A stretch of DNA of 64,000 nucleotides, from positions 310,001-374,000 of the forward strand of contig JAENZJ010000001.1 in assembly GCA_016841325.1 (NCBI GenBank). Reading direction: 5' to 3'. Numbering within the stretch: the first letter of the stretch is position 1; each line of letters starts with the position of its first letter. The notes under the pieces were generated by a model. It saw only the letters and a program-made list of their open reading frames with translations, had not been told where the DNA came from and did no database searches. The position numbers and the translations under genes are program-made. Source of the stretch: Thermincola carboxydiphila. GTDB taxonomy: Bacteria; Bacillota; Thermincolia; Thermincolales; UBA2595. Shown one piece after another: positions 1-64,000 of the stretch.

Positions 1-929
1 CCCCCTTTATATTCCATGCGGCTGATTCCCTGTTGGATAAGGTAAGGCCTTTTTCGGCCTGCTGCCGTTAACAGGACATTATGGATTTCTTCCGGATGAT
101 TGATAAGAACAGAAATGTTCCGATCATGGCTGGCATAGGTACATTCAAGTTTCCCGGATGTTCCGGGCCTGGCAGGCTTAACCACCACAATGCCGAATCC
201 TTTCATGGCATTAACCGGTTTCAGGAAGACTTCCCCAAAGCTCTGCAGCATAGTCTCGAGCTGTGCGGCATTGGTAAACACCTCGGTTTTTGGCATATAT
301 GTTCTCAGGATGGGGTCACTGTTAAGGGCATTAAAGAAATCGAGCTTGTCAATCATGGTTTTTTTGTTAAAGATTTTGTTTTTGCCAATTACTTTTTCCA
401 GACGGGCATGACTTATGTATCCATTGGGGTAACACTTGTCAATAACTGCATCCGGAAACGGGAACCGGGCAGGCTGCCATTTGTGTTCTCCGTGATTATA
501 ATAATAACCCTCAATAACCTGATTTTTCACATCGATGCTCCTGCCCTTAAATACATATAGTATACCGTTGTTTCTGGCAGCCCTGGCATAAGCCCTGTAG
601 AATTTGAGGGCATCAGGGACATGCCCGGCAAAAGTGAGCACACCTATGACCGGCCCCAGCCTGAAACTGCGGGTGCCCTCCGGTTTCAGCAGAAGTGTTG
701 AGTTATTCGGAATCATGAGGGTATCCATCACAGGTGCAGATAATTCCATCAGGGTCAGGTCAGGGGAATTTCCCCGGGATTTGCGGACATAGACACTGGT
801 ACTGGCAGAACCGCATTTAAGTGTTACCATCCGGTTTTCTTTTAATTTCAGATTATCCATTAAACCTTCCGGGAGTGTCCAGATATTTTCCTGTTGCCCA
901 CTTAGGAGAATCTTATATCGACCGTGCAT
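1..929 (-). CDS. YheC/YheD-type spore coat-associated protein, partial
   Basis: The reading frame is open from an ATG at 929 to the left edge, about 309 residues, so the C-terminus lies outside the window. The protein has the layout of the YheC/YheD family of endospore coat-associated proteins: an N-terminal small domain, a GVLTF segment near residue 101, the patch 'DAVIDKCYPNGY' near residue 165, and the start of an ATP-grasp-like fold around 'FLKPVNAMKGFGIVVVKP'. The start follows an AAAGGTGG ribosome site at about 7 bases. Members are linked to the spore coat by homology; what this one binds or ligates is not known. It fits a spore former. Forward-strand frames over this region look like shadows. 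Confidence 0.82.
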   Translation of the reverse strand, partial: MHGRYKILLSGQQENIWTLPEGLMDNLKLKENRMVTLKCGSASTSVYVRKSRGNSPDLTLMELSAPVMDTLMIPNNSTLLLKPEGTRSFRLGPVIGVLTFAGHVPDALKFYRAYARAARNNGILYVFKGRSIDVKNQVIEGYYYNHGEHKWQPARFPFPDAVIDKCYPNGYISHARLEKVIGKNKIFNKKTMIDKLDFFNALNSDPILRTYMPKTEVFTNAAQLETMLQSFGEVFLKPVNAMKGFGIVVVKPARPGTSGKLECTYASHDRNISVLINHPEEIHNVLLTAAGRKRPYLIQQGISRMEYKG

Positions 930-997
930 AACTACCACCTTTACATAAAAGTTTGTGTTTTTAACACTATATGTTTCAGGCGGAAGTTCCGTGCTTA

Positions 998-1029
998 AGA
1001 GAAAAGGACTGTCCCTGCCGGGTCAGTCC
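998..1029 (-). terminator. Rho-independent terminator of the lipoprotein gene
   Basis: On the minus strand GGACTG-A-CCC pairs with GGG-A-CAGTCC around a GGCA loop, followed by TTTTCTC. It lies just past the stop of the lipoprotein gene at 1048. Confidence 0.7.
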
Positions 1030-1047
1030 CTGTAACACTCTGTTATA

Positions 1048-1620
1048 CTATTGCGCAATTGAAATTGTCAATACGGCAACGGTTTTATCACCTGACTTGA
1101 TGGGAAGGTACACTTTCTGGTAGTTGGTTGAGCCTATACTGCCGGCAGAAACTATTGAAGCCTTCCCGGTATCCATGGTTTGGCCAACGGCTTCCGGAGT
1201 CGGGTAGCCTTCCAGTACCCTTTTGCCATCTTCACCTGTTATGGTCCCTGATATCCTTTCCTCTCCCACAAACAGGGAAACCATACTTCCCGGATATATA
1301 TTGGTTACCTCATCTACAATGCCATAGTTGCCGTTTTCGGTGTAATCCCCTTTTTGCAGTGTGGTATCCGAAACCTTCCATTCACCGGGGAATTTTTTGT
1401 CAAGAGCGGTATTGATCTTGTCCATGACTTCTTCTGCATCAACAGTCGGTTGGCCGGACGGTTGCTGACTGCCGTCAATTTCATCAAAAGACGGGTGGCC
1501 CGCAGGTAATTCAGTCTGGGATGTCCCTGTTGTATCAAGGGCCTGTTCTTTGTTACCGGAACAGCCCAGGGCTGTAATGACCAGCAGCCCTGCAATAACA
1601 GCAATCAATAGTTTTTTCAT
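1048..1620 (-). CDS. Predicted lipoprotein of unknown function
   Basis: 190 residues. The N-terminus is a lipoprotein signal: two lysines, a hydrophobic run and the lipobox ITALGC with Cys20 as the likely acylated residue. A Gly/Pro/Gln-rich linker follows to about residue 65, then a compact domain with 'MVSLFVGEERISGTITGED' and 'VYLPIKSGDKTVAVLTISIAQ' at the C-terminus. That last part loosely recalls small extracellular sensor folds such as Cache, but I do not recognise a family with confidence. The ATG follows AAGGAGGAACTG. It is monocistronic, with its own terminator downstream. Confidence 0.75.
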   Translation of the reverse strand: MKKLLIAVIAGLLVITALGCSGNKEQALDTTGTSQTELPAGHPSFDEIDGSQQPSGQPTVDAEEVMDKINTALDKKFPGEWKVSDTTLQKGDYTENGNYGIVDEVTNIYPGSMVSLFVGEERISGTITGEDGKRVLEGYPTPEAVGQTMDTGKASIVSAGSIGSTNYQKVYLPIKSGDKTVAVLTISIAQ

Positions 1621-1827
1621 CAGTTCCTCCTTCTCCTGCTTTATTTAAGCTGTGAATTTCGGTACGGGTACCCTATTAATTATAACGCGTTCCCACACCT
1701 GTAGCCAGTATTAATTGGCCGGAATGCCACTCCAATTCATGGAAAGTGATATTCTCGTGTTTAGGATGAATTTCAGAAATCGGGATATACTAAGATTTGA
1801 AATAATGATAAAAGTGAGGTGTTGTTT

Positions 1828-2031
1828 ATGGCATTGGACAGAATATCACTTGTACTTGTAATTATCGGGGCCTTAAACTGGCTGCTTGTAGGGCTGTTTC
1901 GGTATGACCTGGTGGCCGGTTTGTTTGGCGGTACTGATTCCCTGATAAGCAGAATTATTTACGTTATTGTTGGCCTCGCCGGAATCTGGTGTATCAGTCT
2001 GCTGGTGAGACCGCGGGAAAAGGCCAAGTAA
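1828..2031 (+). CDS. DUF378 family small membrane protein
   Basis: 67 residues, nearly all hydrophobic, with two predicted transmembrane helices (about 5-27 and 40-62). 'ISLVLVIIGALNWLLVGLF' and the glycine pattern are typical of the DUF378/YuzA family, whose role is unknown. The ATG at 1828 is chosen because GTGAGGTG lies 6 bases upstream. An in-frame GTG at 1819 would overlap that ribosome site. Confidence 0.8.
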   Translation: MALDRISLVLVIIGALNWLLVGLFRYDLVAGLFGGTDSLISRIIYVIVGLAGIWCISLLVRPREKAK

Positions 2032-2280
2032 TACGGGGAGTATAGTTGTGCCCCGGAATAAACAAATATCATATATGATGAAATTTGTCTATGAGACGGG
2101 ATGGTGAATCCGGGAAGTGACATATACCCCGGAAAAAACTGTCCCGTTCTTGTTTTTCCGACAAGGTCTGTAATTTAATAGTTGAAAAATAATTCCGGTC
2201 ATGGTAATGTTATATATTGTTAGATATATTTGTGAGAACGATTATCAGCCGTAAGGCTGAGTCAGATTACAGGGGGAAAA

Positions 2281-3102
2281 ATGTCGGGCATATTAACTTT
2301 TGTCCAGGGCCTGAATCCGGTTCTTCAGGCACTGGCAGCCACTTGCTTTACCTGGGCCATGGTAATGCTGGGAGCTGCGGCTGTGTTTGTGGCCAAAGAC
2401 GTCAACAGAAAATTACTTGACGGGATGCTGGGATTTGCAGCCGGTGTGATGATAGCGGCCAGCTATTGGTCATTACTGGCCCCTGCCATAGAGATGTCGA
2501 CTGACCTGGAAGTCCCGGCCTGGTTTCCTGTTTCCATAGGTTTTCTTGCCGGGGGAGTCTTTCTCATGGGGATTGACAGGATTCTGCCACACCTGCACCT
2601 GGGCATGCCGGTAAATAAAGCTGAAGGAATCAAGACATCATGGCGGCGAAGTACCCTGCTGATTCTGGCAATTACCCTGCACCATATCCCCGAAGGGCTT
2701 GCCGTCGGTATTGCCTTTGGGTCGGTCACTCCTGATTTTGGTTCTGCTAGCTTTACAGGGGCTGTAGCCCTGGCCATCGGTGTGGGGATTCAGAATATCC
2801 CGGAAGGCCTGGCAGTCTCGCTGTCTCTGCGCCGGGAAGGCTTATCACGTATTAAGAGTTTTGTCTATGGGCAGTTTTCAGGACTTGTTGAACCTATTGC
2901 CGGGGTTATCGGGGCTGTGGTTGTTTCCGCTTCCAAAGCTGTCATGCCTTATGCCCTGGGCTTTGCTGCCGGGGCGATGCTGTTTGTTATTGTTGAAGAA
3001 ATCATACCCGAGTCCCAGAGAAGCAATAATGCGGATCTGGCAACCATGTGTACTATGATTGGCTTTGTAGTTATGATGGTCCTGGATGTCAGTCTGGGAT
3101 AA
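2281..3102 (+). CDS. ZIP family metal transporter
   Basis: 273 residues, about eight hydrophobic segments. It carries both ZIP metal-site helices: 'HHIPEGLAVGIAFG' near residue 137 (TM4) and 'NIPEGLAVSLSLRREG' near residue 172 (TM5), with a further Glu-rich 'VIVEEIIPES' near residue 237. ZIP carriers move Zn2+, Fe2+ or Mn2+ into the cytoplasm; the bacterial type is ZupT/GufA-like. Which metal is used cannot be read here. The ATG follows CAGGGGGAAAA. It is monocistronic and ends at a terminator shared with the convergent hybrid-cluster gene. Confidence 0.9.
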   Translation: MSGILTFVQGLNPVLQALAATCFTWAMVMLGAAAVFVAKDVNRKLLDGMLGFAAGVMIAASYWSLLAPAIEMSTDLEVPAWFPVSIGFLAGGVFLMGIDRILPHLHLGMPVNKAEGIKTSWRRSTLLILAITLHHIPEGLAVGIAFGSVTPDFGSASFTGAVALAIGVGIQNIPEGLAVSLSLRREGLSRIKSFVYGQFSGLVEPIAGVIGAVVVSASKAVMPYALGFAAGAMLFVIVEEIIPESQRSNNADLATMCTMIGFVVMMVLDVSLG

Positions 3103-3148
3103 AAGGGGCAGCCATTCGCCTATGACACGGTGAATGACGCCCCTTTTA
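3101..3148. terminator. Bidirectional terminator between ZIP and hcp genes
   Basis: AAAAGGGGC and GCCCCTTTT form the outer stem, with CCATTC(G) and (C)GGTGAATG inside. The A-tract on one side and the T-tract on the other would work in both directions between the two convergent genes. Confidence 0.8.
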
Positions 3149-3194
3149 AATCAGTAACAAAACTGCTTAAATCAGTTACGAAACCACTGTTTAC

Positions 3195-4538
3195 TTATCC
3201 CATCATTTTGGCCAGGTCGGCTTTGGCGTCTCCACTGGTGAGCTGGAGGTTGAAGTTCTTCACCAGGACGTCAACAACGTTCGGACTCAGGAATTCGGGA
3301 GCGCTTGGACCGATCCACATGTTCTTCACCCCGAGGCTGAACAGGCCAAGCAGGATGGCAACTGCCTTTTGTTCAAACCAGGAGAGTACAATTGTCAGTG
3401 GCAGGTCATTAACAGTACAGTTGAATGCTTCTGCAAGGGCCTGAGCAATGATAACTGCGGAAACAGAGTTATTGCACTGGCCAAGGTCTATGAAACGGGG
3501 TATCCCTGTCCCTTCAATAACACCGAAGTCGATATCATTGAACCTGAACTTACCACAGGAAGTTGTCAGGATTACACAGTCTTTGGGAACAGCTGCTGCC
3601 AGTTCGCGATAGTACTCACGTCCCTTGGTCGGGGCATCACATCCGGCAATGCAGAAGAACCTCTTGATTTTCCCTGATTTAACCGCATCGATGATAGCCG
3701 GTGCCAGGGGCAGCACGTTTTCATGATGGAACCCTGTGGTCAGTGTCTTGTCTGACTGGATATTTGCCGGCGGCAAGGACAGCGCTTTTTCAATCAGCGG
3801 AGAGAAGTCGTTATCTACGATTTTCTTGGATTCCTGAACCCCTGTGACACCATAGGTCCACATCCGGTCAGCGTAGTTTTTGTTCCTTACCGGCATGACA
3901 CAGTTGGTGGTCACCAGGATAGCGCCGGGGAAGTCCTCAAACAGTGTCCGCTGGTCATACCATGCCTTACCGACATTGCCTTTCAGGTGCGGGTATTTCT
4001 TAAGCTCCGGATAACCATGGGCAGGAAGCATTTCTGAGTGGGTATAAATGTTTATTCCCTTACCTTCAGTTTGTTTCAGCAGTTCTTCAAGTGCATAGAG
4101 GTCGTGGCCTGATACCAGGATTGACTTGCCTTCCACCTTATCCTGGGAGACTGTAACCGGTTTGGGCACTCCCAGCCTGGAAACATGGGCTTTGTCCAGC
4201 AGGCCCATTACCTTAACGGTGGCTGATCCTACTTTAAGGGCCATGTTGATGGTATCTTCAAGGTTAAAGTTGACATTTGTCAGGGTTGAATATAATGCCT
4301 CATGTGTTATGGCATCAACTTCAGGGTCAGAGGCCCCGAGTTCGCGGGCATGGACAGCGTATGCGGCGACACCTTTCAGGCCAAGGATAATGGTATCCTG
4401 CAGACTGGCAATATCCTCGTTTTTACCACAGACGCCTACCTGGGTACAGCCTCCTTTTGGGGTTTGCTGACATTGATAGCAGAACATTTTTGGTACCTTC
4501 GGGGTTTCCTTTTCTTTGCTGTTGAATAAACCGAACAT
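3195..4538 (-). CDS. hcp: Hybrid-cluster protein (hydroxylamine reductase), short form
   Basis: 447 residues. Cys20, 23, 31 and 37 (C-x2-C-x7-C-x5-C) bind the proximal Fe-S cluster. Ligands of the hybrid cluster are recognisable in 'GHDLYALEELL', 'TTNCVMPV', 'CIAGCDAPTKGREYY', 'TTSCGKFRFND' and 'SWFEQKAVAILL'. Common Hcp proteins are about 540-550 residues; this one lacks about 100 residues after the N-terminal cluster region, as in the shorter class III proteins. Hcp acts in the cytoplasm in nitrosative-stress defence, as hydroxylamine or NO reductase. No hcr reductase gene is next to it. The 17 residues before 'MFCYQC' are unusual; an internal ATG there also has a GAAGGT site, so the true start could be 17 codons later. 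Confidence 0.93.
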   Translation of the reverse strand: MFGLFNSKEKETPKVPKMFCYQCQQTPKGGCTQVGVCGKNEDIASLQDTIILGLKGVAAYAVHARELGASDPEVDAITHEALYSTLTNVNFNLEDTINMALKVGSATVKVMGLLDKAHVSRLGVPKPVTVSQDKVEGKSILVSGHDLYALEELLKQTEGKGINIYTHSEMLPAHGYPELKKYPHLKGNVGKAWYDQRTLFEDFPGAILVTTNCVMPVRNKNYADRMWTYGVTGVQESKKIVDNDFSPLIEKALSLPPANIQSDKTLTTGFHHENVLPLAPAIIDAVKSGKIKRFFCIAGCDAPTKGREYYRELAAAVPKDCVILTTSCGKFRFNDIDFGVIEGTGIPRFIDLGQCNNSVSAVIIAQALAEAFNCTVNDLPLTIVLSWFEQKAVAILLGLFSLGVKNMWIGPSAPEFLSPNVVDVLVKNFNLQLTSGDAKADLAKMMG

Positions 4539-4649
4539 GTAAAATCAATCCTTTCTTTTTTTTATTTCCGCTGCCGTTCCCGGTTAGCGTTTGTTCCTGT
4601 CTGATGTGTCAATTATATCCCAGGCCCGGGGATAAAACTGTAATCTATA

Positions 4650-4665
4650 TCACACCCGAATGTGA
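4650..4665. promoter_or_regulatory. Inverted repeat TCACA-N6-TGTGA upstream of hcp and queG
   Basis: A perfect 5-bp dyad lies in the 248-bp divergent spacer between hcp (minus) and queG (plus). The half-sites are those of CRP/FNR-family sites but in the opposite order (outer TCACA, inner TGTGA). A regulatory role is inference. Confidence 0.3.
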
Positions 4666-4786
4666 AGTTAGTTAAGACAGCCCGGGATTTTAGTCAATGA
4701 AGGAATGCATGGTATCTAAAAATTCCGGGAGCGGATATAATGTAATTAAAGAACCTAAGCTAAAGGATTATGGCAGGTGAATCAGG

Positions 4787-5947
4787 GTGGTAAAGGTGGA
4801 TCCGGCTGCATTAAAGGAAAAGGTGAAGGCATATGCCTATTCGATTGGGGTTAATAAGATTGGCTTCACTGACGCGGAGGCGCTCACAGAACACCTGCCC
4901 TTTGTGGTCCGGCGCCGGGAGGCTGGATACAGGTATGGAATAAATGAGGGGGATCCGGCTAAACGGATTGACCCTTCCCGGCACCTGCCCGGGGCAAAAT
5001 CCGTAATTTCTATAGCTTTGGCATATCCGGGAGCGGACCCTGTGGTGGTTGCCCCGCAGGAAGGGGAAGCCCTCAGCAGGGGGAGGTTTAGCCTGATTTC
5101 CAGGGGCCGGGATTACCATGTGGTGGTTTCCGGCAAACTGGAACAAATCAGGGAATACATACTGTCCCTTGTCCCCGGATCCAGTGCTGTTCATATGGTG
5201 GACACGGGCGAAATTCTTGAAAAGGCCCTGGCTGTCAAGGCAGGACTGGGATGGTTTGGCCGGAATACCCTTCTGGTTACTCCGGAGTATGGCTCCTGGG
5301 TTTGCCTGGGGGAATTAATCACAGACATCCCGTTTCCTCCTGACCTGCCCCTGGACAATGGCTGCGGTCCCTGCAGCGCCTGTATCAGTGCCTGTCCTGC
5401 CAATGCCATCAGGGAAGGGGAAGACCTGGACCTCGACAGGTGCCTGGCCTGCGTGACCCTGGGCAAATCTATGCCTGAACCCAAAATAAGGGAGATTATG
5501 GGTGATAACCTATATGGATGCGACATCTGCCAGCAGGTATGCCCATATAACAAAAAAGCCGGGCAAATAAATGACAGGCCTGAATTTTTGTACAGCTATG
5601 ATGAAGCATATCCTGTCCTCAAAAACATTTTAAGCTTGTCCAACAAAGCGTTTCGGGAGCGCTTCGGACATACATCCGGGGCCTGGAGGGGGAGGACCCC
5701 TGTACAGAGGAATGCGGTGATTGCGGCTGGTAACCTGGTCGCCAGGGATACCATCCCGGAGCTGGTAAACATTCTGGACTCAGACCCCAGGCCTGTACTA
5801 AGGGGGCTTGCCGCCTGGGCCCTGGGCAGAATGGGTGATCCCCGCGCATTTCAGGCTTTGGCTGATGCACTGGAAATAGAAAAAGACCCTGCAGTTATTG
5901 AAGAGATCATGCAGGGTCTAGGGAAGAAATCCTTTCCCGGTCCTTAA
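4787..5947 (+). CDS. queG: Epoxyqueuosine reductase
   Basis: 386 residues. QueG reduces epoxyqueuosine to queuosine in tRNA, the last step of the pathway, using a B12 cofactor and two [4Fe-4S] clusters. The N-terminal domain ('YSIGVNKIGFTDAE', 'HMVDTGEILEKALAVKAGLGWFGRNTLLV') is the typical cobalamin-binding part. Two cluster motifs follow: 'CGPCSACISACP' near residue 193, and 'CLAC' plus 'YGCDICQQVCPYN' near 222-250. The C-terminus has HEAT-like repeats ('PELVNILDSDPRPVLRGLAAWALGRMG'), as in family members of this length. Start is GTG at 4787 after GGCAGGTGA. The stop overlaps the convergent gene by 4 bases. No other queuosine gene is in the window. Confidence 0.93.
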   Translation: MVKVDPAALKEKVKAYAYSIGVNKIGFTDAEALTEHLPFVVRRREAGYRYGINEGDPAKRIDPSRHLPGAKSVISIALAYPGADPVVVAPQEGEALSRGRFSLISRGRDYHVVVSGKLEQIREYILSLVPGSSAVHMVDTGEILEKALAVKAGLGWFGRNTLLVTPEYGSWVCLGELITDIPFPPDLPLDNGCGPCSACISACPANAIREGEDLDLDRCLACVTLGKSMPEPKIREIMGDNLYGCDICQQVCPYNKKAGQINDRPEFLYSYDEAYPVLKNILSLSNKAFRERFGHTSGAWRGRTPVQRNAVIAAGNLVARDTIPELVNILDSDPRPVLRGLAAWALGRMGDPRAFQALADALEIEKDPAVIEEIMQGLGKKSFPGP

Positions 5948-6303
5948 CCTTTTGCCATTTTCAGGTAAATGTCCTTGCACATGCTGTGGATCTCCTTGAC
6001 TTTACTATGGATATCCTTGAGCATCTCATGGTGTTCCTTCATTTCCTCCATCATCTCGCCCATATCCATGCCAGGCATCATTCCACCCGTGGGTGGCATC
6101 ATTCCACCTGTCGGTGGCATCATTCCACCTGTCGGTGGCATCATTCCACCCATCGGAGGCATCATCCCGCCCATACCCCCGACTGCTCCACCAAAACCAG
6201 GTGCCGGTACGGCCGGCTGCATATAAGGGCACTGCCCTGGAGCATGCATTCCTCCACAAACCGGGCACATTCCCGGGCCTCCCATGTGACCTCTAGAGTA
6301 CAT
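5944..6303 (-). CDS. Met/Gly/Pro-rich tandem-repeat protein with Cys-His motif
   Basis: 119 residues from the ATG at 6303, which sits 7 bases after AAAGGAGG. Three parts can be seen: an N-terminal zinc-ribbon-like patch 'CPVCGGMHAPGQCPY', a central array of GGMMPPT heptapeptides, and an acidic/His-rich C-terminal helix ('MEEMKEHHEMLKDIHSKVKEIHSMCKDIYLK') likely to form a coiled coil. The Met-rich repeats and extra Cys/His suggest soft-metal binding, but this is inference and no family is recognised. The last codons overlap the convergent queG stop. Confidence 0.7.
   Translation of the reverse strand: MYSRGHMGGPGMCPVCGGMHAPGQCPYMQPAVPAPGFGGAVGGMGGMMPPMGGMMPPTGGMMPPTGGMMPPTGGMMPGMDMGEMMEEMKEHHEMLKDIHSKVKEIHSMCKDIYLKMAKG
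6074..6178. repeat. Five 21-bp tandem repeats inside the Met/Gly/Pro gene
   Basis: Five consecutive 21-bp units starting GGCATCATTCCACC (plus strand). Units 2 and 3 are identical; the fifth is the most diverged. They encode the GGMMPPx heptapeptides of the minus-strand gene, so unit gain or loss would keep the frame. Confidence 0.85.
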
Positions 6304-6439
6304 AACCAAACCTCCTTTGTTAAAGTTAACATAAGTTAAATTTCTCTCTACTGTATTGTATTAATGAACAGGGTCGGATTGTGACATCAGGGGGCGATTT
6401 TTTTCTTGAAAATTGTCGACGTTTATGTTAAATTTATTT

Positions 6440-6461
6440 TGTAATGTAAATCTTGATTACA
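6440..6461. promoter_or_regulatory. Inverted repeat TGTAAT-N10-ATTACA upstream of the riboswitch
   Basis: A perfect 6-bp dyad lies 27 bases before the purine aptamer. A weak promoter reading overlaps it: TTGTAA, 17 bases, TAGTTT. An operator is plausible but the protein is unknown. Confidence 0.3.
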
Positions 6462-6487
6462 TAGTTTTCCAGACAAAAACACAATAG

Positions 6488-6554
6488 CTCGTATATCTTT
6501 GAGAATATGGCTCAAAAGTTTCTACCGGGCGACCGTAAATTGCCCGACTACGAG
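6488..6554 (+). ncRNA. Purine riboswitch aptamer, guanine type
   Basis: The conserved purine-aptamer blocks are all present and in order: CTCGTAT (P1 5' side), GAATATGGCTC, AAGTTTCTACC, ACCGTAAAT and CGACTACGAG (P1 3' side). The base just before GACTAC is C, matching position C74 of guanine-binding aptamers; adenine aptamers carry U there. It precedes a nucleoside transport operon with xpt, the classic target of this riboswitch. Confidence 0.95.
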
Positions 6555-6603
6555 TGAAATTATCCTCCAAGGAAATTTGGCACGGTATTTTACCGGAAAC
6601 AGG

Positions 6604-6657
6604 CTCAGATGAGGGTTTTCACTCCCAGGAAGAGAAAACTGGTCATCTGGGTTTTTT
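6604..6657 (+). terminator. Riboswitch expression platform: terminator and competing antiterminator
   Basis: CTCAGATGA (6604-6612) pairs with TCATCTGGG (6643-6651), with an inner GTTTTC/GAAAAC stem, and is followed by TTTTTT. TTTCACTC (6617-6624) inside this hairpin is the exact complement of GAGTGAAA (6552-6559), which overlaps the 3' side of aptamer stem P1. The two pairings exclude each other, so guanine binding should favour termination: an OFF switch. Confidence 0.88.
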
Positions 6658-6794
6658 GTTTGGGGTTTTTTCCGTATAATTTTCCTGGATGGGCAGATTT
6701 TGTCTGCCCTGTTTCACCGTAACCGTAGAATAAATTGTGGTCGTATTTTTTTGTTTAATTAAATAAAAACAAAAAACACAAAAGGAGGAGTATC

Positions 6795-7922
6795 ATGTAC
6801 AAAAAGGTATTAGCCCTGATCACCGTCCTGCTCCTGGCAGTTACGGTCCTGGCCGGTTGCGGCGGCGGTGAGGACAAGGCGGCTACGGGGCAGCAGGGTG
6901 AGGACAAGTCCCAAGGGGAGAAGACCAAAGTAGCTTTCATTTATGTGGGTCCCGCCGGGGATGCCGGTTGGTCTTATGCCCATGACCAGGGAAGAAAGTA
7001 TCTGGAGGAAAATGTACCTGGGATTGAAGTAACCCCGCCGCTGGAATCAGTACCGGAGAATGCAGATGCCGAACAGGTGCTGGAAAACCTGGTACAGAAT
7101 GGTAACAAAATAATTTTTGCCACCAGTTATGGTTATATGGATTCAGTAGAAAAGGTTGCCGCCAAACACCCGGATGTGGTGTTCCTGCACTGTTCCGGTT
7201 ATAAGGTGGCTGAAAATGTGGGTACATATTTTGGGCGTATTTACCAGCCCAGGTACCTGTCAGGCATTGTAGCCGGAAAGACTACCAAGAGCAATATTAT
7301 TGGTTATGTGGCTGCACACCCGATTCCGGAAGTTGTCCGTGGTATCAATGCCTTTACCCTTGGGGTGCGTTCCGTGAATCCTGAGGCTACTGTAAAGGTT
7401 GTCTGGACAAAAACATGGTATGACCCGGCAAAGGAAAAGGATGCTGCCAAGAGTCTCCTGACCCAGGGCGCTGACGTAATCGCTCAGCATCAGGATACCC
7501 CTGGGCCGATGCAGGCTGCTGAAGAAGCCGGTAAATTTGGTATAAGCTATAACTCAGATATGAGAGAGTTTGCTCCCAATGCGGTACTTACCGGCCCGGT
7601 ATGGAACTGGGGTCCGTATTATGCAAAAACGGTACAGGCAGTTCTTGACGGGACCTGGAAGAGTGAGCAGTATTGGGGACCGATGGGTGACGGTATTGTT
7701 GACCTGGCGCCCTATGGTGACATGGTATCAGACGAAATAAAGGCACTGGTTGATGCCAAAAAACAGGAAATAGTTAACGGTACCTGGGATGTATTTACCG
7801 GCCCCATCAAAGATAATACCGGTCAGGAGCGTGTGGCTGCCGGTGAAAAGCCTACTGACAAGGAACTGCTTGAAATGCTTTGGTTTGTTGAGGGTGTAGA
7901 CGGAACCATACCCCAAGAATAA
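6795..7922 (+). CDS. BMP-family nucleoside-binding lipoprotein (NupN/PnrA-like)
   Basis: 375 residues. The signal ends in the lipobox VLAGC (Cys21), so it is a membrane-anchored lipoprotein. The mature part is a BMP (PnrA/Med) domain: 'KVAFIYVGPAGDAGWSYAHDQGRKYLEE', 'VLENLVQNGNKIIFATSYGYMDSVEKVA' and 'GIVAGKTTKSNIIGYVAAHPIPEVVRGINAFTLGVRSVNP' are hallmark segments. The family binds purine nucleosides for an ABC importer. It is the first gene behind the guanine riboswitch, with the cognate ATPase and two permeases downstream, the same layout as guanosine importer NupNOPQ. The ATG follows AAAGGAGGAG. Confidence 0.92.
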   Translation: MYKKVLALITVLLLAVTVLAGCGGGEDKAATGQQGEDKSQGEKTKVAFIYVGPAGDAGWSYAHDQGRKYLEENVPGIEVTPPLESVPENADAEQVLENLVQNGNKIIFATSYGYMDSVEKVAAKHPDVVFLHCSGYKVAENVGTYFGRIYQPRYLSGIVAGKTTKSNIIGYVAAHPIPEVVRGINAFTLGVRSVNPEATVKVVWTKTWYDPAKEKDAAKSLLTQGADVIAQHQDTPGPMQAAEEAGKFGISYNSDMREFAPNAVLTGPVWNWGPYYAKTVQAVLDGTWKSEQYWGPMGDGIVDLAPYGDMVSDEIKALVDAKKQEIVNGTWDVFTGPIKDNTGQERVAAGEKPTDKELLEMLWFVEGVDGTIPQE

Positions 7923-7936
7923 ATTTGGCTGGCTCC

Positions 7937-7983
7937 GGCTGAGCTTGCGCCTGCTGAAAGCTTGGCGCAAGCTTAGCCTTTTT
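7937..7983 (+). terminator. Intra-operon hairpin with T-run
   Basis: GGCT-G-AGCTTGCGCC pairs with GGCGCAAGCT-T-AGCC and is followed by TTTTT, between the binding-protein gene and the ATPase gene. Such attenuators usually let the binding protein be made in excess over the transporter core. Confidence 0.75.
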
Positions 7984-8003
7984 CATCCGGGAGGAATCAT
8001 ATT

Positions 8004-9542
8004 ATGACCACAACTTTAGTCAAAATGGTATCAATCACAAAGAGATTTCCGGGAGTTACCGCCAATAGTGGGATCAACTTCGAACTCAGGCCCGGGGAGA
8101 TTCATGCCTTATTGGGTGAGAACGGTGCAGGCAAAAGTACCCTGATGAATATCCTCACCGGACTTTACATGCCTGATGAGGGGGAGATTTACATCAGAGG
8201 CGCCAGAGTAAAGCTTACTTCACCCCGAGATGCCATTGAGGCCGGAATAGGGATGGTGCACCAGCACTTTCGCCTGGTCCAGACCTTTTCGGTAGCCGAA
8301 AATGTCATCATGGGTTCGGGGGACCAGGGGTTTTTTCTCAATATGCAGGAAGTTGAGGACAAACTGGCCCGGTTTTCCGGGGAGTATGGTATTAATGTAA
8401 TGCCAGGGTCAAAAATATGGCAGTTATCGGTGGGAGAGCAGCAGAGGGTCGAGATTGTGAAGATGCTGTACCGGGGAACTGATATTATGATTCTTGATGA
8501 ACCTACGGCAGTATTAACACCACAGGAATCACGGGAGCTGTTTGCTACTCTGCGACGGATGGCTGACATGGGTAAGGGGATAATTGTCATTTCCCACAAA
8601 ATCCAGGAGGTCCTGGAAAATGCAGACAGGATTACGGTATTGCGTGATGGGAGGTATGTAGATACCTTTTCCGGAAAAGACACGGACAGCAGGAAACTGA
8701 CTATGGCTATGGTTGACCGTGATATTTCTTATGGACAGAATATTTCCAGCAAGCCAAAGGATGACTTTATCCTTTGCCTGAAAGGTCTGACCGTCCTGGG
8801 GGACAGGGGTCAGAAAGCTTTGAAATCCCTTGACCTGAACCTGCGTAAAGGAGAAATACTGGGTATTGCCGGGGTTGCCGGAAATGGACAGAAGGAACTG
8901 GCAGAGGTTATCGCCGGACTCAGGGAAGAAGCTGCCGGGGAAATTGAGGTCCGCGGGGAACGATTTACCGGCAGGTCGGCCCGCCGGATGATTGATGCCG
9001 GTATCAGCCTGATTCCGGAAGACCGGCTGGGTACCGGACTGGTTGGTTCCCTGAACATCCTGGAAAACAGTATCCTGAAAAAATACCGGTCCGGGGATAT
9101 CAGCACGGGTTGGTTTATCAGCTGGAAAAGGGTTCGTGAGTATGCCCACAGGCTGGTAGAGAAATTTGATGTTAAGACTACGGGAGTGGAAGCCCCTGTC
9201 AGGCTGCTTTCCGGCGGGAACCTGCAAAAGCTGCTGCTGGCCCGTGAAATAAGCAATGACCCTGATGTGATAGTTGCGGTTTATCCGGTCAGGGGCCTGG
9301 ATGTGGGGGCTATTGAATTTGTGCGTAACACCCTGTTGAGGCAGAGGGAGAATGGGAAGGGAATAATCCTCATTTCTGAGGAACTGGAGGAACTCTTCAT
9401 GCTATCTGACCGGGTTGCAGTTATGCATGAGGGGGAAATAATGGGAATTTTAGACAGGGAAGAAATTGACCTGGAACGGGTTGGCAGAATGATGGCCGGT
9501 GAAAGAGAGGAGGGTTCCCATGAGCGGACTGCCGTTAGGTAG
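8004..9542 (+). CDS. Nucleoside ABC transporter ATPase, two ABC domains (NupO-like)
   Basis: 512 residues with two ABC cassettes. The first has Walker A GENGAGKST (about 37-45), Q-loop 'VHQHFRLVQTFSVAENV', signature LSVGEQQR and Walker B MILDEPTAVLTP. The second has a degenerate Walker A region (GVAGNGQKEL), signature LSGGNLQK and 'VIVAVYPVRGLDVGA', lacking a Walker B Asp-Glu. This asymmetry is usual for the sugar/nucleoside group paired with BMP proteins. It powers the importer formed with the two permeases downstream. The next gene starts within its last codons, so translation is probably coupled. Confidence 0.93.
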   Translation: MTTTLVKMVSITKRFPGVTANSGINFELRPGEIHALLGENGAGKSTLMNILTGLYMPDEGEIYIRGARVKLTSPRDAIEAGIGMVHQHFRLVQTFSVAENVIMGSGDQGFFLNMQEVEDKLARFSGEYGINVMPGSKIWQLSVGEQQRVEIVKMLYRGTDIMILDEPTAVLTPQESRELFATLRRMADMGKGIIVISHKIQEVLENADRITVLRDGRYVDTFSGKDTDSRKLTMAMVDRDISYGQNISSKPKDDFILCLKGLTVLGDRGQKALKSLDLNLRKGEILGIAGVAGNGQKELAEVIAGLREEAAGEIEVRGERFTGRSARRMIDAGISLIPEDRLGTGLVGSLNILENSILKKYRSGDISTGWFISWKRVREYAHRLVEKFDVKTTGVEAPVRLLSGGNLQKLLLAREISNDPDVIVAVYPVRGLDVGAIEFVRNTLLRQRENGKGIILISEELEELFMLSDRVAVMHEGEIMGILDREEIDLERVGRMMAGEREEGSHERTAVR

Positions 9543-10623
9543 GAACAGGGTTATCACTCTGGAGAAAAGGGGCGGTTTTTCCAGGGGTGTGGCCCTCCTG
9601 GTACCTGTGTTCTCAATAGTCTGTGCTGTAATCGGCGGGGGGCTGTTTCTGCTGGCTGCAGGATATGACCCTGTTGAGATATATTTAACAATGCTCTCAG
9701 GAGTGTTTGGTTCGGCTTATGGATTATCAGAGACAGTAGTCAAGACCATACCTTTGCTCCTGTGTGGTTTGGCTGTTTCTGTGGCCTTCAGAATGCAGTT
9801 GTGGAATATCGGGGCTGAAGGACAGCTTTATATGGGCGCGGTTGCAGCTTCGTGGGTGGCTCTGTTCCATGGCGAGGGTTCGCCGGTTGTGGTAATTGCC
9901 CTGATGCTGCTTGCCGGCGCGGCAGCCGGTGCACTATGGGGTCTCATCCCTGCGATTCCCAGGGCCCTGTTTAAGGTTAATGAGACTATAACGACACTTA
10001 TGCTGAATTATGTGGCCATTCTTTTTTCAGACTACCTGGTATACGGGCCGTGGAAGGACCCTAAGGGGATGAATTTTCCATTAAGTGCCGTGTTTCCCGA
10101 TAGCGCTATTCTGCCTCATTTTGGTGATACCCGGATTCACCTAGGCCTGGTATTTGGCCTCATTGCTGCGGTATTGCTGTATATCGTCCTCTGGCATACC
10201 AAATGGGGATATGAGGTCAGGGTTATCGGAGAAAGCCCTGTTGCTGCCAGGTATGCTGGTATGAACATCGCCAGGAATATACTCCTGGTGATGGCCCTGA
10301 GCGGCGGGCTTGCCGGAATTGCCGGTATGGCGGAGGTTTCCGGGATAACCCAGCGCCTGCAGCCTAACCTCTCATCCGGATACGGATATACAGCTATTAT
10401 CGTAGCCTGGCTGGGGAGATTAAACCCCTTTGCTATTATTGGTGTGTCCTTTTTAATGGCCGGTCTGCTGGTTGGGGGATACAATATGCAGATGAGCGGC
10501 CTTCCGGCAGCTATTGTATCTATTCTCCAGGGTGCCATCCTGTTTTTTATCCTGGGTGGGGATATCCTGACCAAATACCGGATCAGGATAAAAAATACCC
10601 GCGGAATTGAGGTGGCAGAATGA
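9520..10623 (+). CDS. Nucleoside ABC transporter permease (NupP-like)
   Basis: 367 residues, about ten hydrophobic helices. It contains the BPD_transp_2 pattern ('MQLWNIGAEGQLYMGAVAASWVAL', 'ALFKVNETITTLMLNYVAILF', 'VIGESPVAARYAGMNIAR'). It is the first of a heteromeric permease pair. The ATG at 9520 is chosen over a GTG at 9499 because GAGAGGAGGG lies 6 bases before it. It overlaps the ATPase gene by 23 bases and ends overlapping the next start (ATGA). Confidence 0.92.
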   Translation: MSGLPLGRNRVITLEKRGGFSRGVALLVPVFSIVCAVIGGGLFLLAAGYDPVEIYLTMLSGVFGSAYGLSETVVKTIPLLLCGLAVSVAFRMQLWNIGAEGQLYMGAVAASWVALFHGEGSPVVVIALMLLAGAAAGALWGLIPAIPRALFKVNETITTLMLNYVAILFSDYLVYGPWKDPKGMNFPLSAVFPDSAILPHFGDTRIHLGLVFGLIAAVLLYIVLWHTKWGYEVRVIGESPVAARYAGMNIARNILLVMALSGGLAGIAGMAEVSGITQRLQPNLSSGYGYTAIIVAWLGRLNPFAIIGVSFLMAGLLVGGYNMQMSGLPAAIVSILQGAILFFILGGDILTKYRIRIKNTRGIEVAE

Positions 10624-11570
10624 ATGACCCGTTAGTTGTCGTGATCCTGTCTACTGCAGTTATTGCCGGGACCCCTCTTTTGTTTGCGGCTCTGGGGGAA
10701 ATCCTTGCAGAACGTTCCGGTGTGCTCAACCTGGGCGTGGAAGGAATGATGCTGGTAGGGGCTGTATCCGGTTATATTGCCACCCTGCTGACTGGAAACC
10801 ACTGGGCAGGGGTTCTGGCAGCATTGGCTGCCGGTGGAATGATGGGAATGATTCATGCTTTTATTTCAGTAAGTTTAAGGGGCAACCAGGTAGTCAGCGG
10901 CCTGGCTCTAACCATTTTCGGGACCGGGTTAAGCGCTTTTCTGGGCAAGAGCTATATCGGACAACCTGTTCCCGATGTGTTTAAACCGGTGACAGTCCCC
11001 TTGTTTTCACAGATACCTTATTTGGGCAAAATATTTTTTGAACACGATGCCCTGGTATATCTCAGTTATATATTTGTAATCGTGATCTGGGTTTTGGTTT
11101 TTAAGACCAGGTGGGGCCTGAACCTCCGTGCGGTAGGGGAAAATCCTGCTGCAGCTGATTCCATGGGTATACCGGTTTACCTTACGCGCTATATAAGTGT
11201 CGTTTCGGGAGGTATGCTGGCAGGGCTTGGCGGGGCATACCTATCCCTGGCCTATGCGCCGACCTGGCTGGAAAACATGACAGCAGGAAGGGGCTGGATT
11301 GCTGTTGCCCTGGTGATTTTTGCGGTATGGCATCCCTGGAAAGCCCTTGTGGGGTCATATATTTTCGGCGGTGTCGATGCCCTGGGATTCCATATCCAGG
11401 CCATGGGGGAAAAAGCGTTGTTCCTTAAGGATGTTTCCCCGTTTTTCCTGCAGATGCTGCCATACATCCTGACGATTATTGTATTGATACTTGTCACCAG
11501 TGAAACAAAAAAACGCCGGGTCGGGACCCCTGCAGCGCTGGGGCTCCCTTATGACCGGGAAGAGAGATAG
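10620..11570 (+). CDS. Nucleoside ABC transporter permease (NupQ-like)
   Basis: 316 residues, multi-spanning, the second permease of the pair. 'TPLLFAALGEILAERSGVLNLGVEGMMLVGAVSGYI' at the N-terminus and 'LNLRAVGENPAAADSMGIPVYLTRY' are characteristic of the YufQ/NupQ side. The start codon overlaps the previous stop, so translation is coupled. The C-terminus is cytoplasmic and basic. Confidence 0.92.
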   Translation: MNDPLVVVILSTAVIAGTPLLFAALGEILAERSGVLNLGVEGMMLVGAVSGYIATLLTGNHWAGVLAALAAGGMMGMIHAFISVSLRGNQVVSGLALTIFGTGLSAFLGKSYIGQPVPDVFKPVTVPLFSQIPYLGKIFFEHDALVYLSYIFVIVIWVLVFKTRWGLNLRAVGENPAAADSMGIPVYLTRYISVVSGGMLAGLGGAYLSLAYAPTWLENMTAGRGWIAVALVIFAVWHPWKALVGSYIFGGVDALGFHIQAMGEKALFLKDVSPFFLQMLPYILTIIVLILVTSETKKRRVGTPAALGLPYDREER

Positions 11571-11583
11571 GCGGGTTTTTGAG

Positions 11584-12153
11584 ATGGAAATACTTAAAGA
11601 AAAAATAAGGGAATATGGGGTGCTGATATCTGATAATGTGCTGAAAGTTGATTCTTTCCTCAACCATCAGCTCGACCCTGACCTCATTGTGGCAATAGGC
11701 CGGGAATTTGCCTCCAGGTTCGCCAAAGACGGGGTAACCAAGATACTGACTGTCGAGGCTTCCGGGATAGCAGTGGCCCTGACGACAGCTATGGAAATGA
11801 AGGTGCCCTGCGTTTTTGCCAAGAAAAACAAGCCTTCCACACTGCAGGGCGAGGTCTATTCCTCTGTTGTCCACTCATTTACCAAAAATGAAACTGTGAC
11901 CATTAGTGTAGCCGCCAGTTACATTGACCCAAAAGACAGGATTTTGATAATTGACGACTTCCTGGCAATGGGAGCCGCATCAAAAGGACTGATCGACATA
12001 GTCGGGCAGTCGGGGGCAAGCCTTGTCGGGGTGGGAGTTGTTATTGAAAAGGGTTTCCAGAAAGGCGGGCAGGAGCTGAGGGAAAGTGGTGTCAGGGTGG
12101 AGCCGTTGGTGGTTATCAGGAGCCTGGCAGCCGGCGAAGTGGAATTTGAGTGA
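11584..12153 (+). CDS. xpt: Xanthine phosphoribosyltransferase
   Basis: 189 residues, close to the usual 190-195. It converts xanthine and PRPP to XMP, feeding guanine-nucleotide synthesis. The PRPP loop is 'ILIIDDFLAMGAASKG' (residues 119-134); 'TVEASGIAVALTTAMEMKVPCVFAKK' and 'STLQGEVYSSVVHSFTK' are typical of Xpt. The ATG at 11584 is 13 bases past the permease stop; AGGCGGG lies 8 bases upstream. Upstream in-frame codons would extend into the permease gene and are rejected. As the last gene of the riboswitch operon it should be repressed by guanine along with the transporter. Confidence 0.93.
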   Translation: MEILKEKIREYGVLISDNVLKVDSFLNHQLDPDLIVAIGREFASRFAKDGVTKILTVEASGIAVALTTAMEMKVPCVFAKKNKPSTLQGEVYSSVVHSFTKNETVTISVAASYIDPKDRILIIDDFLAMGAASKGLIDIVGQSGASLVGVGVVIEKGFQKGGQELRESGVRVEPLVVIRSLAAGEVEFE

Positions 12154-12202
12154 TGGGTTGACGTCAGACTCGTTCTGCGGAACGTATCCTCCGTTCATTT
12201 TT

Positions 12203-12262
12203 AGAGGGAGTTGTTGTAAGACTAAGTATAACAGGCAGAGATGTGTTCCGGAAGGCGGAGTC
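12203..12262 (+). repeat. 60-bp direct repeat, copy A
   Basis: Starts AGAGGGAGTTGTTGTAAG and ends GGAAGGCGGAGTC. It matches copy B at 12376-12435 at 57 of 60 positions, at an offset of 173 bp. It lacks the inverted right arm that copy B has. Confidence 0.85.
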
Positions 12263-12375
12263 GTCTAAGTCAATGGGTAGCTTATCAATATTAGCATTAA
12301 TTTAAGGAGTGACAGATATTTTCCGGAAGGGCGGACTGACGTCCGCTGGTCGGCCTAAAGCTCAACCGGCTTTAA

Positions 12376-12546
12376 AGAGGGAGTTGTTGTAAGGTTAAGT
12401 ATAATAGGCAGAGATGTGTTCCGGAAGGCGGAGTCTGTCGTCCGTCCGGCCAACGACCCGCGAAGCGGGAGTTGCTGCCGGCGGAGATGTAGCCCGCCGG
12501 AGGAATACATCTCTGCCTATTTAATCATCTTACAACAACTCCCATT
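12376..12546. repeat. MITE-like element: copy B with inverted right arm
   Basis: Copy B of the 60-bp repeat forms the left arm. The right arm (about 12503-12546) is its inverted copy: CTTACAACAACTCCC is the exact complement of GGGAGTTGTTGTAAG, and ACATCTCTGCCTA of TAGGCAGAGATGT. The roughly 82-bp centre holds further hairpins (CCCGC-GAA-GCGGG and CCGGCGG-N9-CCGCCGG). It could be a small non-autonomous mobile element or a structured RNA. No transposase is nearby and no clear target duplication is seen. The rest of the 12154-12635 spacer shows only fragments related to this repeat. Confidence 0.65.
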
Positions 12547-12635
12547 TTCCTCCACAGAGGAATTTAGGCTCCCAAAGGCGAATATCAGGATAACAAGCAT
12601 GTTATAGGTAAGAAAACATAAAAGAGGTGGAAGTC

Positions 12636-13385
12636 ATGGCACCCAAGATTCTTGTGGTTGATGATGATGCCAATATATGTGAAATACTGAGACTTTACAT
12701 GGCCAATGAAGGACTGGAAACTGTTTTTGCCAGGAATGGCAGTGAGGCCCTTGACAGGTTCAGGGAAGAAAATCCCGATTTGGTTGTCCTTGATATTATG
12801 CTTCCCATTATTAACGGGTGGGAGGTATGCAAAATGATCCGGGCCGTGAGCAGTGTACCTATCCTTATGCTTACTGCGAGGGATACTACAGAGGATAAGG
12901 TAAGCGGTTTGGATATAGGCGCTGATGATTATGTGGTCAAACCCTTTGACCCCAAAGAGGTTTTAGCCCGTATCAGGGCGCTGCTGCGCAGGGCTGCTGA
13001 TAATGCAGGCCCCGGTCAGGCTGAACCGGTGGAGCCGGGTCCCGGCAGGACAAGTCCCGGGCAGACAGGGGCGGAGCAAAATCAGGAGGTCCTCAGGCTG
13101 GATAACCTGGAGGTTAACCTGTCCCGGTATACTGTGCACTGCCAGGGGAAAAAGGTTAACCTCAAACCAAAAGAGATCCAGCTGCTGGCTTTCCTGCTGA
13201 GAAACCCCAATATCGTCTTTACCAGGGAACAGCTCCTGGAAAAGGTTTGGGGTTATGATTATATGGGTGAAACCAGGACGGTGGATGTCCACATCAAAAG
13301 GCTCAGGGAGAAACTGGCCTCGGGTGGCCCGAAGTGGCGGATCAGCACTGTCTGGGGAGTCGGTTACAAGCTGGAAACTGATTAA
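12636..13385 (+). CDS. OmpR/PhoB-family response regulator
   Basis: 249 residues. The receiver domain (about 4-118) has the acidic pocket DDD, the phosphoryl-accepting Asp in 'VVLDIMLP', the Thr in 'MLTARD' and the Lys in 'VVKPFDP'. A Pro/Gly-rich linker of about 30 residues is longer than usual. The C-terminal winged helix ('LKPKEIQLLAFLLRNPNIVFTREQLLEKVWGYDYMGETRTVDVHIKRLREK') binds DNA. The ATG at 12636 follows AAAGAGGTGG by 5 bases. The histidine kinase starts 14 bases past the stop. The signal and targets are unknown; the two exported proteins downstream are the first candidates. Confidence 0.94.
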   Translation: MAPKILVVDDDANICEILRLYMANEGLETVFARNGSEALDRFREENPDLVVLDIMLPIINGWEVCKMIRAVSSVPILMLTARDTTEDKVSGLDIGADDYVVKPFDPKEVLARIRALLRRAADNAGPGQAEPVEPGPGRTSPGQTGAEQNQEVLRLDNLEVNLSRYTVHCQGKKVNLKPKEIQLLAFLLRNPNIVFTREQLLEKVWGYDYMGETRTVDVHIKRLREKLASGGPKWRISTVWGVGYKLETD

Positions 13386-13399
13386 CAGGGGTGGCCAAA

Positions 13400-14788
13400 A
13401 TGAGAGGCGGGGTTTTCCGAAGGCTGTTGGTGGCCTATATTTTTATAATGATAATAATTGTCGGACTACTTTCACTTTTAATGTCACAGTACCTAAAAGT
13501 GTATTTTTTTAACAATAAGCAAAAGGAACTGACAAATATTAGCAGGCAGGTGGAAACACAGCTTATCAGGCACCGCAGGGGTGACCTGACGAGAGAGGAA
13601 TTGGAAAAACAGGTTAATGTAATTGGCAGGGTGACCAATTCCAGGATTATCATTGTTGACGGGCGCAATTCCGGAGCTGCTGTTGCCAACACCGGCCTTG
13701 ATGATGAACTGGAGAGAATCCTCAAAAGGGTCCTGGATGGTGAAAAAGTAGTCAGGAGGCAGCAGTATGCCAGTGAACTTGATACATATGTTGTTGCCGT
13801 GGGAGTGCCCACAGGGGCGGGAAAGAACAAGGGTGCGATTTTGCTTTTTTCACCCGTTTATGAAGTGGACCAGGCCCTGAGCAGGATATATGAAATAATC
13901 TGGATAACTGCCGGGATTGCCCTGGCAGTCGGTTTGGTCCTTGTCTGGGTGACTTCCCGCAGGATTTCCCGGCCGGTGGTTGAGCTGAGCCGGATGGCAG
14001 AACAGATTGCCAGGGGTGAGGCTGTGGCAGATGTCCCCGGAACGGCTGGTGATGAAATTGGGCACCTTACCCGTTCATTCAATTATATGAAAAACAGGCT
14101 TGCTGAGACTGACAGGATGAGGAGAGAGTTTATCGCCGGGGTCTCCCATGAACTGAGGACACCCCTGACTTCTGTGCGTGGCTTTATTCAGGGGATGCTT
14201 GACGGGGTAATTTGTGCCGAAGACCGGGAAAAGTACCTCGGGCTGGCTTTTGATGAGACTAACCGGCTTACCAGGCTGACCAATGACCTGCTGGACCTGA
14301 CCAAGCTGGAGGCCGGGGTAATCAGGCTCAATAAACAGGAGATTAAGCTCTGTGAGCTGATAGATGACAGTATTCTCACTGTTTGTCGTTCTTCAGAGAA
14401 GGATATCTTTTATCCTGAGGTAACCGTTACCCCGGAAGACCTGTCCCTTCAGGCAGACCCCGACAGGTTAAAACAGGTCCTCATCAACCTCCTCAGTAAT
14501 GCCTGCAGGTACACCCCGGAAGGGGGCCGGATAGAAATTGCAGCAGAGCTCACCGGCAGTACTGTAAAAATATCGGTAAAAGATAATGGACCAGGAATCC
14601 CGGCTGATGAATTACCATTTATTTTCGAAAAGTTTCACCGGGTGGATAAGTCGCGGGATTCAGCTGCAGGTGGTTCGGGGCTGGGGTTAAGTATAGTAAA
14701 AGAGCTTGTGGAACTTCACGGAGGCAGGATTACGGCACGCAGCATTTCTGGCAAGGGTACAGTTTTTGATATTGTTCTGCCCCGGTAG
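13400..14788 (+). CDS. Sensor histidine kinase
   Basis: 462 residues. TM1 (about 10-31) and TM2 (about 157-178) flank an extracytoplasmic sensor of about 125 residues with no recognised fold. HAMP follows (about 178-231), then HisKA with the phosphorylated His near 250 (SHELRTPLT) and HATPase_c with N box 'NLLSNACRYTPEGG', 'DNGPGIP' and 'GSGLGLSIVKELVELHGG'. It should phosphorylate the response regulator encoded just upstream. Start: the ATG at 13400 lies 6 bases after AGGGGTGG; a GTG at 13391 would overlap that site. Confidence 0.94.
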   Translation: MRGGVFRRLLVAYIFIMIIIVGLLSLLMSQYLKVYFFNNKQKELTNISRQVETQLIRHRRGDLTREELEKQVNVIGRVTNSRIIIVDGRNSGAAVANTGLDDELERILKRVLDGEKVVRRQQYASELDTYVVAVGVPTGAGKNKGAILLFSPVYEVDQALSRIYEIIWITAGIALAVGLVLVWVTSRRISRPVVELSRMAEQIARGEAVADVPGTAGDEIGHLTRSFNYMKNRLAETDRMRREFIAGVSHELRTPLTSVRGFIQGMLDGVICAEDREKYLGLAFDETNRLTRLTNDLLDLTKLEAGVIRLNKQEIKLCELIDDSILTVCRSSEKDIFYPEVTVTPEDLSLQADPDRLKQVLINLLSNACRYTPEGGRIEIAAELTGSTVKISVKDNGPGIPADELPFIFEKFHRVDKSRDSAAGGSGLGLSIVKELVELHGGRITARSISGKGTVFDIVLPR

Positions 14789-14804
14789 TGTTTCGAATAA
14801 TATA

Positions 14805-14864
14805 TTTACAATATAAATTAACGATTAACAAACTGTTTACAATTCTTTAATTTCTGTGTAAAAA
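14805..14864 (+). promoter_or_regulatory. Promoter with PhoP-like hexamer repeats ahead of lipoprotein gene
   Basis: TTTACA (14836-14841), 17 bases, TAAAAA (14859-14864) reads as a promoter. Hexamers like the PhoP half-site TTAACA lie upstream: TTTACA at 14805, TTAACG at 14818, TTAACA at 14825 and TTTACA at 14836. Only the last two have the 5-base spacing typical of PhoP boxes. It sits straight after the two-component genes and is a candidate target of that regulator. Confidence 0.35.
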
Positions 14865-14936
14865 TTCCTGTGTAATATAGTCTTACAGAGAGATACTTGC
14901 ACAGGAAGGGGGTTTACACTAAGGGGGTGGGTTGAT

Positions 14937-15386
14937 TTGAAGAGGTGGATTAATTTTAAAAAAGGACTGCTTGGTTTTGTTTTACTTGTAGCTTTTTTAG
15001 CAGCTGCAGGTTGTGGGCAGGGCAGCTCACAAAATCAGGCAGATAATCCGGGTGAAGGCGGAAATAAAACAGAACAGAGAGATATTAAGAAAAAAGCAGA
15101 AAACACTGACCTTAACAGTGATATAGCCGACGATGCCGGAGCACAGGAAAATGCGGCGGTAATTCCGGCGGATAAGGCTGCAGGAGATAAGACCCAGACT
15201 GTGGAGCCGCCGGAAAACACAACAGGTGCCGACCATGGAGAGGACCTGGTAATAAAGAGTGATAACCGTGTTTCGGCCGGGTCCGGGCAGGCCCTGGTGA
15301 ATGAGATGGATAAAGAGATCAATAAACTTGTGGAGTCATTGGAAAACCTGGATACAATTTCAGAGAGTGACCTGGAAGTTGAATAA
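14937..15386 (+). CDS. Predicted lipoprotein, low complexity
   Basis: 149 residues. N-terminal signal with lipobox LAAAGC (Cys26 region). The rest is Asp/Glu/Lys/Asn-rich and probably disordered, ending in a predicted helix ('ALVNEMDKEINKLVESLENLDTISESDLEVE'). No family recognised. Start TTG at 14937 follows AAGGGGGTGG. It lies downstream of the two-component genes behind its own promoter, and the next gene starts 14 bases after its stop, so the two are probably co-transcribed. Confidence 0.7.
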   Translation: MKRWINFKKGLLGFVLLVAFLAAAGCGQGSSQNQADNPGEGGNKTEQRDIKKKAENTDLNSDIADDAGAQENAAVIPADKAAGDKTQTVEPPENTTGADHGEDLVIKSDNRVSAGSGQALVNEMDKEINKLVESLENLDTISESDLEVE

Positions 15387-15400
15387 AGGGGGTAAATAAA

Positions 15401-15928
15401 TTGAAAAAGATACTTTCTGTATTCCTGGCATTATTGATGCTTGCCTTTGGCGCCATCGCATATGCTGCCCCGGGCAATGGGCAAAACGGTGCAGGTAACA
15501 GGCCGGGTGAGGAAATGAGAGATAACGGCAGTGACAGGCAGCAGCACCGGAACAGGATGAGGGAACGGGCTCAAATGGTACAGTCAAATAATTCCGAACT
15601 GGCTGAGCTCAGGGATGAGGTCCGTGATAAACTGCGTCAGATCAGGGATGAGCTAAGGAAGCTAAGGCAAGACCCGGATTCCCTTACCGAAGAAGAGATT
15701 GCTGAAATCAGGGAAAAACTGGAACTGATCAGGGATGACAGGCGCCAACTGGCCGGGACCCAGGGATTAATCAGGGAGGAAACCCTGAGACTGAGGCTGC
15801 ATAAGCAGGCCATGGATTACGCCGGCGCTGCTATGGACTTTGATAATATTTGTGAGGTACAGGAGGATCGCATCAAGGCATTGAAGGCGTTAAGCGCTGA
15901 CCTTGAGGAGCTTCTGGAACTGCTGTAA
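15401..15928 (+). CDS. Secreted coiled-coil protein of unknown function
   Basis: 175 residues. A Sec signal peptide (MKKILSVFLALLMLAFGAIAYA) is followed by a Gly/Asn-rich stretch and then a long charged helix rich in Leu-Arg-Asp-Glu heptads ('LRDEVRDKLRQIRDELRKLRQ'), likely a coiled coil. It resembles small periplasmic helical stress proteins only in general character. TTG start follows AAAGGGGG. It is the last gene before a strong terminator. Function unknown. Confidence 0.7.
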   Translation: MKKILSVFLALLMLAFGAIAYAAPGNGQNGAGNRPGEEMRDNGSDRQQHRNRMRERAQMVQSNNSELAELRDEVRDKLRQIRDELRKLRQDPDSLTEEEIAEIREKLELIRDDRRQLAGTQGLIREETLRLRLHKQAMDYAGAAMDFDNICEVQEDRIKALKALSADLEELLELL

Positions 15929-15995
15929 AACAGGGATTATTAAGTACTCCGGAGCGAAAAGAAGTTAAATAATGAAGAAAGAAGTTAAATAATCA

Positions 15996-16075
15996 AGGCT
16001 GTCCCGTTAATGAAATGAGTCACGATTATCCCGTAGCCGGGGTATGTAACTCAATTCATTATAGGACAGTCTTTC
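15996..16075 (+). terminator. Long hairpin terminator after the secreted protein
   Basis: GGCTGTCC pairs with GGACAGTC at the base, with ATGAAATGAGT and ACTCAATTCAT forming the upper stem, followed by TTTC. Two GAAGTTAAATAAT direct repeats (15961-15993) lie just before it. Confidence 0.65.
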
Positions 16076-16200
16076 AATTTGGCCGGCTGTATCTGGCTTT
16101 AAAGCCGGCATGTTAAGGACAACAGTCACCGGATAAAAGCACAAAAGTGGGAAAAAATAATATTTGAACAATTGTTAAAAAATGCGGGGAGTGTACCTTA

Positions 16201-16446
16201 ATGAACCAGATTGGGATAATCGGTATTGCAGTTAACAACAGGGCGGACAGGGCCGCAGAGGTACAGGATGTTATTACCCGGTTTGGGGATGCAATTATTG
16301 CCAGAATGGGTGTCCCCAGCCCGGACCGTTACACAGGTATCATTACAGTGATTATGGAGGCAGGGGTCTCCGAAATGGAAAAAATGGTAGCCGACCTGAG
16401 CAGCATAGAGGGTGTGGTGTCAAATTACTGTGTTCTTAATAAATAG
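16201..16446 (+). CDS. TM1266-type iron-only hydrogenase system putative regulator
   Basis: 81 residues, one small ACT/NikR-C-like ferredoxin fold: 'IGIIGIAVNNRADRAAEVQDVITRFGDAIIARMGVP' then 'GIITVIMEAGVSEMEKMVADLSSIEGVV'. This matches the TM1266 family, which usually accompanies [FeFe]-hydrogenase maturation genes. No DNA-binding domain is present, so 'regulator' is only a family label. Here it precedes a thioredoxin-thioredoxin reductase fusion, not hydrogenase genes. The ATG follows CGGGGAGTG. Confidence 0.8.
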   Translation: MNQIGIIGIAVNNRADRAAEVQDVITRFGDAIIARMGVPSPDRYTGIITVIMEAGVSEMEKMVADLSSIEGVVSNYCVLNK

Positions 16447-16487
16447 GTTTAAATTGTAGTTAAGAACTGCAGGATTGGGGTGGTTAG

Positions 16488-17777
16488 GTGTCTGTCCCGG
16501 TAGTGGAAAGTAATGAAAAGAAATTTGCGGAAGATGTGGTCAGGAATAAAATGCCGGTAATTGTTAACTTTTATTCCGATGACTGTCCTCCCTGTGAAGC
16601 TTTGGCGCCTCTTTTTGAGAGGCTGGCAGAGAAGTACGGCAAGCATATGAAATTTGTCAGGATACTCCGGCAGCAGAACCGGACCCTGGCCGAGAGGCTG
16701 GGGGTAAAAAGCAGCCCAACGGTAATGTTCTACAGGAACGGGGAAGAGGTATGCCAGAGGTTAACTGGTTATATTACAAACCCGGAACTCAGGAGATCCA
16801 TTGAAGATGTCCTGGGTGACTCCTGCCCGAAAACAGAACGGCAGAGATATGATTGTGATGCCCTGGTTCTGGGAGCCGGGCCGGCGGGACTGACAGCAGC
16901 CATTTACCTGGCGCGGGCCAAAATAAATACTGTGGTAATTGACCAGGGTCTTCCCGGAGGGCAGGTGGCCACAACTTTTCATATATCAAATTATCCGGGC
17001 ACCAACGGGACTGTCAGGGGAGCAGACCTGATGCGGAACATGACAGACCAGGCGATGTCCTTTGGGGCCGCCATCGATTCTCTCAGGGAAGTCCGGGAAA
17101 TTGACCTTACCGGAGAAATGAAGCATGTGAAAACAGAAGATGCCGATTATTACGCCAGGTGTGTGATTATTGCCACAGGGGCTGAGCCGCGCAAACTGCC
17201 TGCTGAAGGAGAACGTGAATTCCGCGGCCGCGGGGTGCATTACTGTGCAGCCTGTGACGGTGCGTTGTATCAGGACCGCCGGCTGGTTGTGGTTGGGGGA
17301 GGGAACTCGGCAGTGGAGGAGGCAGTTTTTCTTACCAGGTATGCATTACATGTCACTGTTGTGCACCAGCTTGACCATTTCCAGGCTTCCGGGGTTGCCC
17401 AGGATGAACTTCGGAAGAATCCGGTTATTGATGTTATCTGGGAATCGGAAGTAAGAAAAATTCAGGGAGACCATAGTGTCAACAGTGTGCTCCTTGAAAA
17501 CCTGAAAACAAAGAAAACCACAACTCTTTCGGCTGAAGGTATCTTTGTTTATATCGGGTTAGAGCCCAGGTCCGAACCCTTTAAGGGAATTGTAGACTTA
17601 AATGAATTGGGATATGTTGTCACAAATGAGGATTTAAGTACCAATATTCCCGGGGTTTTTGCAGCCGGTGATATCAGGGACAAACAAATCAGGCAGGTGG
17701 CGACCGCTGTTGGCGATGGGGCGATAGCGGGGATGATGGCAGAGAAGTATTTAGCCGAAATAAAATCCAGGCACTAA
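16488..17777 (+). CDS. Thioredoxin-thioredoxin reductase fusion
   Basis: 429 residues. Residues 1-110 are a thioredoxin fold with the active site CPPC (Cys33, Cys36) and cis-Pro in 'SSPTVMFYRNG'. Residues 120-429 are a thioredoxin-reductase flavoprotein: FAD motif GAGPAGLTAA, redox pair CAACDG (Cys253, Cys256), nucleotide motif GGGNSAVEEA, and 'GVFAAGDIRDKQIRQVATAVGDGAIAG'. The HRRDxFR stretch that holds the 2'-phosphate of NADPH in classical enzymes reads HQLDHFQ here, so all three arginines are lost; NADH or another donor is likely. The thioredoxin is at the N-terminus, the reverse of the mycobacterial TrxR-Trx fusion. GTG start after GGGGTGG. Confidence 0.92.
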   Translation: MSVPVVESNEKKFAEDVVRNKMPVIVNFYSDDCPPCEALAPLFERLAEKYGKHMKFVRILRQQNRTLAERLGVKSSPTVMFYRNGEEVCQRLTGYITNPELRRSIEDVLGDSCPKTERQRYDCDALVLGAGPAGLTAAIYLARAKINTVVIDQGLPGGQVATTFHISNYPGTNGTVRGADLMRNMTDQAMSFGAAIDSLREVREIDLTGEMKHVKTEDADYYARCVIIATGAEPRKLPAEGEREFRGRGVHYCAACDGALYQDRRLVVVGGGNSAVEEAVFLTRYALHVTVVHQLDHFQASGVAQDELRKNPVIDVIWESEVRKIQGDHSVNSVLLENLKTKKTTTLSAEGIFVYIGLEPRSEPFKGIVDLNELGYVVTNEDLSTNIPGVFAAGDIRDKQIRQVATAVGDGAIAGMMAEKYLAEIKSRH

Positions 17778-17789
17778 AGGAAAACGACA

Positions 17790-17830
17790 AAAACCTCCAG
17801 GTTGAATTGACAGCCTGGGGGTTTTGATTT
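17790..17830 (+). terminator. Terminator after the thioredoxin reductase fusion
   Basis: AAAACCTCCAGG pairs with CCTGGGGGTTTT across a 12-base loop, ending in a T-rich tail. Confidence 0.82.
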
Positions 17831-17843
17831 AAAATTATAACGT

Positions 17844-17858
17844 TACCCCTTAGGGGTA
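17844..17858. promoter_or_regulatory. Palindrome TACCCCT-T-AGGGGTA upstream of Fsr-like exporter
   Basis: A perfect 7-bp dyad with a single central base, 34 bases before the exporter ATG. The G/C-tract dyad resembles operators of the CsoR/RcnR/CstR repressor family. No such repressor gene is in the window, so the link is inference. Confidence 0.35.
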
Positions 17859-17892
17859 TTGAAAAGTGATTTTGTGTTTGGGGGCATAATAA

Positions 17893-19077
17893 ATGAACTT
17901 ACCGGGGATAAAATATGGTACTGTTTCAGTACTTTCAATTGCTCACCTGATAAATGATACTTATTCCAACTTTTTGCCGCAGATGCTGCCTTTTCTGATT
18001 GCCGTAACCGGATTTGGTTATGCCAAAGCAACTTTCCTGGTCTCTGTTTTTACCCTGTCATCATCCATTGTTCAGCCGCTGCTGGGGTATTTTGTTGACC
18101 GCCAGGGAAAAAGCTGGCTGCTCTATGTGGGTACACTTTGGATGACGGTATTTCTCAGCCTGATGGGTCTGACCACCAATTACTGGTTTCTGGTAATGTT
18201 ATCAGCCCTCGCCGGCCTGGGCACAGCCACCTTTCATCCCCAGGCCACCTCGTTACTGGGTGAGGTCAGCGGCAACCGCAAGGGTTTTATGATGAGTACC
18301 TTTATGGCTATGGGGAATACAGGTTTTGCCCTGAGTCCGGTTGTTTTCATACCTCTTCTTGACAGGACCGGGCTTAGCGGTACCCTGTACCTGTTGATTC
18401 CGGGAATTCTGGTATCCCTGTTTCTCATTAGGTTTGCCAAGGTCCCGCAGAAAGACAAAAATCCTGTTGACCATCCTTCCGGAGTTTCTTTCAGGGATAT
18501 GCTGGGTTCTGTCTGGGAAATAAGCAAGATAGTGATAGTGATTGTTATCAGATCAACTGTTTATATGGGCCTGATAGTCCTGCTTCCTAATTTCTTCACT
18601 ACCCAGTCAATTTCCAGCATTACTTCAGGACATCTGGTTTCTATAATGCTGTTTGCCGGCGCTGCCGGTGGTCTGGCTGGTGGGTGGATTTCCGACCGGA
18701 CCGGGCGTAAGAGTGTCATAGTCCTGTCACTGCTGTTGTCCACACCGGCGTTTTTCGGATTTTTTTATACTCAGGGGCTTATCAGTACACTACTCCTGGG
18801 ATTAGCCGGGGCTTTACTGATGGGGTCATTTTCCGTCACAGTGGTGGCTGCCCAGGAAGTCCTCCCGGCAAGCCGGGGCCTGGCATCCGGTATTACCATA
18901 GGGCTTTCCATGGGGCTGGCAGGCCTTGCAGTCACCCCGATTGGCTGGATTGCAGACGTTTATGGCCTGGTGACCGCGCTCAGGCTACTCTTTATTTTGC
19001 CTGTTGCCGCCGGATTGTTTGGACTTCTGCTGAGGAAAAACAGGAGCCTGCCGCAGGCGAGTGGTGTGAGTGCCTAA
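17893..19077 (+). CDS. MFS exporter, fosmidomycin-resistance (Fsr) type
   Basis: 394 residues, about 12 transmembrane helices. 'AHLINDTYSNFLPQMLPFLIA' near the N-terminus is the Fsr subfamily signature (H-x3-D-x6-PxLLP). MFS loop motif 'GYFVDRQGKSWLLYVG' follows TM2 and 'GWISDRTGRKSVIV' follows TM8. The Fsr family exports small drugs or metabolites by proton antiport; the natural substrate is unknown. The ribosome site (GGGGGC) is moderate. The 3' end overlaps the tail of the convergent gene by 93 bases. Confidence 0.88.
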   Translation: MNLPGIKYGTVSVLSIAHLINDTYSNFLPQMLPFLIAVTGFGYAKATFLVSVFTLSSSIVQPLLGYFVDRQGKSWLLYVGTLWMTVFLSLMGLTTNYWFLVMLSALAGLGTATFHPQATSLLGEVSGNRKGFMMSTFMAMGNTGFALSPVVFIPLLDRTGLSGTLYLLIPGILVSLFLIRFAKVPQKDKNPVDHPSGVSFRDMLGSVWEISKIVIVIVIRSTVYMGLIVLLPNFFTTQSISSITSGHLVSIMLFAGAAGGLAGGWISDRTGRKSVIVLSLLLSTPAFFGFFYTQGLISTLLLGLAGALLMGSFSVTVVAAQEVLPASRGLASGITIGLSMGLAGLAVTPIGWIADVYGLVTALRLLFILPVAAGLFGLLLRKNRSLPQASGVSA

Positions 19078-19590
19078 TATCCGCCCTGTTTTACGGGTAA
19101 GGGGCTTTCTTAGGTAAGCCCTTGTTTTACTGGCTGCGGTTGTCAGTGTTCCCATGGGGCAAACGGTACACCAGGTGCGGGGCTGGTATTTTATACCCAT
19201 GGCTATCCCCAGCAGAGTGGTTACCAGAATGATCTGGATAAATACTTTTCCGACCATTTCTGTGTTTCCGGCAGCCTGATATATTCCCCAGCCAAAATTA
19301 AAAAACAGAAAAACCAGCAGGCCATAGCGGAAGAGGCTGGAGGCAATAAATGCCGGTATCCTGCCTTTTTGGCTCAGGGGTCCGATGATTTTTGCCAGGA
19401 AGCTCCCCCTGGGGCAGAAGGTACCGCACCAGAAACGTCCTCCCTTCAACAATCCGTAGAGTACAGGAGCTATCATGCATATGATAGCAATAATACCTAC
19501 AGTGGGGAAAAACCAGCCTGATATCAAAAACCCCAGGAGAATCATCCAGAGCCAGTCAGTTGTTGAAAAGCTGCGGTTATTTTCCTCCAC
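18985..19590 (-). CDS. NapH-like 4Fe-4S-type membrane protein
   Basis: 201 residues from a GTG at 19590 that follows GGAGGG by 7 bases; an in-frame ATG at 19629 lacks a good site. Four or five hydrophobic helices carry two cysteine motifs, 'FWCGTFCPRG' and 'WCTVCPMGTL', of the NapH/YccM/CcoG family. These proteins pass electrons in membrane redox chains (quinol oxidation or cofactor assembly). The two full C-terminal ferredoxin clusters of larger members are absent; the basic tail after residue 165 is unusual and overlaps the convergent exporter gene, so the 3' end may be degenerate. It is divergent from the hydrogenase-type regulator. Confidence 0.72.
   Translation of the reverse strand: MEENNRSFSTTDWLWMILLGFLISGWFFPTVGIIAIICMIAPVLYGLLKGGRFWCGTFCPRGSFLAKIIGPLSQKGRIPAFIASSLFRYGLLVFLFFNFGWGIYQAAGNTEMVGKVFIQIILVTTLLGIAMGIKYQPRTWCTVCPMGTLTTAASKTRAYLRKPLTRKTGRILGTHTTRLRQAPVFPQQKSKQSGGNRQNKE
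19099..19127 (+). terminator. Probable terminator of the MFS gene
   Basis: AAGGGGCTT pairs with AAGCCCTT (one bulged G), followed by GTTTT. It lies inside the 3' coding part of the convergent NapH-like gene. Confidence 0.5.
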
Positions 19591-19668
19591 CCCAATCCCT
19601 CCATGGAGTTTATTTTTCCTGTAAGCCAAATATACTATTCAATAACCTGATGGCATATTTTACATTGT

Positions 19669-19695
19669 CCTGCCGGCAGGTTTTTTGTTTTTTTT
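19669..19695 (+). terminator. Palindrome CCTGCCGGCAGG with long T-run
   Basis: A 12-bp palindrome is followed by 15 nearly pure T. It has the form of a terminator or leader attenuator reading rightward, upstream of the sigma54 regulator. No gene ends near it on this strand, so it may act on a leader transcript. Confidence 0.5.
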
Positions 19696-19728
19696 AAGGA
19701 ATATATCTATGTTGCGGACAAATTAATT

Positions 19729-19803
19729 ATTTCACAAACAACCTGATTGATTTCACCAGCGTACCAATAATGTCACCGGTGCACTGATAATTTCACCGGT
19801 CAA
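19729..19803 (+). promoter_or_regulatory. Four direct repeats ahead of the sigma54 regulator
   Basis: ATTTCAC at 19729, ATTTCAC at 19750, ATGTCAC at 19770 and ATTTCAC at 19790: spacing 21, 20 and 20 bp, two helical turns. The last three extend to ATxTCACCxG, with CACCGGTG itself palindromic. They end 30 bases before the regulator ATG and 139 bases from the divergent NapH-like start. They look like binding sites for a dimeric regulator, possibly autoregulation. Confidence 0.6.
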
Positions 19804-19832
19804 GTTATTTCCCGGCTGTGAGGAGTGGTATT

Positions 19833-22043
19833 ATGGCAGTGGTAAAAACAAAAAAAGATCTGTGCCAGGCGTGTTACTCATGTGTGCGTGACTGTCCGGC
19901 CAAAGCGGTCAAGGTCGAGTCCGGGCAGGCCCGGGTTGTCGAAGAACGCTGTATCAGCTGCGGCAACTGTGTCCGGGTTTGTTCACAGGATGCCAAGGAC
20001 ATCGAGAGTCAGGCCATGGATGTAAGAAACATGTTAGACAGCGGTGATGAAGTAATCGCACTCTTGGCCCCATCTTTTCCGGCCTCTTTTTACTTTATTG
20101 ACCGTGAAGAACTCCTTAATCAAATGCGGGCACTGGGATTTAAGCATATTGACGAAGTTGCCGGAGGTGTTGAATTAACCCTGCCCAGTTACCGCAGCCT
20201 GATCAGGGAAGGTAAAATGGAGACAATAATCAGTTCACACTGTCCGGCTATAGTCGGGCTGGTGGAAAGACAGTTTCCTGAACTGATTCCCATGTTGGCT
20301 CCGGTTGATTCGGCCTTGCTGGCCCTGGGAAAATACATGCGAAAAAATAACCCCGGTGCACGGCTTGTGTTTATAGGACCCTGTATAGCCAAAAAAGAGG
20401 AAGTCCGGGTCTACGGGCAGGGTATCATTGATGCTGTGCTGACATTTGGTGAGCTGAAGGAAATGCTTGGTTTTACCAAAATTGACTCTGATGATGCTGT
20501 GCCAGGTGAAAATCCGCAGCACATTAAGGCCAACAGTCCCCTTTTTCCTGTGCCGGGAGGATTTATAAAAAACATTGACCCCCAGAGGAAACTGTTTAAG
20601 TTTGAAGATGTCGCCCTCGTTGAGGGCAAGGATGAGTGTCTCCAGTTCCTGGAAAGCCTGGCTGCAGGGAAAATCAAACCCCGCCTGGTGGATATCCTTT
20701 TCTGTAAGGGCTGTATTGACGGGCCCGGAATTGACAGCCCTCTGGACATATTTGCCAGGCAGCATCTGATATATGACTATGCCCGTAAGCGGGACAGAAA
20801 AGAGCTAAAGGTTCTTAAAGGTATGGACCTGTCCCGGCATTTTGTTAACCGTTACCAACCCCTTCCGGTCCCATCAGAAAATGAGATTCAGGCAATATTA
20901 AGGCATACGTACAAGACCAAGCCCGAACATGAACTTAACTGTGGTTCCTGTGGGTACAACTCCTGCCGGGAGAAGGCTGTTGCTGTATACCAGGGGATTG
21001 CAGAAATTGACATGTGCCTTCCTTACCTGCTGGCACAGTCGCGGGGGGAACTGGACTACTACAGAAACAGACTTGACGGAAGTGACAATACAGAGGGGAC
21101 AGATTTGGGCCTCATAGGGTCCAGTGATTCCATGAAGGAATTGAAGAATTTGATTATGAAGGTCAGTCAGAATGATGCTACTGTCCTGATCCTTGGGGAA
21201 AGCGGTGTCGGCAAAGAGGTTATTGCCAAGGCAATTCACCGCCTGAGCATTCGCCGGAAGGGGCCGTTTATAGGAATAAACTGTGCTGCCCTGCCTGAAC
21301 TTCTACTGGAATCTGAGCTGTTCGGTTATGAAGACGGCGCTTTCACAGGCGCCCGCAAGGGCGGCAAGGTGGGCAGGCTTGAATTGGCCAAAGGGGGCAC
21401 CATTCTCCTTGATGAAATTGGAGACCTTCCCCTGACAATGCAGGCCAAACTGCTCAGGGTACTGCAGGAAAAGGAGTTTACCAGGCTTGGGGGCTGCCAG
21501 AACATTCCCCTGGATGCGCGTATACTTGCCGCCACAAATAAGGACCTGAAGACCATGGTCACTCAGGGAAAATTCAGGGCAGACCTTTTCTACAGGCTGA
21601 ATGTGCTGTCGGTGCATGTACCTTCCCTCAGGGAACGGAAGGAAGACATATCTGCACTTATTGGACACTTCCTGCACAGAATTGCCACAGAAAAGGAGAT
21701 CCCCGCCAAGATTGTCACTGATGAGGCACTCAGACTGCTCCTCAGTTATGAATGGCCGGGCAACATCCGGGAACTGGAAAATACAGTGGAGCGGCTTGTC
21801 TATATCTGTGAAGGGAATGTGATCAGGGTAACAGACCTGCCAGCACAAATCAGGCAGCTGGGAGGCAGCGGGGCTGCAGAGATAATCCCCGGACCTTTAA
21901 AAGAGGCAGTCAGCCGCCTGGAACGTGAAATGATAATCAAAGCCCTGGAGGCTACGGGAAATAACAGGATGAAAGCGGCCAGTATACTGGGGGTACCCAG
22001 GGCGACCTTTTATCAAAAACTGAAGGAATACAATATTCCATGA
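19833..22043 (+). CDS. Sigma54 activator with ferredoxin and [FeFe]-hydrogenase-like sensor domain
   Basis: 736 residues in one chain. Residues 8-62: two [4Fe-4S] ferredoxin motifs (CQACYSCVRDCP, CISCGNCVRVC). About 70-365: an [FeFe]-hydrogenase-like H domain with 'SSHCPA' (Cys136), 'GPCIAKKEE' (Cys184) and 'FCKGCIDGPG' (Cys291, Cys294). About 368-405: an Fe-S domain 'CGSCGYNSC...C'. About 425-665: sigma54-contacting AAA+ with GESGVGKE, GAFTGA and LLDEIGDLP. Residues 690-733: a Fis-type helix-turn-helix. The proton-relay Cys of catalytic enzymes (TSCCP) is His here and the L3 motif is C-x2-C rather than C-x3-C, which suits a sensor more than a catalyst. The ATG at 19833 follows GTGAGGAG. The next operon has a sigma54 promoter and encodes a [NiFe] hydrogenase, its likely target. 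Confidence 0.9.
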   Translation: MAVVKTKKDLCQACYSCVRDCPAKAVKVESGQARVVEERCISCGNCVRVCSQDAKDIESQAMDVRNMLDSGDEVIALLAPSFPASFYFIDREELLNQMRALGFKHIDEVAGGVELTLPSYRSLIREGKMETIISSHCPAIVGLVERQFPELIPMLAPVDSALLALGKYMRKNNPGARLVFIGPCIAKKEEVRVYGQGIIDAVLTFGELKEMLGFTKIDSDDAVPGENPQHIKANSPLFPVPGGFIKNIDPQRKLFKFEDVALVEGKDECLQFLESLAAGKIKPRLVDILFCKGCIDGPGIDSPLDIFARQHLIYDYARKRDRKELKVLKGMDLSRHFVNRYQPLPVPSENEIQAILRHTYKTKPEHELNCGSCGYNSCREKAVAVYQGIAEIDMCLPYLLAQSRGELDYYRNRLDGSDNTEGTDLGLIGSSDSMKELKNLIMKVSQNDATVLILGESGVGKEVIAKAIHRLSIRRKGPFIGINCAALPELLLESELFGYEDGAFTGARKGGKVGRLELAKGGTILLDEIGDLPLTMQAKLLRVLQEKEFTRLGGCQNIPLDARILAATNKDLKTMVTQGKFRADLFYRLNVLSVHVPSLRERKEDISALIGHFLHRIATEKEIPAKIVTDEALRLLLSYEWPGNIRELENTVERLVYICEGNVIRVTDLPAQIRQLGGSGAAEIIPGPLKEAVSRLEREMIIKALEATGNNRMKAASILGVPRATFYQKLKEYNIP

Positions 22044-22151
22044 TTTATATTAGCTGGTGTATAAAAAATAGACATGTCTAAAAACAAGACAACAGAATCA
22101 GGGGCGGCATTACAAGTGCCATAGCGGTATTGTGTCTAAAATTTGTACAAT

Positions 22152-22187
22152 AACAGGGGTTTTTGATTACCCCTGTTTTCTTTTTTT
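22152..22187 (+). terminator. Terminator after the sigma54 regulator
   Basis: AACAGGGGT pairs perfectly with ACCCCTGTT over an 8-base loop and runs into a T-rich tract. Confidence 0.9.
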
Positions 22188-22359
22188 ATGAAATGATTAT
22201 CAATTTTCAAAAAATTACGGTTGTTTTGACATTACTAACTAATCTGAGAATGATGCCCGTAAAACACCTGAATAGTTACCGGAGGACCGGGGTTGTTGAG
22301 TTTATGCGGTTCTTTCCGGCAGCGGAATTTGGCTGCCCTTATCACTATGCATATTAAAC

Positions 22360-22375
22360 TGGCATGTTTTTTGCT
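22360..22375 (+). promoter_or_regulatory. Sigma54 (-24/-12) promoter of the hydrogenase operon
   Basis: TGGCATG-TTTT-TTGCT matches the sigma54 consensus, with GG at 22361-22362 and GC at 22373-22374 exactly 10 bases apart. It lies about 100 bases before the first gene of the operon and directly downstream of the sigma54 activator gene. The spacer 22188-22359 would hold the activator sites; TAGACATGTCTA (22069) and TTGTACAA (22143) are palindromes further up, but the repeats of 19729-19803 are not obvious here. Confidence 0.85.
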
Positions 22376-22473
22376 AATAAAAAATACCGGAAAAAGTTGT
22401 CGGGAAAAGGCGCCTGAAAGAGATGCCTGGAAGAGGGCGATAGAAGGAAAACAGTAGTGAAGGGGGTGAGTCC

Positions 22474-22938
22474 TTGAGAGGTGATTCGTATAGCCCGTTA
22501 GATGCGACGGTTGACAGGGCCGGTTTTTTTCGCTGGGGGGCAAAGAGTATCAAGAGCCTGACAGGCCATTTAATAGATATAGTTGCTGATTCGTCTGCAA
22601 AGCAGGAGAATGTGGTATGGAGCCGGCTGGTGGAGGAAAAGGCCGTTGGGACCAGTCCGCGGCTGCACTTTGCCAAAGGAAAGGCATTTTACGTGGTAAT
22701 TGGCCAGAACCGTTCCAGAGGAAGAGATGGCGGCAGAGAGCTGCAGGTTTTCTCCGGGCTTTGTCCTGAAGAAGGCGGGCTCCTTGAATGGCGGGAAAAA
22801 ATGAACGGTTATTACTGCCCGTTCTGCCGGGCGGTCTATGACCGTGACGGGCGGCCGTTAACCGGTACTGATACTTTTCTGGTAAGACATGAGTTTAAGA
22901 TTGATAACGGTTATGTGAAGGTAAGTTTTCAGCCATAG
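22474..22938 (+). CDS. Rieske-like protein with altered ligand set
   Basis: 154 residues. The C-terminal half follows a Rieske fold: 'GLCPEEGGLLEW' then 'NGYYCPFCRAVYDRDGRPLTG'. Classical boxes read CxH...CxxH; here they read C-P-E and C-P-F-C, so both His ligands are replaced (Glu and Cys) and both disulfide cysteines are missing. It might hold a [2Fe-2S] cluster with non-standard ligands, another metal, or none. No signal peptide is seen. TTG start after GGGGGTGA. It is the first gene behind the sigma54 promoter, with hypC 48 bases on, so a role in electron transfer from, or assembly of, the hydrogenase is likely. Confidence 0.68.
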   Translation: MRGDSYSPLDATVDRAGFFRWGAKSIKSLTGHLIDIVADSSAKQENVVWSRLVEEKAVGTSPRLHFAKGKAFYVVIGQNRSRGRDGGRELQVFSGLCPEEGGLLEWREKMNGYYCPFCRAVYDRDGRPLTGTDTFLVRHEFKIDNGYVKVSFQP

Positions 22939-22986
22939 GGCAGACCTGAGTTCCTGAATCGGTGATAAAACTGGGGGTTTATAAAA

Positions 22987-23226
22987 ATGTGTCTGGCAGT
23001 GGCAGCACAGGTAGTTAAAATTCAGAATGAATTTTTCGTTTTGGCTGAAGTTGAAGGCGTTACAATGCAGGTTTGTACTACACTGCTTCCGGACTTAAAA
23101 GTAGGGGACCACGTTTTGGTACACGCAGGTTTTGCCATTGAGATTATTGACCTGGAGGTAGCCCGGGAGAATATCAGGATATGGCGGGAACTGCAGGAGT
23201 CTGCACCCGGTACCAAAGTGGGCTGA
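22987..23226 (+). CDS. hypC: Hydrogenase maturation chaperone, HypC/HybG family
   Basis: 79 residues, the family size. It opens MCLAV, with the essential Cys2 that carries the Fe(CN)2CO unit with HypD, followed by the OB-fold pattern 'VEGVTMQVCTTLLPDLKVGDHVLVHAGFAIEIID'. It should hand the iron part of the active site to the large subunit encoded two genes downstream. No hypA, B, D, E or F is in the window, so general maturation must be encoded elsewhere. Confidence 0.92.
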   Translation: MCLAVAAQVVKIQNEFFVLAEVEGVTMQVCTTLLPDLKVGDHVLVHAGFAIEIIDLEVARENIRIWRELQESAPGTKVG

Positions 23227-23264
23227 GATTTATGTTTAATTTTAATAGTTATCCGATAGCTAAC

Positions 23265-23306
23265 CGCCGCTTATCTCCCACCCCGTCAGGTGGGAGATAA
23301 GCGGCG
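23265..23306. other. 18-bp perfect stem-loop between hypC and hydrogenase small subunit genes
   Basis: CGCCGCTTATCTCCCACC is the exact reverse complement of GGTGGGAGATAAGCGGCG, with a CCGTCA loop. No T-run follows, so it is not a standard terminator. It may be an mRNA processing or stabilising element that sets higher expression of the hydrogenase subunits, or a remnant of a mobile repeat. Confidence 0.85.
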
Positions 23307-23336
23307 CCAAGAACTCTGTTGATGGGGTGATAATCA

Positions 23337-24416
23337 GTGGACTTATTTAACAAATTGGTTACCAGAGAAATAAAGCGGCGGGATTTCATGAAATTGTGTG
23401 GTGCAGTGACAGCCGCATTTTCACTCCCGGCGGGTTTCAAAAGAGATATAGCCTATGCCACTGAGCAGGCAATTAAAAAACCTCCTGTAATCTGGCTGGA
23501 AGGTCAGGATTGTGCGGGCTGCAGTGAATCCCTGCTGTCTTCCCTTAACCCGTCGGCCGAAGAACTTATTCTGGAAACCCTGTCGATAAGATATCACGAA
23601 ACCATAATGGCAGGTACCGGAATGGTTGCTGAGCACGCCAGGGAAGAAACCATCAAAGAGGGTGGTTATATAGTAGTGGTAGAAGGGTCAATACCTAAAG
23701 CTGATGACAGGTTCTGTGAAATCGGTGGTAAAAGTTTCCGGGAAATTGTGATGGAAACAGCTGAAAATGCAGCCCTTGTCATCGGTGTGGGTTCATGTGC
23801 ATCCTATGGGGCCGGAATCGTGGGCACAACACCTTCTGAGGGTGGCGGGGTTGCCGAGTTTGTGAAGAATAAGCCTGTTGTGCTGCTCCCCACCTGCCCC
23901 GTCAAGCCTTCACGCCTGGTATCAACAATAATGTATTACCTCAGTACCGGTAAGGTCCCCGAGCTTGACAGGTATAAGAGGCCGGTGGCCTTTTATTCGG
24001 AACTGCTCCACGACAACTGCCCGCGCCGGGGACAGTTTGAAAAGGGGAATTTTCTTACCGACTGGAATGACCCCAGGCAGCGTGAGTACTGCCTGCTGCT
24101 AAAAGGCTGTAAGGGTCCCAGGACCTATACGGATTGTGCTCAGGTATGGTGGAATGATGGCGCTAACTTCTGTATCAATGCAGGGGCCCCGTGTGCCGGG
24201 TGCACCCAGCCTGAATTTTATGCCGCCTTTAGTCCCCTGTACGATAAACAGGAAATTTTCAATATCGGGCCGGCCAGGAGCATTAATCTTGATTCCGTCG
24301 GAGCCGCTCTGACAGGAGCGGCAGCGGCAGGCGCCCTGGCTCACGGTCTGGGACGGGTGATCTTTGAGAAAAAGGACAGTCAGGACCAGGATGAAGATAT
24401 GAGGGAGGCATTGTAA
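23337..24416 (+). CDS. [NiFe] hydrogenase small subunit, Tat-exported (HyaA-type)
   Basis: 359 residues. The N-terminus has a twin-arginine signal (KRRDFMK, Arg14-Arg15), so the folded heterodimer is exported across the membrane. Proximal cluster ligands are in 'GQDCAGCSES', 'GSCASYG' and 'LLPTCPVKP'; distal in 'LLHDNCPRRGQFE' and 'CLLLKGCKG'; medial in 'FCINAGAPCAGCTQPEF'. It carries electrons from the active site to the cytochrome b subunit. A C-terminal hydrophobic stretch (about 318-340) may anchor it in the membrane. GTG start after GGGGTGA. The large subunit begins directly after the stop. Confidence 0.94.
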   Translation: MDLFNKLVTREIKRRDFMKLCGAVTAAFSLPAGFKRDIAYATEQAIKKPPVIWLEGQDCAGCSESLLSSLNPSAEELILETLSIRYHETIMAGTGMVAEHAREETIKEGGYIVVVEGSIPKADDRFCEIGGKSFREIVMETAENAALVIGVGSCASYGAGIVGTTPSEGGGVAEFVKNKPVVLLPTCPVKPSRLVSTIMYYLSTGKVPELDRYKRPVAFYSELLHDNCPRRGQFEKGNFLTDWNDPRQREYCLLLKGCKGPRTYTDCAQVWWNDGANFCINAGAPCAGCTQPEFYAAFSPLYDKQEIFNIGPARSINLDSVGAALTGAAAAGALAHGLGRVIFEKKDSQDQDEDMREAL

Positions 24417-25973
24417 ATGACCCAGAAAATTGTCATTGACCCGGTAACCCGTATTGAGGGCCACCTGGCCATAGAGGTTGAGGTGGAAAACGGCAAAGTC
24501 AAAAACGCGTGGTCCAAAGGCACCATGTTCAGAGGGCTCGAAGCCCTGTTAAGGGGTAAGGACCCCAGAGATGCCTCATATGTGACAGACCGGGTGTGTG
24601 GTGTCTGCAGTGCTTCACACCAGTGGGCATCCGCCCTTGCTCTTGATGATGCTTTTGGGTCTGATGTCCCTGACGGGGGGCGGCTGATAAGGAACCTTAT
24701 CCTTGGCGCCCAGTGGCTCCACGACCATCCCCTGCACTTCTATCACCTTTCGGCACTGGACTATATAGATATTATGGCAGTTGCGCAGTATAAGGGAAGT
24801 GACCCCGGACTTAATGCAGTCAAGGGCAAAATCATGAAGCTGGTTCAGGTCAAGGATACCGCTCCCCTTACGCCGCGGTATGAACCAGATGAATTTTCGG
24901 TAACTGACCCGGAAATTGTGACTGCAGCTGTGGCCCATTACCTCAAAGCCCTTGAAATACAGGCTAAGGCGAAGCGTATGGGGGCTTTGCTGGGGGGGAA
25001 GATGCCCCATAATGCGGCAATCGTGGTTGGTGGTGTAACTGCATACCCGGACATGCAGATACTCTCCCAGTATCGTTCCCTCCTCAATGAAGTTGTCGAT
25101 TTTGTGGAAAATGTCTATGTTAAAGATGTGCTGATGTTTGGCACAGGACCGCTGCTGCCGCTGGCTGCAGCAGGTATTGGCGCTTCGGCGGGACATTACC
25201 TGTCATATGGGGGATTCCCCAACTCTGCCGGTAATAAAGACCTTCTCTACCCGGCCGGAGTAATTTTCGACAACAAAACAGACCAGGTGGAACGGGTCAA
25301 CTATGACCTGATAAAAGAATATGTGGGATATTCCTGGTATGATGACGGGCCGGGACGCCATCCCCTGGAGGGCGAAACCGCTGTTAACCGTGATAAGGAA
25401 AAGGGATACAGTTTCATCAAGGCACCCAGGTATGTGGGCAGGGCAATGGAGGTAGGCCCCCTGGCAAGGATGATGGTGGCCAAACCGGAGGCCTTTATGA
25501 AACTGATAAATTCCGGCGTAAAACCCGGCGCTGTGGCGCGCCATGCTGCCCGGGCCGTGGAAACCCTGGTGATAACCAAACAGATTTACAGGTGGCTGGA
25601 TGAAGTTACTGAGCAGGTTGCTTCCGGAAAATGCAGAATTCATGACACTGATACCTGGGAAGTGCCTGAGAATGCGACCGGAGCCGGGTTAAATGAGGCC
25701 CCGCGGGGGGCTCTGGGTCACTGGATTAATATCAGGAACAAAAAAATCGAGAACTACCAGCTTGTAGTTCCATCGACCTGGAACCTCTCTCCCCGTGATG
25801 ATAAAGGGGTCCCTGGACCTGTTGAGCAGGCCCTGATAGGCACCCCTGTGCCTGATGTGAACAATCCCCTCAATGTGGTGCGGATTGTACGGTCCTTTGA
25901 CCCATGCATTTCCTGTGCCGTACACATTATCGAACCTGATTCCAACCGCATCCTGGAATTTATGGTGGGTTAA
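24417..25973 (+). CDS. [NiFe] hydrogenase large subunit (HyaB-type)
   Basis: 518 residues. The Ni-Fe site cysteines are in 'DRVCGVCSASH' (L1, about residue 60) and 'DPCISCAVH' (L2) near the C-terminus. The 15 residues after that His are the extension removed by the maturation protease. 'MFRGLEALLRGKDPRDASYV' is typical of group 1 uptake enzymes. It oxidises H2 outside the membrane together with the small subunit. It uses no signal of its own and rides on the small subunit's Tat signal. Confidence 0.95.
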   Translation: MTQKIVIDPVTRIEGHLAIEVEVENGKVKNAWSKGTMFRGLEALLRGKDPRDASYVTDRVCGVCSASHQWASALALDDAFGSDVPDGGRLIRNLILGAQWLHDHPLHFYHLSALDYIDIMAVAQYKGSDPGLNAVKGKIMKLVQVKDTAPLTPRYEPDEFSVTDPEIVTAAVAHYLKALEIQAKAKRMGALLGGKMPHNAAIVVGGVTAYPDMQILSQYRSLLNEVVDFVENVYVKDVLMFGTGPLLPLAAAGIGASAGHYLSYGGFPNSAGNKDLLYPAGVIFDNKTDQVERVNYDLIKEYVGYSWYDDGPGRHPLEGETAVNRDKEKGYSFIKAPRYVGRAMEVGPLARMMVAKPEAFMKLINSGVKPGAVARHAARAVETLVITKQIYRWLDEVTEQVASGKCRIHDTDTWEVPENATGAGLNEAPRGALGHWINIRNKKIENYQLVVPSTWNLSPRDDKGVPGPVEQALIGTPVPDVNNPLNVVRIVRSFDPCISCAVHIIEPDSNRILEFMVG

Positions 25974-25982
25974 GGGGGTTAA

Positions 25983-26573
25983 ATGGTGAAAAGCTCCGAA
26001 ATAGCTGTCCCCAGGCGGGTGTACCACTGGATAAACCTGGTCAGCATGGCTGTCCTGGCTGTTTCCGGATGGTATGTCCACAAACCCTTTGCACCTGACC
26101 TGATGGGCCTGATGCGTTATGCACACCTGACGGCGGCCTATATTTTCAGCATTAACCTTGTTCTTCGGGTATATTACGCCTTTGGGAAAAACGGGGACTG
26201 GAGAAAATACCTGAAACCACAGATAAACAGGAAAATGCTCAGGCTGACCTTCCGTCACTACCTGCTTTATGAACACCTGCCGGAAGGAGACCATTACCGG
26301 ATCCTGCAGAATGCGTCTTACCTGGTTATAGTAATTCTGCTTTTTGTCCAGATTATAACCGGGGTCCTGCTCATTGAAGCTGAAGGGAGCCTGCCGACAC
26401 AGGTAATCACCCTTTTGGGCGGTATTAATGCAGTAAGGCAGGGCCATTTATTTCTGACATGGGTTTTTGCGGCTTTTACGGTTATTCATGTTTACATGGC
26501 CTTTACCGAAGACTTCCCCAAAGTGAAGTTGATTTTCCTGGGCATGGCTGATGAAAAATATTCCGGACAATAA
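25983..26573 (+). CDS. Hydrogenase cytochrome b subunit (HyaC-type)
   Basis: 196 residues, four transmembrane helices. Heme-b histidines are visible in 'VYHWINLVSMAV', 'YAHLTAAYIFS' and 'GHLFLTWVFAAFTVIHVYMAF', the Ni/Fe-hydrogenase b-type cytochrome pattern. It passes electrons from the small subunit to the menaquinone pool. The ATG lies 9 bases past the large-subunit stop, after TAAGGGGG. Confidence 0.92.
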   Translation: MVKSSEIAVPRRVYHWINLVSMAVLAVSGWYVHKPFAPDLMGLMRYAHLTAAYIFSINLVLRVYYAFGKNGDWRKYLKPQINRKMLRLTFRHYLLYEHLPEGDHYRILQNASYLVIVILLFVQIITGVLLIEAEGSLPTQVITLLGGINAVRQGHLFLTWVFAAFTVIHVYMAFTEDFPKVKLIFLGMADEKYSGQ

Positions 26574-26595
26574 ATTGTAAAGCAGGTGAGTATGG

Positions 26596-27102
26596 ATGGC
26601 AGTGAAAAACAAGGTTTTGGTCCTGGGAGTCGGGAACTCCATATTAAGTGATGAAGGCCTGGGGGTGCACCTGGCCAAGAGGCTCCAGGGGGAAGAATTT
26701 CCCGATAATGTGGAGATTATGGATGGCGGGACCCGGGGCCTGGAACTCCTTTCATATATGGATGATGTGGCCAAACTCATTATCATTGACTGTGTGAAGG
26801 CAGGAGCTGAGCCGGGAAGTATTTTCCGGTTTGAGCCGGATAAAGTGGATGTTATTCCAAGGGAATATAAAATCTCATTTCATGACCTGGGAATTTATGA
26901 TTTTATCCAGCTGGCCACACTGCTGGAAACTCTTCCGCCAACCGTAATTTTCGGCATGGAGCCGAAGGAAATCGACTGGGGCGAGGAACTGTCAGCGCCT
27001 GTAACGGCAAAAATGGACAAACTGAAGGCCCTGGTTACGGATGAAATTGTTTTAAGTCTTAAAGAAATCGGGGCTGAGCCCTGTAAAGAATTGATTAACT
27101 GA
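26596..27102 (+). CDS. Hydrogenase maturation endopeptidase (HyaD-type)
   Basis: 168 residues. 'VLVLGVGNSILSDEGLGVHLAKRL' carries the conserved Asp-Glu pair, with 'IMDGGTRGLELLSYM' and 'SFHDLG' supplying the other nickel-sensing residues. It clips the C-terminal tail of the large subunit after nickel is inserted. The ATG at 26596 follows GCAGGTGA. It completes the structural part of the operon. Confidence 0.92.
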   Translation: MAVKNKVLVLGVGNSILSDEGLGVHLAKRLQGEEFPDNVEIMDGGTRGLELLSYMDDVAKLIIIDCVKAGAEPGSIFRFEPDKVDVIPREYKISFHDLGIYDFIQLATLLETLPPTVIFGMEPKEIDWGEELSAPVTAKMDKLKALVTDEIVLSLKEIGAEPCKELIN

Positions 27103-27118
27103 ATGGAGGTCGGGTCAT

Positions 27119-27907
27119 ATGTTTGCCTTTTCTCTGGGATTTCTAATAGTTGCAGTTTTTGCAGCTATCCTGGTTTTTGGTGCAAGTGTTAAAATCGTTA
27201 ATGAGTGGGAACGCCTGCCTGTTCTCACACTGGGTAAATACCGGGGCCTGAAAGGCCCCGGTCTGATAGTGCTGATTCCCTTCATCCAGACAATAGCCAA
27301 CCGGATTGACCTCAGGGTGATGACCAGCAAGTTTCTGTCAGAGACTACCCTGACTAAGGATGGTGTGGCGGTGACGGTTGATGCGGTATTTTTCTGGCGT
27401 GTTACCGACCCTGAAAAAGCAACCCTGGAGGTTAATAACTACCGGCAGGCAGTGGAACTGGCGGCCCAGACCACACTGAGGGAAGTTATCGGCAGGATGA
27501 ACCTGGCCCATATTCTTTCCCACCTTGAAGAACTTGACCTGACTTTGAAAGAAATTATCGGGCGTAAGGTGATGCAGTGGGGTGTTGAGGCTCAGGCAGT
27601 TGAAATCAGAGATGTCCAGATTCCGGGGGAACTCCAGGAGGTTATGTCACGTGCGGCCCAGGCGGAAAGAGAAATGCAGGCCCGTATTACATATGGTGAA
27701 GCCGAAATTGAAGCCGCCAAAAAATTCGTGGCAGCATCTGAAATATATGAAACAAGGGAGAATGCACTTCAGCTTCGGGCGATGTCAATTATGTATGAGA
27801 CCATCAAGAGTGACCAGAATACAGTGATAATCACTCCTTCAAGTATGGTAGACACCTTAAATCCTGCTTACCTGGCAGCGGTGTGGAATAAGCCGGACAA
27901 GGAATAA
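27119..27907 (+). CDS. SPFH-domain slipin (stomatin-like protein)
   Basis: 262 residues. One N-terminal membrane helix (about 4-24) is followed by an SPFH domain ('VKIVNEWERLPVLTLGKYRGLKGPGLIVLIPFIQTIANRIDLRV', 'LTKDGVAVTVDAVFFWRV') and a charged helical tail ('AEREMQARITYGEAEIEAAKKFVAASE'). Slipins form large membrane-bound oligomers; a NfeD partner is common but none is seen here. It starts 16 bases after the hydrogenase protease gene and may be the last gene of that operon, perhaps as a membrane scaffold. Confidence 0.88.
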   Translation: MFAFSLGFLIVAVFAAILVFGASVKIVNEWERLPVLTLGKYRGLKGPGLIVLIPFIQTIANRIDLRVMTSKFLSETTLTKDGVAVTVDAVFFWRVTDPEKATLEVNNYRQAVELAAQTTLREVIGRMNLAHILSHLEELDLTLKEIIGRKVMQWGVEAQAVEIRDVQIPGELQEVMSRAAQAEREMQARITYGEAEIEAAKKFVAASEIYETRENALQLRAMSIMYETIKSDQNTVIITPSSMVDTLNPAYLAAVWNKPDKE

Positions 27908-28065
27908 CCGGATGTGGACAGGTGTATAAGAAGCAATAGGGTAATAAGTAAGATTTGTGGTACGAAAAATGGTAACTGAATAATCGGAAGCAGATGAATT
28001 CCTCCAGGGCAGGACGGACAATAATAAGGAGAGGTTAAAATCTTGTATCACTGGAGGTGAAAGAA

Positions 28066-28236
28066 GTGTCTGATAGGGGAACCAATAATTCTCCCAACAC
28101 AAGGAACCCGGAACGGCCTCCGGGAAAACCGTCGAGACTGGACCAGTTTGCCGACGACCTCTTTGACGGTGATGATGAAGCTAAGGAAAAACTTGATGTA
28201 ACTTCACGCATGGAAAAAGAGAAATGGCTGGATTAG
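28066..28236 (+). CDS. Small hydrophilic protein of 56 residues
   Basis: GTG start 6 bases after GGAGGTG, an excellent site. The product is polar: a Pro/Asn-rich N-terminus and a charged tail 'LDQFADDLFDGDDEAKEKL' ending EKEKWLD. No family recognised. A strong terminator follows the stop at 28263, which supports a real short gene. Confidence 0.6.
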   Translation: MSDRGTNNSPNTRNPERPPGKPSRLDQFADDLFDGDDEAKEKLDVTSRMEKEKWLD

Positions 28237-28262
28237 TGCTGATGGTAATGGGAAAAGAAATC

Positions 28263-28290
28263 AAAAACCCGGAATGATTTCCGGGTTTTT
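28263..28290. terminator. Bidirectional terminator
   Basis: AAAACCCGGAA pairs with TTCCGGGTTTT over a TGAT loop, with A-tract and T-tract on either side. It separates the small gene from the convergent DUF2062 gene. Confidence 0.88.
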
Positions 28291-28312
28291 TAATTCTTAG
28301 TATCTGCCAGGG

Positions 28313-28885
28313 TTATGCCTGGCCTCTGGCCGCACAGGCCTGCCGTTTTTCGGCCTTTTTCTTTTTAAGGTTCCGCAGTGTGCGGGGGTTCTTGACGGAA
28401 CAGGCGGAAGCAAAACCCTCGAACTTCTTAAACCTGACCAGTTTAATCTTTTTTCCTCCAAATACTCTTCCGGCATTTTTATAAATTAACAGAAAAATTA
28501 AATACGATGCCGCTGCAGCCAGTGAGGCATTAATGACGCTCCCCAGCAAATAAGCAGGTCCCGTATGGCTAAAAAAGTCGATGACCTTTTCCCAGAATGT
28601 CAGGTCATATTCAAAATCCTGAGGAGGCTTTTCACCTGAAACAATGAAAAGGGTCCCTGTCTTGTAATTTAAGACATAAAGCAGTGGAGAAACATATGTC
28701 ATCAGCAGAGCAGGTATGGTTGTGGCAAGAATATTTAATTTCAGCAGTTTGGCCAGAATTAGCCCAAGCGGCAGGTTCATACCGGGAAGCGGCAACAGCG
28801 CCAGGGCAAAACCCAGGGCGATACTTTTGGCCAGCTTGTGAGGATTGTCTTTAATATTGAACAACTTTATCAACTTGCTTTTCAC
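28313..28885 (-). CDS. DUF2062 family membrane protein
   Basis: 190 residues. 'PHKLAKSIALGFALALLPLPGMNLPLGLILAKLLKLNILATTIPALLMTYVSPLLYVLNYKTG' matches the DUF2062 domain: two or three helices with the GFALAxLPxPG and P-x3-Y landmarks. A further helix lies near 115-140 and the tail is Lys/Arg-rich. Function unknown. GTG start; the purine-rich GGAGAGG stretch upstream is about 18 bases away, so the start is uncertain. Confidence 0.75.
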   Translation of the reverse strand: MKSKLIKLFNIKDNPHKLAKSIALGFALALLPLPGMNLPLGLILAKLLKLNILATTIPALLMTYVSPLLYVLNYKTGTLFIVSGEKPPQDFEYDLTFWEKVIDFFSHTGPAYLLGSVINASLAAAASYLIFLLIYKNAGRVFGGKKIKLVRFKKFEGFASACSVKNPRTLRNLKKKKAEKRQACAARGQA

Positions 28886-29176
28886 TTTGTTATAAATTTT
28901 TTACCTCTCCTTCTCCGAACATTGTAAGAAACCTGACTTATCGATTTTCGCCAATACTTATTGATTTCCAAGCAGTATATGTCACTCAGAATGCATGTTA
29001 ATATTATATTTCTTTTAATACTTGCTAATATTATATAATATCCTGGTACTTGCTGTACAGGTTAAGTTTCAAATGGGGCCTGATTTGGAAGATTTATATA
29101 AAAAATGTATTCATAAAAAAGGAAAAAAACAAAACACACCGAAATAACTTACTATTGCTGAAAGGAGGGATAATGT

Positions 29177-29692
29177 TTGAGAAAAGTACTGGTATTATTG
29201 TTGGGGATACTTGTACTCCTGACTGCCGGATGCGGCGGCAGCAAGAGCACATTTGCCCCGGATTCCCCTGAGGGGGTGGCACAGGCTTATTATCAGGCCC
29301 TTCAGGATGGCAAGCCTGATGTGGCCTATGGATACCTCAAGGACTGGTCTTTGAGTAAAGAGGATTATGTTAAAGAGAAAAAAAGCAATGGCATGATGTT
29401 TAAAAGCTTCACTGTGCAAAAGGGTGAAGTGGTTGGTAAGGCTGCCAATGTCCCGGTCAAATTTGAAACAGGTGTCTCCAGCATGCCTGAGATTAACATG
29501 ATGATCACTCTGGAAAAAGATCAGAACGACTGGAAGATTACCAGCCTGGGCATGGAAGGCATGAGCGGTCATGGAGCCGAAGGCCCTGCTTCAGGGATGC
29601 CCCCAGCTGGCGGAATGGGCGGAGTAGACGGAACGGTTTACGGTTCACCCAACCCGCACGGCCCTGGCGGAAGTATTCCTCTCGACCAGTAG
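29177..29692 (+). CDS. Predicted lipoprotein with DUF4878-like domain
   Basis: 171 residues. Signal with lipobox LLTAGC (Cys19). Then 'SPEGVAQAYYQALQDGKPDVAYGYLKDWSLSKEDYVKEKK' and 'GEVVGKAANVPVKFE...WKITSLGME' give the NTF2-like pattern seen in DUF4878 lipoproteins. The last 40 residues are Gly/Pro/Met-rich. TTG start 7 bases after AAAGGAGGG. An ATG four bases upstream is in another frame. The spacer before it (28886-29176) is AT-rich with no feature I can name. Confidence 0.75.
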   Translation: MRKVLVLLLGILVLLTAGCGGSKSTFAPDSPEGVAQAYYQALQDGKPDVAYGYLKDWSLSKEDYVKEKKSNGMMFKSFTVQKGEVVGKAANVPVKFETGVSSMPEINMMITLEKDQNDWKITSLGMEGMSGHGAEGPASGMPPAGGMGGVDGTVYGSPNPHGPGGSIPLDQ

Positions 29693-29704
29693 AATTACAT
29701 AAGG

Positions 29705-29726
29705 AGCGCCCTTGGGGGCGCTTTTG
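29705..29726 (+). terminator. Terminator after the lipoprotein gene
   Basis: AGCGCCC pairs with GGGCGCT over a TTGG loop, then TTTT. Confidence 0.85.
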
Positions 29727-29770
29727 CTTTAGACTCAGGCTGCTGAAAAATAATTATTGGAGTGGTGATT

Positions 29771-30988
29771 TTGCACAGCGATAAACCTGCAGGTCAGGGG
29801 AAGATATGGACCAGGCCTTTTGTCCTGGTAATATTAGTCAATTTTCTAATGTTTACCTCAATGTATATCCTGCTGCCAACCCTCCCTGTCTACGCTCAAT
29901 CTATCGGAGGCAGTGAAACGGTTGCAGGGATGATTGTAGGCCTGTTTACCTTTGCCGCTGTTCTGGTGCGGCCGTTTTCCGGCAACCTCCTGGACAGCAG
30001 GGGGAGAAAGACAGTCCTGCTGGCAGGTATTTTGATTTTTCTTGTTTCCGCTGCCGGTTATACCTGGGCCTATCTGGTATGGATGCTCCTTGCCCTGAGA
30101 GTGGTCCACGGGCTGGGCTGGGGGGCTACCACAACTGCTGCAGGGACAGTGGCCTCTGATGTGATTCCGGCTGCCCGGCGGGGAGAGGGGATGGGTTATT
30201 ACGGGATCTCATCTACCATAGCCATGTCAGTCGGTCCCGCGCTGGGGCTGGCGATAATCGCCCACTACTCTTTTGAATGGCTGTTTCTGATTTCGGTTCT
30301 CTTTGCCGCTGCCGGCCTGATATGCGGGCTTTTTATCAATTATGAAGGTATTGCCGGTAAATCAGTTGAGGTTAGTGCCAACAAGTCCGGGGGAAATAAA
30401 CCGAAGGGTGTAATTATTGAGAAGAGTTCTATTGCCCCTTCACTGGTGCTGTTTTTTACTGCTGTGACTTATGGTGGAATTGTAACTTTTCTGAAACCCT
30501 ATGCAGATTTCCGGGGAATTGAAAACATTGGCCCCTTTTTTACGGTATATGCCCTGGTATTGCTGTTCAGCAGGCCTGTGATGGGCAGAATGGCTGACAG
30601 GTACGGAGCCGGTCCGCTCCTGATCCCGGGAATCCTGATGGTTGCGGCGGCCCTGTTTACACTTATGAACGCATCTGCCCTGGTTATCTTTTTGCTGGCA
30701 GCGGTACTGTATGGACTGGGTTTTGGTGCGGTACAGCCGGTACTCAATGCCCTGGTAATCTCACTGGCTCCCCCTGAACGCAGGGGTGCTGCCAATGCCA
30801 CGTTTTTCTCGGCAATGGACCTGGGAATCGGACTGGGGGCTGTTATCCTGGGGGCTATATCGGAACGCGTTGGCTACTCGATGATGTACGGGAGTTCCAT
30901 ATTGTTTGCCTTACTGGCCCTGGTAATTTATTTTGCTGTGCTCAGGCCCAGGCTGGCCGAGGGAAAGGTAAGAGGGGAAAACAGGTAA
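29771..30988 (+). CDS. MFS transporter
   Basis: 405 residues from a TTG at 29771, about 12 helices. 'LPTLPVYAQSIGGSETVAGMIVGLFTFAAVLVRPFSGNLLDSRGRKTVLLAG' contains the MFS loop motif; 'VVHGLGWGATTTAAGTVASDVIPAARRGEGMGYYG' is motif C-like, typical of antiporters, and 'RPVMGRMADRYGAGPLL' is the second-half copy. Probably a drug or metabolite exporter; substrate unknown. Starts at GTG 29762 are also possible; the ribosome site TTGGAGTGGTG favours the later codon. Confidence 0.87.
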   Translation: MHSDKPAGQGKIWTRPFVLVILVNFLMFTSMYILLPTLPVYAQSIGGSETVAGMIVGLFTFAAVLVRPFSGNLLDSRGRKTVLLAGILIFLVSAAGYTWAYLVWMLLALRVVHGLGWGATTTAAGTVASDVIPAARRGEGMGYYGISSTIAMSVGPALGLAIIAHYSFEWLFLISVLFAAAGLICGLFINYEGIAGKSVEVSANKSGGNKPKGVIIEKSSIAPSLVLFFTAVTYGGIVTFLKPYADFRGIENIGPFFTVYALVLLFSRPVMGRMADRYGAGPLLIPGILMVAAALFTLMNASALVIFLLAAVLYGLGFGAVQPVLNALVISLAPPERRGAANATFFSAMDLGIGLGAVILGAISERVGYSMMYGSSILFALLALVIYFAVLRPRLAEGKVRGENR

Positions 30989-31027
30989 TTTTGCCATAAA
31001 GATTCCTGAAAAAAGTGCAAAAAGTTT

Positions 31028-31056
31028 TTGACAAGTCAGAGGTTTCTTGTTAAAAT
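31028..31056 (+). promoter_or_regulatory. Promoter of tRNA-Ala
   Basis: TTGACA (31028-31033), 17 bases, TAAAAT (31051-31056), 29 bases before the tRNA 5' end. Confidence 0.82.
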
Positions 31057-31085
31057 AATAAATGCGTTGAAACAATTTGATATGT

Positions 31086-31162
<77 letters not shown>

Positions 31163-31170
31163 TGAAATTA

Positions 31171-31195
31171 ACACACCTGTCTGGGTGTGTTTTCT
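31171..31195 (+). terminator. Terminator after tRNA-Ala
   Basis: ACACACC pairs with GGTGTGT, then TTTTC. It lies within the putative island, directly after the tRNA. Confidence 0.75.
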
Positions 31196-31319
31196 GTTTA
31201 TAGGATGTTGTATTTGGGTATCTTACATGTTTTTCCCGCACCCCTGTTGAGGAAGCTAATTTCGGAAAACTGCGATACTAATCAAAGTCCCCGAACTTGT
31301 CGTTTCATTGGGTATTTAT

Positions 31320-31368
31320 GAAGGGCGCCGGTAAGTTTCAGCAGAGCTGAAACTTACCGGCGCCCTTC
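31320..31368. other. 23-bp perfect inverted repeat with 3-base loop
   Basis: Bases 31320-31342 (start GAAGGGCGCCGGTAAG) are the exact complement of 31346-31368; the loop is AGA. No T-run follows. It lies in the otherwise gene-free 31196-31566 spacer just inside the island. Possible roles are a transposon end, a recombination site or a strong RNA hairpin. Confidence 0.85.
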
Positions 31369-31566
31369 GACTTCTGAATTTTGCCAGACAAGTCGATTTA
31401 TTGTCTTTAAGTCCAAGAAATATTTCTATATTTTTGAAATATTAACCATTTTATAGCAGGAAAAACAGCAATATTTGTCGAATATTAATTGTGACTAATG
31501 AATATTTTTCCAGATAGACTGTCAGCTAAGGATGGCTGAAAACCTAAAATTGCTGAGGTGGTATTG

Positions 31567-33483
31567 ATGATTTATCATTTTATAATTAACCGGATTAGCA
31601 CCCTTAGAAGAATTGGTCTCATTTCAGCCATTATATTGTTTGCAGGTCTGCTCGCTTTTTTGCCGGCAGACCCCGCATATGCCGCAACCCTCACTGTCAC
31701 CAATACAAACGACAGCGGACCCGGTTCTCTAAGGCAAGCGATGATAGACGCCGGCACAGGAGACACGATCACTTTCGGCGTTACAGGCATAATCACGCTT
31801 AACAGTCAATTACCAGCTATCAACAAGAACCTCGCCATTGAGGGTCCCGGCGAAGGGAATCTGACCATTGATGGGCAAAACCTTTATCGCATTTTCAGGG
31901 TGGACGGCGGGAACGTAGTAATTAACGGCCTCACAATCATCCGCGGCAAGGCTGTAGGATATCCTGGTTCCAATGGCAATAATGGTCCTTCCGGCCCCGG
32001 CGGTGGCGGCGGCGGTGGCGGCGCCGGTGTTGGCGGTGGCTTGTTGGTGACAGGTGGCTCAGTGACCATTGATCACGTTACCTTTAGCAACAACAACGCC
32101 ACTGGAGGCGCAGGCGGCCACGGCGGGTTCAGTGTGTTTGGCAACACTACCGGTTCCGGCGGTAACGGAGGCGGTGATTATGATAACAACGGTGGCGGTC
32201 TCGGCGGCATTACCAATACAGAAGGCGGAGACGCCACAAGTGATTTTGCCGGCGGAGGAGGTGGCGGTGGCGGAACATATGATCAAACATGGGGCGGCTC
32301 AGGCGGCCTCTTCGGTGGTAGTGGCGGCTGGGGAGGCGGACAAGCCTTTGTTCCCTATGGCGGCCACGGCGGTAACGGCGGCCCCGGCTCCGGCGGAGCT
32401 AACTTTAATGGTCAGGGCCCATTGACCGTAACCAACAGCACCTTTTCCTCTCACAGCGCAGTTGGTGGCAGCGGAGGTCTTGGTGGTGGCAGCAGCAGCG
32501 GCGAAAGCATGGATTCCGGCCTCCCCGGAAACACCGGTCCCGGTTATGGTGGGGCAATTACCAATTACAACGGGACGGTAACAGTCTCGGACAGTATTTT
32601 CTCCGGTAACCAGGGACAAGTCGAAGCAACTGCCATTTATAATATGAATCTTGTACCGCTTTTTAATGGGATCATGAATACATCTAACGACACCTTTGGT
32701 CCAAATGACAGTACATACGGCGTTTGTGCTATAACCGGATTTTCCCCGCAATACGGAGTTCCGGGAAGCACGGTGACTATCACAGGCCGGGGCTTCACCG
32801 GCGTAACCAATGTTTCGGTTAACGGAGTTGCGGCAAGCAGTTTCACAGTGAATTCCGATACTCAAATTACTGCTGTAGTCGGTAATATCTCACAAAGCGG
32901 GAACATTTACATTACTGCTCCGCACGGGAACGCATCCAAATCTACATTCTTCCTGCTTGGTAATGTTAATTCCGGGCAATCAACGGTTACGACAAGTAAG
33001 TCACCTGTAACGGCTGACGGTATTGACAGTTCCATTATTACGGTAACGCTCAAAGACGCAAATGGTTTTCCTGTAAGCGGCAAGACGGTATCGCTAGCAC
33101 AGGGAAGCGGCAGTTCAAATATCACGGCGGTCAACGCCGTCACCGATGTGAATGGTACCGCTGCCTTCACCGTGAAGAGCACCAAAGCGGAAACGGTGAC
33201 CTACACTGCCACTGACACGACTGACGGCATATCGGTGACTCAGACTGCACAGGTCATTTATATAGCAGAACAGGTTAATGCGGTACACTCAACTGTAATG
33301 GCCGGTAAGTCACCTGTAACGGCTGACAATACCGACAGCTCGACTATCACAGTAACACTGAAAGACATTTATGATAACCCGGTCAGCGGCAAGACGGTAA
33401 CTTTGACGCAAGGAAGCGGGAGTTCAAGTATAACAACGGTCAACGCCGTCACTGATGTGAATGGCGCGCCGCCTTCACCGTGA
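31567..33483 (+). CDS. SLH adhesin, N-terminal part before a frameshift
   Basis: 638 residues. Signal peptide cut after AYA (about residue 38). About 40-130: a repeat region typical of right-handed beta-helix surface proteins ('[18 protein letters not shown]'). About 130-290: very Gly-rich. About 395-465: an IPT/TIG domain ('[25 protein letters not shown]'). Then Big_1/invasin-type Ig repeats ('[27 protein letters not shown]'). The ATG at 31567 follows TGAGGTGG. The frame ends in VNGAPPSP-stop, where the preceding repeat copy reads [11 protein letters not shown]; one base is missing near 33463-33472. With that base restored it joins the next frame into a single protein of about 1,670 residues. 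Confidence 0.85.
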
Positions 33484-36400
33484 AGAGCACCAAAGCTGAA
33501 ACTGTGACTTACACTGCCTCCTCGGACGGGGTTACGATTACCCAGACTGCCCAGGTGACATTCGAAGCCGGGACGATGGAAAGTCTGAAGGTGAGTGCTG
33601 CAGTAACACAGACGGCGGGAGTACCATTCGATGTGACGGTTACTGCCCAGGATCATTATGGAAATATAGTCACAAACTACACCGGAACGGTACACCTGAG
33701 CACAAATAACGGTAATAGCCCCGGAGGCACTGCTCTCTCCCTGCCCCAGGATTACACCTTTACATTAGCAGATGGCGGAACCTACACCTTCAGCAGCGGG
33801 GTGACCCTATACAACGCGGGGGCATCGTCTCTGACGGTTACCGACACAGTATACAACACCGTTACCGGGACGATAGGAAACATCACCGTCAACGCCGGAA
33901 CTGTCAGCGCAGATCAGTCAACGGTAACGGCCAGCAAGTCAACTGTAACGGCAGATGATAATGATAATTCAATTATTACAGTTATATTAAGAGACATTTA
34001 TGGCAATCTGGTCAGCGGAAAAACGGTAACCCTGTCTCAGGGCAGCGGGAGTTCGGAAATATCAACATCCAGTGCTGTTTCGGGCACAGATGGTACCGTC
34101 ACTTATGCCGTAAATACTACCATAGCGGAAAGTGTGACCTATACGGCCGCAGCGGATGGTGTAACTTTAACCCAGACCGCCGGGGTTACATTCACACCAG
34201 GGAAACTGGAAGGCTTTAAAATCAGTGTCATGGGTACACAGACGGCGGGAGTTCCTTTTAGTGTGACAGTGACTGCCCGGGACCGTTTTGGAAACACCAA
34301 TACGGACTATACCGGAACGGTAAGCCTGAGCACTGATAACGGGAACAGTCCCGGGGGTGAGGCTCCATCCCTGCCCCAGAATTACGCCTTTACCGCAGAA
34401 GATGCCGGAACCCACACCTTCAGCGGACTGACCCTTTTCAATGCGGACATATCATCACTAACGGTCACCGACACAGTGTACAACACCATCTACGGGACAA
34501 AGGGAAACATCACGGTTAACCCCGGCCCAGTCAACCCAGGTCTGTCAACAGTTACGGCCGGCAAGTCAACTGTAACAGCCAACAACACCGATAGTTCGAC
34601 CATCACTGTAATACTAAAAGACGCTTATGACAATCCCATCGCCGGCAAGCCGGTAAATCTGACGAAAGAGGATACAATAATGGCTACCGCCACTTCAGAT
34701 ACAGCCGGCACCGTCACCTTTACCGTGAAAAGCACAAAGGCTGAAGAGGTGTCTTACACGGCCATGGCAGACGGGGTTACAATAACCCAGGATGCGACGG
34801 TTACCTTTACAGCCGGACCGGTAGATGCGGCGAAGTCAACTGTAGTGGCCGGTAAGTCACCTGTAGCTGCCGACGGAATCGATAGTTCAACCATTACAGT
34901 AACCTTGAAAGACGCTTATGAAAATCCCGTCAGCGGGAAGACGGTGATCCTGGCGGGGAGCGGGAATTCGCAGATATCACCTGCCAATACCATGTCGGCT
35001 GCGGATGGCACTGTTACCTTCACTGTGCGAAATACTACGGCGGAAATGGTGACTTATACAGTAACGGCAGACGGGATAACGGTAGCCCATGTTGCCCGGA
35101 TTAACTTCACGCCGCCTCACACCGTCAGCGTCGCGGCCAATCCCCCCGCCGGCGGCACAGTGTCAGGCGGCGGTATATACGGGGAGGGAGTATCTGTTAC
35201 GGTAACGGCTGCCGTAAACAGCGGTTATATATTCGTGAACTGGACCGAAGGGACGATAGTGGTCAGCAACAACGCGACCTATACCTTAATTCTTGGTACA
35301 GCAGACAGGACATTGGCAGCTAATTTTTCATTGATACATTCCTCAGGCGGCGGACAAACCACAAACCCGCCGAAACCGGAAGTAGATTCCAATGGAAATG
35401 TGGCCATATCCGTGTCCCCCACTCTGGACATAAGCACCGGCACAGCGTCCACTGAAGTGAACGAAACAGTCCTGATAGATGCCTTCGAAAAGGCTGCGGT
35501 AAACCAGGAAGGAGTCAAGACGGTCGCCATCGATATCCCCAAAGTCAAAGGCGCAACAACCTATACTCCAACCCTGCCCGCAAACTTTTTGACTTCAGGA
35601 GATGTAACAAAAAAGATTGAAATAAATACCGACATAGCATCAGTATCAGTTCCGGGAAATATGCTGCAGGCTGCAGACGCAGCCGGAGCGGAAAAGGTCT
35701 CCCTGACAATAGCTCTCGGTGACAAGAGCAAGCTTCCGAAGGATATCAGGGAGCAACTGGGTAACAGGCCGGTAACCGAACTCAGCCTGAAAATCGACGG
35801 CCAATCAACCTTCTGGAGCAACAACAGCGCGCCGGTAAAAGTAAGTATACCCTATACTCCGACGGCGGATGAACTGAAAGACCATGAGCACATTACAGTA
35901 TGGTACATTGACGGCACCGGCAAGGTGGAATCAGTTCCCAGCGGCAGATATGACCCATCAACCGGAAAGGTGACCTTCACCACCACCCACTTCAGCAAAT
36001 ATGCGGTTGCTTTTGTGCAGAAATTCTTTTCAGACATAAGTAGATACGGTTGGGCAAAGAAGCAGATAGAGGTGATGGCCTCCAAGGGAATTATCAACGG
36101 AGCCTCAAAGGACACCTTTGCCCCTGCGGCAAATATAACCAGAGCCGATTACCTTATACTGCTGGTAAAGACCCTGGGACTTACGGCAGACTTCGATAGC
36201 AACTTTGACGATGTGAAGCCAGGCACCTATTATTATGAAGCAGCAGGTATAGCCAAAAAGCTGGGTATTGCCGCAGGCAGTGAGAATAACCGGTTCAACC
36301 CGCAGGAAAACATATCAAGACAGGATATGATGGTACTGACAGCCAGGGCTTTGGAGAAGTTTAAATCCCTCAAAGATACAGATAATGCTACTGTATTAAA

Positions 36401-36566
36401 TAAGTTCAGCGACAAGGATGATATCGCCGAATATTCCATCAACAGTATAGCAACCCTGGTCAGAGAAGGACTGATAGCTGGCTCAGGAAATACGATAAAT
36501 CCCCAGGACTCTACAACCCGGGCCGAAGCGGCAGTATTCCTGTACAGAATATATAACAAATACTAA
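33480..36566 (+). CDS. SLH adhesin, C-terminal part after the frameshift
   Basis: 1028 residues. It continues the Big_1/invasin-like repeats, alternating with domains of the '[27 protein letters not shown]' type, then an InlB-B/Flg_new-like module ('[19 protein letters not shown]') near 545-615. About 630-845: a folded region of unknown type. Residues 850-1028 are three S-layer homology domains ('[28 protein letters not shown]...', '[23 protein letters not shown]...', '[25 protein letters not shown]...') that bind cell-wall polymer. The GTG at 33480 overlaps the upstream stop; there is no real start signal, so it is most likely the second half of one gene. Confidence 0.85.
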
Positions 36567-36578
36567 GTCTCGAACCAT

Positions 36579-36621
36579 AAAGAGACACGGGAGTATTTAT
36601 ACACTACCGTGTCTCTTTTAT
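36579..36621 (+). terminator. Terminator after the adhesin
   Basis: AAAGAGACACGG pairs with CCGTGTCTCTTT across a 16-base loop and runs into TTTTATTTG. Confidence 0.88.
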
Positions 36622-36973
36622 TTGTCTGCCCGCTAGCACCAAACATTCCGAAGTGAAGGAGCTTTTATTTAAAGACGAAGAGTTCAAATTCCTCCAAATG
36701 TTATTCCGTAAATTGATAAACGGCGTATTTCTGTTTTAGGAACTATACTTACAAGAATTGTCACGAAAATTGCTGTATAAACGAAAGGTATGATATTTAT
36801 CGGCATTTTAACTGGCACCTCCAATTAGTCTAAAATTTGTGATAACCCATTTATTGTTAATACAGTCATGTTCGGTTTAGTTTGCTAATATTTCAAAAGT
36901 AAAACAGAAACAACGTAATTAAACCTAACTAAATTCGCACAATCTATCTGCCCAACGTTTGACGGAAGAATAG
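36622..36973. other. AT-rich spacer without recognised gene
   Basis: No ribosome site or long frame. A short plus-strand frame ending at the TAG near 36739 (…KELLFKDEEFKFLQMLFRKLINGVFLF) has no start and no recognised match; it may be a gene fragment. Confidence 0.5.
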
Positions 36974-37490
36974 TTAGCTTAAATACTTCTCTACTAGCTT
37001 CTCCGCCGCACGAGTCGCCAGAGCTTGTGTAGTCAATGTAGGATTTGGACCACCCAAACTGTTATGATGCATACTGTTATCTGCGATAAAAAGCCGCTTG
37101 ACTTGATACGCTTCACAATTGGCATCCACAACAAAGCCCATTCTCATGGTGCTTTCAACATGTCCGAATGTAGCAGGCCAGTCACATCGAACTACTTTTT
37201 TCGCTCCGGCCTTTAACAGCAGTTCTGCGGATATCCGGCACAGTTGATCACGCTTTTGATATTTGTTGCAATGGGTATTCTTCTATTGCCTGCTCTTCAG
37301 GCAATATAGCATTTGGCTGAGGACGAAGTGTGGGCCTCACTACATTTTTCGTTTTTATATATTCCCATCCTGCCCTCTTGCCTCCGTATAAAAACAGCTC
37401 ATCCAGTGGTTCCGGTTTTGCAAAAGTGACAGGAAGTATGGATTCCACTTTCTCATAATAGGGTATAAAAATAATCCATAAATTAATGAC
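36974..37490 (-). pseudogene. GMC-family oxidoreductase remnant
   Basis: The minus-strand frame ending at 36974 encodes a classic GMC C-terminus: 'VVRCDWPATFGHVESTMRMGFVVDANCEAYQVKRLFIADNSMHHNSLGGPNPTLTTQALATRAAEKLVEKYLS'. The adjacent frame to its right (37248 upward) encodes 'IPYYEKVESILPV...', the GMC segment normally found hundreds of residues earlier. The FAD-binding N-terminus and the middle are missing and the pieces are out of frame. This is a decayed gene with internal deletion. Confidence 0.75.
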
Positions 37491-37559
37491 AATTACATAT
37501 AACAACCTTGTCTTAGACAAAATAACAAATGCTAGAAAGATAAAGTGAGGAATGTAAGG

Positions 37560-38300
37560 ATGTTTAAATTTTGGAAAAGGAAAAAAAACCAAAGTAGTGA
37601 TAATAATAGTATAGATTTCAATACAATTGAACTTAAAGAAAACCCCTCAAGGTCTGTGCTATTAAAAACAATAACCCATAACACTACCCAGGTATTGCGG
37701 GGGCCCAAACTTCGTTTTGTTGAAGATTTACAGACCAATATTGAATTAATCAAATATCTTGTTCCCTCAAAGGAATTGGTATTAGAGACGTTATCAATAG
37801 GAAGTTCCGCATCAATAACTGTTGCCTTGGCTTATCTAAAAAATGTAGCAAACCCTGGAATTGTCAATGAGGTTAAAAACCGGGTTAAGTCTATTAAAAC
37901 AAGAAGTTTATTCGACAGCAGTTACATACAAAGAAACATTGAAGACTCTGCCTTGAGCCCTTTTCCCCAGGTCGAAACAACTGACCGCCCCGATAGTACA
38001 CAAAGCGCTTTATGGCAGGGTAGAGTTGCAATTATCTTGGATGGGAGTTCGGACGTTCTATTGGCTCCCTGTACATTTTTTGAACTTGTAGACACTCCGG
38101 AGGATGCCTATTCTCGCTGGTTTTTTGCTGCAAGTTTTTTTAAGATTGCCCGATATATTATGCTTTTGTTTGCTTTATGTTTACCCGGGTTCTATATTGC
38201 ACTACTCTCATTTAATCCCCAACTTGTGCCAACCCAGTTACTATTGCTGATAGTTAATAGCAGGGAGGGGCTGCCTTTTCCTATATATTTTGAAGCTTAA
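37560..38300 (+). pseudogene. Spore germination protein GerA family, truncated
   Basis: 246 residues from the ATG at 37560, about half of a normal GerA subunit (near 500). Family segments are clear: 'GPKLRFVEDLQTNIELIKYLVPSKELVLETLSIGS', 'NIEDSALSPFPQVETTDRPDSTQSALWQGRVAIILDGSSDVLLAPCTFFE' and 'LLALCLPGFYIALLSFNPQLVPTQLLLLIVNSREGLPFPIYFEA'. A TAA follows exactly where the family continues (vEA-LLME...). The next codons, in the same frame, belong to a GerC protein, so a deletion removed the GerA C-terminus, GerB and the GerC N-terminus. Confidence 0.82.
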
Positions 38301-38864
38301 ACCAGTAAGGGAACAGCTTTTGGGAGCAGGGCGGTTTTAAAGGATGGAAAAAAGATACTTGTCAGAGAAGGAGCGTCAGTATATAAAGACTGGAAACTTA
38401 TAGCCTGGCTCAACGATGAGAAAGCTCAGGCTGCTAACTGGTTAGTTGAAAAAACACGACCAGTAGTTGTTGCAAATGATGGAGACAAAAGTTTCGCCTA
38501 TCAGGTCTCAAAGCAAAAAACCAAAATTAAGCCTAAGTTCGAGAATGGAAAGCTCAGTTTTCAGGTAAAAGTAAATACCAACGGAATGGTGACTGAGGAA
38601 ACCGGAGAAGAAATTGATTTTTCCAAGGAAAAGAACCTTAAAAAAGTGGAAGCTCTGTTTACTAAGGAAATAAAACAGCAGGTCGAATCAGGCATATATA
38701 AATCGCAACACGAGTTAAAAACTGATTATCTCGGGTTCGGCAAAGCGCTCAGGAAATATGAACCTGAAAAGTTTAAGTCGTTGAAGTGGCAGGAGGTATA
38801 TCCGACAGTGCCGGTTACTGTTGAGGTGAAGTGTAAGGTTAGTTCCTCTGGTTTACAAACATAA
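38301..38864 (+). pseudogene. Ger(x)C family C-terminal fragment
   Basis: 188 codons open in the same frame as the truncated gerA, beginning directly after its TAA. 'AVLKDGKKILVREGASVYKDWKLIAWLNDEKAQAANWLVE' and 'IKQQVESGIYKSQHELKTDYLGFGKALRKYEPEKFKSLKWQEVYPTVPVTVEVKCKV' match the C-terminal domain of GerC lipoproteins. There is no signal, lipobox or ribosome site, so it is not expressed as a germinant-receptor subunit. An internal ATG at 38586 has no ribosome site either. Confidence 0.8.
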
Positions 38865-38907
38865 AGGGTGTAATTGAAAGTTTTAGTTGATATGGAGAGT
38901 GGTCAAT

Positions 38908-39357
38908 ATGGATAGACTTTATAGGGGTGCAGTGGCAGGTATAGTTGGAGGAATTGTAATGAACGCATGGAGTTTCTTCTCTTATCATATCCTCTATTTT
39001 AATACAAGGCGTTATACTGACTGGATGGGAGTTATAGTTTACGGGGATTTGCCAAGAACTTTGGCAGAAACTCTTTATGCCCTTATGTTGCATTTAGTAT
39101 GGGTTGGATTATTGGGTGTTCTGTTTGCTTATCTGATTCCGCATAATAATTCACGAGGTTATTTGCTTACAGGTGCTTTTTACGGACTTGCATCAGGAAT
39201 TATAATTTATGCTATACCAACATTGCTTAGAACACCTTATATTTCCAAGTTTCCTTTCAATACTACTATTTCAAATCATATTGGTGCAATATTATGGGGA
39301 GTGACACTGGCATATACACTTCGTTGGTTGTATAACAGTTCCAAACTTGATTCTTAA
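38908..39357 (+). CDS. Small membrane protein, four predicted helices
   Basis: 149 residues from the ATG at 38908 (GGAGAG 8 bases upstream; an in-frame TTG at 38887 is less likely). 'GAVAGIVGGIVMNAWSFFSYHI', 'LYALMLHLVWVGLLGVLFAYLI', 'GYLLTGAFYGLASGIIIYAI' and 'HIGAILWGVTLAYTLRWLY' look like four helices, recalling YqhR-type proteins in layout. Function unknown. A degenerate copy follows immediately downstream. Confidence 0.68.
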   Translation: MDRLYRGAVAGIVGGIVMNAWSFFSYHILYFNTRRYTDWMGVIVYGDLPRTLAETLYALMLHLVWVGLLGVLFAYLIPHNNSRGYLLTGAFYGLASGIIIYAIPTLLRTPYISKFPFNTTISNHIGAILWGVTLAYTLRWLYNSSKLDS

Positions 39358-39373
39358 AATGGAGGAAAAAATA

Positions 39374-39560
39374 GTGGATAGCATTTTAGAGGTTTGGTTG
39401 GAGGCATAGTTGATGGTGTAGTAAGGAACATATGGAGTTTTACTATTGTTGAAATTTACAGAACTCCGATGTATTAGATTGGGCATCGGCTGTTGTTTAC
39501 GGTCGTTTGTCTCGCAATCTATTGAAATTGTCACATGCACTTAAACTTATCTTTTGTAGG
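39374..39560 (+). pseudogene. Degenerate duplicate of the upstream membrane-protein gene
   Basis: A GTG with a good site (GGAGGAAAAA) opens with VDSIL, then stops. The DNA is alignable with the upstream gene: GGATAG, GGxATAGTTG, GTAAxGAAC, ATGGAGTTT and GTTTACGG occur in the same order. It is a tandem duplicate disabled by stops and small deletions. The following 39561-39830 holds a short open stretch (…EPKRWWFRVHIDSDDFLGQ) I cannot identify. Confidence 0.6.
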
Positions 39561-39830
39561 GAATTGGAGTAATACGAACTAATGTAACCTGTATTGATGA
39601 ACCGAAACGATGGTGGTTTAGAGTTCACATCGATTCAGATGACTTTCTTGGACAATAAGTGGAAGAGGTCTTATGAGGGAGTAATGGTATCTCATATATT
39701 TTGTTCACATACCATATGGAAAAGATAGTTTTTTATGGACGTAAAACTATAACCACGGCCGGGAAGCTTAGAAAATTAAGTATTTGATGGACTATAAAAT
39801 ACGTGATGGACTAGTTAAAACCTCAGAATT

Positions 39831-39880
39831 TTGAATGGCATTCAAGAGGTCAGCGGTTTGATCCCGCTTGTCTCCACCAA
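39831..39880 (+). repeat. Attachment-site direct repeat, right copy (tRNA-Ala 3' fragment)
   Basis: A 50-bp copy of the tRNA-Ala 3' part with no 5' half, so it is not a working tRNA. The base change falls in the T loop. A tRNA-style terminator follows at 39893. This is the usual right boundary of an element integrated in a tRNA 3' end. Confidence 0.9.
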
Positions 39881-39892
39881 AACATAACATTG

Positions 39893-39934
39893 AAACCCAT
39901 GCAATTATCAAAGTTTGCAGGGGTTTTTGGTTTT
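39893..39934 (+). terminator. Terminator beyond the tRNA-Ala 3' copy
   Basis: AAACCC-A-TGCAA pairs with TTGCA-G-GGGTTT, then TTGGTTTTTC. It is probably the original tRNA terminator before the island entered. Confidence 0.7.
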
Positions 39935-39992
39935 TCTAAGGGAAATTTAAAATTCGTGTAAACTGCCTTGTGGCAGTCTGTCATAAAAACAC

Positions 39993-40021
39993 TTGCATTT
40001 CCAAATCATTCATGATATACT
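39993..40021 (+). promoter_or_regulatory. Promoter of the cold-shock gene
   Basis: TTGCAT (39993-39998), 17 bases, TATACT (40016-40021). It leaves a 5' leader of about 115 bases, as is usual for cold-shock mRNAs. Confidence 0.65.
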
Positions 40022-40143
40022 ACTGTTAGTGTTAAGAAGTGGTAAAAACTTGAACGATCTTTGAGTCTCCATGAATGGTTTGACAAAAAGTGTTTGGGTA
40101 TTCTGCTTTTTGATTCAATCTATTTAGAAGGAGGCTATCACAA

Positions 40144-40341
40144 ATGCAGGGTAAAGTAAAATGGTTTAATGCAGAAAAGGGTTTTGGCTTTATTGAAAGT
40201 AACGAGGGTGGCGACGTCTTCGTACACTTCTCAGCAATTCAGAGTGAAGGTTTCAAGACTCTGAATGAAGGCCAGGATGTAGAATTTGATGTTGTCGAAG
40301 GTAACCGCGGCGTACAAGCAGCCAATGTAGTCGGTCTGTAA
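40144..40341 (+). CDS. Cold-shock protein, CspA family
   Basis: 65 residues, one OB-fold. RNP1 'KGFGFIE' (15-21) and RNP2 'VFVHF' (26-30) bind single-stranded RNA or DNA. '[17 protein letters not shown]' is diagnostic. It acts as an RNA chaperone. The ATG follows GAAGGAGG. The DEAD-box helicase gene downstream is a natural functional partner in unwinding RNA, though a terminator separates them. Confidence 0.96.
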
Positions 40342-40356
40342 GATTAAATCAAATTA

Positions 40357-40404
40357 AACAAGTAAGGGCATTTTCCTGGTAATGGGAAAGTGTCCTTGTT
40401 TTTT
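40357..40404 (+). terminator. Terminator after csp
   Basis: AACAAG and CTTGTT close a stem that continues with GGGCATTTTCC and GGGAAAGTGTCC, followed by TTTTTT. Confidence 0.8.
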
Positions 40405-40477
40405 GCCGGAGCGGAAACAATAAATAACTTTGAGTAAAAATGCAGATTATAGTAAAAAAAGAAAGGGGTTTTAAATA

Positions 40478-41914
40478 TTGCGTACATTTTACGAGCTTGA
40501 GCTCAGCCAGCCGGTTATCCGGGCGGTAACAGACATGGGGTTTGAAGTGACAACCCCCATTCAGGAACAAACTATTATACCTGCACTAAACGGCAGGGAT
40601 ATTATCGGGCAGGCCCAGACTGGAACCGGTAAAACTGCAGCTTTTGGGATTCCACTGGTGGAGAAGGCTAATGTAGAAAACGAGCATATCAGCGGACTGG
40701 TGGTCACACCTACCAGGGAATTAGCGATTCAGGTGGCTGAGGAAATAAATAAAATCGGCCAATATAAAGGTGTTCGTGCTCTACCCATTTATGGGGGGCA
40801 GGATATTACCCGCCAGATCAGGGCGATCAAAAACAGGCCCCAAATAATAGTAGGGACACCGGGACGCCTGATGGACCACATGAGACGGAAAACTGTCAGA
40901 CTGCAGCAGGTATCTGTGGTGGTTCTTGATGAAGCTGACGAGATGCTGAACATGGGTTTTATAGACGATATCGAAACAATCCTGCGGGAAATTCCCACAG
41001 ACCGGCAGACACTGCTCTTTTCGGCCACCATGCCCAAAGCAATCGTGAATCTGGCGCGGCAGTTTATGATTAACCCGAAGTCTGTCAGTATAGAGGCCAA
41101 AGAAGTTACTGTCCCCAATACGGAACAGAGTTATATCGAGGTTCAGGAAAAACAGAAATTCGATATCCTCTGCCGGCTGCTGGATATTCAATCACCCGAG
41201 CGGGCTATTGTATTTGGCCGGACCAAGAAAAGAGTTGATGAGATTACCGAGGGGCTTAATAAGCGGGGTTACTCTGCTGAAGGGATTCACGGGGACCTTA
41301 CCCAGGGTAAGCGGGACAGTGTCATCCGTAATTTCAAGAGAAATGTCACCGAAATATTGGTTGCCACCGATGTGGCTGCCAGAGGATTGGACATCACCGA
41401 TGTGACCCATGTTTATAATTTCGACATCCCTCAGGACCCGGAAAGTTATGTCCACCGGGTCGGGCGTACCGGGCGGGCAGGTAAAAGCGGCAGCGCTGTA
41501 ACCCTGGTGACTCCCAGGGAGTTGAACCATTTAAGATTAATTGAGCAAATCACCAAAAGGAAAATAGTGCGGCAGCCCATTCCTACCGTTAATGAAGCCA
41601 TAGAAGGCCAGCAGCAGCTGGCGGTTAATAAGTTAATGCGAACAGTTGGGGAGGGTGGTACCGGTCAGTATAAGGAGCTGGCTGAAAGCCTGCTGGAAGC
41701 TAATGATTCGGTGACCTTATTGTCGGCAGCGCTGAAACTTCTGGCCAGAGAACCTGATACCACACCGGTAACTTTGACCGAGCCGGTCCCGCTGCGGCAG
41801 AATAAACAGAGATATGATAAGCGCGGCCAGCAGCCATTTCACCACAAGGGGGGAAAGACTAAGAGCGCCAGGTCTCATAACAAAAGGCCCAAAAGGGTAA
41901 AGAAAATCTCATAG
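40478..41914 (+). CDS. DEAD-box RNA helicase
   Basis: 478 residues. Q motif '[16 protein letters not shown]', motif I '[11 protein letters not shown]', Ia 'PTRELAIQ', II 'VLDEADEML', III 'SATM', and the C-terminal helicase motifs 'ARGLDI' and '[10 protein letters not shown]' are all present. After about residue 380 there is a CshA/CsdA-like extension ending in a basic Gln/Lys/Arg tail that may hold RNA. Role: ATP-driven RNA remodelling in ribosome assembly, mRNA decay or cold adaptation. Start TTG at 40478, 9 bases after GAAAGGGG. Confidence 0.94.
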
Positions 41915-41928
41915 GCACAGCAGAAAAC

Positions 41929-41957
41929 ACAGCGGTTCAGAGAATCGCTGTTTTTTT
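41929..41957 (+). terminator. Terminator after the helicase
   Basis: ACAGCG pairs with CGCTGT, then a seven-T run. Confidence 0.82.
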
Positions 41958-42091
41958 ATTAAGATGTTTAGGTTTCGACATATTACTATAATAACAACCG
42001 ACATGTTTTTTACGACTTGTAATAGACAGAACCATTATAATGTAGTATGTATGAAGTTTAACCAGAATTCTTGTTTGTGAACGGAGGTACT

Positions 42092-43282
42092 ATGAAAGGC
42101 CAGGAAAAAACCCGACAACAGGATTTGGATAAGTTCATTTTAAGAAAACAATACGGGCACAAAGAATTCAGGAACCTGTACCACAAAATTCTTGAGAATT
42201 ATTTTGACTATTCCCTGGCATCTATAGCTTTATTGGACAGGGAATTTAATTTCATCTGTGTTAACGAAAACTATGCCAGGGCAAACAACAAAGATGTATC
42301 GTATTTTACCGGAAAGAATCACTTTGATCTATATCCTTCAGAAGAAGCGAAACAGATATTTAAGAATGTGGTGGATAGCCAAAAAACTTTTCAGATTATT
42401 GCCAGGCCTTTTGTTTTTCCCGAAAAGCCGGGAGTCATTACTTACTGGGATTGGACACTGACCCCGGTATTAAATGAATCAGGGCAGGTTGAACTTTTAA
42501 TCCTGTGCCTTATTGACGTAACAGAAAAACAGCGTTTAAAACAGGAAATTGAGCGCCTGGACCGGTTTAATCTTGTTGCTGAAACTGCAGCCGGGATAGG
42601 ACATGAAGTCCGAAATCCGCTTACTACTGTAAGGGGTTTTCTGCAGTTGCTTACTGATAAAGAACATAATTCCCAGAAAAAGGAATATTATCACCTGATG
42701 ATTGAGGAACTTGACAGGGCAAATTCTATCATTACCGAATTCCTTTCACTGGCCAAAGACAGGTTTACCGAGTTGCGTCCGTTTTCACTGAATGCAGTTC
42801 TGAACTCTATATATCCACTGCTAGCCACAGATGCCCTCAGACAGGATAAATATATTGTGCTGCAGAAGGGGAATATACCTGAGATTCCGGTCAATGAACA
42901 TGAGATACGGCAGTTGGTTATTAATCTGGTCAAAAACGGACTGGAAGCTATGTCGGTTCACGGGGTCCTGACTATCGGGACTTATGCTGAGGGCGATGAA
43001 GTGGTGCTTTATGTGGCAGACCAGGGGCCGGGAATAGACCCGGATATTCTCAATAAGCTGGGCAATCCATTTGTAACTACCAAAGAAAAGGGGACAGGAC
43101 TGGGAGTTGCAGTTTGTTACAGTATTGCTGACAGGCATACGGCTAAGATTGATATAAAAACAGGTTCTGCCGGAACCACCTTTTATGTAAGGTTTAAGAT
43201 ACCGGAGTGTAATTCCGGAACTAAAAAGGCAGTTAGTTGGAGTTACCCTGATACATTATTTACAGGGATGTTTCCAGAATAA
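42092..43282 (+). CDS. PAS-domain histidine kinase (sporulation-kinase-like)
   Basis: 396 residues, no membrane helix, so cytoplasmic. A PAS domain (about 40-155; 'SIALLDREFNFICVNENYARANNKDVSYFTGKNHFDLYPSEEAK') precedes HisKA with His171 in 'GIGHEVRNPLTTVRGFLQLL' and HATPase_c ('NLVKNGLEAM', 'DQGPGI', 'EKGTGLGVAVCYSIADRH'). The H-box and single PAS layout resemble KinA/KinE-type sporulation kinases feeding Spo0F/Spo0A, and no response regulator is adjacent. ATG at 42092 after CGGAGGT. A Spo0A-box-like heptamer TTCGACA occurs at 41974, which could be chance. Confidence 0.88.
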   Translation: MKGQEKTRQQDLDKFILRKQYGHKEFRNLYHKILENYFDYSLASIALLDREFNFICVNENYARANNKDVSYFTGKNHFDLYPSEEAKQIFKNVVDSQKTFQIIARPFVFPEKPGVITYWDWTLTPVLNESGQVELLILCLIDVTEKQRLKQEIERLDRFNLVAETAAGIGHEVRNPLTTVRGFLQLLTDKEHNSQKKEYYHLMIEELDRANSIITEFLSLAKDRFTELRPFSLNAVLNSIYPLLATDALRQDKYIVLQKGNIPEIPVNEHEIRQLVINLVKNGLEAMSVHGVLTIGTYAEGDEVVLYVADQGPGIDPDILNKLGNPFVTTKEKGTGLGVAVCYSIADRHTAKIDIKTGSAGTTFYVRFKIPECNSGTKKAVSWSYPDTLFTGMFPE

Positions 43283-43375
43283 CATATTGTTGAAAATATC
43301 TGGATACAGGGGTATAATTGCAGTATGATACAGTAAGTATCTTGTAGGCGGGGAAAATATTTAAGGAGGGGTGAT

Positions 43376-43873
43376 ATGAGGAATAGAATGCGAATTTTGG
43401 CACTTTTGCTTTTCGCGGTTTTCATGGTTGGACTTTTAGGCTGTGGAAGTATTGAGGACAAGATTGCTGAAAAAGCTACCGAAAAAATTGTGGAAGGGGC
43501 AACCGGTGCTCAAGTCGACATTGACAACGGCGGTGTCAAAGTCGAAGGAGAAGGCGGCTCTTTTGAAGCGGGTGAGAATCTGGACTGGCCGCAGGATGCC
43601 ATGGGGGACCTGCCTGAACCGAATGCCACAGTAACCGGGGTGATCAAAGGCGGTGAGGAGTCCTGTACTGTAGCATTCTCAGGGATGGCCGTTGATGATG
43701 CAAAGGATTATATGGCTGCACTTACCGAAATGGGCTTTAAGAACGGTATGAATTTAGCAGACCAGGAAAGCCTCATGTTAACAGGGGCAAGGGATGATGG
43801 TTCCAATGTCAGCTTTATTTATAATATCACAGCAAAAGAGGGTACCATAGCCTATGGCAAGGCAGTACAATAA
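43376..43873 (+). CDS. Predicted lipoprotein of unknown family
   Basis: 165 residues. Signal with lipobox VGLLGC (Cys23). A short amphipathic stretch 'EDKIAEKATEKIVEGATGAQVDIDNGGVKVEGEGGSFEAG' leads to a compact domain with 'VTGVIKGGEESCTVAFSGMAVDDAKDYMAALTEMGFKN'. This arrangement is common in clostridial lipoproteins without known role. ATG follows AAGGAGGGGTG. Own terminator downstream. Confidence 0.75.
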   Translation: MRNRMRILALLLFAVFMVGLLGCGSIEDKIAEKATEKIVEGATGAQVDIDNGGVKVEGEGGSFEAGENLDWPQDAMGDLPEPNATVTGVIKGGEESCTVAFSGMAVDDAKDYMAALTEMGFKNGMNLADQESLMLTGARDDGSNVSFIYNITAKEGTIAYGKAVQ

Positions 43874-43913
43874 CGCAATTTAAAAAGTATTACGTATGGT
43901 CTTTAAGTATCGG

Positions 43914-43951
43914 ATACAGGGTGTCTTTTACACCCTGTATGCACTATTTTT
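43914..43951 (+). terminator. Terminator after the lipoprotein gene
   Basis: ATACAGGGTGT pairs perfectly with ACACCCTGTAT over a 5-base loop; a weak T-rich tail follows. Confidence 0.78.
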
Positions 43952-44073
43952 ACAGGAAGTTGTGCCTATTTGTTAAAATCCGGTCTTTTCCGCGAGGGAT
44001 TGCTCGTATGCCTGAATCATCTTTTTGACCATGTGGCTGCCAGCAATATCGGCATTTTGGCAAGGCAGTCTGT

Positions 44074-44586
44074 TTATTCCGGCCTGAAAACCGGAGCAAT
44101 CTGAAGCCATCCCTTTACTTTGGCAAACTTGACCAGTTTATCGAAAAGAGAAAGTTCACTGGTCAGGAAACCGACGATTATATGGCGCAGGGGGTCATTT
44201 GTCAGAATGCTGCGGCTGACCCGGGCGATGTGGTCAATGAAACTCTGACACCCTTCAAAAACCTGGGCAAAGATAAAACGGTCATTGAGTGCCATACCGG
44301 TTTCGGCTATGTTAACATCTTTGGGTGGCCGGTAGGGCATCGGAAGTCTGAACAGGGACATCTGTTTTTCGAGTTCACTGACCTGATTTTCAAGAAATTT
44401 GATACCATATGCCAGCATTGCCTTTAGTTCCTCATCATGGGCGAAACTGTGGTACAACCTTGTCTCCTCCAGGCATTTATACCTGGCTGTTGTCAAATCC
44501 CACAAAATACCTGCTTCCATAATACTAATGGTAGGCTCAACAGCTGTCTGGGCTTTGCCAAAGTGAATATTACCGATCTGCACCAT
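44074..44586 (-). CDS. DUF3231 family protein
   Basis: 170 residues, mostly helical. 'TISIMEAGILWDLTTARYKCLEETRLYHSFAHDEELKAMLAYGIKFLENQVSELEKQMSLFRLPMPYRPPKDV' and the C-terminal 'KGWLQIAPVFRP' match the DUF3231 pattern (four-helix, ferritin-like bundle), a family often linked to spores in Bacillales and Clostridia. No metal-site motif is convincing. The ATG follows AAAAGGGG. Confidence 0.75.
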   Translation of the reverse strand: MVQIGNIHFGKAQTAVEPTISIMEAGILWDLTTARYKCLEETRLYHSFAHDEELKAMLAYGIKFLENQVSELEKQMSLFRLPMPYRPPKDVNIAETGMALNDRFIFAQVFEGCQSFIDHIARVSRSILTNDPLRHIIVGFLTSELSLFDKLVKFAKVKGWLQIAPVFRPE

Positions 44587-44674
44587 AGAAAACTACCCCT
44601 TTTAACTTGATTTTCTTGCAAGATTTCATTAGATATTATTTTAATTGGCAACCGGTATTATTCACAGAATATAA

Positions 44675-44710
44675 GGGACTGTCCCATAACTACATGGGCC
44701 GTCCCTTTTT
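44675..44710 (+). terminator. Terminator-like hairpin reading rightward
   Basis: GGGAC...CCCAT pairs with ATGGG...GTCCC, then TTTTT. No plus-strand gene ends before it, so it may terminate a short transcript starting in 44590-44670. Confidence 0.5.
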
Positions 44711-44719
44711 AAATTTTGA

Positions 44720-45030
44720 GCCTTCAATTAGTGCCGGGGAATTTGGCGTGACACTGCATCGATTTTCCGCACCGGCGTCGGATGATTCTAACCTTGCTCC
44801 TGGCGAAGTCACGGACTAAACCGCCAATTCGCCATCCTACCCGCAAAGGGTACGCCGGAATCCGTAAGCCGCTAAAGCGGCAACGGCTCTGCAGATGGCT
44901 CGGTGGCGGCTCCGCCATCCATGGCCCCGGTCCGCTGCGTGAGACTTGGCGCTTTAGCGCCTTAGTCGAACGGCGCATCCTTGCGGGTGTGACTTCGCTT
45001 AGCGGAGCTTCGGTTCAATATTGGTAGTGA
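44720..45030. other. GC-rich, hairpin-dense non-coding segment
   Basis: The segment is clearly richer in GC than its flanks and packed with short perfect hairpins: CCGCTAAAGCGG (44869), GGCGGCTCCGCC (44905) and GGCGCTTTAGCGCC (44948). Reading frames cross it on both strands but lack ribosome sites and any protein-like pattern. It may be a structured RNA or a mobile repeat. Confidence 0.5.
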
Positions 45031-45070
45031 TTCAGTGGGCTTAAGAAAAAGTCCACTGGTTTTTTGACCA

Positions 45071-45117
45071 AAAATAAAAGGACTATACCCATAAGATTTT
45101 AACTTATGGGACAGTCC
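45071..45117 (-). terminator. Terminator of citrate synthase
   Basis: On the minus strand GGACTGTCCCATAA pairs with TTATGGGTATAGTCC (one internal mismatch) and runs into TTTTATTTTT. Confidence 0.82.
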
Positions 45118-45122
45118 CAATC

Positions 45123-46478
45123 TTATCTTTCACGCAGGGGTATATATTCCTTATGATTAACTACACTCTTATAGGCAGGCCGCATTATCGTCCTGACTGT
45201 CACCAGTTCCTCTATTCTGTGGGCACACCATCCCGGCACCCTGGCAATCGCAAACAGGGGGGTGCACAGTTCCAGAGGTATGTTTAGCATGCTGTACACA
45301 AAACCGGAATAAAAATCAACATTAATACAGAGATTTTTGTTTGATTTTTTAACCCTGGCAAACACTTTAGGTGCCAACTCCTCGATTGCCAGGTAAAGGT
45401 TGTACTCACCCACCTTGTTTTTCTCTTCTGCCAGTTCAAAGGCCTTCTTTTTGAGCAGTTCAGCCCTGGGATCGGAAAGGGTGTATATGGCATGTCCCAG
45501 ACCGTAAATGAGCCCTGATTTATCAAAGGCCTCCCGGGCCAGAATTTTTTCCAGGTACCATTCGATTTCATTCAGGTCTTTCCAGTCAGAAACATTATCT
45601 TTGATATTTTTCATCATTTCCATTACCTTTATGTTTGCCCCGCCGTGTCGGGGACCTTTAAGGGAACCTACGGCTGCGGCAATGGCAGAGTATGTATCTG
45701 TCCCGGATGAAGAGACCACACGTGTCGTAAAAGCGGAATTATTTCCTCCGCCATGTTCGGCATGAAGGACAAGGGACAGGTCGAGGATGTCAGCTTCTGT
45801 CTTGGTGTATTTACCGTCCTGGCGAATCATCAGTAGGAAGTTCTCAGCTGTCCCCAGCTTCGGATTGGGTTTGTGAATAAACATGCTCTCATTCTTATGG
45901 TAATGAGCCATTGCCTGGTAACCATATGCTGCCATGGTCGGGAACCGCCCGATCAATTCAATACTCTGCCTGAGGACATTTTTCAGCCTCGTATCATCGG
46001 GGTTAGGGTCATATGAGTAGCTGGCCAGGACACTTCGGGCCAGTTTATTCATGATATTCTTGCTGGGTGCCTTCAAAATCATGTCCCTGAGAAAGCCTTC
46101 GGGCAGAATCCTGTATTGACCCACTACATCACTGAAATTTTCCAGTTGCTCCTGATTGGGAAGCTCGCCGAAAAGCAGAAGGTAACAGACTTCTTCAAAT
46201 CCATGGCGGTCTTCGCTCTGAAACCCGTTAACCAGGTCATTTACATTGATACCGCGGTATGTAAGCCGGCCCTCAACGGGAATTTTTTCACCTTCATCTA
46301 TAATGTACCCGTGAACCTCCCCGATTTCTGTCAGGCCAACCAGTACACCTGTCCCATTGCTGTTTCTGAGCCCTTTTTTGACATCATACCTGGCATAGTT
46401 TTCACTGCGTATTTTGTTGTTGTTTTTAGCCAGTATTGTTAACTGGTCGATAAATTCAGGATTAATGATATCTGCCAT
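45123..46478 (-). CDS. Citrate synthase
   Basis: 451 residues. It condenses acetyl-CoA and oxaloacetate to citrate. Catalytic His and Asp are in 'LHAEHGGGNNSAF', 'GLGHAIYTLSDPRA' and 'NVDFYSGFVYSML'; 'GPRHGGANIKVMEMM' is also present. The roughly 60-residue N-terminal extension before 'GLTEIGEVHGY' is that of the longer clostridial form. ATG follows GGAGGTATTTT. It is monocistronic. In an anaerobe it serves glutamate synthesis or an oxidative or reductive cycle; neighbours give no clue. Confidence 0.94.
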   Translation of the reverse strand: MADIINPEFIDQLTILAKNNNKIRSENYARYDVKKGLRNSNGTGVLVGLTEIGEVHGYIIDEGEKIPVEGRLTYRGINVNDLVNGFQSEDRHGFEEVCYLLLFGELPNQEQLENFSDVVGQYRILPEGFLRDMILKAPSKNIMNKLARSVLASYSYDPNPDDTRLKNVLRQSIELIGRFPTMAAYGYQAMAHYHKNESMFIHKPNPKLGTAENFLLMIRQDGKYTKTEADILDLSLVLHAEHGGGNNSAFTTRVVSSSGTDTYSAIAAAVGSLKGPRHGGANIKVMEMMKNIKDNVSDWKDLNEIEWYLEKILAREAFDKSGLIYGLGHAIYTLSDPRAELLKKKAFELAEEKNKVGEYNLYLAIEELAPKVFARVKKSNKNLCINVDFYSGFVYSMLNIPLELCTPLFAIARVPGWCAHRIEELVTVRTIMRPAYKSVVNHKEYIPLRER

Positions 46479-46711
46479 AAAATACCTCCGTAATGCTTGC
46501 TGTTCAGTTTACCTGAAGATTATATAGTTTCTTCCTTGATGTCCCGGACTCCTCCTTTTTGCAGAAGATTGTTGCAGTTTTGCAGCGAGTTTATTTGCCT
46601 TGCCAGTGACGCCAAAAGAAAAAATTTTATTGGAGGAAAAAGCCGCAAAAAGTAGAAAAAATAAGATGACCTTTTTGCGTCCGCAAAGAGGCCTTTCAGG
46701 AGGTGTTAAGA

Positions 46712-48400
46712 GTGACAGGATTTTTGCAGAGAGCCTTGCTCCTGCCCATACTATTGACTATGTTCATGATGACAGCAGTAACAGGGGCTAACCCTGTCCT
46801 GGCTGCACCGTATGATGACCCTTTACTTGCCAGTTATACGGGGCCCAATGGAATAGAGATTTTAAGCTATCATCCCCAGTGGACGGAACAGGCTAAACTC
46901 AAAGAAGTCTGGGATGAGCTGATGCGCAATACTCATTTTGAGGAGATCAGGTATTTCAAGAGAGTTAAAATTTACCAGGGAAACTACAACAGTATGTACC
47001 GAGGTGGTATCCAGACAATAACCTGGAGCGACGGACGAAAGAAACAAGAGTTTTTAAAAGACAATGAAATCATATACTTCCAAGATCCTGATGACAAAGA
47101 AGAAAATGGTATGGCTGTAACCCTGGCACACGAATATGGCCACCACTTTACGATATACTATCTGTTTAAACGGGAGAAAAATGACCTCCACGGGAACTGG
47201 CAGGACTCCCGGTATGCCAGGCTGCGGGGACTGGTGAATAACAAAAATGTTAATTCAGATGAAAATGCTGACCACCAGTGGCAGCCGGTTGAAATAGCGG
47301 CATCTGACTATGTTCAGTTATTTGGTTCACCCAATGCCAGGAAAATCTTTTATTTTGAAGACCAGCCGGACCGGACCGGGACTGTTCGTTTCAGTACCAC
47401 AATGTACAATATCTGTCCCCAGGAAAATACTTATCTGCCCCTGGCCGCACAGGTCCCGGGACTTTACGAATACTGGATGCAGCTGGCAGGACAGCCCGCC
47501 GGGGACCTGAATCAGGCGCCTTTACCCCCGGTCCTGACCCTGACCGGAAAAAGGTATAGGGAGTATACGACACCCTATTATCAATTTCAGTGGAGCCGGA
47601 GCCTTGATGATAAGGACAATCCCCTGACATATACCCTCTTGGAATACGATTCCCCGGATGACAGGCTGGGTCAGCCTATAACAGTTGCTGCCGAGAGGTA
47701 TTCTGCTGAACGGCTGCTTTATCCGGGAGAAGGGGGGATCAAATATTACCGGGTGCTGGTTTCTGACCCTGAGGGCCTTATCGTGGCTTCTGATATGCTG
47801 AAAGTAGATCTGGATAACCCCGATTTTCAGGAACCGCCTCCTGACATAATGTTCCGTGATGTCCCTGCCGGTTTTTGGGCTGTAGGTTCTATCCGTCCTC
47901 TTGTCGAAAGAGGTATCCTGCAGGGATATACAGATAATACATTTAAGCCGGGACGCCGGATAACCAGGGCTGAATTTGCGGCTGTTTTATGTAAGGCGCT
48001 CGGTATCAAGCCGGCTGACAGCGGAAACGGGTTTACTGACACTGCCAGCCATTGGGCCGGGGCATATATTACTGCTGTAAAGGAAGCGGGATTGCTTAAT
48101 GGATACGGTGACAACACTTTTGGGCCTGACAGGCCCATCAGCCGGGCTGAGACGGCTGTAGTGCTGCAGAAGGCCCTGGAAGTGGCAGAGGGGACCGGTC
48201 AAACAGGCCGGGCAGCCGCCGAAACGGATGGAGCAGCCAAATTTACTGATGTCACAGGCCACTGGGCAGAAAAGGAGATTCTTCAGATTACGGGCGGCCT
48301 TATCATGAGCGGGTATCCGGATGGGACCTTCAAACCTGACGGAAAACTTACCAGGGCTGAGGCGGCCGCAGTCTTGGCCAGAGCTGTGCAAATTCATTAA
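46712..48400 (+). CDS. SLH-anchored protein with HExxH metallopeptidase motif
   Basis: 562 residues. Signal peptide ending near ANPVLA (about 30). Residues 35-270 form a domain with HEYGHH at 140-145, a zinc-protease HExxH, plus a downstream 'EIAASDYVQLFGS' that could supply the third ligand. About 275-365 is a fibronectin-like segment. Residues 375-562 are three SLH domains ('FRDVPAGFWAVGSIRPLVERGILQGYTDNTFKPGRRITRAEFAAVL' and two more) for cell-wall attachment. Substrate unknown. GTG at 46712 follows GGAGGT by 7 bases. Upstream, a GCAAAAAG/CTTTTTGC hairpin lies at 46645-46678. Confidence 0.83.
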   Translation: MTGFLQRALLLPILLTMFMMTAVTGANPVLAAPYDDPLLASYTGPNGIEILSYHPQWTEQAKLKEVWDELMRNTHFEEIRYFKRVKIYQGNYNSMYRGGIQTITWSDGRKKQEFLKDNEIIYFQDPDDKEENGMAVTLAHEYGHHFTIYYLFKREKNDLHGNWQDSRYARLRGLVNNKNVNSDENADHQWQPVEIAASDYVQLFGSPNARKIFYFEDQPDRTGTVRFSTTMYNICPQENTYLPLAAQVPGLYEYWMQLAGQPAGDLNQAPLPPVLTLTGKRYREYTTPYYQFQWSRSLDDKDNPLTYTLLEYDSPDDRLGQPITVAAERYSAERLLYPGEGGIKYYRVLVSDPEGLIVASDMLKVDLDNPDFQEPPPDIMFRDVPAGFWAVGSIRPLVERGILQGYTDNTFKPGRRITRAEFAAVLCKALGIKPADSGNGFTDTASHWAGAYITAVKEAGLLNGYGDNTFGPDRPISRAETAVVLQKALEVAEGTGQTGRAAAETDGAAKFTDVTGHWAEKEILQITGGLIMSGYPDGTFKPDGKLTRAEAAAVLARAVQIH

Positions 48401-48419
48401 TCAGAAAGGAGTACCCATA

Positions 48420-49766
48420 GTGAGTGTTTTTGACGGAACAAGGCTTCCCGCCGGTTTTTTCCGGTTAGATACTGAACGTTTAAGAGAAGGCTGGTATTCT
48501 GATGCCTATTTTCTGAATACCGAACGGATCCTGGCAGCCCTTGCAAAAGAGGGCTACAGTTTCAACGGGGTCAGTGACATCACTGAATTAAATCCTGTCA
48601 TCGTAGATACCGGAGATATTAATGTTGAGATGCAGTTTTTTACACGAAGGCGGCCTTTCAGCCTGATTGCCGGTACGGATGAGGCCCTTGCCATACTCAG
48701 GGAATGTACCGGATATTTTGATGATCAGGGACAATTTGTGAATACATATGAAAACCTGGAAGTTGAGGCTGTAATGGACGGTGTTTTCACTTATTATGAA
48801 GGGAATCCTGAACAGGTGAGCCCTGTCCTCAGGATACGGGGAAGGTACCGGGACTTTGCCAGGCTGGAGACTCCTCTCCTGGGTGTCCTTACTGAGGCCA
48901 CCAGGATTGCCACTAATGTTTATCTCCTCCTGGCTGCTGCCGGGGGAAAGGATATCCTGTTTTTCCCGGCACGGTTTGCCCATTACAAAATACAGGAAAT
49001 GCACGGATATGCATATGCCCTGGCAGTCAGGGCTTATAACCAAAAATACGGTAAACGCTCCCGGGCAATCGTCTCTACTGATGCCCAGGGAAACTGGTGG
49101 GGCGCCAGGGGCGGCGGTACGGTTGCCCATGCCTCGATAGCTTGTTTCCTGGGAGATACGGCTGAGACAATGATGCAGTTTTGCCGTATTATTCCTCCGG
49201 ACGTACCCCGGATAGTGCTGGTTGATTTTCATAATAACTGTATCGGCGATACCCTGACGGTGATGGGAAAAATGTTTGCAGCATACCGGGAATTGTATCA
49301 GGAAGGTCGGCTGGAAGAAGCCAGGAGGTACGGGCTGTTCGGTGTCAGGCTTGATACTTCCGGGGATATGAGGGATATTTCCATATCCCCCCTTGGTGAT
49401 AAGAAGCTGGATTGTGGAGTTAACCCCAGGCTGGTATGGAATGTCAGGAAGGCTATAGACAGGGCTTATGAGTCATGGGACCTGCCTGAGAACGATGCAG
49501 ACTTGGCCAGGGCCTGGTGTCAACAGGTAAAAATAATTGCCACCGGCGGCTTTGATGCCGAAAAGATCAGCCGTTTTGAAGAATTGCGGGTTCCTGTGGA
49601 TATTTACGGAGTGGGTTCTTCACTGCTGGAAAACTCTAGTATAAATAATACCAAAAATGACTTTACTGCTGATATTGTAAAGGTCAGACTTAACGGTCAA
49701 TGGCATGAATTATGCAAGACAGGCCGCAAGGCCTGTAGCAATCCCGATCTGGAGCCGGTCCGCTAA
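48420..49766 (+). CDS. Nicotinate phosphoribosyltransferase family protein
   Basis: 448 residues, the family size. It makes nicotinate mononucleotide from nicotinate and PRPP in NAD salvage. Recognisable parts: 'EGWYSDAYFLNTERILA' (N-terminal), 'VLTEATRIATNVYLLLAAA', 'ISPLGDKKLDCGVNPRLVWNVRKAID', 'ATGGFDAEKISRFEELRVPVDIYGVGSSLL' (phosphate-binding glycine loop). It belongs to the PncB-like clostridial subgroup. The GTG at 48420 is chosen for AAAGGAG; in-frame codons further left lie inside the SLH gene. Confidence 0.87.
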   Translation: MSVFDGTRLPAGFFRLDTERLREGWYSDAYFLNTERILAALAKEGYSFNGVSDITELNPVIVDTGDINVEMQFFTRRRPFSLIAGTDEALAILRECTGYFDDQGQFVNTYENLEVEAVMDGVFTYYEGNPEQVSPVLRIRGRYRDFARLETPLLGVLTEATRIATNVYLLLAAAGGKDILFFPARFAHYKIQEMHGYAYALAVRAYNQKYGKRSRAIVSTDAQGNWWGARGGGTVAHASIACFLGDTAETMMQFCRIIPPDVPRIVLVDFHNNCIGDTLTVMGKMFAAYRELYQEGRLEEARRYGLFGVRLDTSGDMRDISISPLGDKKLDCGVNPRLVWNVRKAIDRAYESWDLPENDADLARAWCQQVKIIATGGFDAEKISRFEELRVPVDIYGVGSSLLENSSINNTKNDFTADIVKVRLNGQWHELCKTGRKACSNPDLEPVR

Positions 49767-49835
49767 AATTGGTGGAAAAGTTAACAATTTGTAAAAAAGT
49801 TGCCGGTCTAGCCATTTACAGGAGGAATTATCAGT

Positions 49836-49964
49836 ATTATTGTAGAATCATTTATACTAAGCATCATAGTACTTACTGTTACTTTAATTATCCAAATAAA
49901 CAACCATAATATTTCTGCTAATAGATTATTTAGAGCACCATTTCCTGACAAGGACGGGTGGTGA
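49836..49964 (+). CDS. Possible 42-residue membrane peptide with ATT start
   Basis: An AGGAGG site is followed 10 bases on by ATT ATT GTA GAA..., a 42-codon frame with one strong hydrophobic helix ('FILSIIVLTVTLIIQI') and a polar tail ending FPDKDGW. Its TGA overlaps the GAGGAG site of the giant cytochrome gene. No ATG, GTG or TTG exists in the frame, so it depends on a rare ATT start. Kept as a weak candidate. Confidence 0.3.
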   Translation: MIVESFILSIIVLTVTLIIQINNHNISANRLFRAPFPDKDGW

Positions 49965-49971
49965 GGAGTAA

Positions 49972-52900
49972 ATGAGCATGTTAAGAAGGATAGCACTCAT
50001 TATTACCGTATTTTTCCTGGGGGCGTACGGGCTCTTTTACATATTAAACGGTGGGCTTAAAGCTGCTGCAGAACCTGCCGTAAACCCGCATGGCAATTAT
50101 GACATTAATTCTCAGTGTGAAAAATGCCATTCAACCCACAGCTCGCTTGGTTCATACCTGATGACCTCCAGTACCCAGAGAGAAACCTGTTATTCCTGCC
50201 ATGATGGCAGTAATTCCAGCCCCAATATCAGGGGGGAATTCGGTGAGGAGACAATCGGGTCCTCAGTGTACTCAGGCAGCGGGTCTCTGCACCCTGTACC
50301 TACAGGCACACAAAAATGTACCAACTGCCATGACCCCCACCTGGCAAATGAGAAATCGGCAGGAGGGACTGCCGGGCTGCTGGCAGTAGGTGAAGCCGGT
50401 TATTCCTCGGGAAATGATGTATGCGGGGCCTGCCACGGTAGTGGGAGCAGCCTGCCCGGGGGAGATATGCTGGCAGATTTTGTCTATACACCACATGATA
50501 CAAGCATGGACCCGCCGGCATCAGGGACCCTGATTAAATGTGTCCGCTGCCACCAGCCCCACGGGTCGCCTTATGATATGCTTCTGAGGAATACCATCAC
50601 CGGCCCCGGTGGAGTTGTATATCAGGTAAACGGGAATAACAACTCCGTATGTTTTGGCTGCCATACCGACGGTATGGGCGGGTATTCAGGGAGTGCAACT
50701 TTTAATGCTGTCTTCCATGGTTCAAAAACAACCTCAACTGTGGCCACAACTACTTATGGTGACACCGGATATGAGGCCACACTCTGCCTCAACTGTCACG
50801 AACCCCATGGGAAAACGGGTATCTCTGATTACAGAAGAGATGAGGGAAATGCCCTTTGCGCCAAATGTCATGATGACAGTTCGGTTGTCCGTCCGGATAA
50901 TTATTCGTATCGTGGTATCGATACATATAATAATACTCCCCATGGCAGTCTTGAACCCATAGCAATGCCATATCTTTATACAACAGGCACTGATGGTACC
51001 GAAATTTGGGAGGCATCCGGATACATTGACCAGCAACCGACACCGGATGTGCCGGGGAATCCGGCAGGAGCCGGTCCCAAAAATAATATCTCTGTCAGTG
51101 ACTCATCATTCTGGGTTACTGACCTTGCCGTGGCCCAGGATGTATATAACTACCAGGTTTACAAGTTCCATGTTACCCAGGATGTTGATAATATCAGGCA
51201 GCTTAAGGGAAAATGGGTGGGCTATGGAGAGCCGACTACGGGCCATGATACTTCCCTCCTGATATGGAACAAATACAGTCTCGACTGGGAAATGCTTGAT
51301 ACTGCACTGCTTGGTGACCCGGCCAAACCGGGTACTTTATCCTGGTCAAAATCAACCGGATTTGAAGACTACCTTGACGCCAACAATGATATATACATTT
51401 TGGCCCAGGCCAGACATGATGCTTCCGGGCCGGTAATTACCGGAGTTAATGCCGGTACCATATCAGCAACAGGCGCCATAATAAACTGGACAACCGGGGA
51501 GTATGCCACTTCTTATGTCTACTACGGTACAGTTGCCAATGTTTACCCTGATTGGGTCAGTGTGGACGGATATGCTCTGTCCCATTCGGTACCTATAACA
51601 GGCCTGACCAATGATGTAACATATCATTATCAGGTGGTTTCAGTTGATAAGCTGGGCAATGAATCCCGTTCTGCTGATTATACATTCCACACTTCTTATG
51701 CTCCGTCTGTGCCAACGGGATTATCCGGACCCGCAACTGACCCCTCGCCAAATAATTGGGTTACGGTGAATTTTTCATGGAACCCCTCAACTGACCTTGA
51801 TCCCACCGATACGGTAACCGGGTACCAGGTTGAGGTAAGAGTTGATGGGAACTATTATACAACAGTTTCTACGGACACAAACAGTTGTTCAGTTTACCTG
51901 GGATATGACGGGCCGGGTACGGTATCGTGGCAAGTCAGAGCCAAGGATAATCATAATACCTGGTCCGCATGGTCAGCACCGGCTAGTTTTCCCCATACCG
52001 GCCCTGCACCGGATACATGTGCAAAGCTGCCGGACCCGTATCCTGCCACAAGGGTGGCCGGACACAGTAATTACAAACAGGATAAGCTCGGACAGGGCAG
52101 AACCGGTATAATTAAGACTGCCTTCTTAGGGGAACCAATTTCTGCTGCCAGTCCGGCGGGCCATTACTCACTGAATACCGACTATGTGGAGCTGGAAGTG
52201 AGGGCTGTTGACCCAACTGTCCCCAATGGCTATTGCGGTAACTGCCACACCCCTCACGGTAAAGCTGATGCTTACGGAAATCCTTTCCCCAAGCAGTTGC
52301 AGACGGGGCTGAATAGCACCTGTTTCGGCGGGGGGCTGGGCTGCCACAGTGACCCGGACAATTCCTTCCGCGGCATAAATATTTATGAAAAATTTAATTC
52401 CGGTTCCAACCCGCTGAACCGTCACAGTGTGGACCCGGCAGAACAGCAGGCCGGGGGTACCAGGCTGGATTGTGTTAACTGCCATGAACCACATCTGAAT
52501 ACGGCCACAAACCGGCTGGTTGACCCGGCAAACAGGTACAGCCTTTACTACCTTAACAGCAACATACCTGAATATATGGGTGATTCCGGCGAGGTGTACC
52601 TACGGGTCCGGGCCAGGCATGACGGACAGGAGCCGGCATTTACGACCAATCCTTATGTGTCCTATATGAGTGACACCAGTGCCAACATTACATGGGGTAC
52701 TAATGAAAAGACATCAGGTTATGTAGAATACGGACCTACTACTGCTTACGGTTCCAGGGTTGACAAGAATTATTTGGCTACTTCCTTTACAGCCGGACTG
52801 TCAGGGTTAGAGCTTTATACTAACTATCATTACCGGGTTTATGCCGTTGACCCGTCAGGAAACTATGTGTTTTCTGGTGACCAGGTATTGGATAGTACCC

Positions 52901-55900
52901 CTCCGGTAATCACTTCCGGGCCGTCAGTTGTTAATTCGACCGGTACTGAATGTGACGTTACCTGGCAGACCAATGAAAAGGCTTCCCGGTGGGTGGAGTA
53001 TAATGATACTGTCAATTATACTGTTTATGGTTTTACTTATTCTGAAGGGACCAATAGCAGTCCCGGAACTTCTCACAGTGTTCACCTGAGCGGCCTGGTC
53101 CCGGGAACGGAATATATTTACCGGGTAAAATCGCAGGATGTGCGGGGAAACACTAAAACCAGCGGCAATTTTACCTTTAAGTCCAGTAATTCTCCCGGAG
53201 TACCTACCATTACATCGGTTAGCGATTCGGCGCCCGGCCAGCTCAATTTTAAATTAAGTGCTGTCTGGAATACTGTTTATGACCCGGACCCGGGTGACAC
53301 AGTTGAATACTATATGGAGCTGAGTACCAATAATTTTGCCAGTACAGTTGCCAATTCGGGGTGGACCAGTTCTACCAACTGGAGTATTGACCGGACGTGC
53401 GATTATGATACAACAACTACTTATTATTTCAGGGTAAAGGCCCGGGATAACTGGGGAGCGCAATCCCTATGGTCAACGGTTAAAACACTGACTCATTACG
53501 GGCCAAGTTCCGGAGGCTCATGTCCCATCCTGTATTCCTGGAACGGGAAACAGTTTGAGTTCATTACTGACCTGGCGAGTTCCAATGTCGGGCTGGAGAT
53601 AGCCCCAGGCCGGTTTTCAGTGCCGATTCCTGACCTTCCGGTGATTATACCGTGGGGTAAACTGCAGGAAAAAGACGGGCTGTATACAATAAAAATCAAG
53701 ACTGAACGAGATGAGGTGGATTTCATAGACAACCTGGTCCTGCAGGCAGTTGACCATCCGGAGGGCACCAGGTTAGCTCTGAATGATTTTCAGCGGGAGG
53801 ATAACCCGACAATTATTCATACTTATGCCAAAGATGTCAGGCCGGTTAAAAAGGCGACCTATGTTAACAACCCTACATATAACGGCGGGCAAAAGTCTAA
53901 ACCGGTTGATATTACGGCAGAAGTAAGTAAGATTGACAACTGGCACGCCAGCGGAACGCTGCTGGATGATAACCAGTTTACCTTAGACCTGGGAGATTTA
54001 AGCGGAGCCAGGCACATTAAGCTGGTAGCTATCGGCTGGACCGAGTATGCCGATGAGACGGATCGGGCGCGACGGGTAGAAAATGCCAAAAAGGGAATCA
54101 AACCGGCGCCACGGTTAATAGAAATTCTACAGCCAGACGGGACCTGGAAATCCGAAAAAATCAGGCATTTCTCCGGGTACACCAAACCGGTGGTTATTGA
54201 CCTGACCGGGAAATTCCCTGAAGGAACCACCAAGTATGTGGTCAGACTGAGGGGCATGTACAGGCCGCACTTTGATTTTTTTGGTGTGGATACTACCCCT
54301 GATTCCATTGCTGAAATAGTCAGCCTGCAACCCCTGACAGCACAGCTGGAGTACCGCGGTACGGCTAAGTACACCAAATTTCCGGCACCTTATCACGATT
54401 ATGATGAATTGACCAATAACACCCTGACACATGAGGGCAGGTTCACCCGGTACGGAGACGTGCTGCCACTGGTAGAGAAAGTAGATGACAAGCTGGTGGT
54501 CATGGACACAGGTGATGAGCTTACCGTGACCTTTAAAGCCCTGCCGCCTCCCGGGCCGGGCATGACCAGAACTTTTGTCTTAAAACCTTGGCAGTATTAT
54601 AAGGAATATGAGTATGCCAAAAGTCATCCCATGCCCTTCAGGGATATGGAGATGACAAATTGGCCTGATTCTTTGGGGGAATACCCCAGGGAACTGGAGG
54701 AATACGTAAAAGAATGGAATACTCGAATTCATGGTGATTTTGATGAATCTAGTATTGATGAGGATAAATCCGGCATATTCGACAGAATTAAGGGATTCCT
54801 GAGCGGTATCCTGGATTGGCTGCAGGGGCTTTGGGCCAGGCTGTTTGGCGGTCCTGAAACCAGAACTGCTGATTCTGTTTACCGGGAAATACCATATCAG
54901 CCCAATGATTATCCGGAAGATTTTCAGGTGCAGCCTGTCGAAAGCCATTATTCACTGAATACGGACTATATTGAGCTCCAGGCTGATAAAGGTACTGCCA
55001 TCAGTGTGTATAAACCGGATTCGGCCGGATTTGGCATGTGGGAGAGCAGTACGGATCCCTCACCTTCGGCACCGGGCAGCTCAGCATTGGGTGAGTCTTC
55101 TGCAGTCCTTAGTGATAACAATGTGTATTTCACCACTGATTATTATCCCACACCCAATCAGGATGACGGAAAGTACAATTACCAGATGTTCAGGTTTGCC
55201 ATCAATGAAGACCCGGCAAAGCTGTATAGTTTCAATATTTTCTGGAAGGGATACGGTGAAAACTCTGATGGATATAATGTCTCCTTAGGGGTATGGAACT
55301 TTGTGTATTCCAGGTGGGATGATGTGATTAACCAGAAGATGGGTTCAGAAACCGCTGTCAGTGTACCCAGAAGGGTTGACATGCAGCCATACTGCAATAA
55401 GTGCCACAGTGGTTCGGTACCCCTTGGTGTGGATCTTGGTCCGATAACCAAAAATATAGGCGCTACCTATACCGGTGATATTCATGGCAGTGCCGGCGGA
55501 TACCAGACTTATGTGGCCGATTACGGTATCGGGCGTGTCAATGGAACCATCAAGAACCCTTATACCAGGGGGACTACAACACTGCAGTGTTATGACTGTC
55601 ACGACCTGCACGGGTCTGAAAACATCTATCACCTGAAGGAGAATCCCAATGGACAGACACCGGGGAAAATTTCCGGCACCGGACTGGCCAATAACAGTGA
55701 GTTCCTTGCTTTTTGCCAGAGCTGCCATGCCGGAACCCTGTATAACTTCCACCAGGGCTGCCTGGGGTGTCATCATGAAGACCATGGGGACAGTAATCCA
55801 CCGATGGCAGATGATTTTGGCAGGGCTTGTGCCAGCTGCCATTATCATGGCGCTATCTATCCGGCACACAGTTCAGGATGTGACCACTGCTACCTTGGTC

Positions 55901-55920
55901 AGCCGGTCAGGGCCTTTTAG
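49972..55920 (+). CDS. Giant multiheme c-type cytochrome with fibronectin-like domains
   Basis: 1982 residues. The N-terminal hydrophobic segment (5-27) is a signal or anchor. Fifteen CxxCH heme motifs occur in three groups: eight in residues 49-300, two near 753 and 833, and five in 1806-1955. A CFGGGLGCH near 790 and a final CDHCY may be variants. Between them are fibronectin-type III-like domains (about 484-690, 880-1170), a domain opening 'CPILYSWNGKQFEFITDL' (about 1183), and a twice-used module ('HYSLNTDYVELE', 'HYSLNTDYIELQ'). The design fits an extracellular electron conduit. It heads the operon with ResB/CcsA. No SLH or sortase signal is seen. Confidence 0.92.
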   Translation: MSMLRRIALIITVFFLGAYGLFYILNGGLKAAAEPAVNPHGNYDINSQCEKCHSTHSSLGSYLMTSSTQRETCYSCHDGSNSSPNIRGEFGEETIGSSVYSGSGSLHPVPTGTQKCTNCHDPHLANEKSAGGTAGLLAVGEAGYSSGNDVCGACHGSGSSLPGGDMLADFVYTPHDTSMDPPASGTLIKCVRCHQPHGSPYDMLLRNTITGPGGVVYQVNGNNNSVCFGCHTDGMGGYSGSATFNAVFHGSKTTSTVATTTYGDTGYEATLCLNCHEPHGKTGISDYRRDEGNALCAKCHDDSSVVRPDNYSYRGIDTYNNTPHGSLEPIAMPYLYTTGTDGTEIWEASGYIDQQPTPDVPGNPAGAGPKNNISVSDSSFWVTDLAVAQDVYNYQVYKFHVTQDVDNIRQLKGKWVGYGEPTTGHDTSLLIWNKYSLDWEMLDTALLGDPAKPGTLSWSKSTGFEDYLDANNDIYILAQARHDASGPVITGVNAGTISATGAIINWTTGEYATSYVYYGTVANVYPDWVSVDGYALSHSVPITGLTNDVTYHYQVVSVDKLGNESRSADYTFHTSYAPSVPTGLSGPATDPSPNNWVTVNFSWNPSTDLDPTDTVTGYQVEVRVDGNYYTTVSTDTNSCSVYLGYDGPGTVSWQVRAKDNHNTWSAWSAPASFPHTGPAPDTCAKLPDPYPATRVAGHSNYKQDKLGQGRTGIIKTAFLGEPISAASPAGHYSLNTDYVELEVRAVDPTVPNGYCGNCHTPHGKADAYGNPFPKQLQTGLNSTCFGGGLGCHSDPDNSFRGINIYEKFNSGSNPLNRHSVDPAEQQAGGTRLDCVNCHEPHLNTATNRLVDPANRYSLYYLNSNIPEYMGDSGEVYLRVRARHDGQEPAFTTNPYVSYMSDTSANITWGTNEKTSGYVEYGPTTAYGSRVDKNYLATSFTAGLSGLELYTNYHYRVYAVDPSGNYVFSGDQVLDSTPPVITSGPSVVNSTGTECDVTWQTNEKASRWVEYNDTVNYTVYGFTYSEGTNSSPGTSHSVHLSGLVPGTEYIYRVKSQDVRGNTKTSGNFTFKSSNSPGVPTITSVSDSAPGQLNFKLSAVWNTVYDPDPGDTVEYYMELSTNNFASTVANSGWTSSTNWSIDRTCDYDTTTTYYFRVKARDNWGAQSLWSTVKTLTHYGPSSGGSCPILYSWNGKQFEFITDLASSNVGLEIAPGRFSVPIPDLPVIIPWGKLQEKDGLYTIKIKTERDEVDFIDNLVLQAVDHPEGTRLALNDFQREDNPTIIHTYAKDVRPVKKATYVNNPTYNGGQKSKPVDITAEVSKIDNWHASGTLLDDNQFTLDLGDLSGARHIKLVAIGWTEYADETDRARRVENAKKGIKPAPRLIEILQPDGTWKSEKIRHFSGYTKPVVIDLTGKFPEGTTKYVVRLRGMYRPHFDFFGVDTTPDSIAEIVSLQPLTAQLEYRGTAKYTKFPAPYHDYDELTNNTLTHEGRFTRYGDVLPLVEKVDDKLVVMDTGDELTVTFKALPPPGPGMTRTFVLKPWQYYKEYEYAKSHPMPFRDMEMTNWPDSLGEYPRELEEYVKEWNTRIHGDFDESSIDEDKSGIFDRIKGFLSGILDWLQGLWARLFGGPETRTADSVYREIPYQPNDYPEDFQVQPVESHYSLNTDYIELQADKGTAISVYKPDSAGFGMWESSTDPSPSAPGSSALGESSAVLSDNNVYFTTDYYPTPNQDDGKYNYQMFRFAINEDPAKLYSFNIFWKGYGENSDGYNVSLGVWNFVYSRWDDVINQKMGSETAVSVPRRVDMQPYCNKCHSGSVPLGVDLGPITKNIGATYTGDIHGSAGGYQTYVADYGIGRVNGTIKNPYTRGTTTLQCYDCHDLHGSENIYHLKENPNGQTPGKISGTGLANNSEFLAFCQSCHAGTLYNFHQGCLGCHHEDHGDSNPPMADDFGRACASCHYHGAIYPAHSSGCDHCYLGQPVRAF

Positions 55921-55943
55921 GGGTCCCGTCAGGAGGTGTAGTT

Positions 55944-57170
55944 ATGAAACTGAGGTCTGTAATGATCCGAATAATTCTGATAACCACCTTATTTGCCGTG
56001 TTGGCAGTTTATGCCTGGCAGATTGAGGGCCAGGCTGCCTCTCCCGGGAAAGAGAGGTATATGGTCGGGCAGAGGGAAATCATCATTGGTGATGAGGGCA
56101 ACACCATTGCCGGGGACTATGTTGACCCCACCCCTAAGGGCATTGGTGTCAAGACCATCTACCTGGCCTTTACCTGTGTCAGCAACAGGCCGCTCTTTAA
56201 TGAGATCATACCTGCTTTTAAAGAATACTGGTTTCAGAAAACAGGGGAGCGAGTGAGGTTTGAGACCGGTTATTCCACACTGGACTTTGATAAGATTGCA
56301 ACTCTGGTTAACGGGGAACCGGCTCATGTACTTATCTCAACTTCTGCCCATGACTCTGTCAGAAGAGGCTACGAAACCACCAGGTGGCAGCAGGAGGCCA
56401 ACCGCGGCGTGGTATATAGCACTCCTGTTGTTTTTCTGGTGCGCAAGGGGAATCCCAAGGGGATTTATACGTATGCGGACCTGACGAGACCTGAGGTAAT
56501 GGTTGTCCATCCCAATCCCATAAATGCAGCAGGCTTTTGGCCTGTTTACGGTATCTATGGTTCAGCTCTCAGGGCTTCTGAGCTGGAAACCGGCCGCAGG
56601 GACAAGCAGGCTGCCCAGGAATTATTGAGGGCTGTGGAGGAAAATGCTGTTTACAACACAAGTACTTCAAAAGGGGCCGGAATACAGTTTCTGGAGCATG
56701 AAGTCGGTGATGTCCTCATCTGGTTTGAGAGCAGGGCCCTTACCACAGTCAGGAAAGATGATTCAGTGGAAATGGTTATCCCACCAAATACGGTGATGGC
56801 TGACCTCACTGTTTACAAGATGAAAAAAATCAAAAACGGGGAATATGAGGCACTGATCAACGAGTTTATTGATTTTATGTTTACTGAAGATTCTCAGGAC
56901 AGTTTTGCCAAGTACGGTTTCCGTCCGTCAGATGAAAAGGTTCTTTCCAGGCACAGGGAGTTTACCTCCCTGGATAATCCGTTTCCCGTAGATTATCTCG
57001 GTAATGCTACCCAGCTGAAAAAGGAACTGATCCTCGACAAGTGGGTCAAAATAAATAATGCCAGAAAAGGCCTGAAAAACACAACAAAATATGAAGTCAG
57101 GGCCATTGAAGAGGACGTGGCTGACGGGGCAGACAAAGAATCAATTACCGGAGATGTCTATACCGACTAA
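55944..57170 (+). CDS. Exported sulfate-binding-like (Sbp/CysP type) protein
   Basis: 408 residues. A signal peptide (about 1-32) precedes a periplasmic-binding-protein fold like the sulfate/thiosulfate/molybdate group: 'YLAFTCVSNRPLFNEIIPAFKEYWFQKTGERVRFETGYSTL', 'TPVVFLVRKGNPKGIYTYADLTRPEVMVVHPNPINAAGFWPVYGIYGSAL', 'GDVLIWFESRALTTV'. No lipobox is seen and no ABC permease or ATPase is nearby. It starts 23 bases after the cytochrome gene, so it is more likely a partner of the electron-transfer system than a transport component. Ligand unknown. Confidence 0.8.
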   Translation: MKLRSVMIRIILITTLFAVLAVYAWQIEGQAASPGKERYMVGQREIIIGDEGNTIAGDYVDPTPKGIGVKTIYLAFTCVSNRPLFNEIIPAFKEYWFQKTGERVRFETGYSTLDFDKIATLVNGEPAHVLISTSAHDSVRRGYETTRWQQEANRGVVYSTPVVFLVRKGNPKGIYTYADLTRPEVMVVHPNPINAAGFWPVYGIYGSALRASELETGRRDKQAAQELLRAVEENAVYNTSTSKGAGIQFLEHEVGDVLIWFESRALTTVRKDDSVEMVIPPNTVMADLTVYKMKKIKNGEYEALINEFIDFMFTEDSQDSFAKYGFRPSDEKVLSRHREFTSLDNPFPVDYLGNATQLKKELILDKWVKINNARKGLKNTTKYEVRAIEEDVADGADKESITGDVYTD

Positions 57171-57215
57171 GATGAACTATGAGCGGTCTGAATAACTACC
57201 AAACCGGAGGGGAAT

Positions 57216-58322
57216 ATGGCGGCAAAGCGGTATCCGGGAAAAATATGGGCTTTGGTCAAATCCAGAGTCCTGGCAATAGTATTAATTTTCATCATCTCTA
57301 CTGCAGTTACCGTAGATGCCTTTGAACTGATGGGCCGCTGGGTCCCCTCAGAAGTTCCCCAGACCGGAAACATATACCGCTATTGGTGGTTTAAGGCACT
57401 GGCGGTTGTCCTGCTGGTAAATCTTGCAGCATGTACTACAGACAGGATTATCAGGCAGTTTAAATCAAAGGCCGGATTTTTAAGCAGGTGGGGCTCAGTG
57501 TTTTTTCATGCCGGACTGGCAGTGATCATTGTGGGAACCCTGTTTACCGGTTCCTACCGGGCACACAGCACCATTAAACTGGTTCAGGGTGAAACCAAGC
57601 AAATCCCATACCGGGCGTTGACTGCTCAGGAGGACTTTAACCGCGGCAGCGGACCTGATGTCAGCTTTACTCTGGATAAACAGGAAATCAAATTCAATGC
57701 TTCGGGGAGAATAGGAGAGGTATTTTCACACATTACCATAACTGACCATACCGGCCGTGACAGAAGCTATGATTTGGCTGAACTGGAACAGTTTTCTTAC
57801 CGGGGTCTCTATATGTTTCCCGATTTATATGGCTATGCTGTGAAAATTGGCATCAGGAGCAATCCGGGAGAAACGGAGAGCATTACCATACCCTTAGAGA
57901 CCACAGAGTTTTCTGAAGGTATCAGGTCTTATTCACAAAAAAACCTGAAGATAGCTTCTCTGCCATACAATTTTTCGGTGAACTTTTATCCTGATATAGC
58001 TGTTGGCGGGGATGCCGTAAAATCGGTCAACAGGTCATATCAACTGGAAAACCCCGGACTGTTCATTATGGCTAACAATGATAATGAGATTGGGGCACAG
58101 CAAGTCATCCCACTGGGGGGCGCTGTCAAACTTGGCGGATACACCCTGACTTTTGAGCAGGTAAAGCCCTGGACGGAACTGTCGGTTGTTTATGACCCGG
58201 GGGCCGGTCTGGTATTTGCCGGAATTATTATGGCAATTGCCGGGCTGTCAATTACCCTGTTGAGCCGGCCGTTTCCTGCTGTGAAGGGCCAGAATTTGAA
58301 AAGGAGTAACAATAATGAGTAG
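57216..58322 (+). CDS. resB: Cytochrome c biogenesis protein ResB
   Basis: 368 residues. Helices near 15-32, 57-75, 90-108 and 335-352 flank a large extracytoplasmic domain, the ResB/Ccs1 layout. 'SRWGSVFFHAGLAVIIVGTLFTGSYR' contains the conserved His segment. With CcsA it delivers heme across the membrane and attaches it to CxxCH sites (System II). It overlaps ccsA by 8 bases. A dedicated copy beside a 15-heme cytochrome is fitting. Confidence 0.9.
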   Translation: MAAKRYPGKIWALVKSRVLAIVLIFIISTAVTVDAFELMGRWVPSEVPQTGNIYRYWWFKALAVVLLVNLAACTTDRIIRQFKSKAGFLSRWGSVFFHAGLAVIIVGTLFTGSYRAHSTIKLVQGETKQIPYRALTAQEDFNRGSGPDVSFTLDKQEIKFNASGRIGEVFSHITITDHTGRDRSYDLAELEQFSYRGLYMFPDLYGYAVKIGIRSNPGETESITIPLETTEFSEGIRSYSQKNLKIASLPYNFSVNFYPDIAVGGDAVKSVNRSYQLENPGLFIMANNDNEIGAQQVIPLGGAVKLGGYTLTFEQVKPWTELSVVYDPGAGLVFAGIIMAIAGLSITLLSRPFPAVKGQNLKRSNNNE

Positions 58323-59181
58323 TGCAGAGACTCAGTTAACTTTACTATGGTTATCGGTCAGCTTTTGTTTTTTGGCCACAGTCTGTTTTTTCAGTGCCCT
58401 GAGTTTTAAGAAAGAGAAGCTGGAGAATTACGGGGTTACCTGTTCCCATATTGCCATCCTGCCGATGGCGGCGGCGCTGGCCCTGCGCTGGATCGAAACG
58501 GGGCATGTCCCCAGTATCGGGACATATGAGGTATTCACCATATATGCTGCAGGTGTTCTCCTGTTTTATAATATCATTCAGTATTGGAAACCAAGTGTCA
58601 CCATCGCCGGGACTGTGGTTCTGCCTGTAGTGACCCTGATGACCGGAATTGCCGTAATGAGTTCAACTGAGCTTACTGAACTGCCAAAGACATATTTCAC
58701 CTATTGGCTGGGGATCCATATGCTTTTTGCCACCCTTGCTCTCGGTGGAGTCCTGGTTGCCGCAGGTTTGAGTATCGCTTACCTGATTAAGGGCCGCCAG
58801 GAAGCCAGGGGCAGGGTAAATCCCTTACTGAAAAAACTGCCTGACCTGGACAGGCTGGATTACCTGGGTCACCGGATTACCCTTTTTGCCTTTCTCATGA
58901 TAGGGATTATGATTGCCTCAGGTGCTGTGTGGGCTTATAAGTCATGGGGGCGTTACTGGGGATGGGACCCTATTGAAACCTGGTCTTTGATTAGCTGGCT
59001 GGTTTATGGACTTTACCTGCACCTCAGACTGACAGGTGTGAAAGGAAAGCTGGCTTCCTGGCTGCATATAGCTGTAGTCCTGATAGTGATATTTTCGTTT
59101 TATGGTGCACCGTATCTGTATCCAACAATTCATGACAGGTTTGTTAATGCCGACAGCATCTACCTTCAGGGGTCAGACTAA
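58315..59181 (+). CDS. Cytochrome c biogenesis protein CcsA/ResC
   Basis: 288 residues, eight predicted helices. The tryptophan-rich heme-handling motif 'GRYWGWDPIETWSLISWLVYGLYLHLR' is the CcsA/CcmF/ResC signature; flanking histidines are in 'WLGIHMLFATLALGG' and 'ASWLHIAVV'. It forms the heme-export and ligation complex with ResB, encoded just upstream with overlapping ends. Confidence 0.93.
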   Translation: MSSAETQLTLLWLSVSFCFLATVCFFSALSFKKEKLENYGVTCSHIAILPMAAALALRWIETGHVPSIGTYEVFTIYAAGVLLFYNIIQYWKPSVTIAGTVVLPVVTLMTGIAVMSSTELTELPKTYFTYWLGIHMLFATLALGGVLVAAGLSIAYLIKGRQEARGRVNPLLKKLPDLDRLDYLGHRITLFAFLMIGIMIASGAVWAYKSWGRYWGWDPIETWSLISWLVYGLYLHLRLTGVKGKLASWLHIAVVLIVIFSFYGAPYLYPTIHDRFVNADSIYLQGSD

Positions 59182-59196
59182 AAGGGGGTTTATAGC

Positions 59197-60417
59197 ATGG
59201 GAAGAAATCCCGTGTCCAAAGAGGAACTTGACAGAGAGATTCTTGACTTTATTAAAGAGGGTACCGGCTACGATGATGAAGAAAGGTTTAATAACCTGGC
59301 TTTAAAGGAATTTGCCTACCAGTATTACGAAAACGGGGTATATCAAAAACTGTGCTGCTCCAGGGGGGTTAGCCCAGGGGATATCAGCCACTGGTCTGAA
59401 ATACCTCCCCTGCCCACTAATGCGTTTAAGGAGGCTGTGATAGCATCATTTCCTCTTTCTGAGACTGAGCTGTCCCTCTTAACCAGCGGTACCACCGACC
59501 CTCATGCCAGGGGTAAGATATACCGTGACAGGGATAGCCTGGAAATCATTAAACTCTGTAATTATATGCTCACAAAGGAGTTTGTGTTTCCTGATGTGGA
59601 GCGGATGAAAATAATGCTTTTGGTGCCATCACCCAGGGTGGCTCCAGGTATGCCTATGGCCTATGGCCTGGAACAGGCGAAAAACGAGTTTGGTACTGCA
59701 GACAGTAAGTATTATATTACTCCCAACGGGCTGGAAGTATCTGAACTGGTAGCAGATCTCAAAGAGGCAGAGGAGAAGGGTGACCCTGTGTGCCTGATGG
59801 GGGCCACTTCAGGATTTGTGTTTTTTTACAATCATTGCCGTGAACAGGGGATTCGTTTTACACTGCCGCCCGGAAGCAGGGTCTGTGACGGCGGAGGCTA
59901 TCAGGGCACCTTTGGTGAGTGTTCCCGGGAACGGTTTTATGAAGTGGTCAAAGACCTTTTTGGTATTCCCGTACACTATTGTGTCAATACCCTGGGTATG
60001 GGTGAGAGTGGGACCAACTATTTTGATAATGTACTCAGGGACCACCTGCGCGGCTTACCCGCCGGAGAAAGATATAAATGTGACCTGCCATGGACCAGGA
60101 CGACAGTAGTAGGCTTCAGGACAGGCCAGCGCATGCCCAGGGGCGAGCTGGGCCTGATCAGGCATTATGACCTGACTAACAGGGCCACTGTTTTGGCGGT
60201 GCAGACTGACAACATAGGATACGAGACTGATCAGGGATTTGAAATACTGGGACGATCTGCAAATATCCCGGGCTATGATGTCCAGCTTCCCGGAGGAATG
60301 CTGAAAGACTGGATACTGGGCACCGGGAGCGGGCATCCCTGTTCCACAGTGACAGACGGGATGATGAAACAGGGGCACCCCTGTTCCACAGTGGCAGACG
60401 GGATGATGAAAAAATGA
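59197..60417 (+). CDS. LuxE-type acyl-protein synthetase
   Basis: 406 residues. LuxE enzymes activate a fatty acid as acyl-AMP and transfer it to a protein cysteine. 'IPPLPTNAFKEAVIAS', 'LTSGTTDPHARGKIYRD' (the AMP-binding Ser/Thr/Gly loop) and 'RFYEVVKDLFGIPVHYCVNTLGMGESGTNYFDNVLRD' are typical. No LuxC reductase is adjacent. The last 28 residues are two near-identical 14-residue copies (GHPCSTVxDGMMK), each with a Cys. It begins 15 bases after ccsA and its stop overlaps the radical SAM start. Confidence 0.85.
   Translation: MGRNPVSKEELDREILDFIKEGTGYDDEERFNNLALKEFAYQYYENGVYQKLCCSRGVSPGDISHWSEIPPLPTNAFKEAVIASFPLSETELSLLTSGTTDPHARGKIYRDRDSLEIIKLCNYMLTKEFVFPDVERMKIMLLVPSPRVAPGMPMAYGLEQAKNEFGTADSKYYITPNGLEVSELVADLKEAEEKGDPVCLMGATSGFVFFYNHCREQGIRFTLPPGSRVCDGGGYQGTFGECSRERFYEVVKDLFGIPVHYCVNTLGMGESGTNYFDNVLRDHLRGLPAGERYKCDLPWTRTTVVGFRTGQRMPRGELGLIRHYDLTNRATVLAVQTDNIGYETDQGFEILGRSANIPGYDVQLPGGMLKDWILGTGSGHPCSTVTDGMMKQGHPCSTVADGMMKK
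60331..60414 (+). repeat. Two 42-bp tandem copies at the 3' end of the LuxE gene
   Basis: The 42-bp unit starting GGGCA is repeated head to tail with few changes, encoding GHPCSTVTDGMMKQ and GHPCSTVADGMMKK. Confidence 0.92.
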
Positions 60418-61733
60418 AAATAACCATAGTTTTTTCCAAATATCCCTTTTCCGAACGGTCCCCCGTACTGCCGCCAATACTGGAATACCTGGCGGCACAG
60501 ACCCTTCAGGCTGACCCATCCTTAGAGATTGAGTTAATAGATGCCAATAAGACTCCGGTCAATCCGGACGAACTGAATACCGACCTTGTTGCTATCAGCA
60601 TGATGACTGTTACCGCTCCCTGGGCTTACCGTTTTGCCGATGAGTGCCGTCTGAGGGGGCTTCGTGTGGTTTTGGGGGGGATTCACCCCACAATTCTCCC
60701 CGGAGAGGCTGCGGGTCATGCTGATGCTGTCGTCGTCGGAGAGGCGGAGTCAATATGGCCGGAACTGTTATGTGATGCCAAAGCGGGAAAACTGAAAACC
60801 ATTTATTGGGGCCGTAAAATGGCCCTGGATGGTATCCCTGTTCCCATTGACAGTGACCTGAAAAGGGACTACCGTTTCCGGGCTTTTTTCACCATGAGAG
60901 GCTGTCCGTATAGCTGCAGGTTTTGCAGCGTACCCGGTGTTTACGGTAAATCAATACGTTACCGCCCGGTACAGGAGGTTGCTGCAGAGATAGAAACACG
61001 TGCGGGTAAGGTATGGTTTAACGGTGATGACAACATCTGGGGCGGGGATATTAAGAGGAATCTGGCCCTGTTTGGAGAAATAGCCCAGGGCACCAGAAAG
61101 TACTGGTACGGATTTGGTGACTTAAAAACTGTTCAGGGTGATGATGGAGACCGCTTACTTGCTGCAGCAGGGAAAAGCGGGCTTTTTTCAGTCATGGTCG
61201 GATGGGAGAGCAATTCTGAAACGGGCCTGAGGCACTTTGGTGCGGCAGGTAAGCAGGGCAGTGACAGGATTGAAGCAATCAGGCGCATCCAGAGTCATGG
61301 CATATATGTTGTCCTTTTTATAGTGATTGGCGGTATGTATGATGACATTGACAGTTTCAGAAGAACCCTGGAGATTGCCGATACCCTTAATGTGGGTGTT
61401 CATCCTATTTTAATCATGCCACTTCCCGGAACAGACCTTTTTGAGGAGTACAGGAGTTGCCTGCTGCCGGGACAGGGATGGGAGCATTTCACCGGCATTA
61501 ATGCTGTATTTGAACATCCTGATGCCCAAATGACAGTATTCAGACGGGAGCAGGAATACCACCGGCTTCGCCGGGACTTATACAGTTTGGGAAGGATCGT
61601 CAGGAGAATTTCCATGATACCTCTCCGGGGTTTCCCACACTCCCATTTTCTTAGTTTCATGAAGGAAATTTCCATGCACCGGGAAATGAAAAAGGCTCAT
61701 CAGGTGTGGCAGGAGAAATATTTACATATGTAA
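60414..61733 (+). CDS. B12-binding-domain radical SAM protein
   Basis: 439 residues. About 1-145: a cobalamin-binding-like Rossmann domain ('LVAISMMTVTAPWAYRFADECRLRGLRVVLGGIHPTILPGEAAGHADAVVVGEAE'), without the DxHxxG motif, as in BchE/HpnJ-type enzymes. About 165-370: the radical SAM barrel with the cluster motif 'CPYSCRFC' (C-x3-C-x2-C). Such proteins methylate or rearrange unactivated carbons. Substrate unknown; tight linkage to LuxE suggests a fatty-acyl or protein-bound substrate. Starts 3 bases before the LuxE stop. Its stop codon lies in a TTTACATATGTAAA palindrome related to the downstream repeats. Confidence 0.88.
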   Translation: MKITIVFSKYPFSERSPVLPPILEYLAAQTLQADPSLEIELIDANKTPVNPDELNTDLVAISMMTVTAPWAYRFADECRLRGLRVVLGGIHPTILPGEAAGHADAVVVGEAESIWPELLCDAKAGKLKTIYWGRKMALDGIPVPIDSDLKRDYRFRAFFTMRGCPYSCRFCSVPGVYGKSIRYRPVQEVAAEIETRAGKVWFNGDDNIWGGDIKRNLALFGEIAQGTRKYWYGFGDLKTVQGDDGDRLLAAAGKSGLFSVMVGWESNSETGLRHFGAAGKQGSDRIEAIRRIQSHGIYVVLFIVIGGMYDDIDSFRRTLEIADTLNVGVHPILIMPLPGTDLFEEYRSCLLPGQGWEHFTGINAVFEHPDAQMTVFRREQEYHRLRRDLYSLGRIVRRISMIPLRGFPHSHFLSFMKEISMHREMKKAHQVWQEKYLHM

Positions 61734-61743
61734 AACATTTTTA

Positions 61744-61772
61744 TTGATTTATGCATGTCTGGCTGGTATAAT
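61744..61772 (+). promoter_or_regulatory. Promoter of marR-hemE-hemH
   Basis: TTGATT (61744-61749), 17 bases, TATAAT (61767-61772) with an extended TGG before the -10. Transcription should start near 61779, within the operator array. Confidence 0.85.
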
Positions 61773-61774
61773 TA

Positions 61775-61859
61775 TTTACAGACGTAAACAGTTTACATTG
61801 GTAACATGTTTACATTGGTAACATATTTACATCAGTAACATATTTCTATCTGTAAAAAT
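61775..61859 (+). promoter_or_regulatory. Five 17-bp tandem operator repeats
   Basis: Five head-to-tail 17-bp units begin at 61775, 61792, 61809, 61826 and 61843; units 2 and 3 differ only in the last base. Each reads TTTACANNNGTAA-like, an imperfect dyad. A related perfect palindrome TTTACATATGTAAA sits at 61721. The array covers the start site and leader ahead of marR, so it is probably bound by the MarR protein itself. Confidence 0.85.
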
Positions 61860-61915
61860 TTTTTTGTATTGGCAGTATTTTTCCAACCACCAAAATGACC
61901 GGGCAGGTGAAATTA

Positions 61916-62329
61916 ATGCATCCATATGAGGAATTCAGTGAGCTCTTTCCACAGGTGATGGTTTATATGGGACCTAAGATTTATGGTGAAGCAGATATTA
62001 CTGCACAGCAGTTCCGGGTCCTGCGCATAATTGGCCGCGGGCCTGTGACTGTAGGGGAGATATCAAACCATATCAACAGCAAGCTGCCTGCTGCCGCCAG
62101 GCTTCTCAGGAGGATGGAAATCAAAGGCTGGATTGTAAAGAGACAGGATGAACATGACAGGCGGGTTTTTTGGCTGGAGCTGACTGCAGTAGGCAGGAAA
62201 TTCATGGAAACCATTGGTAAACGCCGGGACAGGGTTATTGAAGAAATATTTGAGAAACTATCTCCGGAAGAGCAGGAAACCATAGTTAGGGGAATAAAGC
62301 TGCTGTTAAAATCCCTGGCTGAGGAATAA
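61916..62329 (+). CDS. MarR-family transcriptional regulator
   Basis: 137 residues, one winged helix-turn-helix domain: 'ITAQQFRVLRIIGRGPVTVGEISNHINSKLPAAARLLRRMEIKGWIVKRQDEHDRRVFWLELTAVGRKFM'. The wing motif 'DEHDRRVFWLELT' is diagnostic. It should bind as a dimer to the 17-bp repeats before it and control itself plus hemE and hemH. The ligand is unknown; heme or porphyrin would be logical but is inference. The ATG at 61916 follows CAGGTGA; an ATG at 61895 lacks a site. Confidence 0.88.
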   Translation: MHPYEEFSELFPQVMVYMGPKIYGEADITAQQFRVLRIIGRGPVTVGEISNHINSKLPAAARLLRRMEIKGWIVKRQDEHDRRVFWLELTAVGRKFMETIGKRRDRVIEEIFEKLSPEEQETIVRGIKLLLKSLAEE

Positions 62330-62397
62330 CGGGTTTAAGCACTGCTTTTGGGACAGAATAAGGCTTAAACACAAACAAGTGACAAGGAGGCGCAGTA

Positions 62398-63429
62398 ATG
62401 CAGAATGACCGATTTTTAAGGGCATGCAGGAGAGAAGAGGTTGACCGTACTCCGGTTTGGCTGATGAGGCAGGCTGGGCGTTATATGCCTGAATACATGG
62501 AGATCAGGCGAAAGTATGACTTCCTGACGATGTGTAAAACACCTGAGCTGGCCGCTGAAGTTACTCTGCAGCCGGTTAACAGGCTGGGTGTGGATGCCGC
62601 AATATTATTTGCCGATATCTTATTGCCCCTTGAGGGGATGGGAATTGAACTGGCTTTTGCCAAAAACGAAGGTCCGGTAATTTCCAATCCTGTCAGGACC
62701 GAAAATGATGTCCGGGAGATTCGTATCCTGGAGGCTGAAGAGGCGACTCCGTATGTTTTGGATGCGATACGCCTGATTCGCAGGGAACTTGACGGCAGGG
62801 TCCCCCTGATTGGTTTTTCCGGGGCTCCGTTTACAATTGCCAGTTATATTATTGAGGGCGGCGGTTCCAGGGATTATAAGAACTGTAAGTCGATGATGTG
62901 GCAGGCCCCTGATGTCTGGGATTCCCTGATGAAAAAAATATCTGAAGTCCTGCTGAAATATCTTAAGGCCCAGATAAAGGCCGGGGCTCAGGCTGTGCAG
63001 ATGTTTGATTCCTGGGTAGGGGCGCTGTCGCCTGATGATTATGAGTATTATGTACTGCCACATTCAAAATATGTCCTTGACGGGCTGCGTGATGAGGGTG
63101 TCCCGGTGATACATTTTGCCAATAATGCCTCCTCAATGCTGGAACTGGTTGTTGCAGCAGGCGGGGATGTAATTGGCCTTGACTGGAGAATCAACCTTGA
63201 TGAAGCCTGGAAACGGGTGGGTTACGACCGCGCTGTACAGGGGAACCTTGACCCCTTTGCACTATTTGCCCCCCAAAAAGTAATTGAAGAAAAGGTCAGG
63301 AAAATACTTGATATGGCCGGCAACAGGCCGGGACATATCTTTAACCTGGGACATGGAATAAATAAGGAAACCCCTGTCGAACATGTAATTGCCCTTGTGG
63401 AGGCAGTCCATAATTACAGCCGCCGTTAA
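62398..63429 (+). CDS. hemE: Uroporphyrinogen decarboxylase
   Basis: 343 residues, full length. It removes four carboxyl groups from uroporphyrinogen III to give coproporphyrinogen III. 'TPVWLMRQAGRYMPEYMEIR' near the N-terminus, 'LFADILLPLEGMGI' and 'GFSGAPFTIASYIIEGG' are the family signatures. ATG follows AAGGAGGCGC. It lies 68 bases after marR and 25 before hemH. It supplies heme for the cytochromes encoded nearby. Confidence 0.96.
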   Translation: MQNDRFLRACRREEVDRTPVWLMRQAGRYMPEYMEIRRKYDFLTMCKTPELAAEVTLQPVNRLGVDAAILFADILLPLEGMGIELAFAKNEGPVISNPVRTENDVREIRILEAEEATPYVLDAIRLIRRELDGRVPLIGFSGAPFTIASYIIEGGGSRDYKNCKSMMWQAPDVWDSLMKKISEVLLKYLKAQIKAGAQAVQMFDSWVGALSPDDYEYYVLPHSKYVLDGLRDEGVPVIHFANNASSMLELVVAAGGDVIGLDWRINLDEAWKRVGYDRAVQGNLDPFALFAPQKVIEEKVRKILDMAGNRPGHIFNLGHGINKETPVEHVIALVEAVHNYSRR

Positions 63430-63454
63430 GGAGCGCGGATAAGGAGGGATTCGT

Positions 63455-64000
63455 TTGAGTGTCAGTCCCACAGGTGTACTGCTCATGGGTTTCGGGGGCC
63501 CTGATTCCCCCGAAGCTATCGAGCCGTTTATGAAAAATCTAATGGGAGGTAGGACACCTCCCCCGGAGTTGGTGGAAAAGGTCAAAGCCCGTTACCGGAT
63601 GATTGGCGGTCATTCCCCACTCCCTGGTATAACCAGGGAACAGGCCGGTGAACTTGAGGAACACCTGTGTGCCGGCAGTGGAAATTACAGGGTGGCAGTG
63701 GGGATGTGTCACTGGCATCCCTTTATCAGGGAAGGTCTTGTAGAACTGGTTGACAGCGGAGTTGATAAAATTATTGCGGTCAGCCTTGCACCTTTTTTCT
63801 CAAAAGTGAGCACCGGTGCTTACCAGGCCGAACTGGACAGGGCCATTTCCGAAATCCGGGGCAGCCGGGCCGGGGGAGCAGGTTTTCCTGAGGTTGTAGT
63901 GGCTGGACCGATGTATGATAACACACTGTTTACAGATGCAGTTGCTGAGAAGATTATCCAGGGTCTGGAATACTTCCCCCGGGAGAGAAGGGCTGACATT
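63455..64000 (+). CDS. hemH: Ferrochelatase / coproporphyrin ferrochelatase, partial
   Basis: 182 codons up to the right edge, out of about 310-320. 'GVLLMGFGGPDSPEAIEPFMKNLMGGRTPPPELVEKVKARYRMIGGHSPLPGITREQAGEL' is the N-terminal signature; 'VAVGMCHWHPFIREGLVELVDSGVDKIIAVSLAPFFSKVSTGAY' covers the metal-site region, with His in 'CHWHP'. It inserts Fe2+ into the porphyrin; in Gram-positives the substrate is usually coproporphyrin III. TTG start 6 bases after AAGGAGGG. Confidence 0.92.
   Translation, partial: MSVSPTGVLLMGFGGPDSPEAIEPFMKNLMGGRTPPPELVEKVKARYRMIGGHSPLPGITREQAGELEEHLCAGSGNYRVAVGMCHWHPFIREGLVELVDSGVDKIIAVSLAPFFSKVSTGAYQAELDRAISEIRGSRAGGAGFPEVVVAGPMYDNTLFTDAVAEKIIQGLEYFPRERRADI

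Follow-up and report, generated by a model that had tools for sequence, protein, structure and literature searches.

Among the described systems closest to the locus studied here, System II cytochrome c maturation uses the synthase subunits ResB and CcsA. Canonical LuxE, the fatty acyl-protein synthetase of bioluminescence (PDB 7xc6), acts on long-chain fatty acids. Cys364 is cited in PMC8301110 as the acyl-transfer site of the enzyme of P. phosphoreum (Photobacterium). BchE, the anaerobic cyclase of Mg-protoporphyrin monomethyl ester, acts on a porphyrin whose C13 propionate is esterified, oxidising this propionate and closing ring E (PMC13142503). We have analysed a window of 64,000 nucleotides (the whole stretch of DNA that was studied) from Thermincola carboxydiphila in which a ResB-CcsA pair stands between a multiheme c-type cytochrome (MHC) with an exported protein resembling sulfate-binding proteins (SBP) on one side and a LuxE-like protein with a B12-binding radical SAM enzyme (rSAM) on the other (Table 1). 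Thermincola is a Gram-positive genus known for extracellular electron transfer. As in other System II loci with dedicated copies, the window contains a ResB-CcsA pair beside its own cytochrome, which here has a non-canonical CX6CH motif. Its cluster also encodes a B12 rSAM and an enzyme for activating acids, a combination for which we know of no precedent.

Table 1. Features of the window (position 1 is its first nucleotide) and, where a locus is named, of other loci
Feature	Coordinates	Strand	Basis
SLH-domain gene	46703-48400		
NAPRT/QRPTase-like protein, frame overlapping the end of the SLH-domain gene	48321-49766		
Giant multiheme c-type cytochrome (MHC)	49972..55920	+	ORF, Pfam domains
Non-canonical heme motif CX6CH, cytochrome aa 784-792	52321-52347		CFGGGLGCH
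Exported SBP-like protein	55944..57170	+	SBP_bac_11
ResB, System II cytochrome c synthase subunit	57216..58322	+	PF05140, 90 bits
CcsA, System II cytochrome c synthase subunit	58315..59181	+	PF01578 118 bits; TIGR03144 157 bits
LuxE-like acid-activating (ANL-type) acyl-protein synthetase	59197..60417	+	PF04443; PDB 7xc6
Tandem repeat in luxE, Cys tail HPCSTVTDGMMKQG-HPCSTVADGMMKK	60331..60411	+	42-bp period, 1.9 copies
Cys codons of the two acyl-Cys-like motifs of the luxE tail	60340, 60382		
B12-binding radical SAM enzyme (rSAM), 439 aa	60414..61733	+	B12-binding + Radical_SAM domains
[4Fe-4S] motif CPYSCRFC (CX3CX2C) of the window rSAM	60903..60926	+	sequence
Promoter-like site and direct repeats upstream of marR	61744-61845		
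Second giant MHC, just past the window	L078:2650 onward (G000:C36)		
Membrane protein of 105-113 aa beside BchE-like rSAMs	L030:7180-7521, L054:10453-10788, L055:8509-8847, L061:3644-3961		

An earlier note on this DNA had described a tightly spaced or overlapping six-gene array. All six ORFs were found on the plus strand where it had placed them, with domains above the Pfam cut-offs (Paired_CXXCH, SBP_bac_11, ResB, Cytochrom_C_asm, LuxE, B12-binding, and Radical_SAM), and the gaps from the cytochrome to the rSAM gene measure 23, 45, -8, 15, and -4 bp. Judging from this spacing, the six genes look like one transcription unit, as a gap of 161 bp with a promoter-like site and operator-like repeats sets them off from marR-hemE-hemH. 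The site is of the extended -10 type (TTGATT-17-TGGTATAAT) and is followed by direct repeats of 17-18 bp (GTTTACATTGGTAACAT) whose copy number varies among Thermincola genomes; they look like a putative MarR operator array controlling marR-hemE-hemH-hemY. The genes hemE-hemH-hemY lie downstream of this locus in G000-G003, the four genomes that have it; the window itself corresponds to G000:C36:310001-374000. In G000 a second giant MHC (2335 aa, 16 CXXCH) comes after hemH-hemY, just past the window, so that the heme genes have a cytochrome on either side. The claimed gene order is kept in G001 and G002 but not in G003, where the same genes are arranged as LuxE-rSAM-ResB-CcsA-MHC-SBP-hemEHY. An NAPRT/QRPTase-like protein is encoded upstream of the array, and a NAPRT homologue is also found upstream of luxE in G003.

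The cytochrome (1982 aa, with a signal/anchor helix and rich in fn3-like domains) deserves to be called giant, as the earlier note had it, by its length but not by its heme count, which amounts to 15 CXXCH and the single CX6CH (CFGGGLGCH). The latter is invariant in the four cytochrome orthologues (4/4) and may explain why ResB and CcsA are dedicated to this locus. Other CX3CH and CX4CH motifs were seen in related MHCs, and in some relatives giant cytochromes with 49-58 CXXCH adjoin ResB-CcsA together with LuxE or rSAM-LuxE (L022, L024, L025, and L029). An orthologue of the SBP-like protein is present within the same cluster in G001, G002, and G003. The adjacency of ResB and CcsA to a c-type cytochrome identifies the pair as System II; the window CcsA stays below the cut-off of the NCBIfam CcsB equivalog (TIGR03144, 157 vs 187.6 bits) and we regard it as a divergent dedicated copy.

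We have surveyed the arrangement in one phylum sample of 398 genomes, with the genes of the relatives taken from our own ORF calls. The LuxE type found in the window belongs to MHC and/or ResB-CcsA clusters in 15 of 17 informative loci from several families, a count that leaves out G223 (contig too short) and the canonical, LuxC-linked LuxE of G015, G130, and G156. The B12-rSAM partner lies beside LuxE, nearby, or fused to it in a single protein. Fused rSAM-LuxE proteins are paralogous to the window pair and occur in eight genomes (G000, G001, G002, G003, G006, G007, G008, and G009), with neighbouring cytochromes of up to 58 CXXCH; the fused genes of G000 and G001 have MHC genes as neighbours but not, immediately, ResB-CcsA, the distance to a CcsA gene being ∼13 kb in G000. 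The unfused type is found in G013/G059 and in G113. The tie of LuxE and rSAM to the cytochrome that the earlier note had drawn is thus kept in 15 of the 17 loci, contrary to the separation in most relatives that the note had set as its refuting outcome, and the pairing is, on these gene neighbourhoods, not accidental; we consider it very probable that LuxE and rSAM form a module linked to cytochrome production. That the pair serves to make a metabolite of no relevance to the cytochrome and shares only its regulation with respiratory genes would agree with G097 and G146, in which LuxE, a small membrane protein, and a BchE-like rSAM have no cytochrome nearby (MHCs are encoded elsewhere in both genomes), and with the varied contexts of distant homologues of the window rSAM. 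However, such genomic convenience would leave the recurrence of the association in several families, the presence of two rSAM families in the same slot, and the differing gene orders and fusions without a reason, and we find it improbable.

The window LuxE exceeds the Pfam cut-off (PF04443, 47.6 vs 24.9 bits) and can be aligned over nearly its full length with 7xc6 (E=4.5e-15). It misses the NCBIfam LuxE equivalog NF052244 by far (51.6 vs 550 bits), which makes it a LuxE-like protein and not a luminescence LuxE. A tree splits the LuxE relatives of the phylum with 100/100 support into a cytochrome/rSAM-linked and a LuxC-linked group. LuxC was absent from all cytochrome-linked clusters of the sample and was found beside the canonical LuxE of G015, G130, and G156, so that a part in the aldehyde pathway was ruled out; neither LuxD nor an acyl carrier protein nor any other lipid gene was recognised in the cytochrome-linked clusters. 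Both types share the LuxE domain and a C-terminal GCS acyl-Cys motif, but the cytochrome-linked type forms its own clade without LuxC, has its Cys tail multiplied, is fused to a B12 rSAM or lies next to one, and sits in cytochrome maturation clusters.

A conserved Cys peptide, CSTVADGM, is repeated in tandem to form the tail; in the 12 genomes searched it occurs at the C-termini of LuxE and, apart from these, nowhere of note. It terminates the full-length cytochrome-linked LuxE proteins and is usually repeated, with the exception of the short ORF of G223 and of the window-type copy of G003, which has lost it. Window-type LuxE carries two copies in the window, three in G001, and one in G002, and the fused proteins present a GCS motif and then one to six repeats of 15 residues each, for instance HGAPCSTVADGMMKA. 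The cysteine is conserved in 36 of 36 units counted and the CSTVAD core is nearly invariant. Furthermore, pS exceeds pN in every array (pS 0.25-0.93 vs pN 0.06-0.44), as in G097 (0.87 vs 0.23) and, most weakly, in G146 (0.49 vs 0.44), and at the codon level the tail is under purifying selection. A mobile element or slippage noise was ruled out as the source of the 42-bp repeat because it is in frame, its cysteine is invariant, and pS is above pN across independent arrays.

A profile built from canonical and cytochrome-linked LuxE places the tail motif on 'KGCSLS' of 7xc6, whose last residue is 367, and thereby on Cys364; the best reading of the tail is therefore an acyl-accepting cysteine that has been multiplied. 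The earlier note had proposed a lipid or acyl modification of the cytochrome; as the acyl-Cys motif is both present and multiplied, acyl chemistry is the right class for LuxE, but no lipid partner was found in the cytochrome-linked clusters. PUFA synthases have tandem acyl carrier proteins and share with the LuxE tail the idea of multiplied attachment sites, although the site is here a short Cys peptide and not a phosphopantetheine domain. Alternatively, the tail could be a RiPP-like, multi-core substrate of the B12 rSAM that would then carry metal or heme during the assembly of the cytochrome. Conserved Cys cores, arranged in tandem on a protein that is continuous with a B12 rSAM, would suit such peptide tailoring, and RiPP C-methyltransferase families are among the secondary matches of the rSAM, although far weaker than BchE. 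However, the alignment with the LuxE acyl-Cys, the reduction of the tail to one copy or none in some members, and the lack of any recognised protease or exporter nearby argue against it, and we consider it very unlikely.

The partner rSAMs of the paralogous loci, fused and unfused, are probably the closest kin of BchE. They reach 430-450 bits with the BchE family TIGR02026, below its cut-off of 481, with the next family at 189 bits or less, and genuine heliobacterial BchE scores 797 bits. As genuine references we used heliobacterial bchE genes (beside bchM, bchL, and bchN) and plasmid-borne ones. In the tree the partner clade stands next to BchE with 84/95 support (BchE itself 100/100), a sister relation that is likely and not certain because the outgroups are long-branched. 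The partners are 37-40% identical to plasmid-borne BchE vs 22-31% to other B12-rSAMs, they have 34 positions in common only with BchE vs eight fixed differences, and they are ∼70 aa shorter. Unlike BchE, they have ResB-CcsA and MHCs as neighbours: in 26 of 33 loci ResB-CcsA is next to the gene of this clade, typically in the order MHC-ResB-CcsA-(small membrane protein or NHL protein)-rSAM, two loci adjoin MHCs (the fused genes of G000 and G001), four are found in other contexts, and for one the contig is too short to tell. LuxE is missing from most of the BchE-like/ResB/CcsA loci and is hence not obligatory for the BchE-like chemistry.

In the case of the non-phototroph hosts, BchM was not found over the cut-off in any of the seven genomes tested, and BchH was not found in six of the seven, G059 having a BchH/CobN-like match; both were found in the heliobacterial controls. 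Mg-protoporphyrin monomethyl ester is therefore unlikely as the substrate of the partner rSAMs, and their being chlorophyll enzymes of hidden phototrophs was ruled out for the genomes tested. A role as the missing anaerobic coproheme decarboxylase was also rejected, as an AhbD-like gene (365 bits, cut-off 500) is located near a CcsA gene on C23.

The window rSAM lies outside the BchE-like clade. It has both domains above the cut-off (PF02310 42.0 and PF04055 41.4 bits), and its orthologues are confined to G000-G003, each time in this cluster, with distant homologues scattered and having no neighbours in common. As it scores only 41.6 bits with TIGR02026 and is ∼25% identical to the LuxE-fused rSAM, the case for heme draws on the paralogous loci. 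We consider that the window enzyme fills the same slot as the BchE-like rSAMs while coming from a different B12-rSAM family, so that the step at the window locus may differ from the BchE-like one. AF2 models of LuxE and rSAM, from three-row alignments, had pLDDT of 39 and 52 and gave no support for a tetrapyrrole pocket.

Our preferred reading, which we hold tentatively and somewhat short of even confidence, is that of a cytochrome-maturation module in which LuxE would load an acid as Cys-thioesters and the B12 rSAM would remodel it, the likeliest acid being a propionate of heme or of a heme precursor. The array would then be a self-contained unit for one extracellular MHC, made up of the cytochrome, its own ResB-CcsA, and a two-enzyme tailoring module. 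LuxE would adenylate the carboxylic acid with ATP to an acyl-AMP and store it on its own flexible tail in thioester linkage to the cysteines, the rSAM would modify the tethered acid by radical chemistry, and the product would reach the cytochrome, on it or in it, through the adjacent ResB-CcsA, which attaches heme. What the sequences show is the gene set and its conservation, the multiplied acyl-Cys motif with the selection on it, and the kinship of the paralogous partners with BchE; we infer what is loaded and how, what the rSAM does with it, and how the product is delivered, the steps of LuxE, rSAM, and ResB-CcsA being taken from the chemistry of their families. Heme propionate is the first candidate because the LuxE thioester would be analogous to the ester of BchE's propionate substrate: it could play the masking role that the methyl ester made by BchM has for BchE, and the rSAM could carry out a BchE-like oxidation or ring chemistry on the propionate. 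The hemE-hemH-hemY genes that come after the window locus also speak for our reading. It is possible, if doubtful, that BchE-related rSAMs, aided by LuxE in some lineages through propionate thioesters on its tandem cysteines, remodel heme before or during its attachment to giant MHCs and so tune extracellular electron transfer, which would make them a hitherto undescribed branch of tetrapyrrole chemistry.

The kinship of the fused rSAMs with BchE points to a tetrapyrrole propionate at least as much as to a lipid. Alternatively, and close to what the earlier note had proposed, LuxE could load a fatty or some other non-tetrapyrrole acid, which the rSAM would methylate or cyclise before its transfer to the cytochrome, to a membrane anchor, or to a redox lipid. 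The long-chain fatty acids used by canonical LuxE and the anchoring that a Gram-positive surface cytochrome requires speak for such tailoring, and the weak matches of the window rSAM include TIGR04072, 'lipid biosynthesis B12/rSAM' (59.5 vs a cut-off of 360 bits). However, neither LuxC nor another recognised lipid gene accompanies the cytochrome-linked LuxE, and the partner rSAMs are kin of BchE and not of ladderane or hopanoid enzymes, so that we take this alternative to be rather unlikely.

The component parts belong to known superfamilies. In the literature searched, which covers few subscription papers, we have found no report of LuxE and a B12 rSAM in cytochrome clusters, nor of a multiplied acyl-Cys tail, of an rSAM fused to LuxE, or of BchE-like enzymes encoded in operons for cytochrome maturation. 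If the heme is indeed chemically altered, models of extracellular electron transfer based on plain heme c would fail for an entire group of electroactive bacteria. Moreover, BchE would then gain a non-photosynthetic, respiratory relative, with possible consequences for how the origin of chlorophyll synthesis is understood. Even if the heme reading is set aside, the fusion of an rSAM with a LuxE whose acyl-Cys tail is multiplied would represent a new kind of acyl-loading architecture.

Finally, a conserved membrane protein of 105-113 aa was observed beside the BchE-like rSAM in ∼11 loci; it is weakly CopD-like and contains the motifs NxFxHD..TG and LL.IKH.
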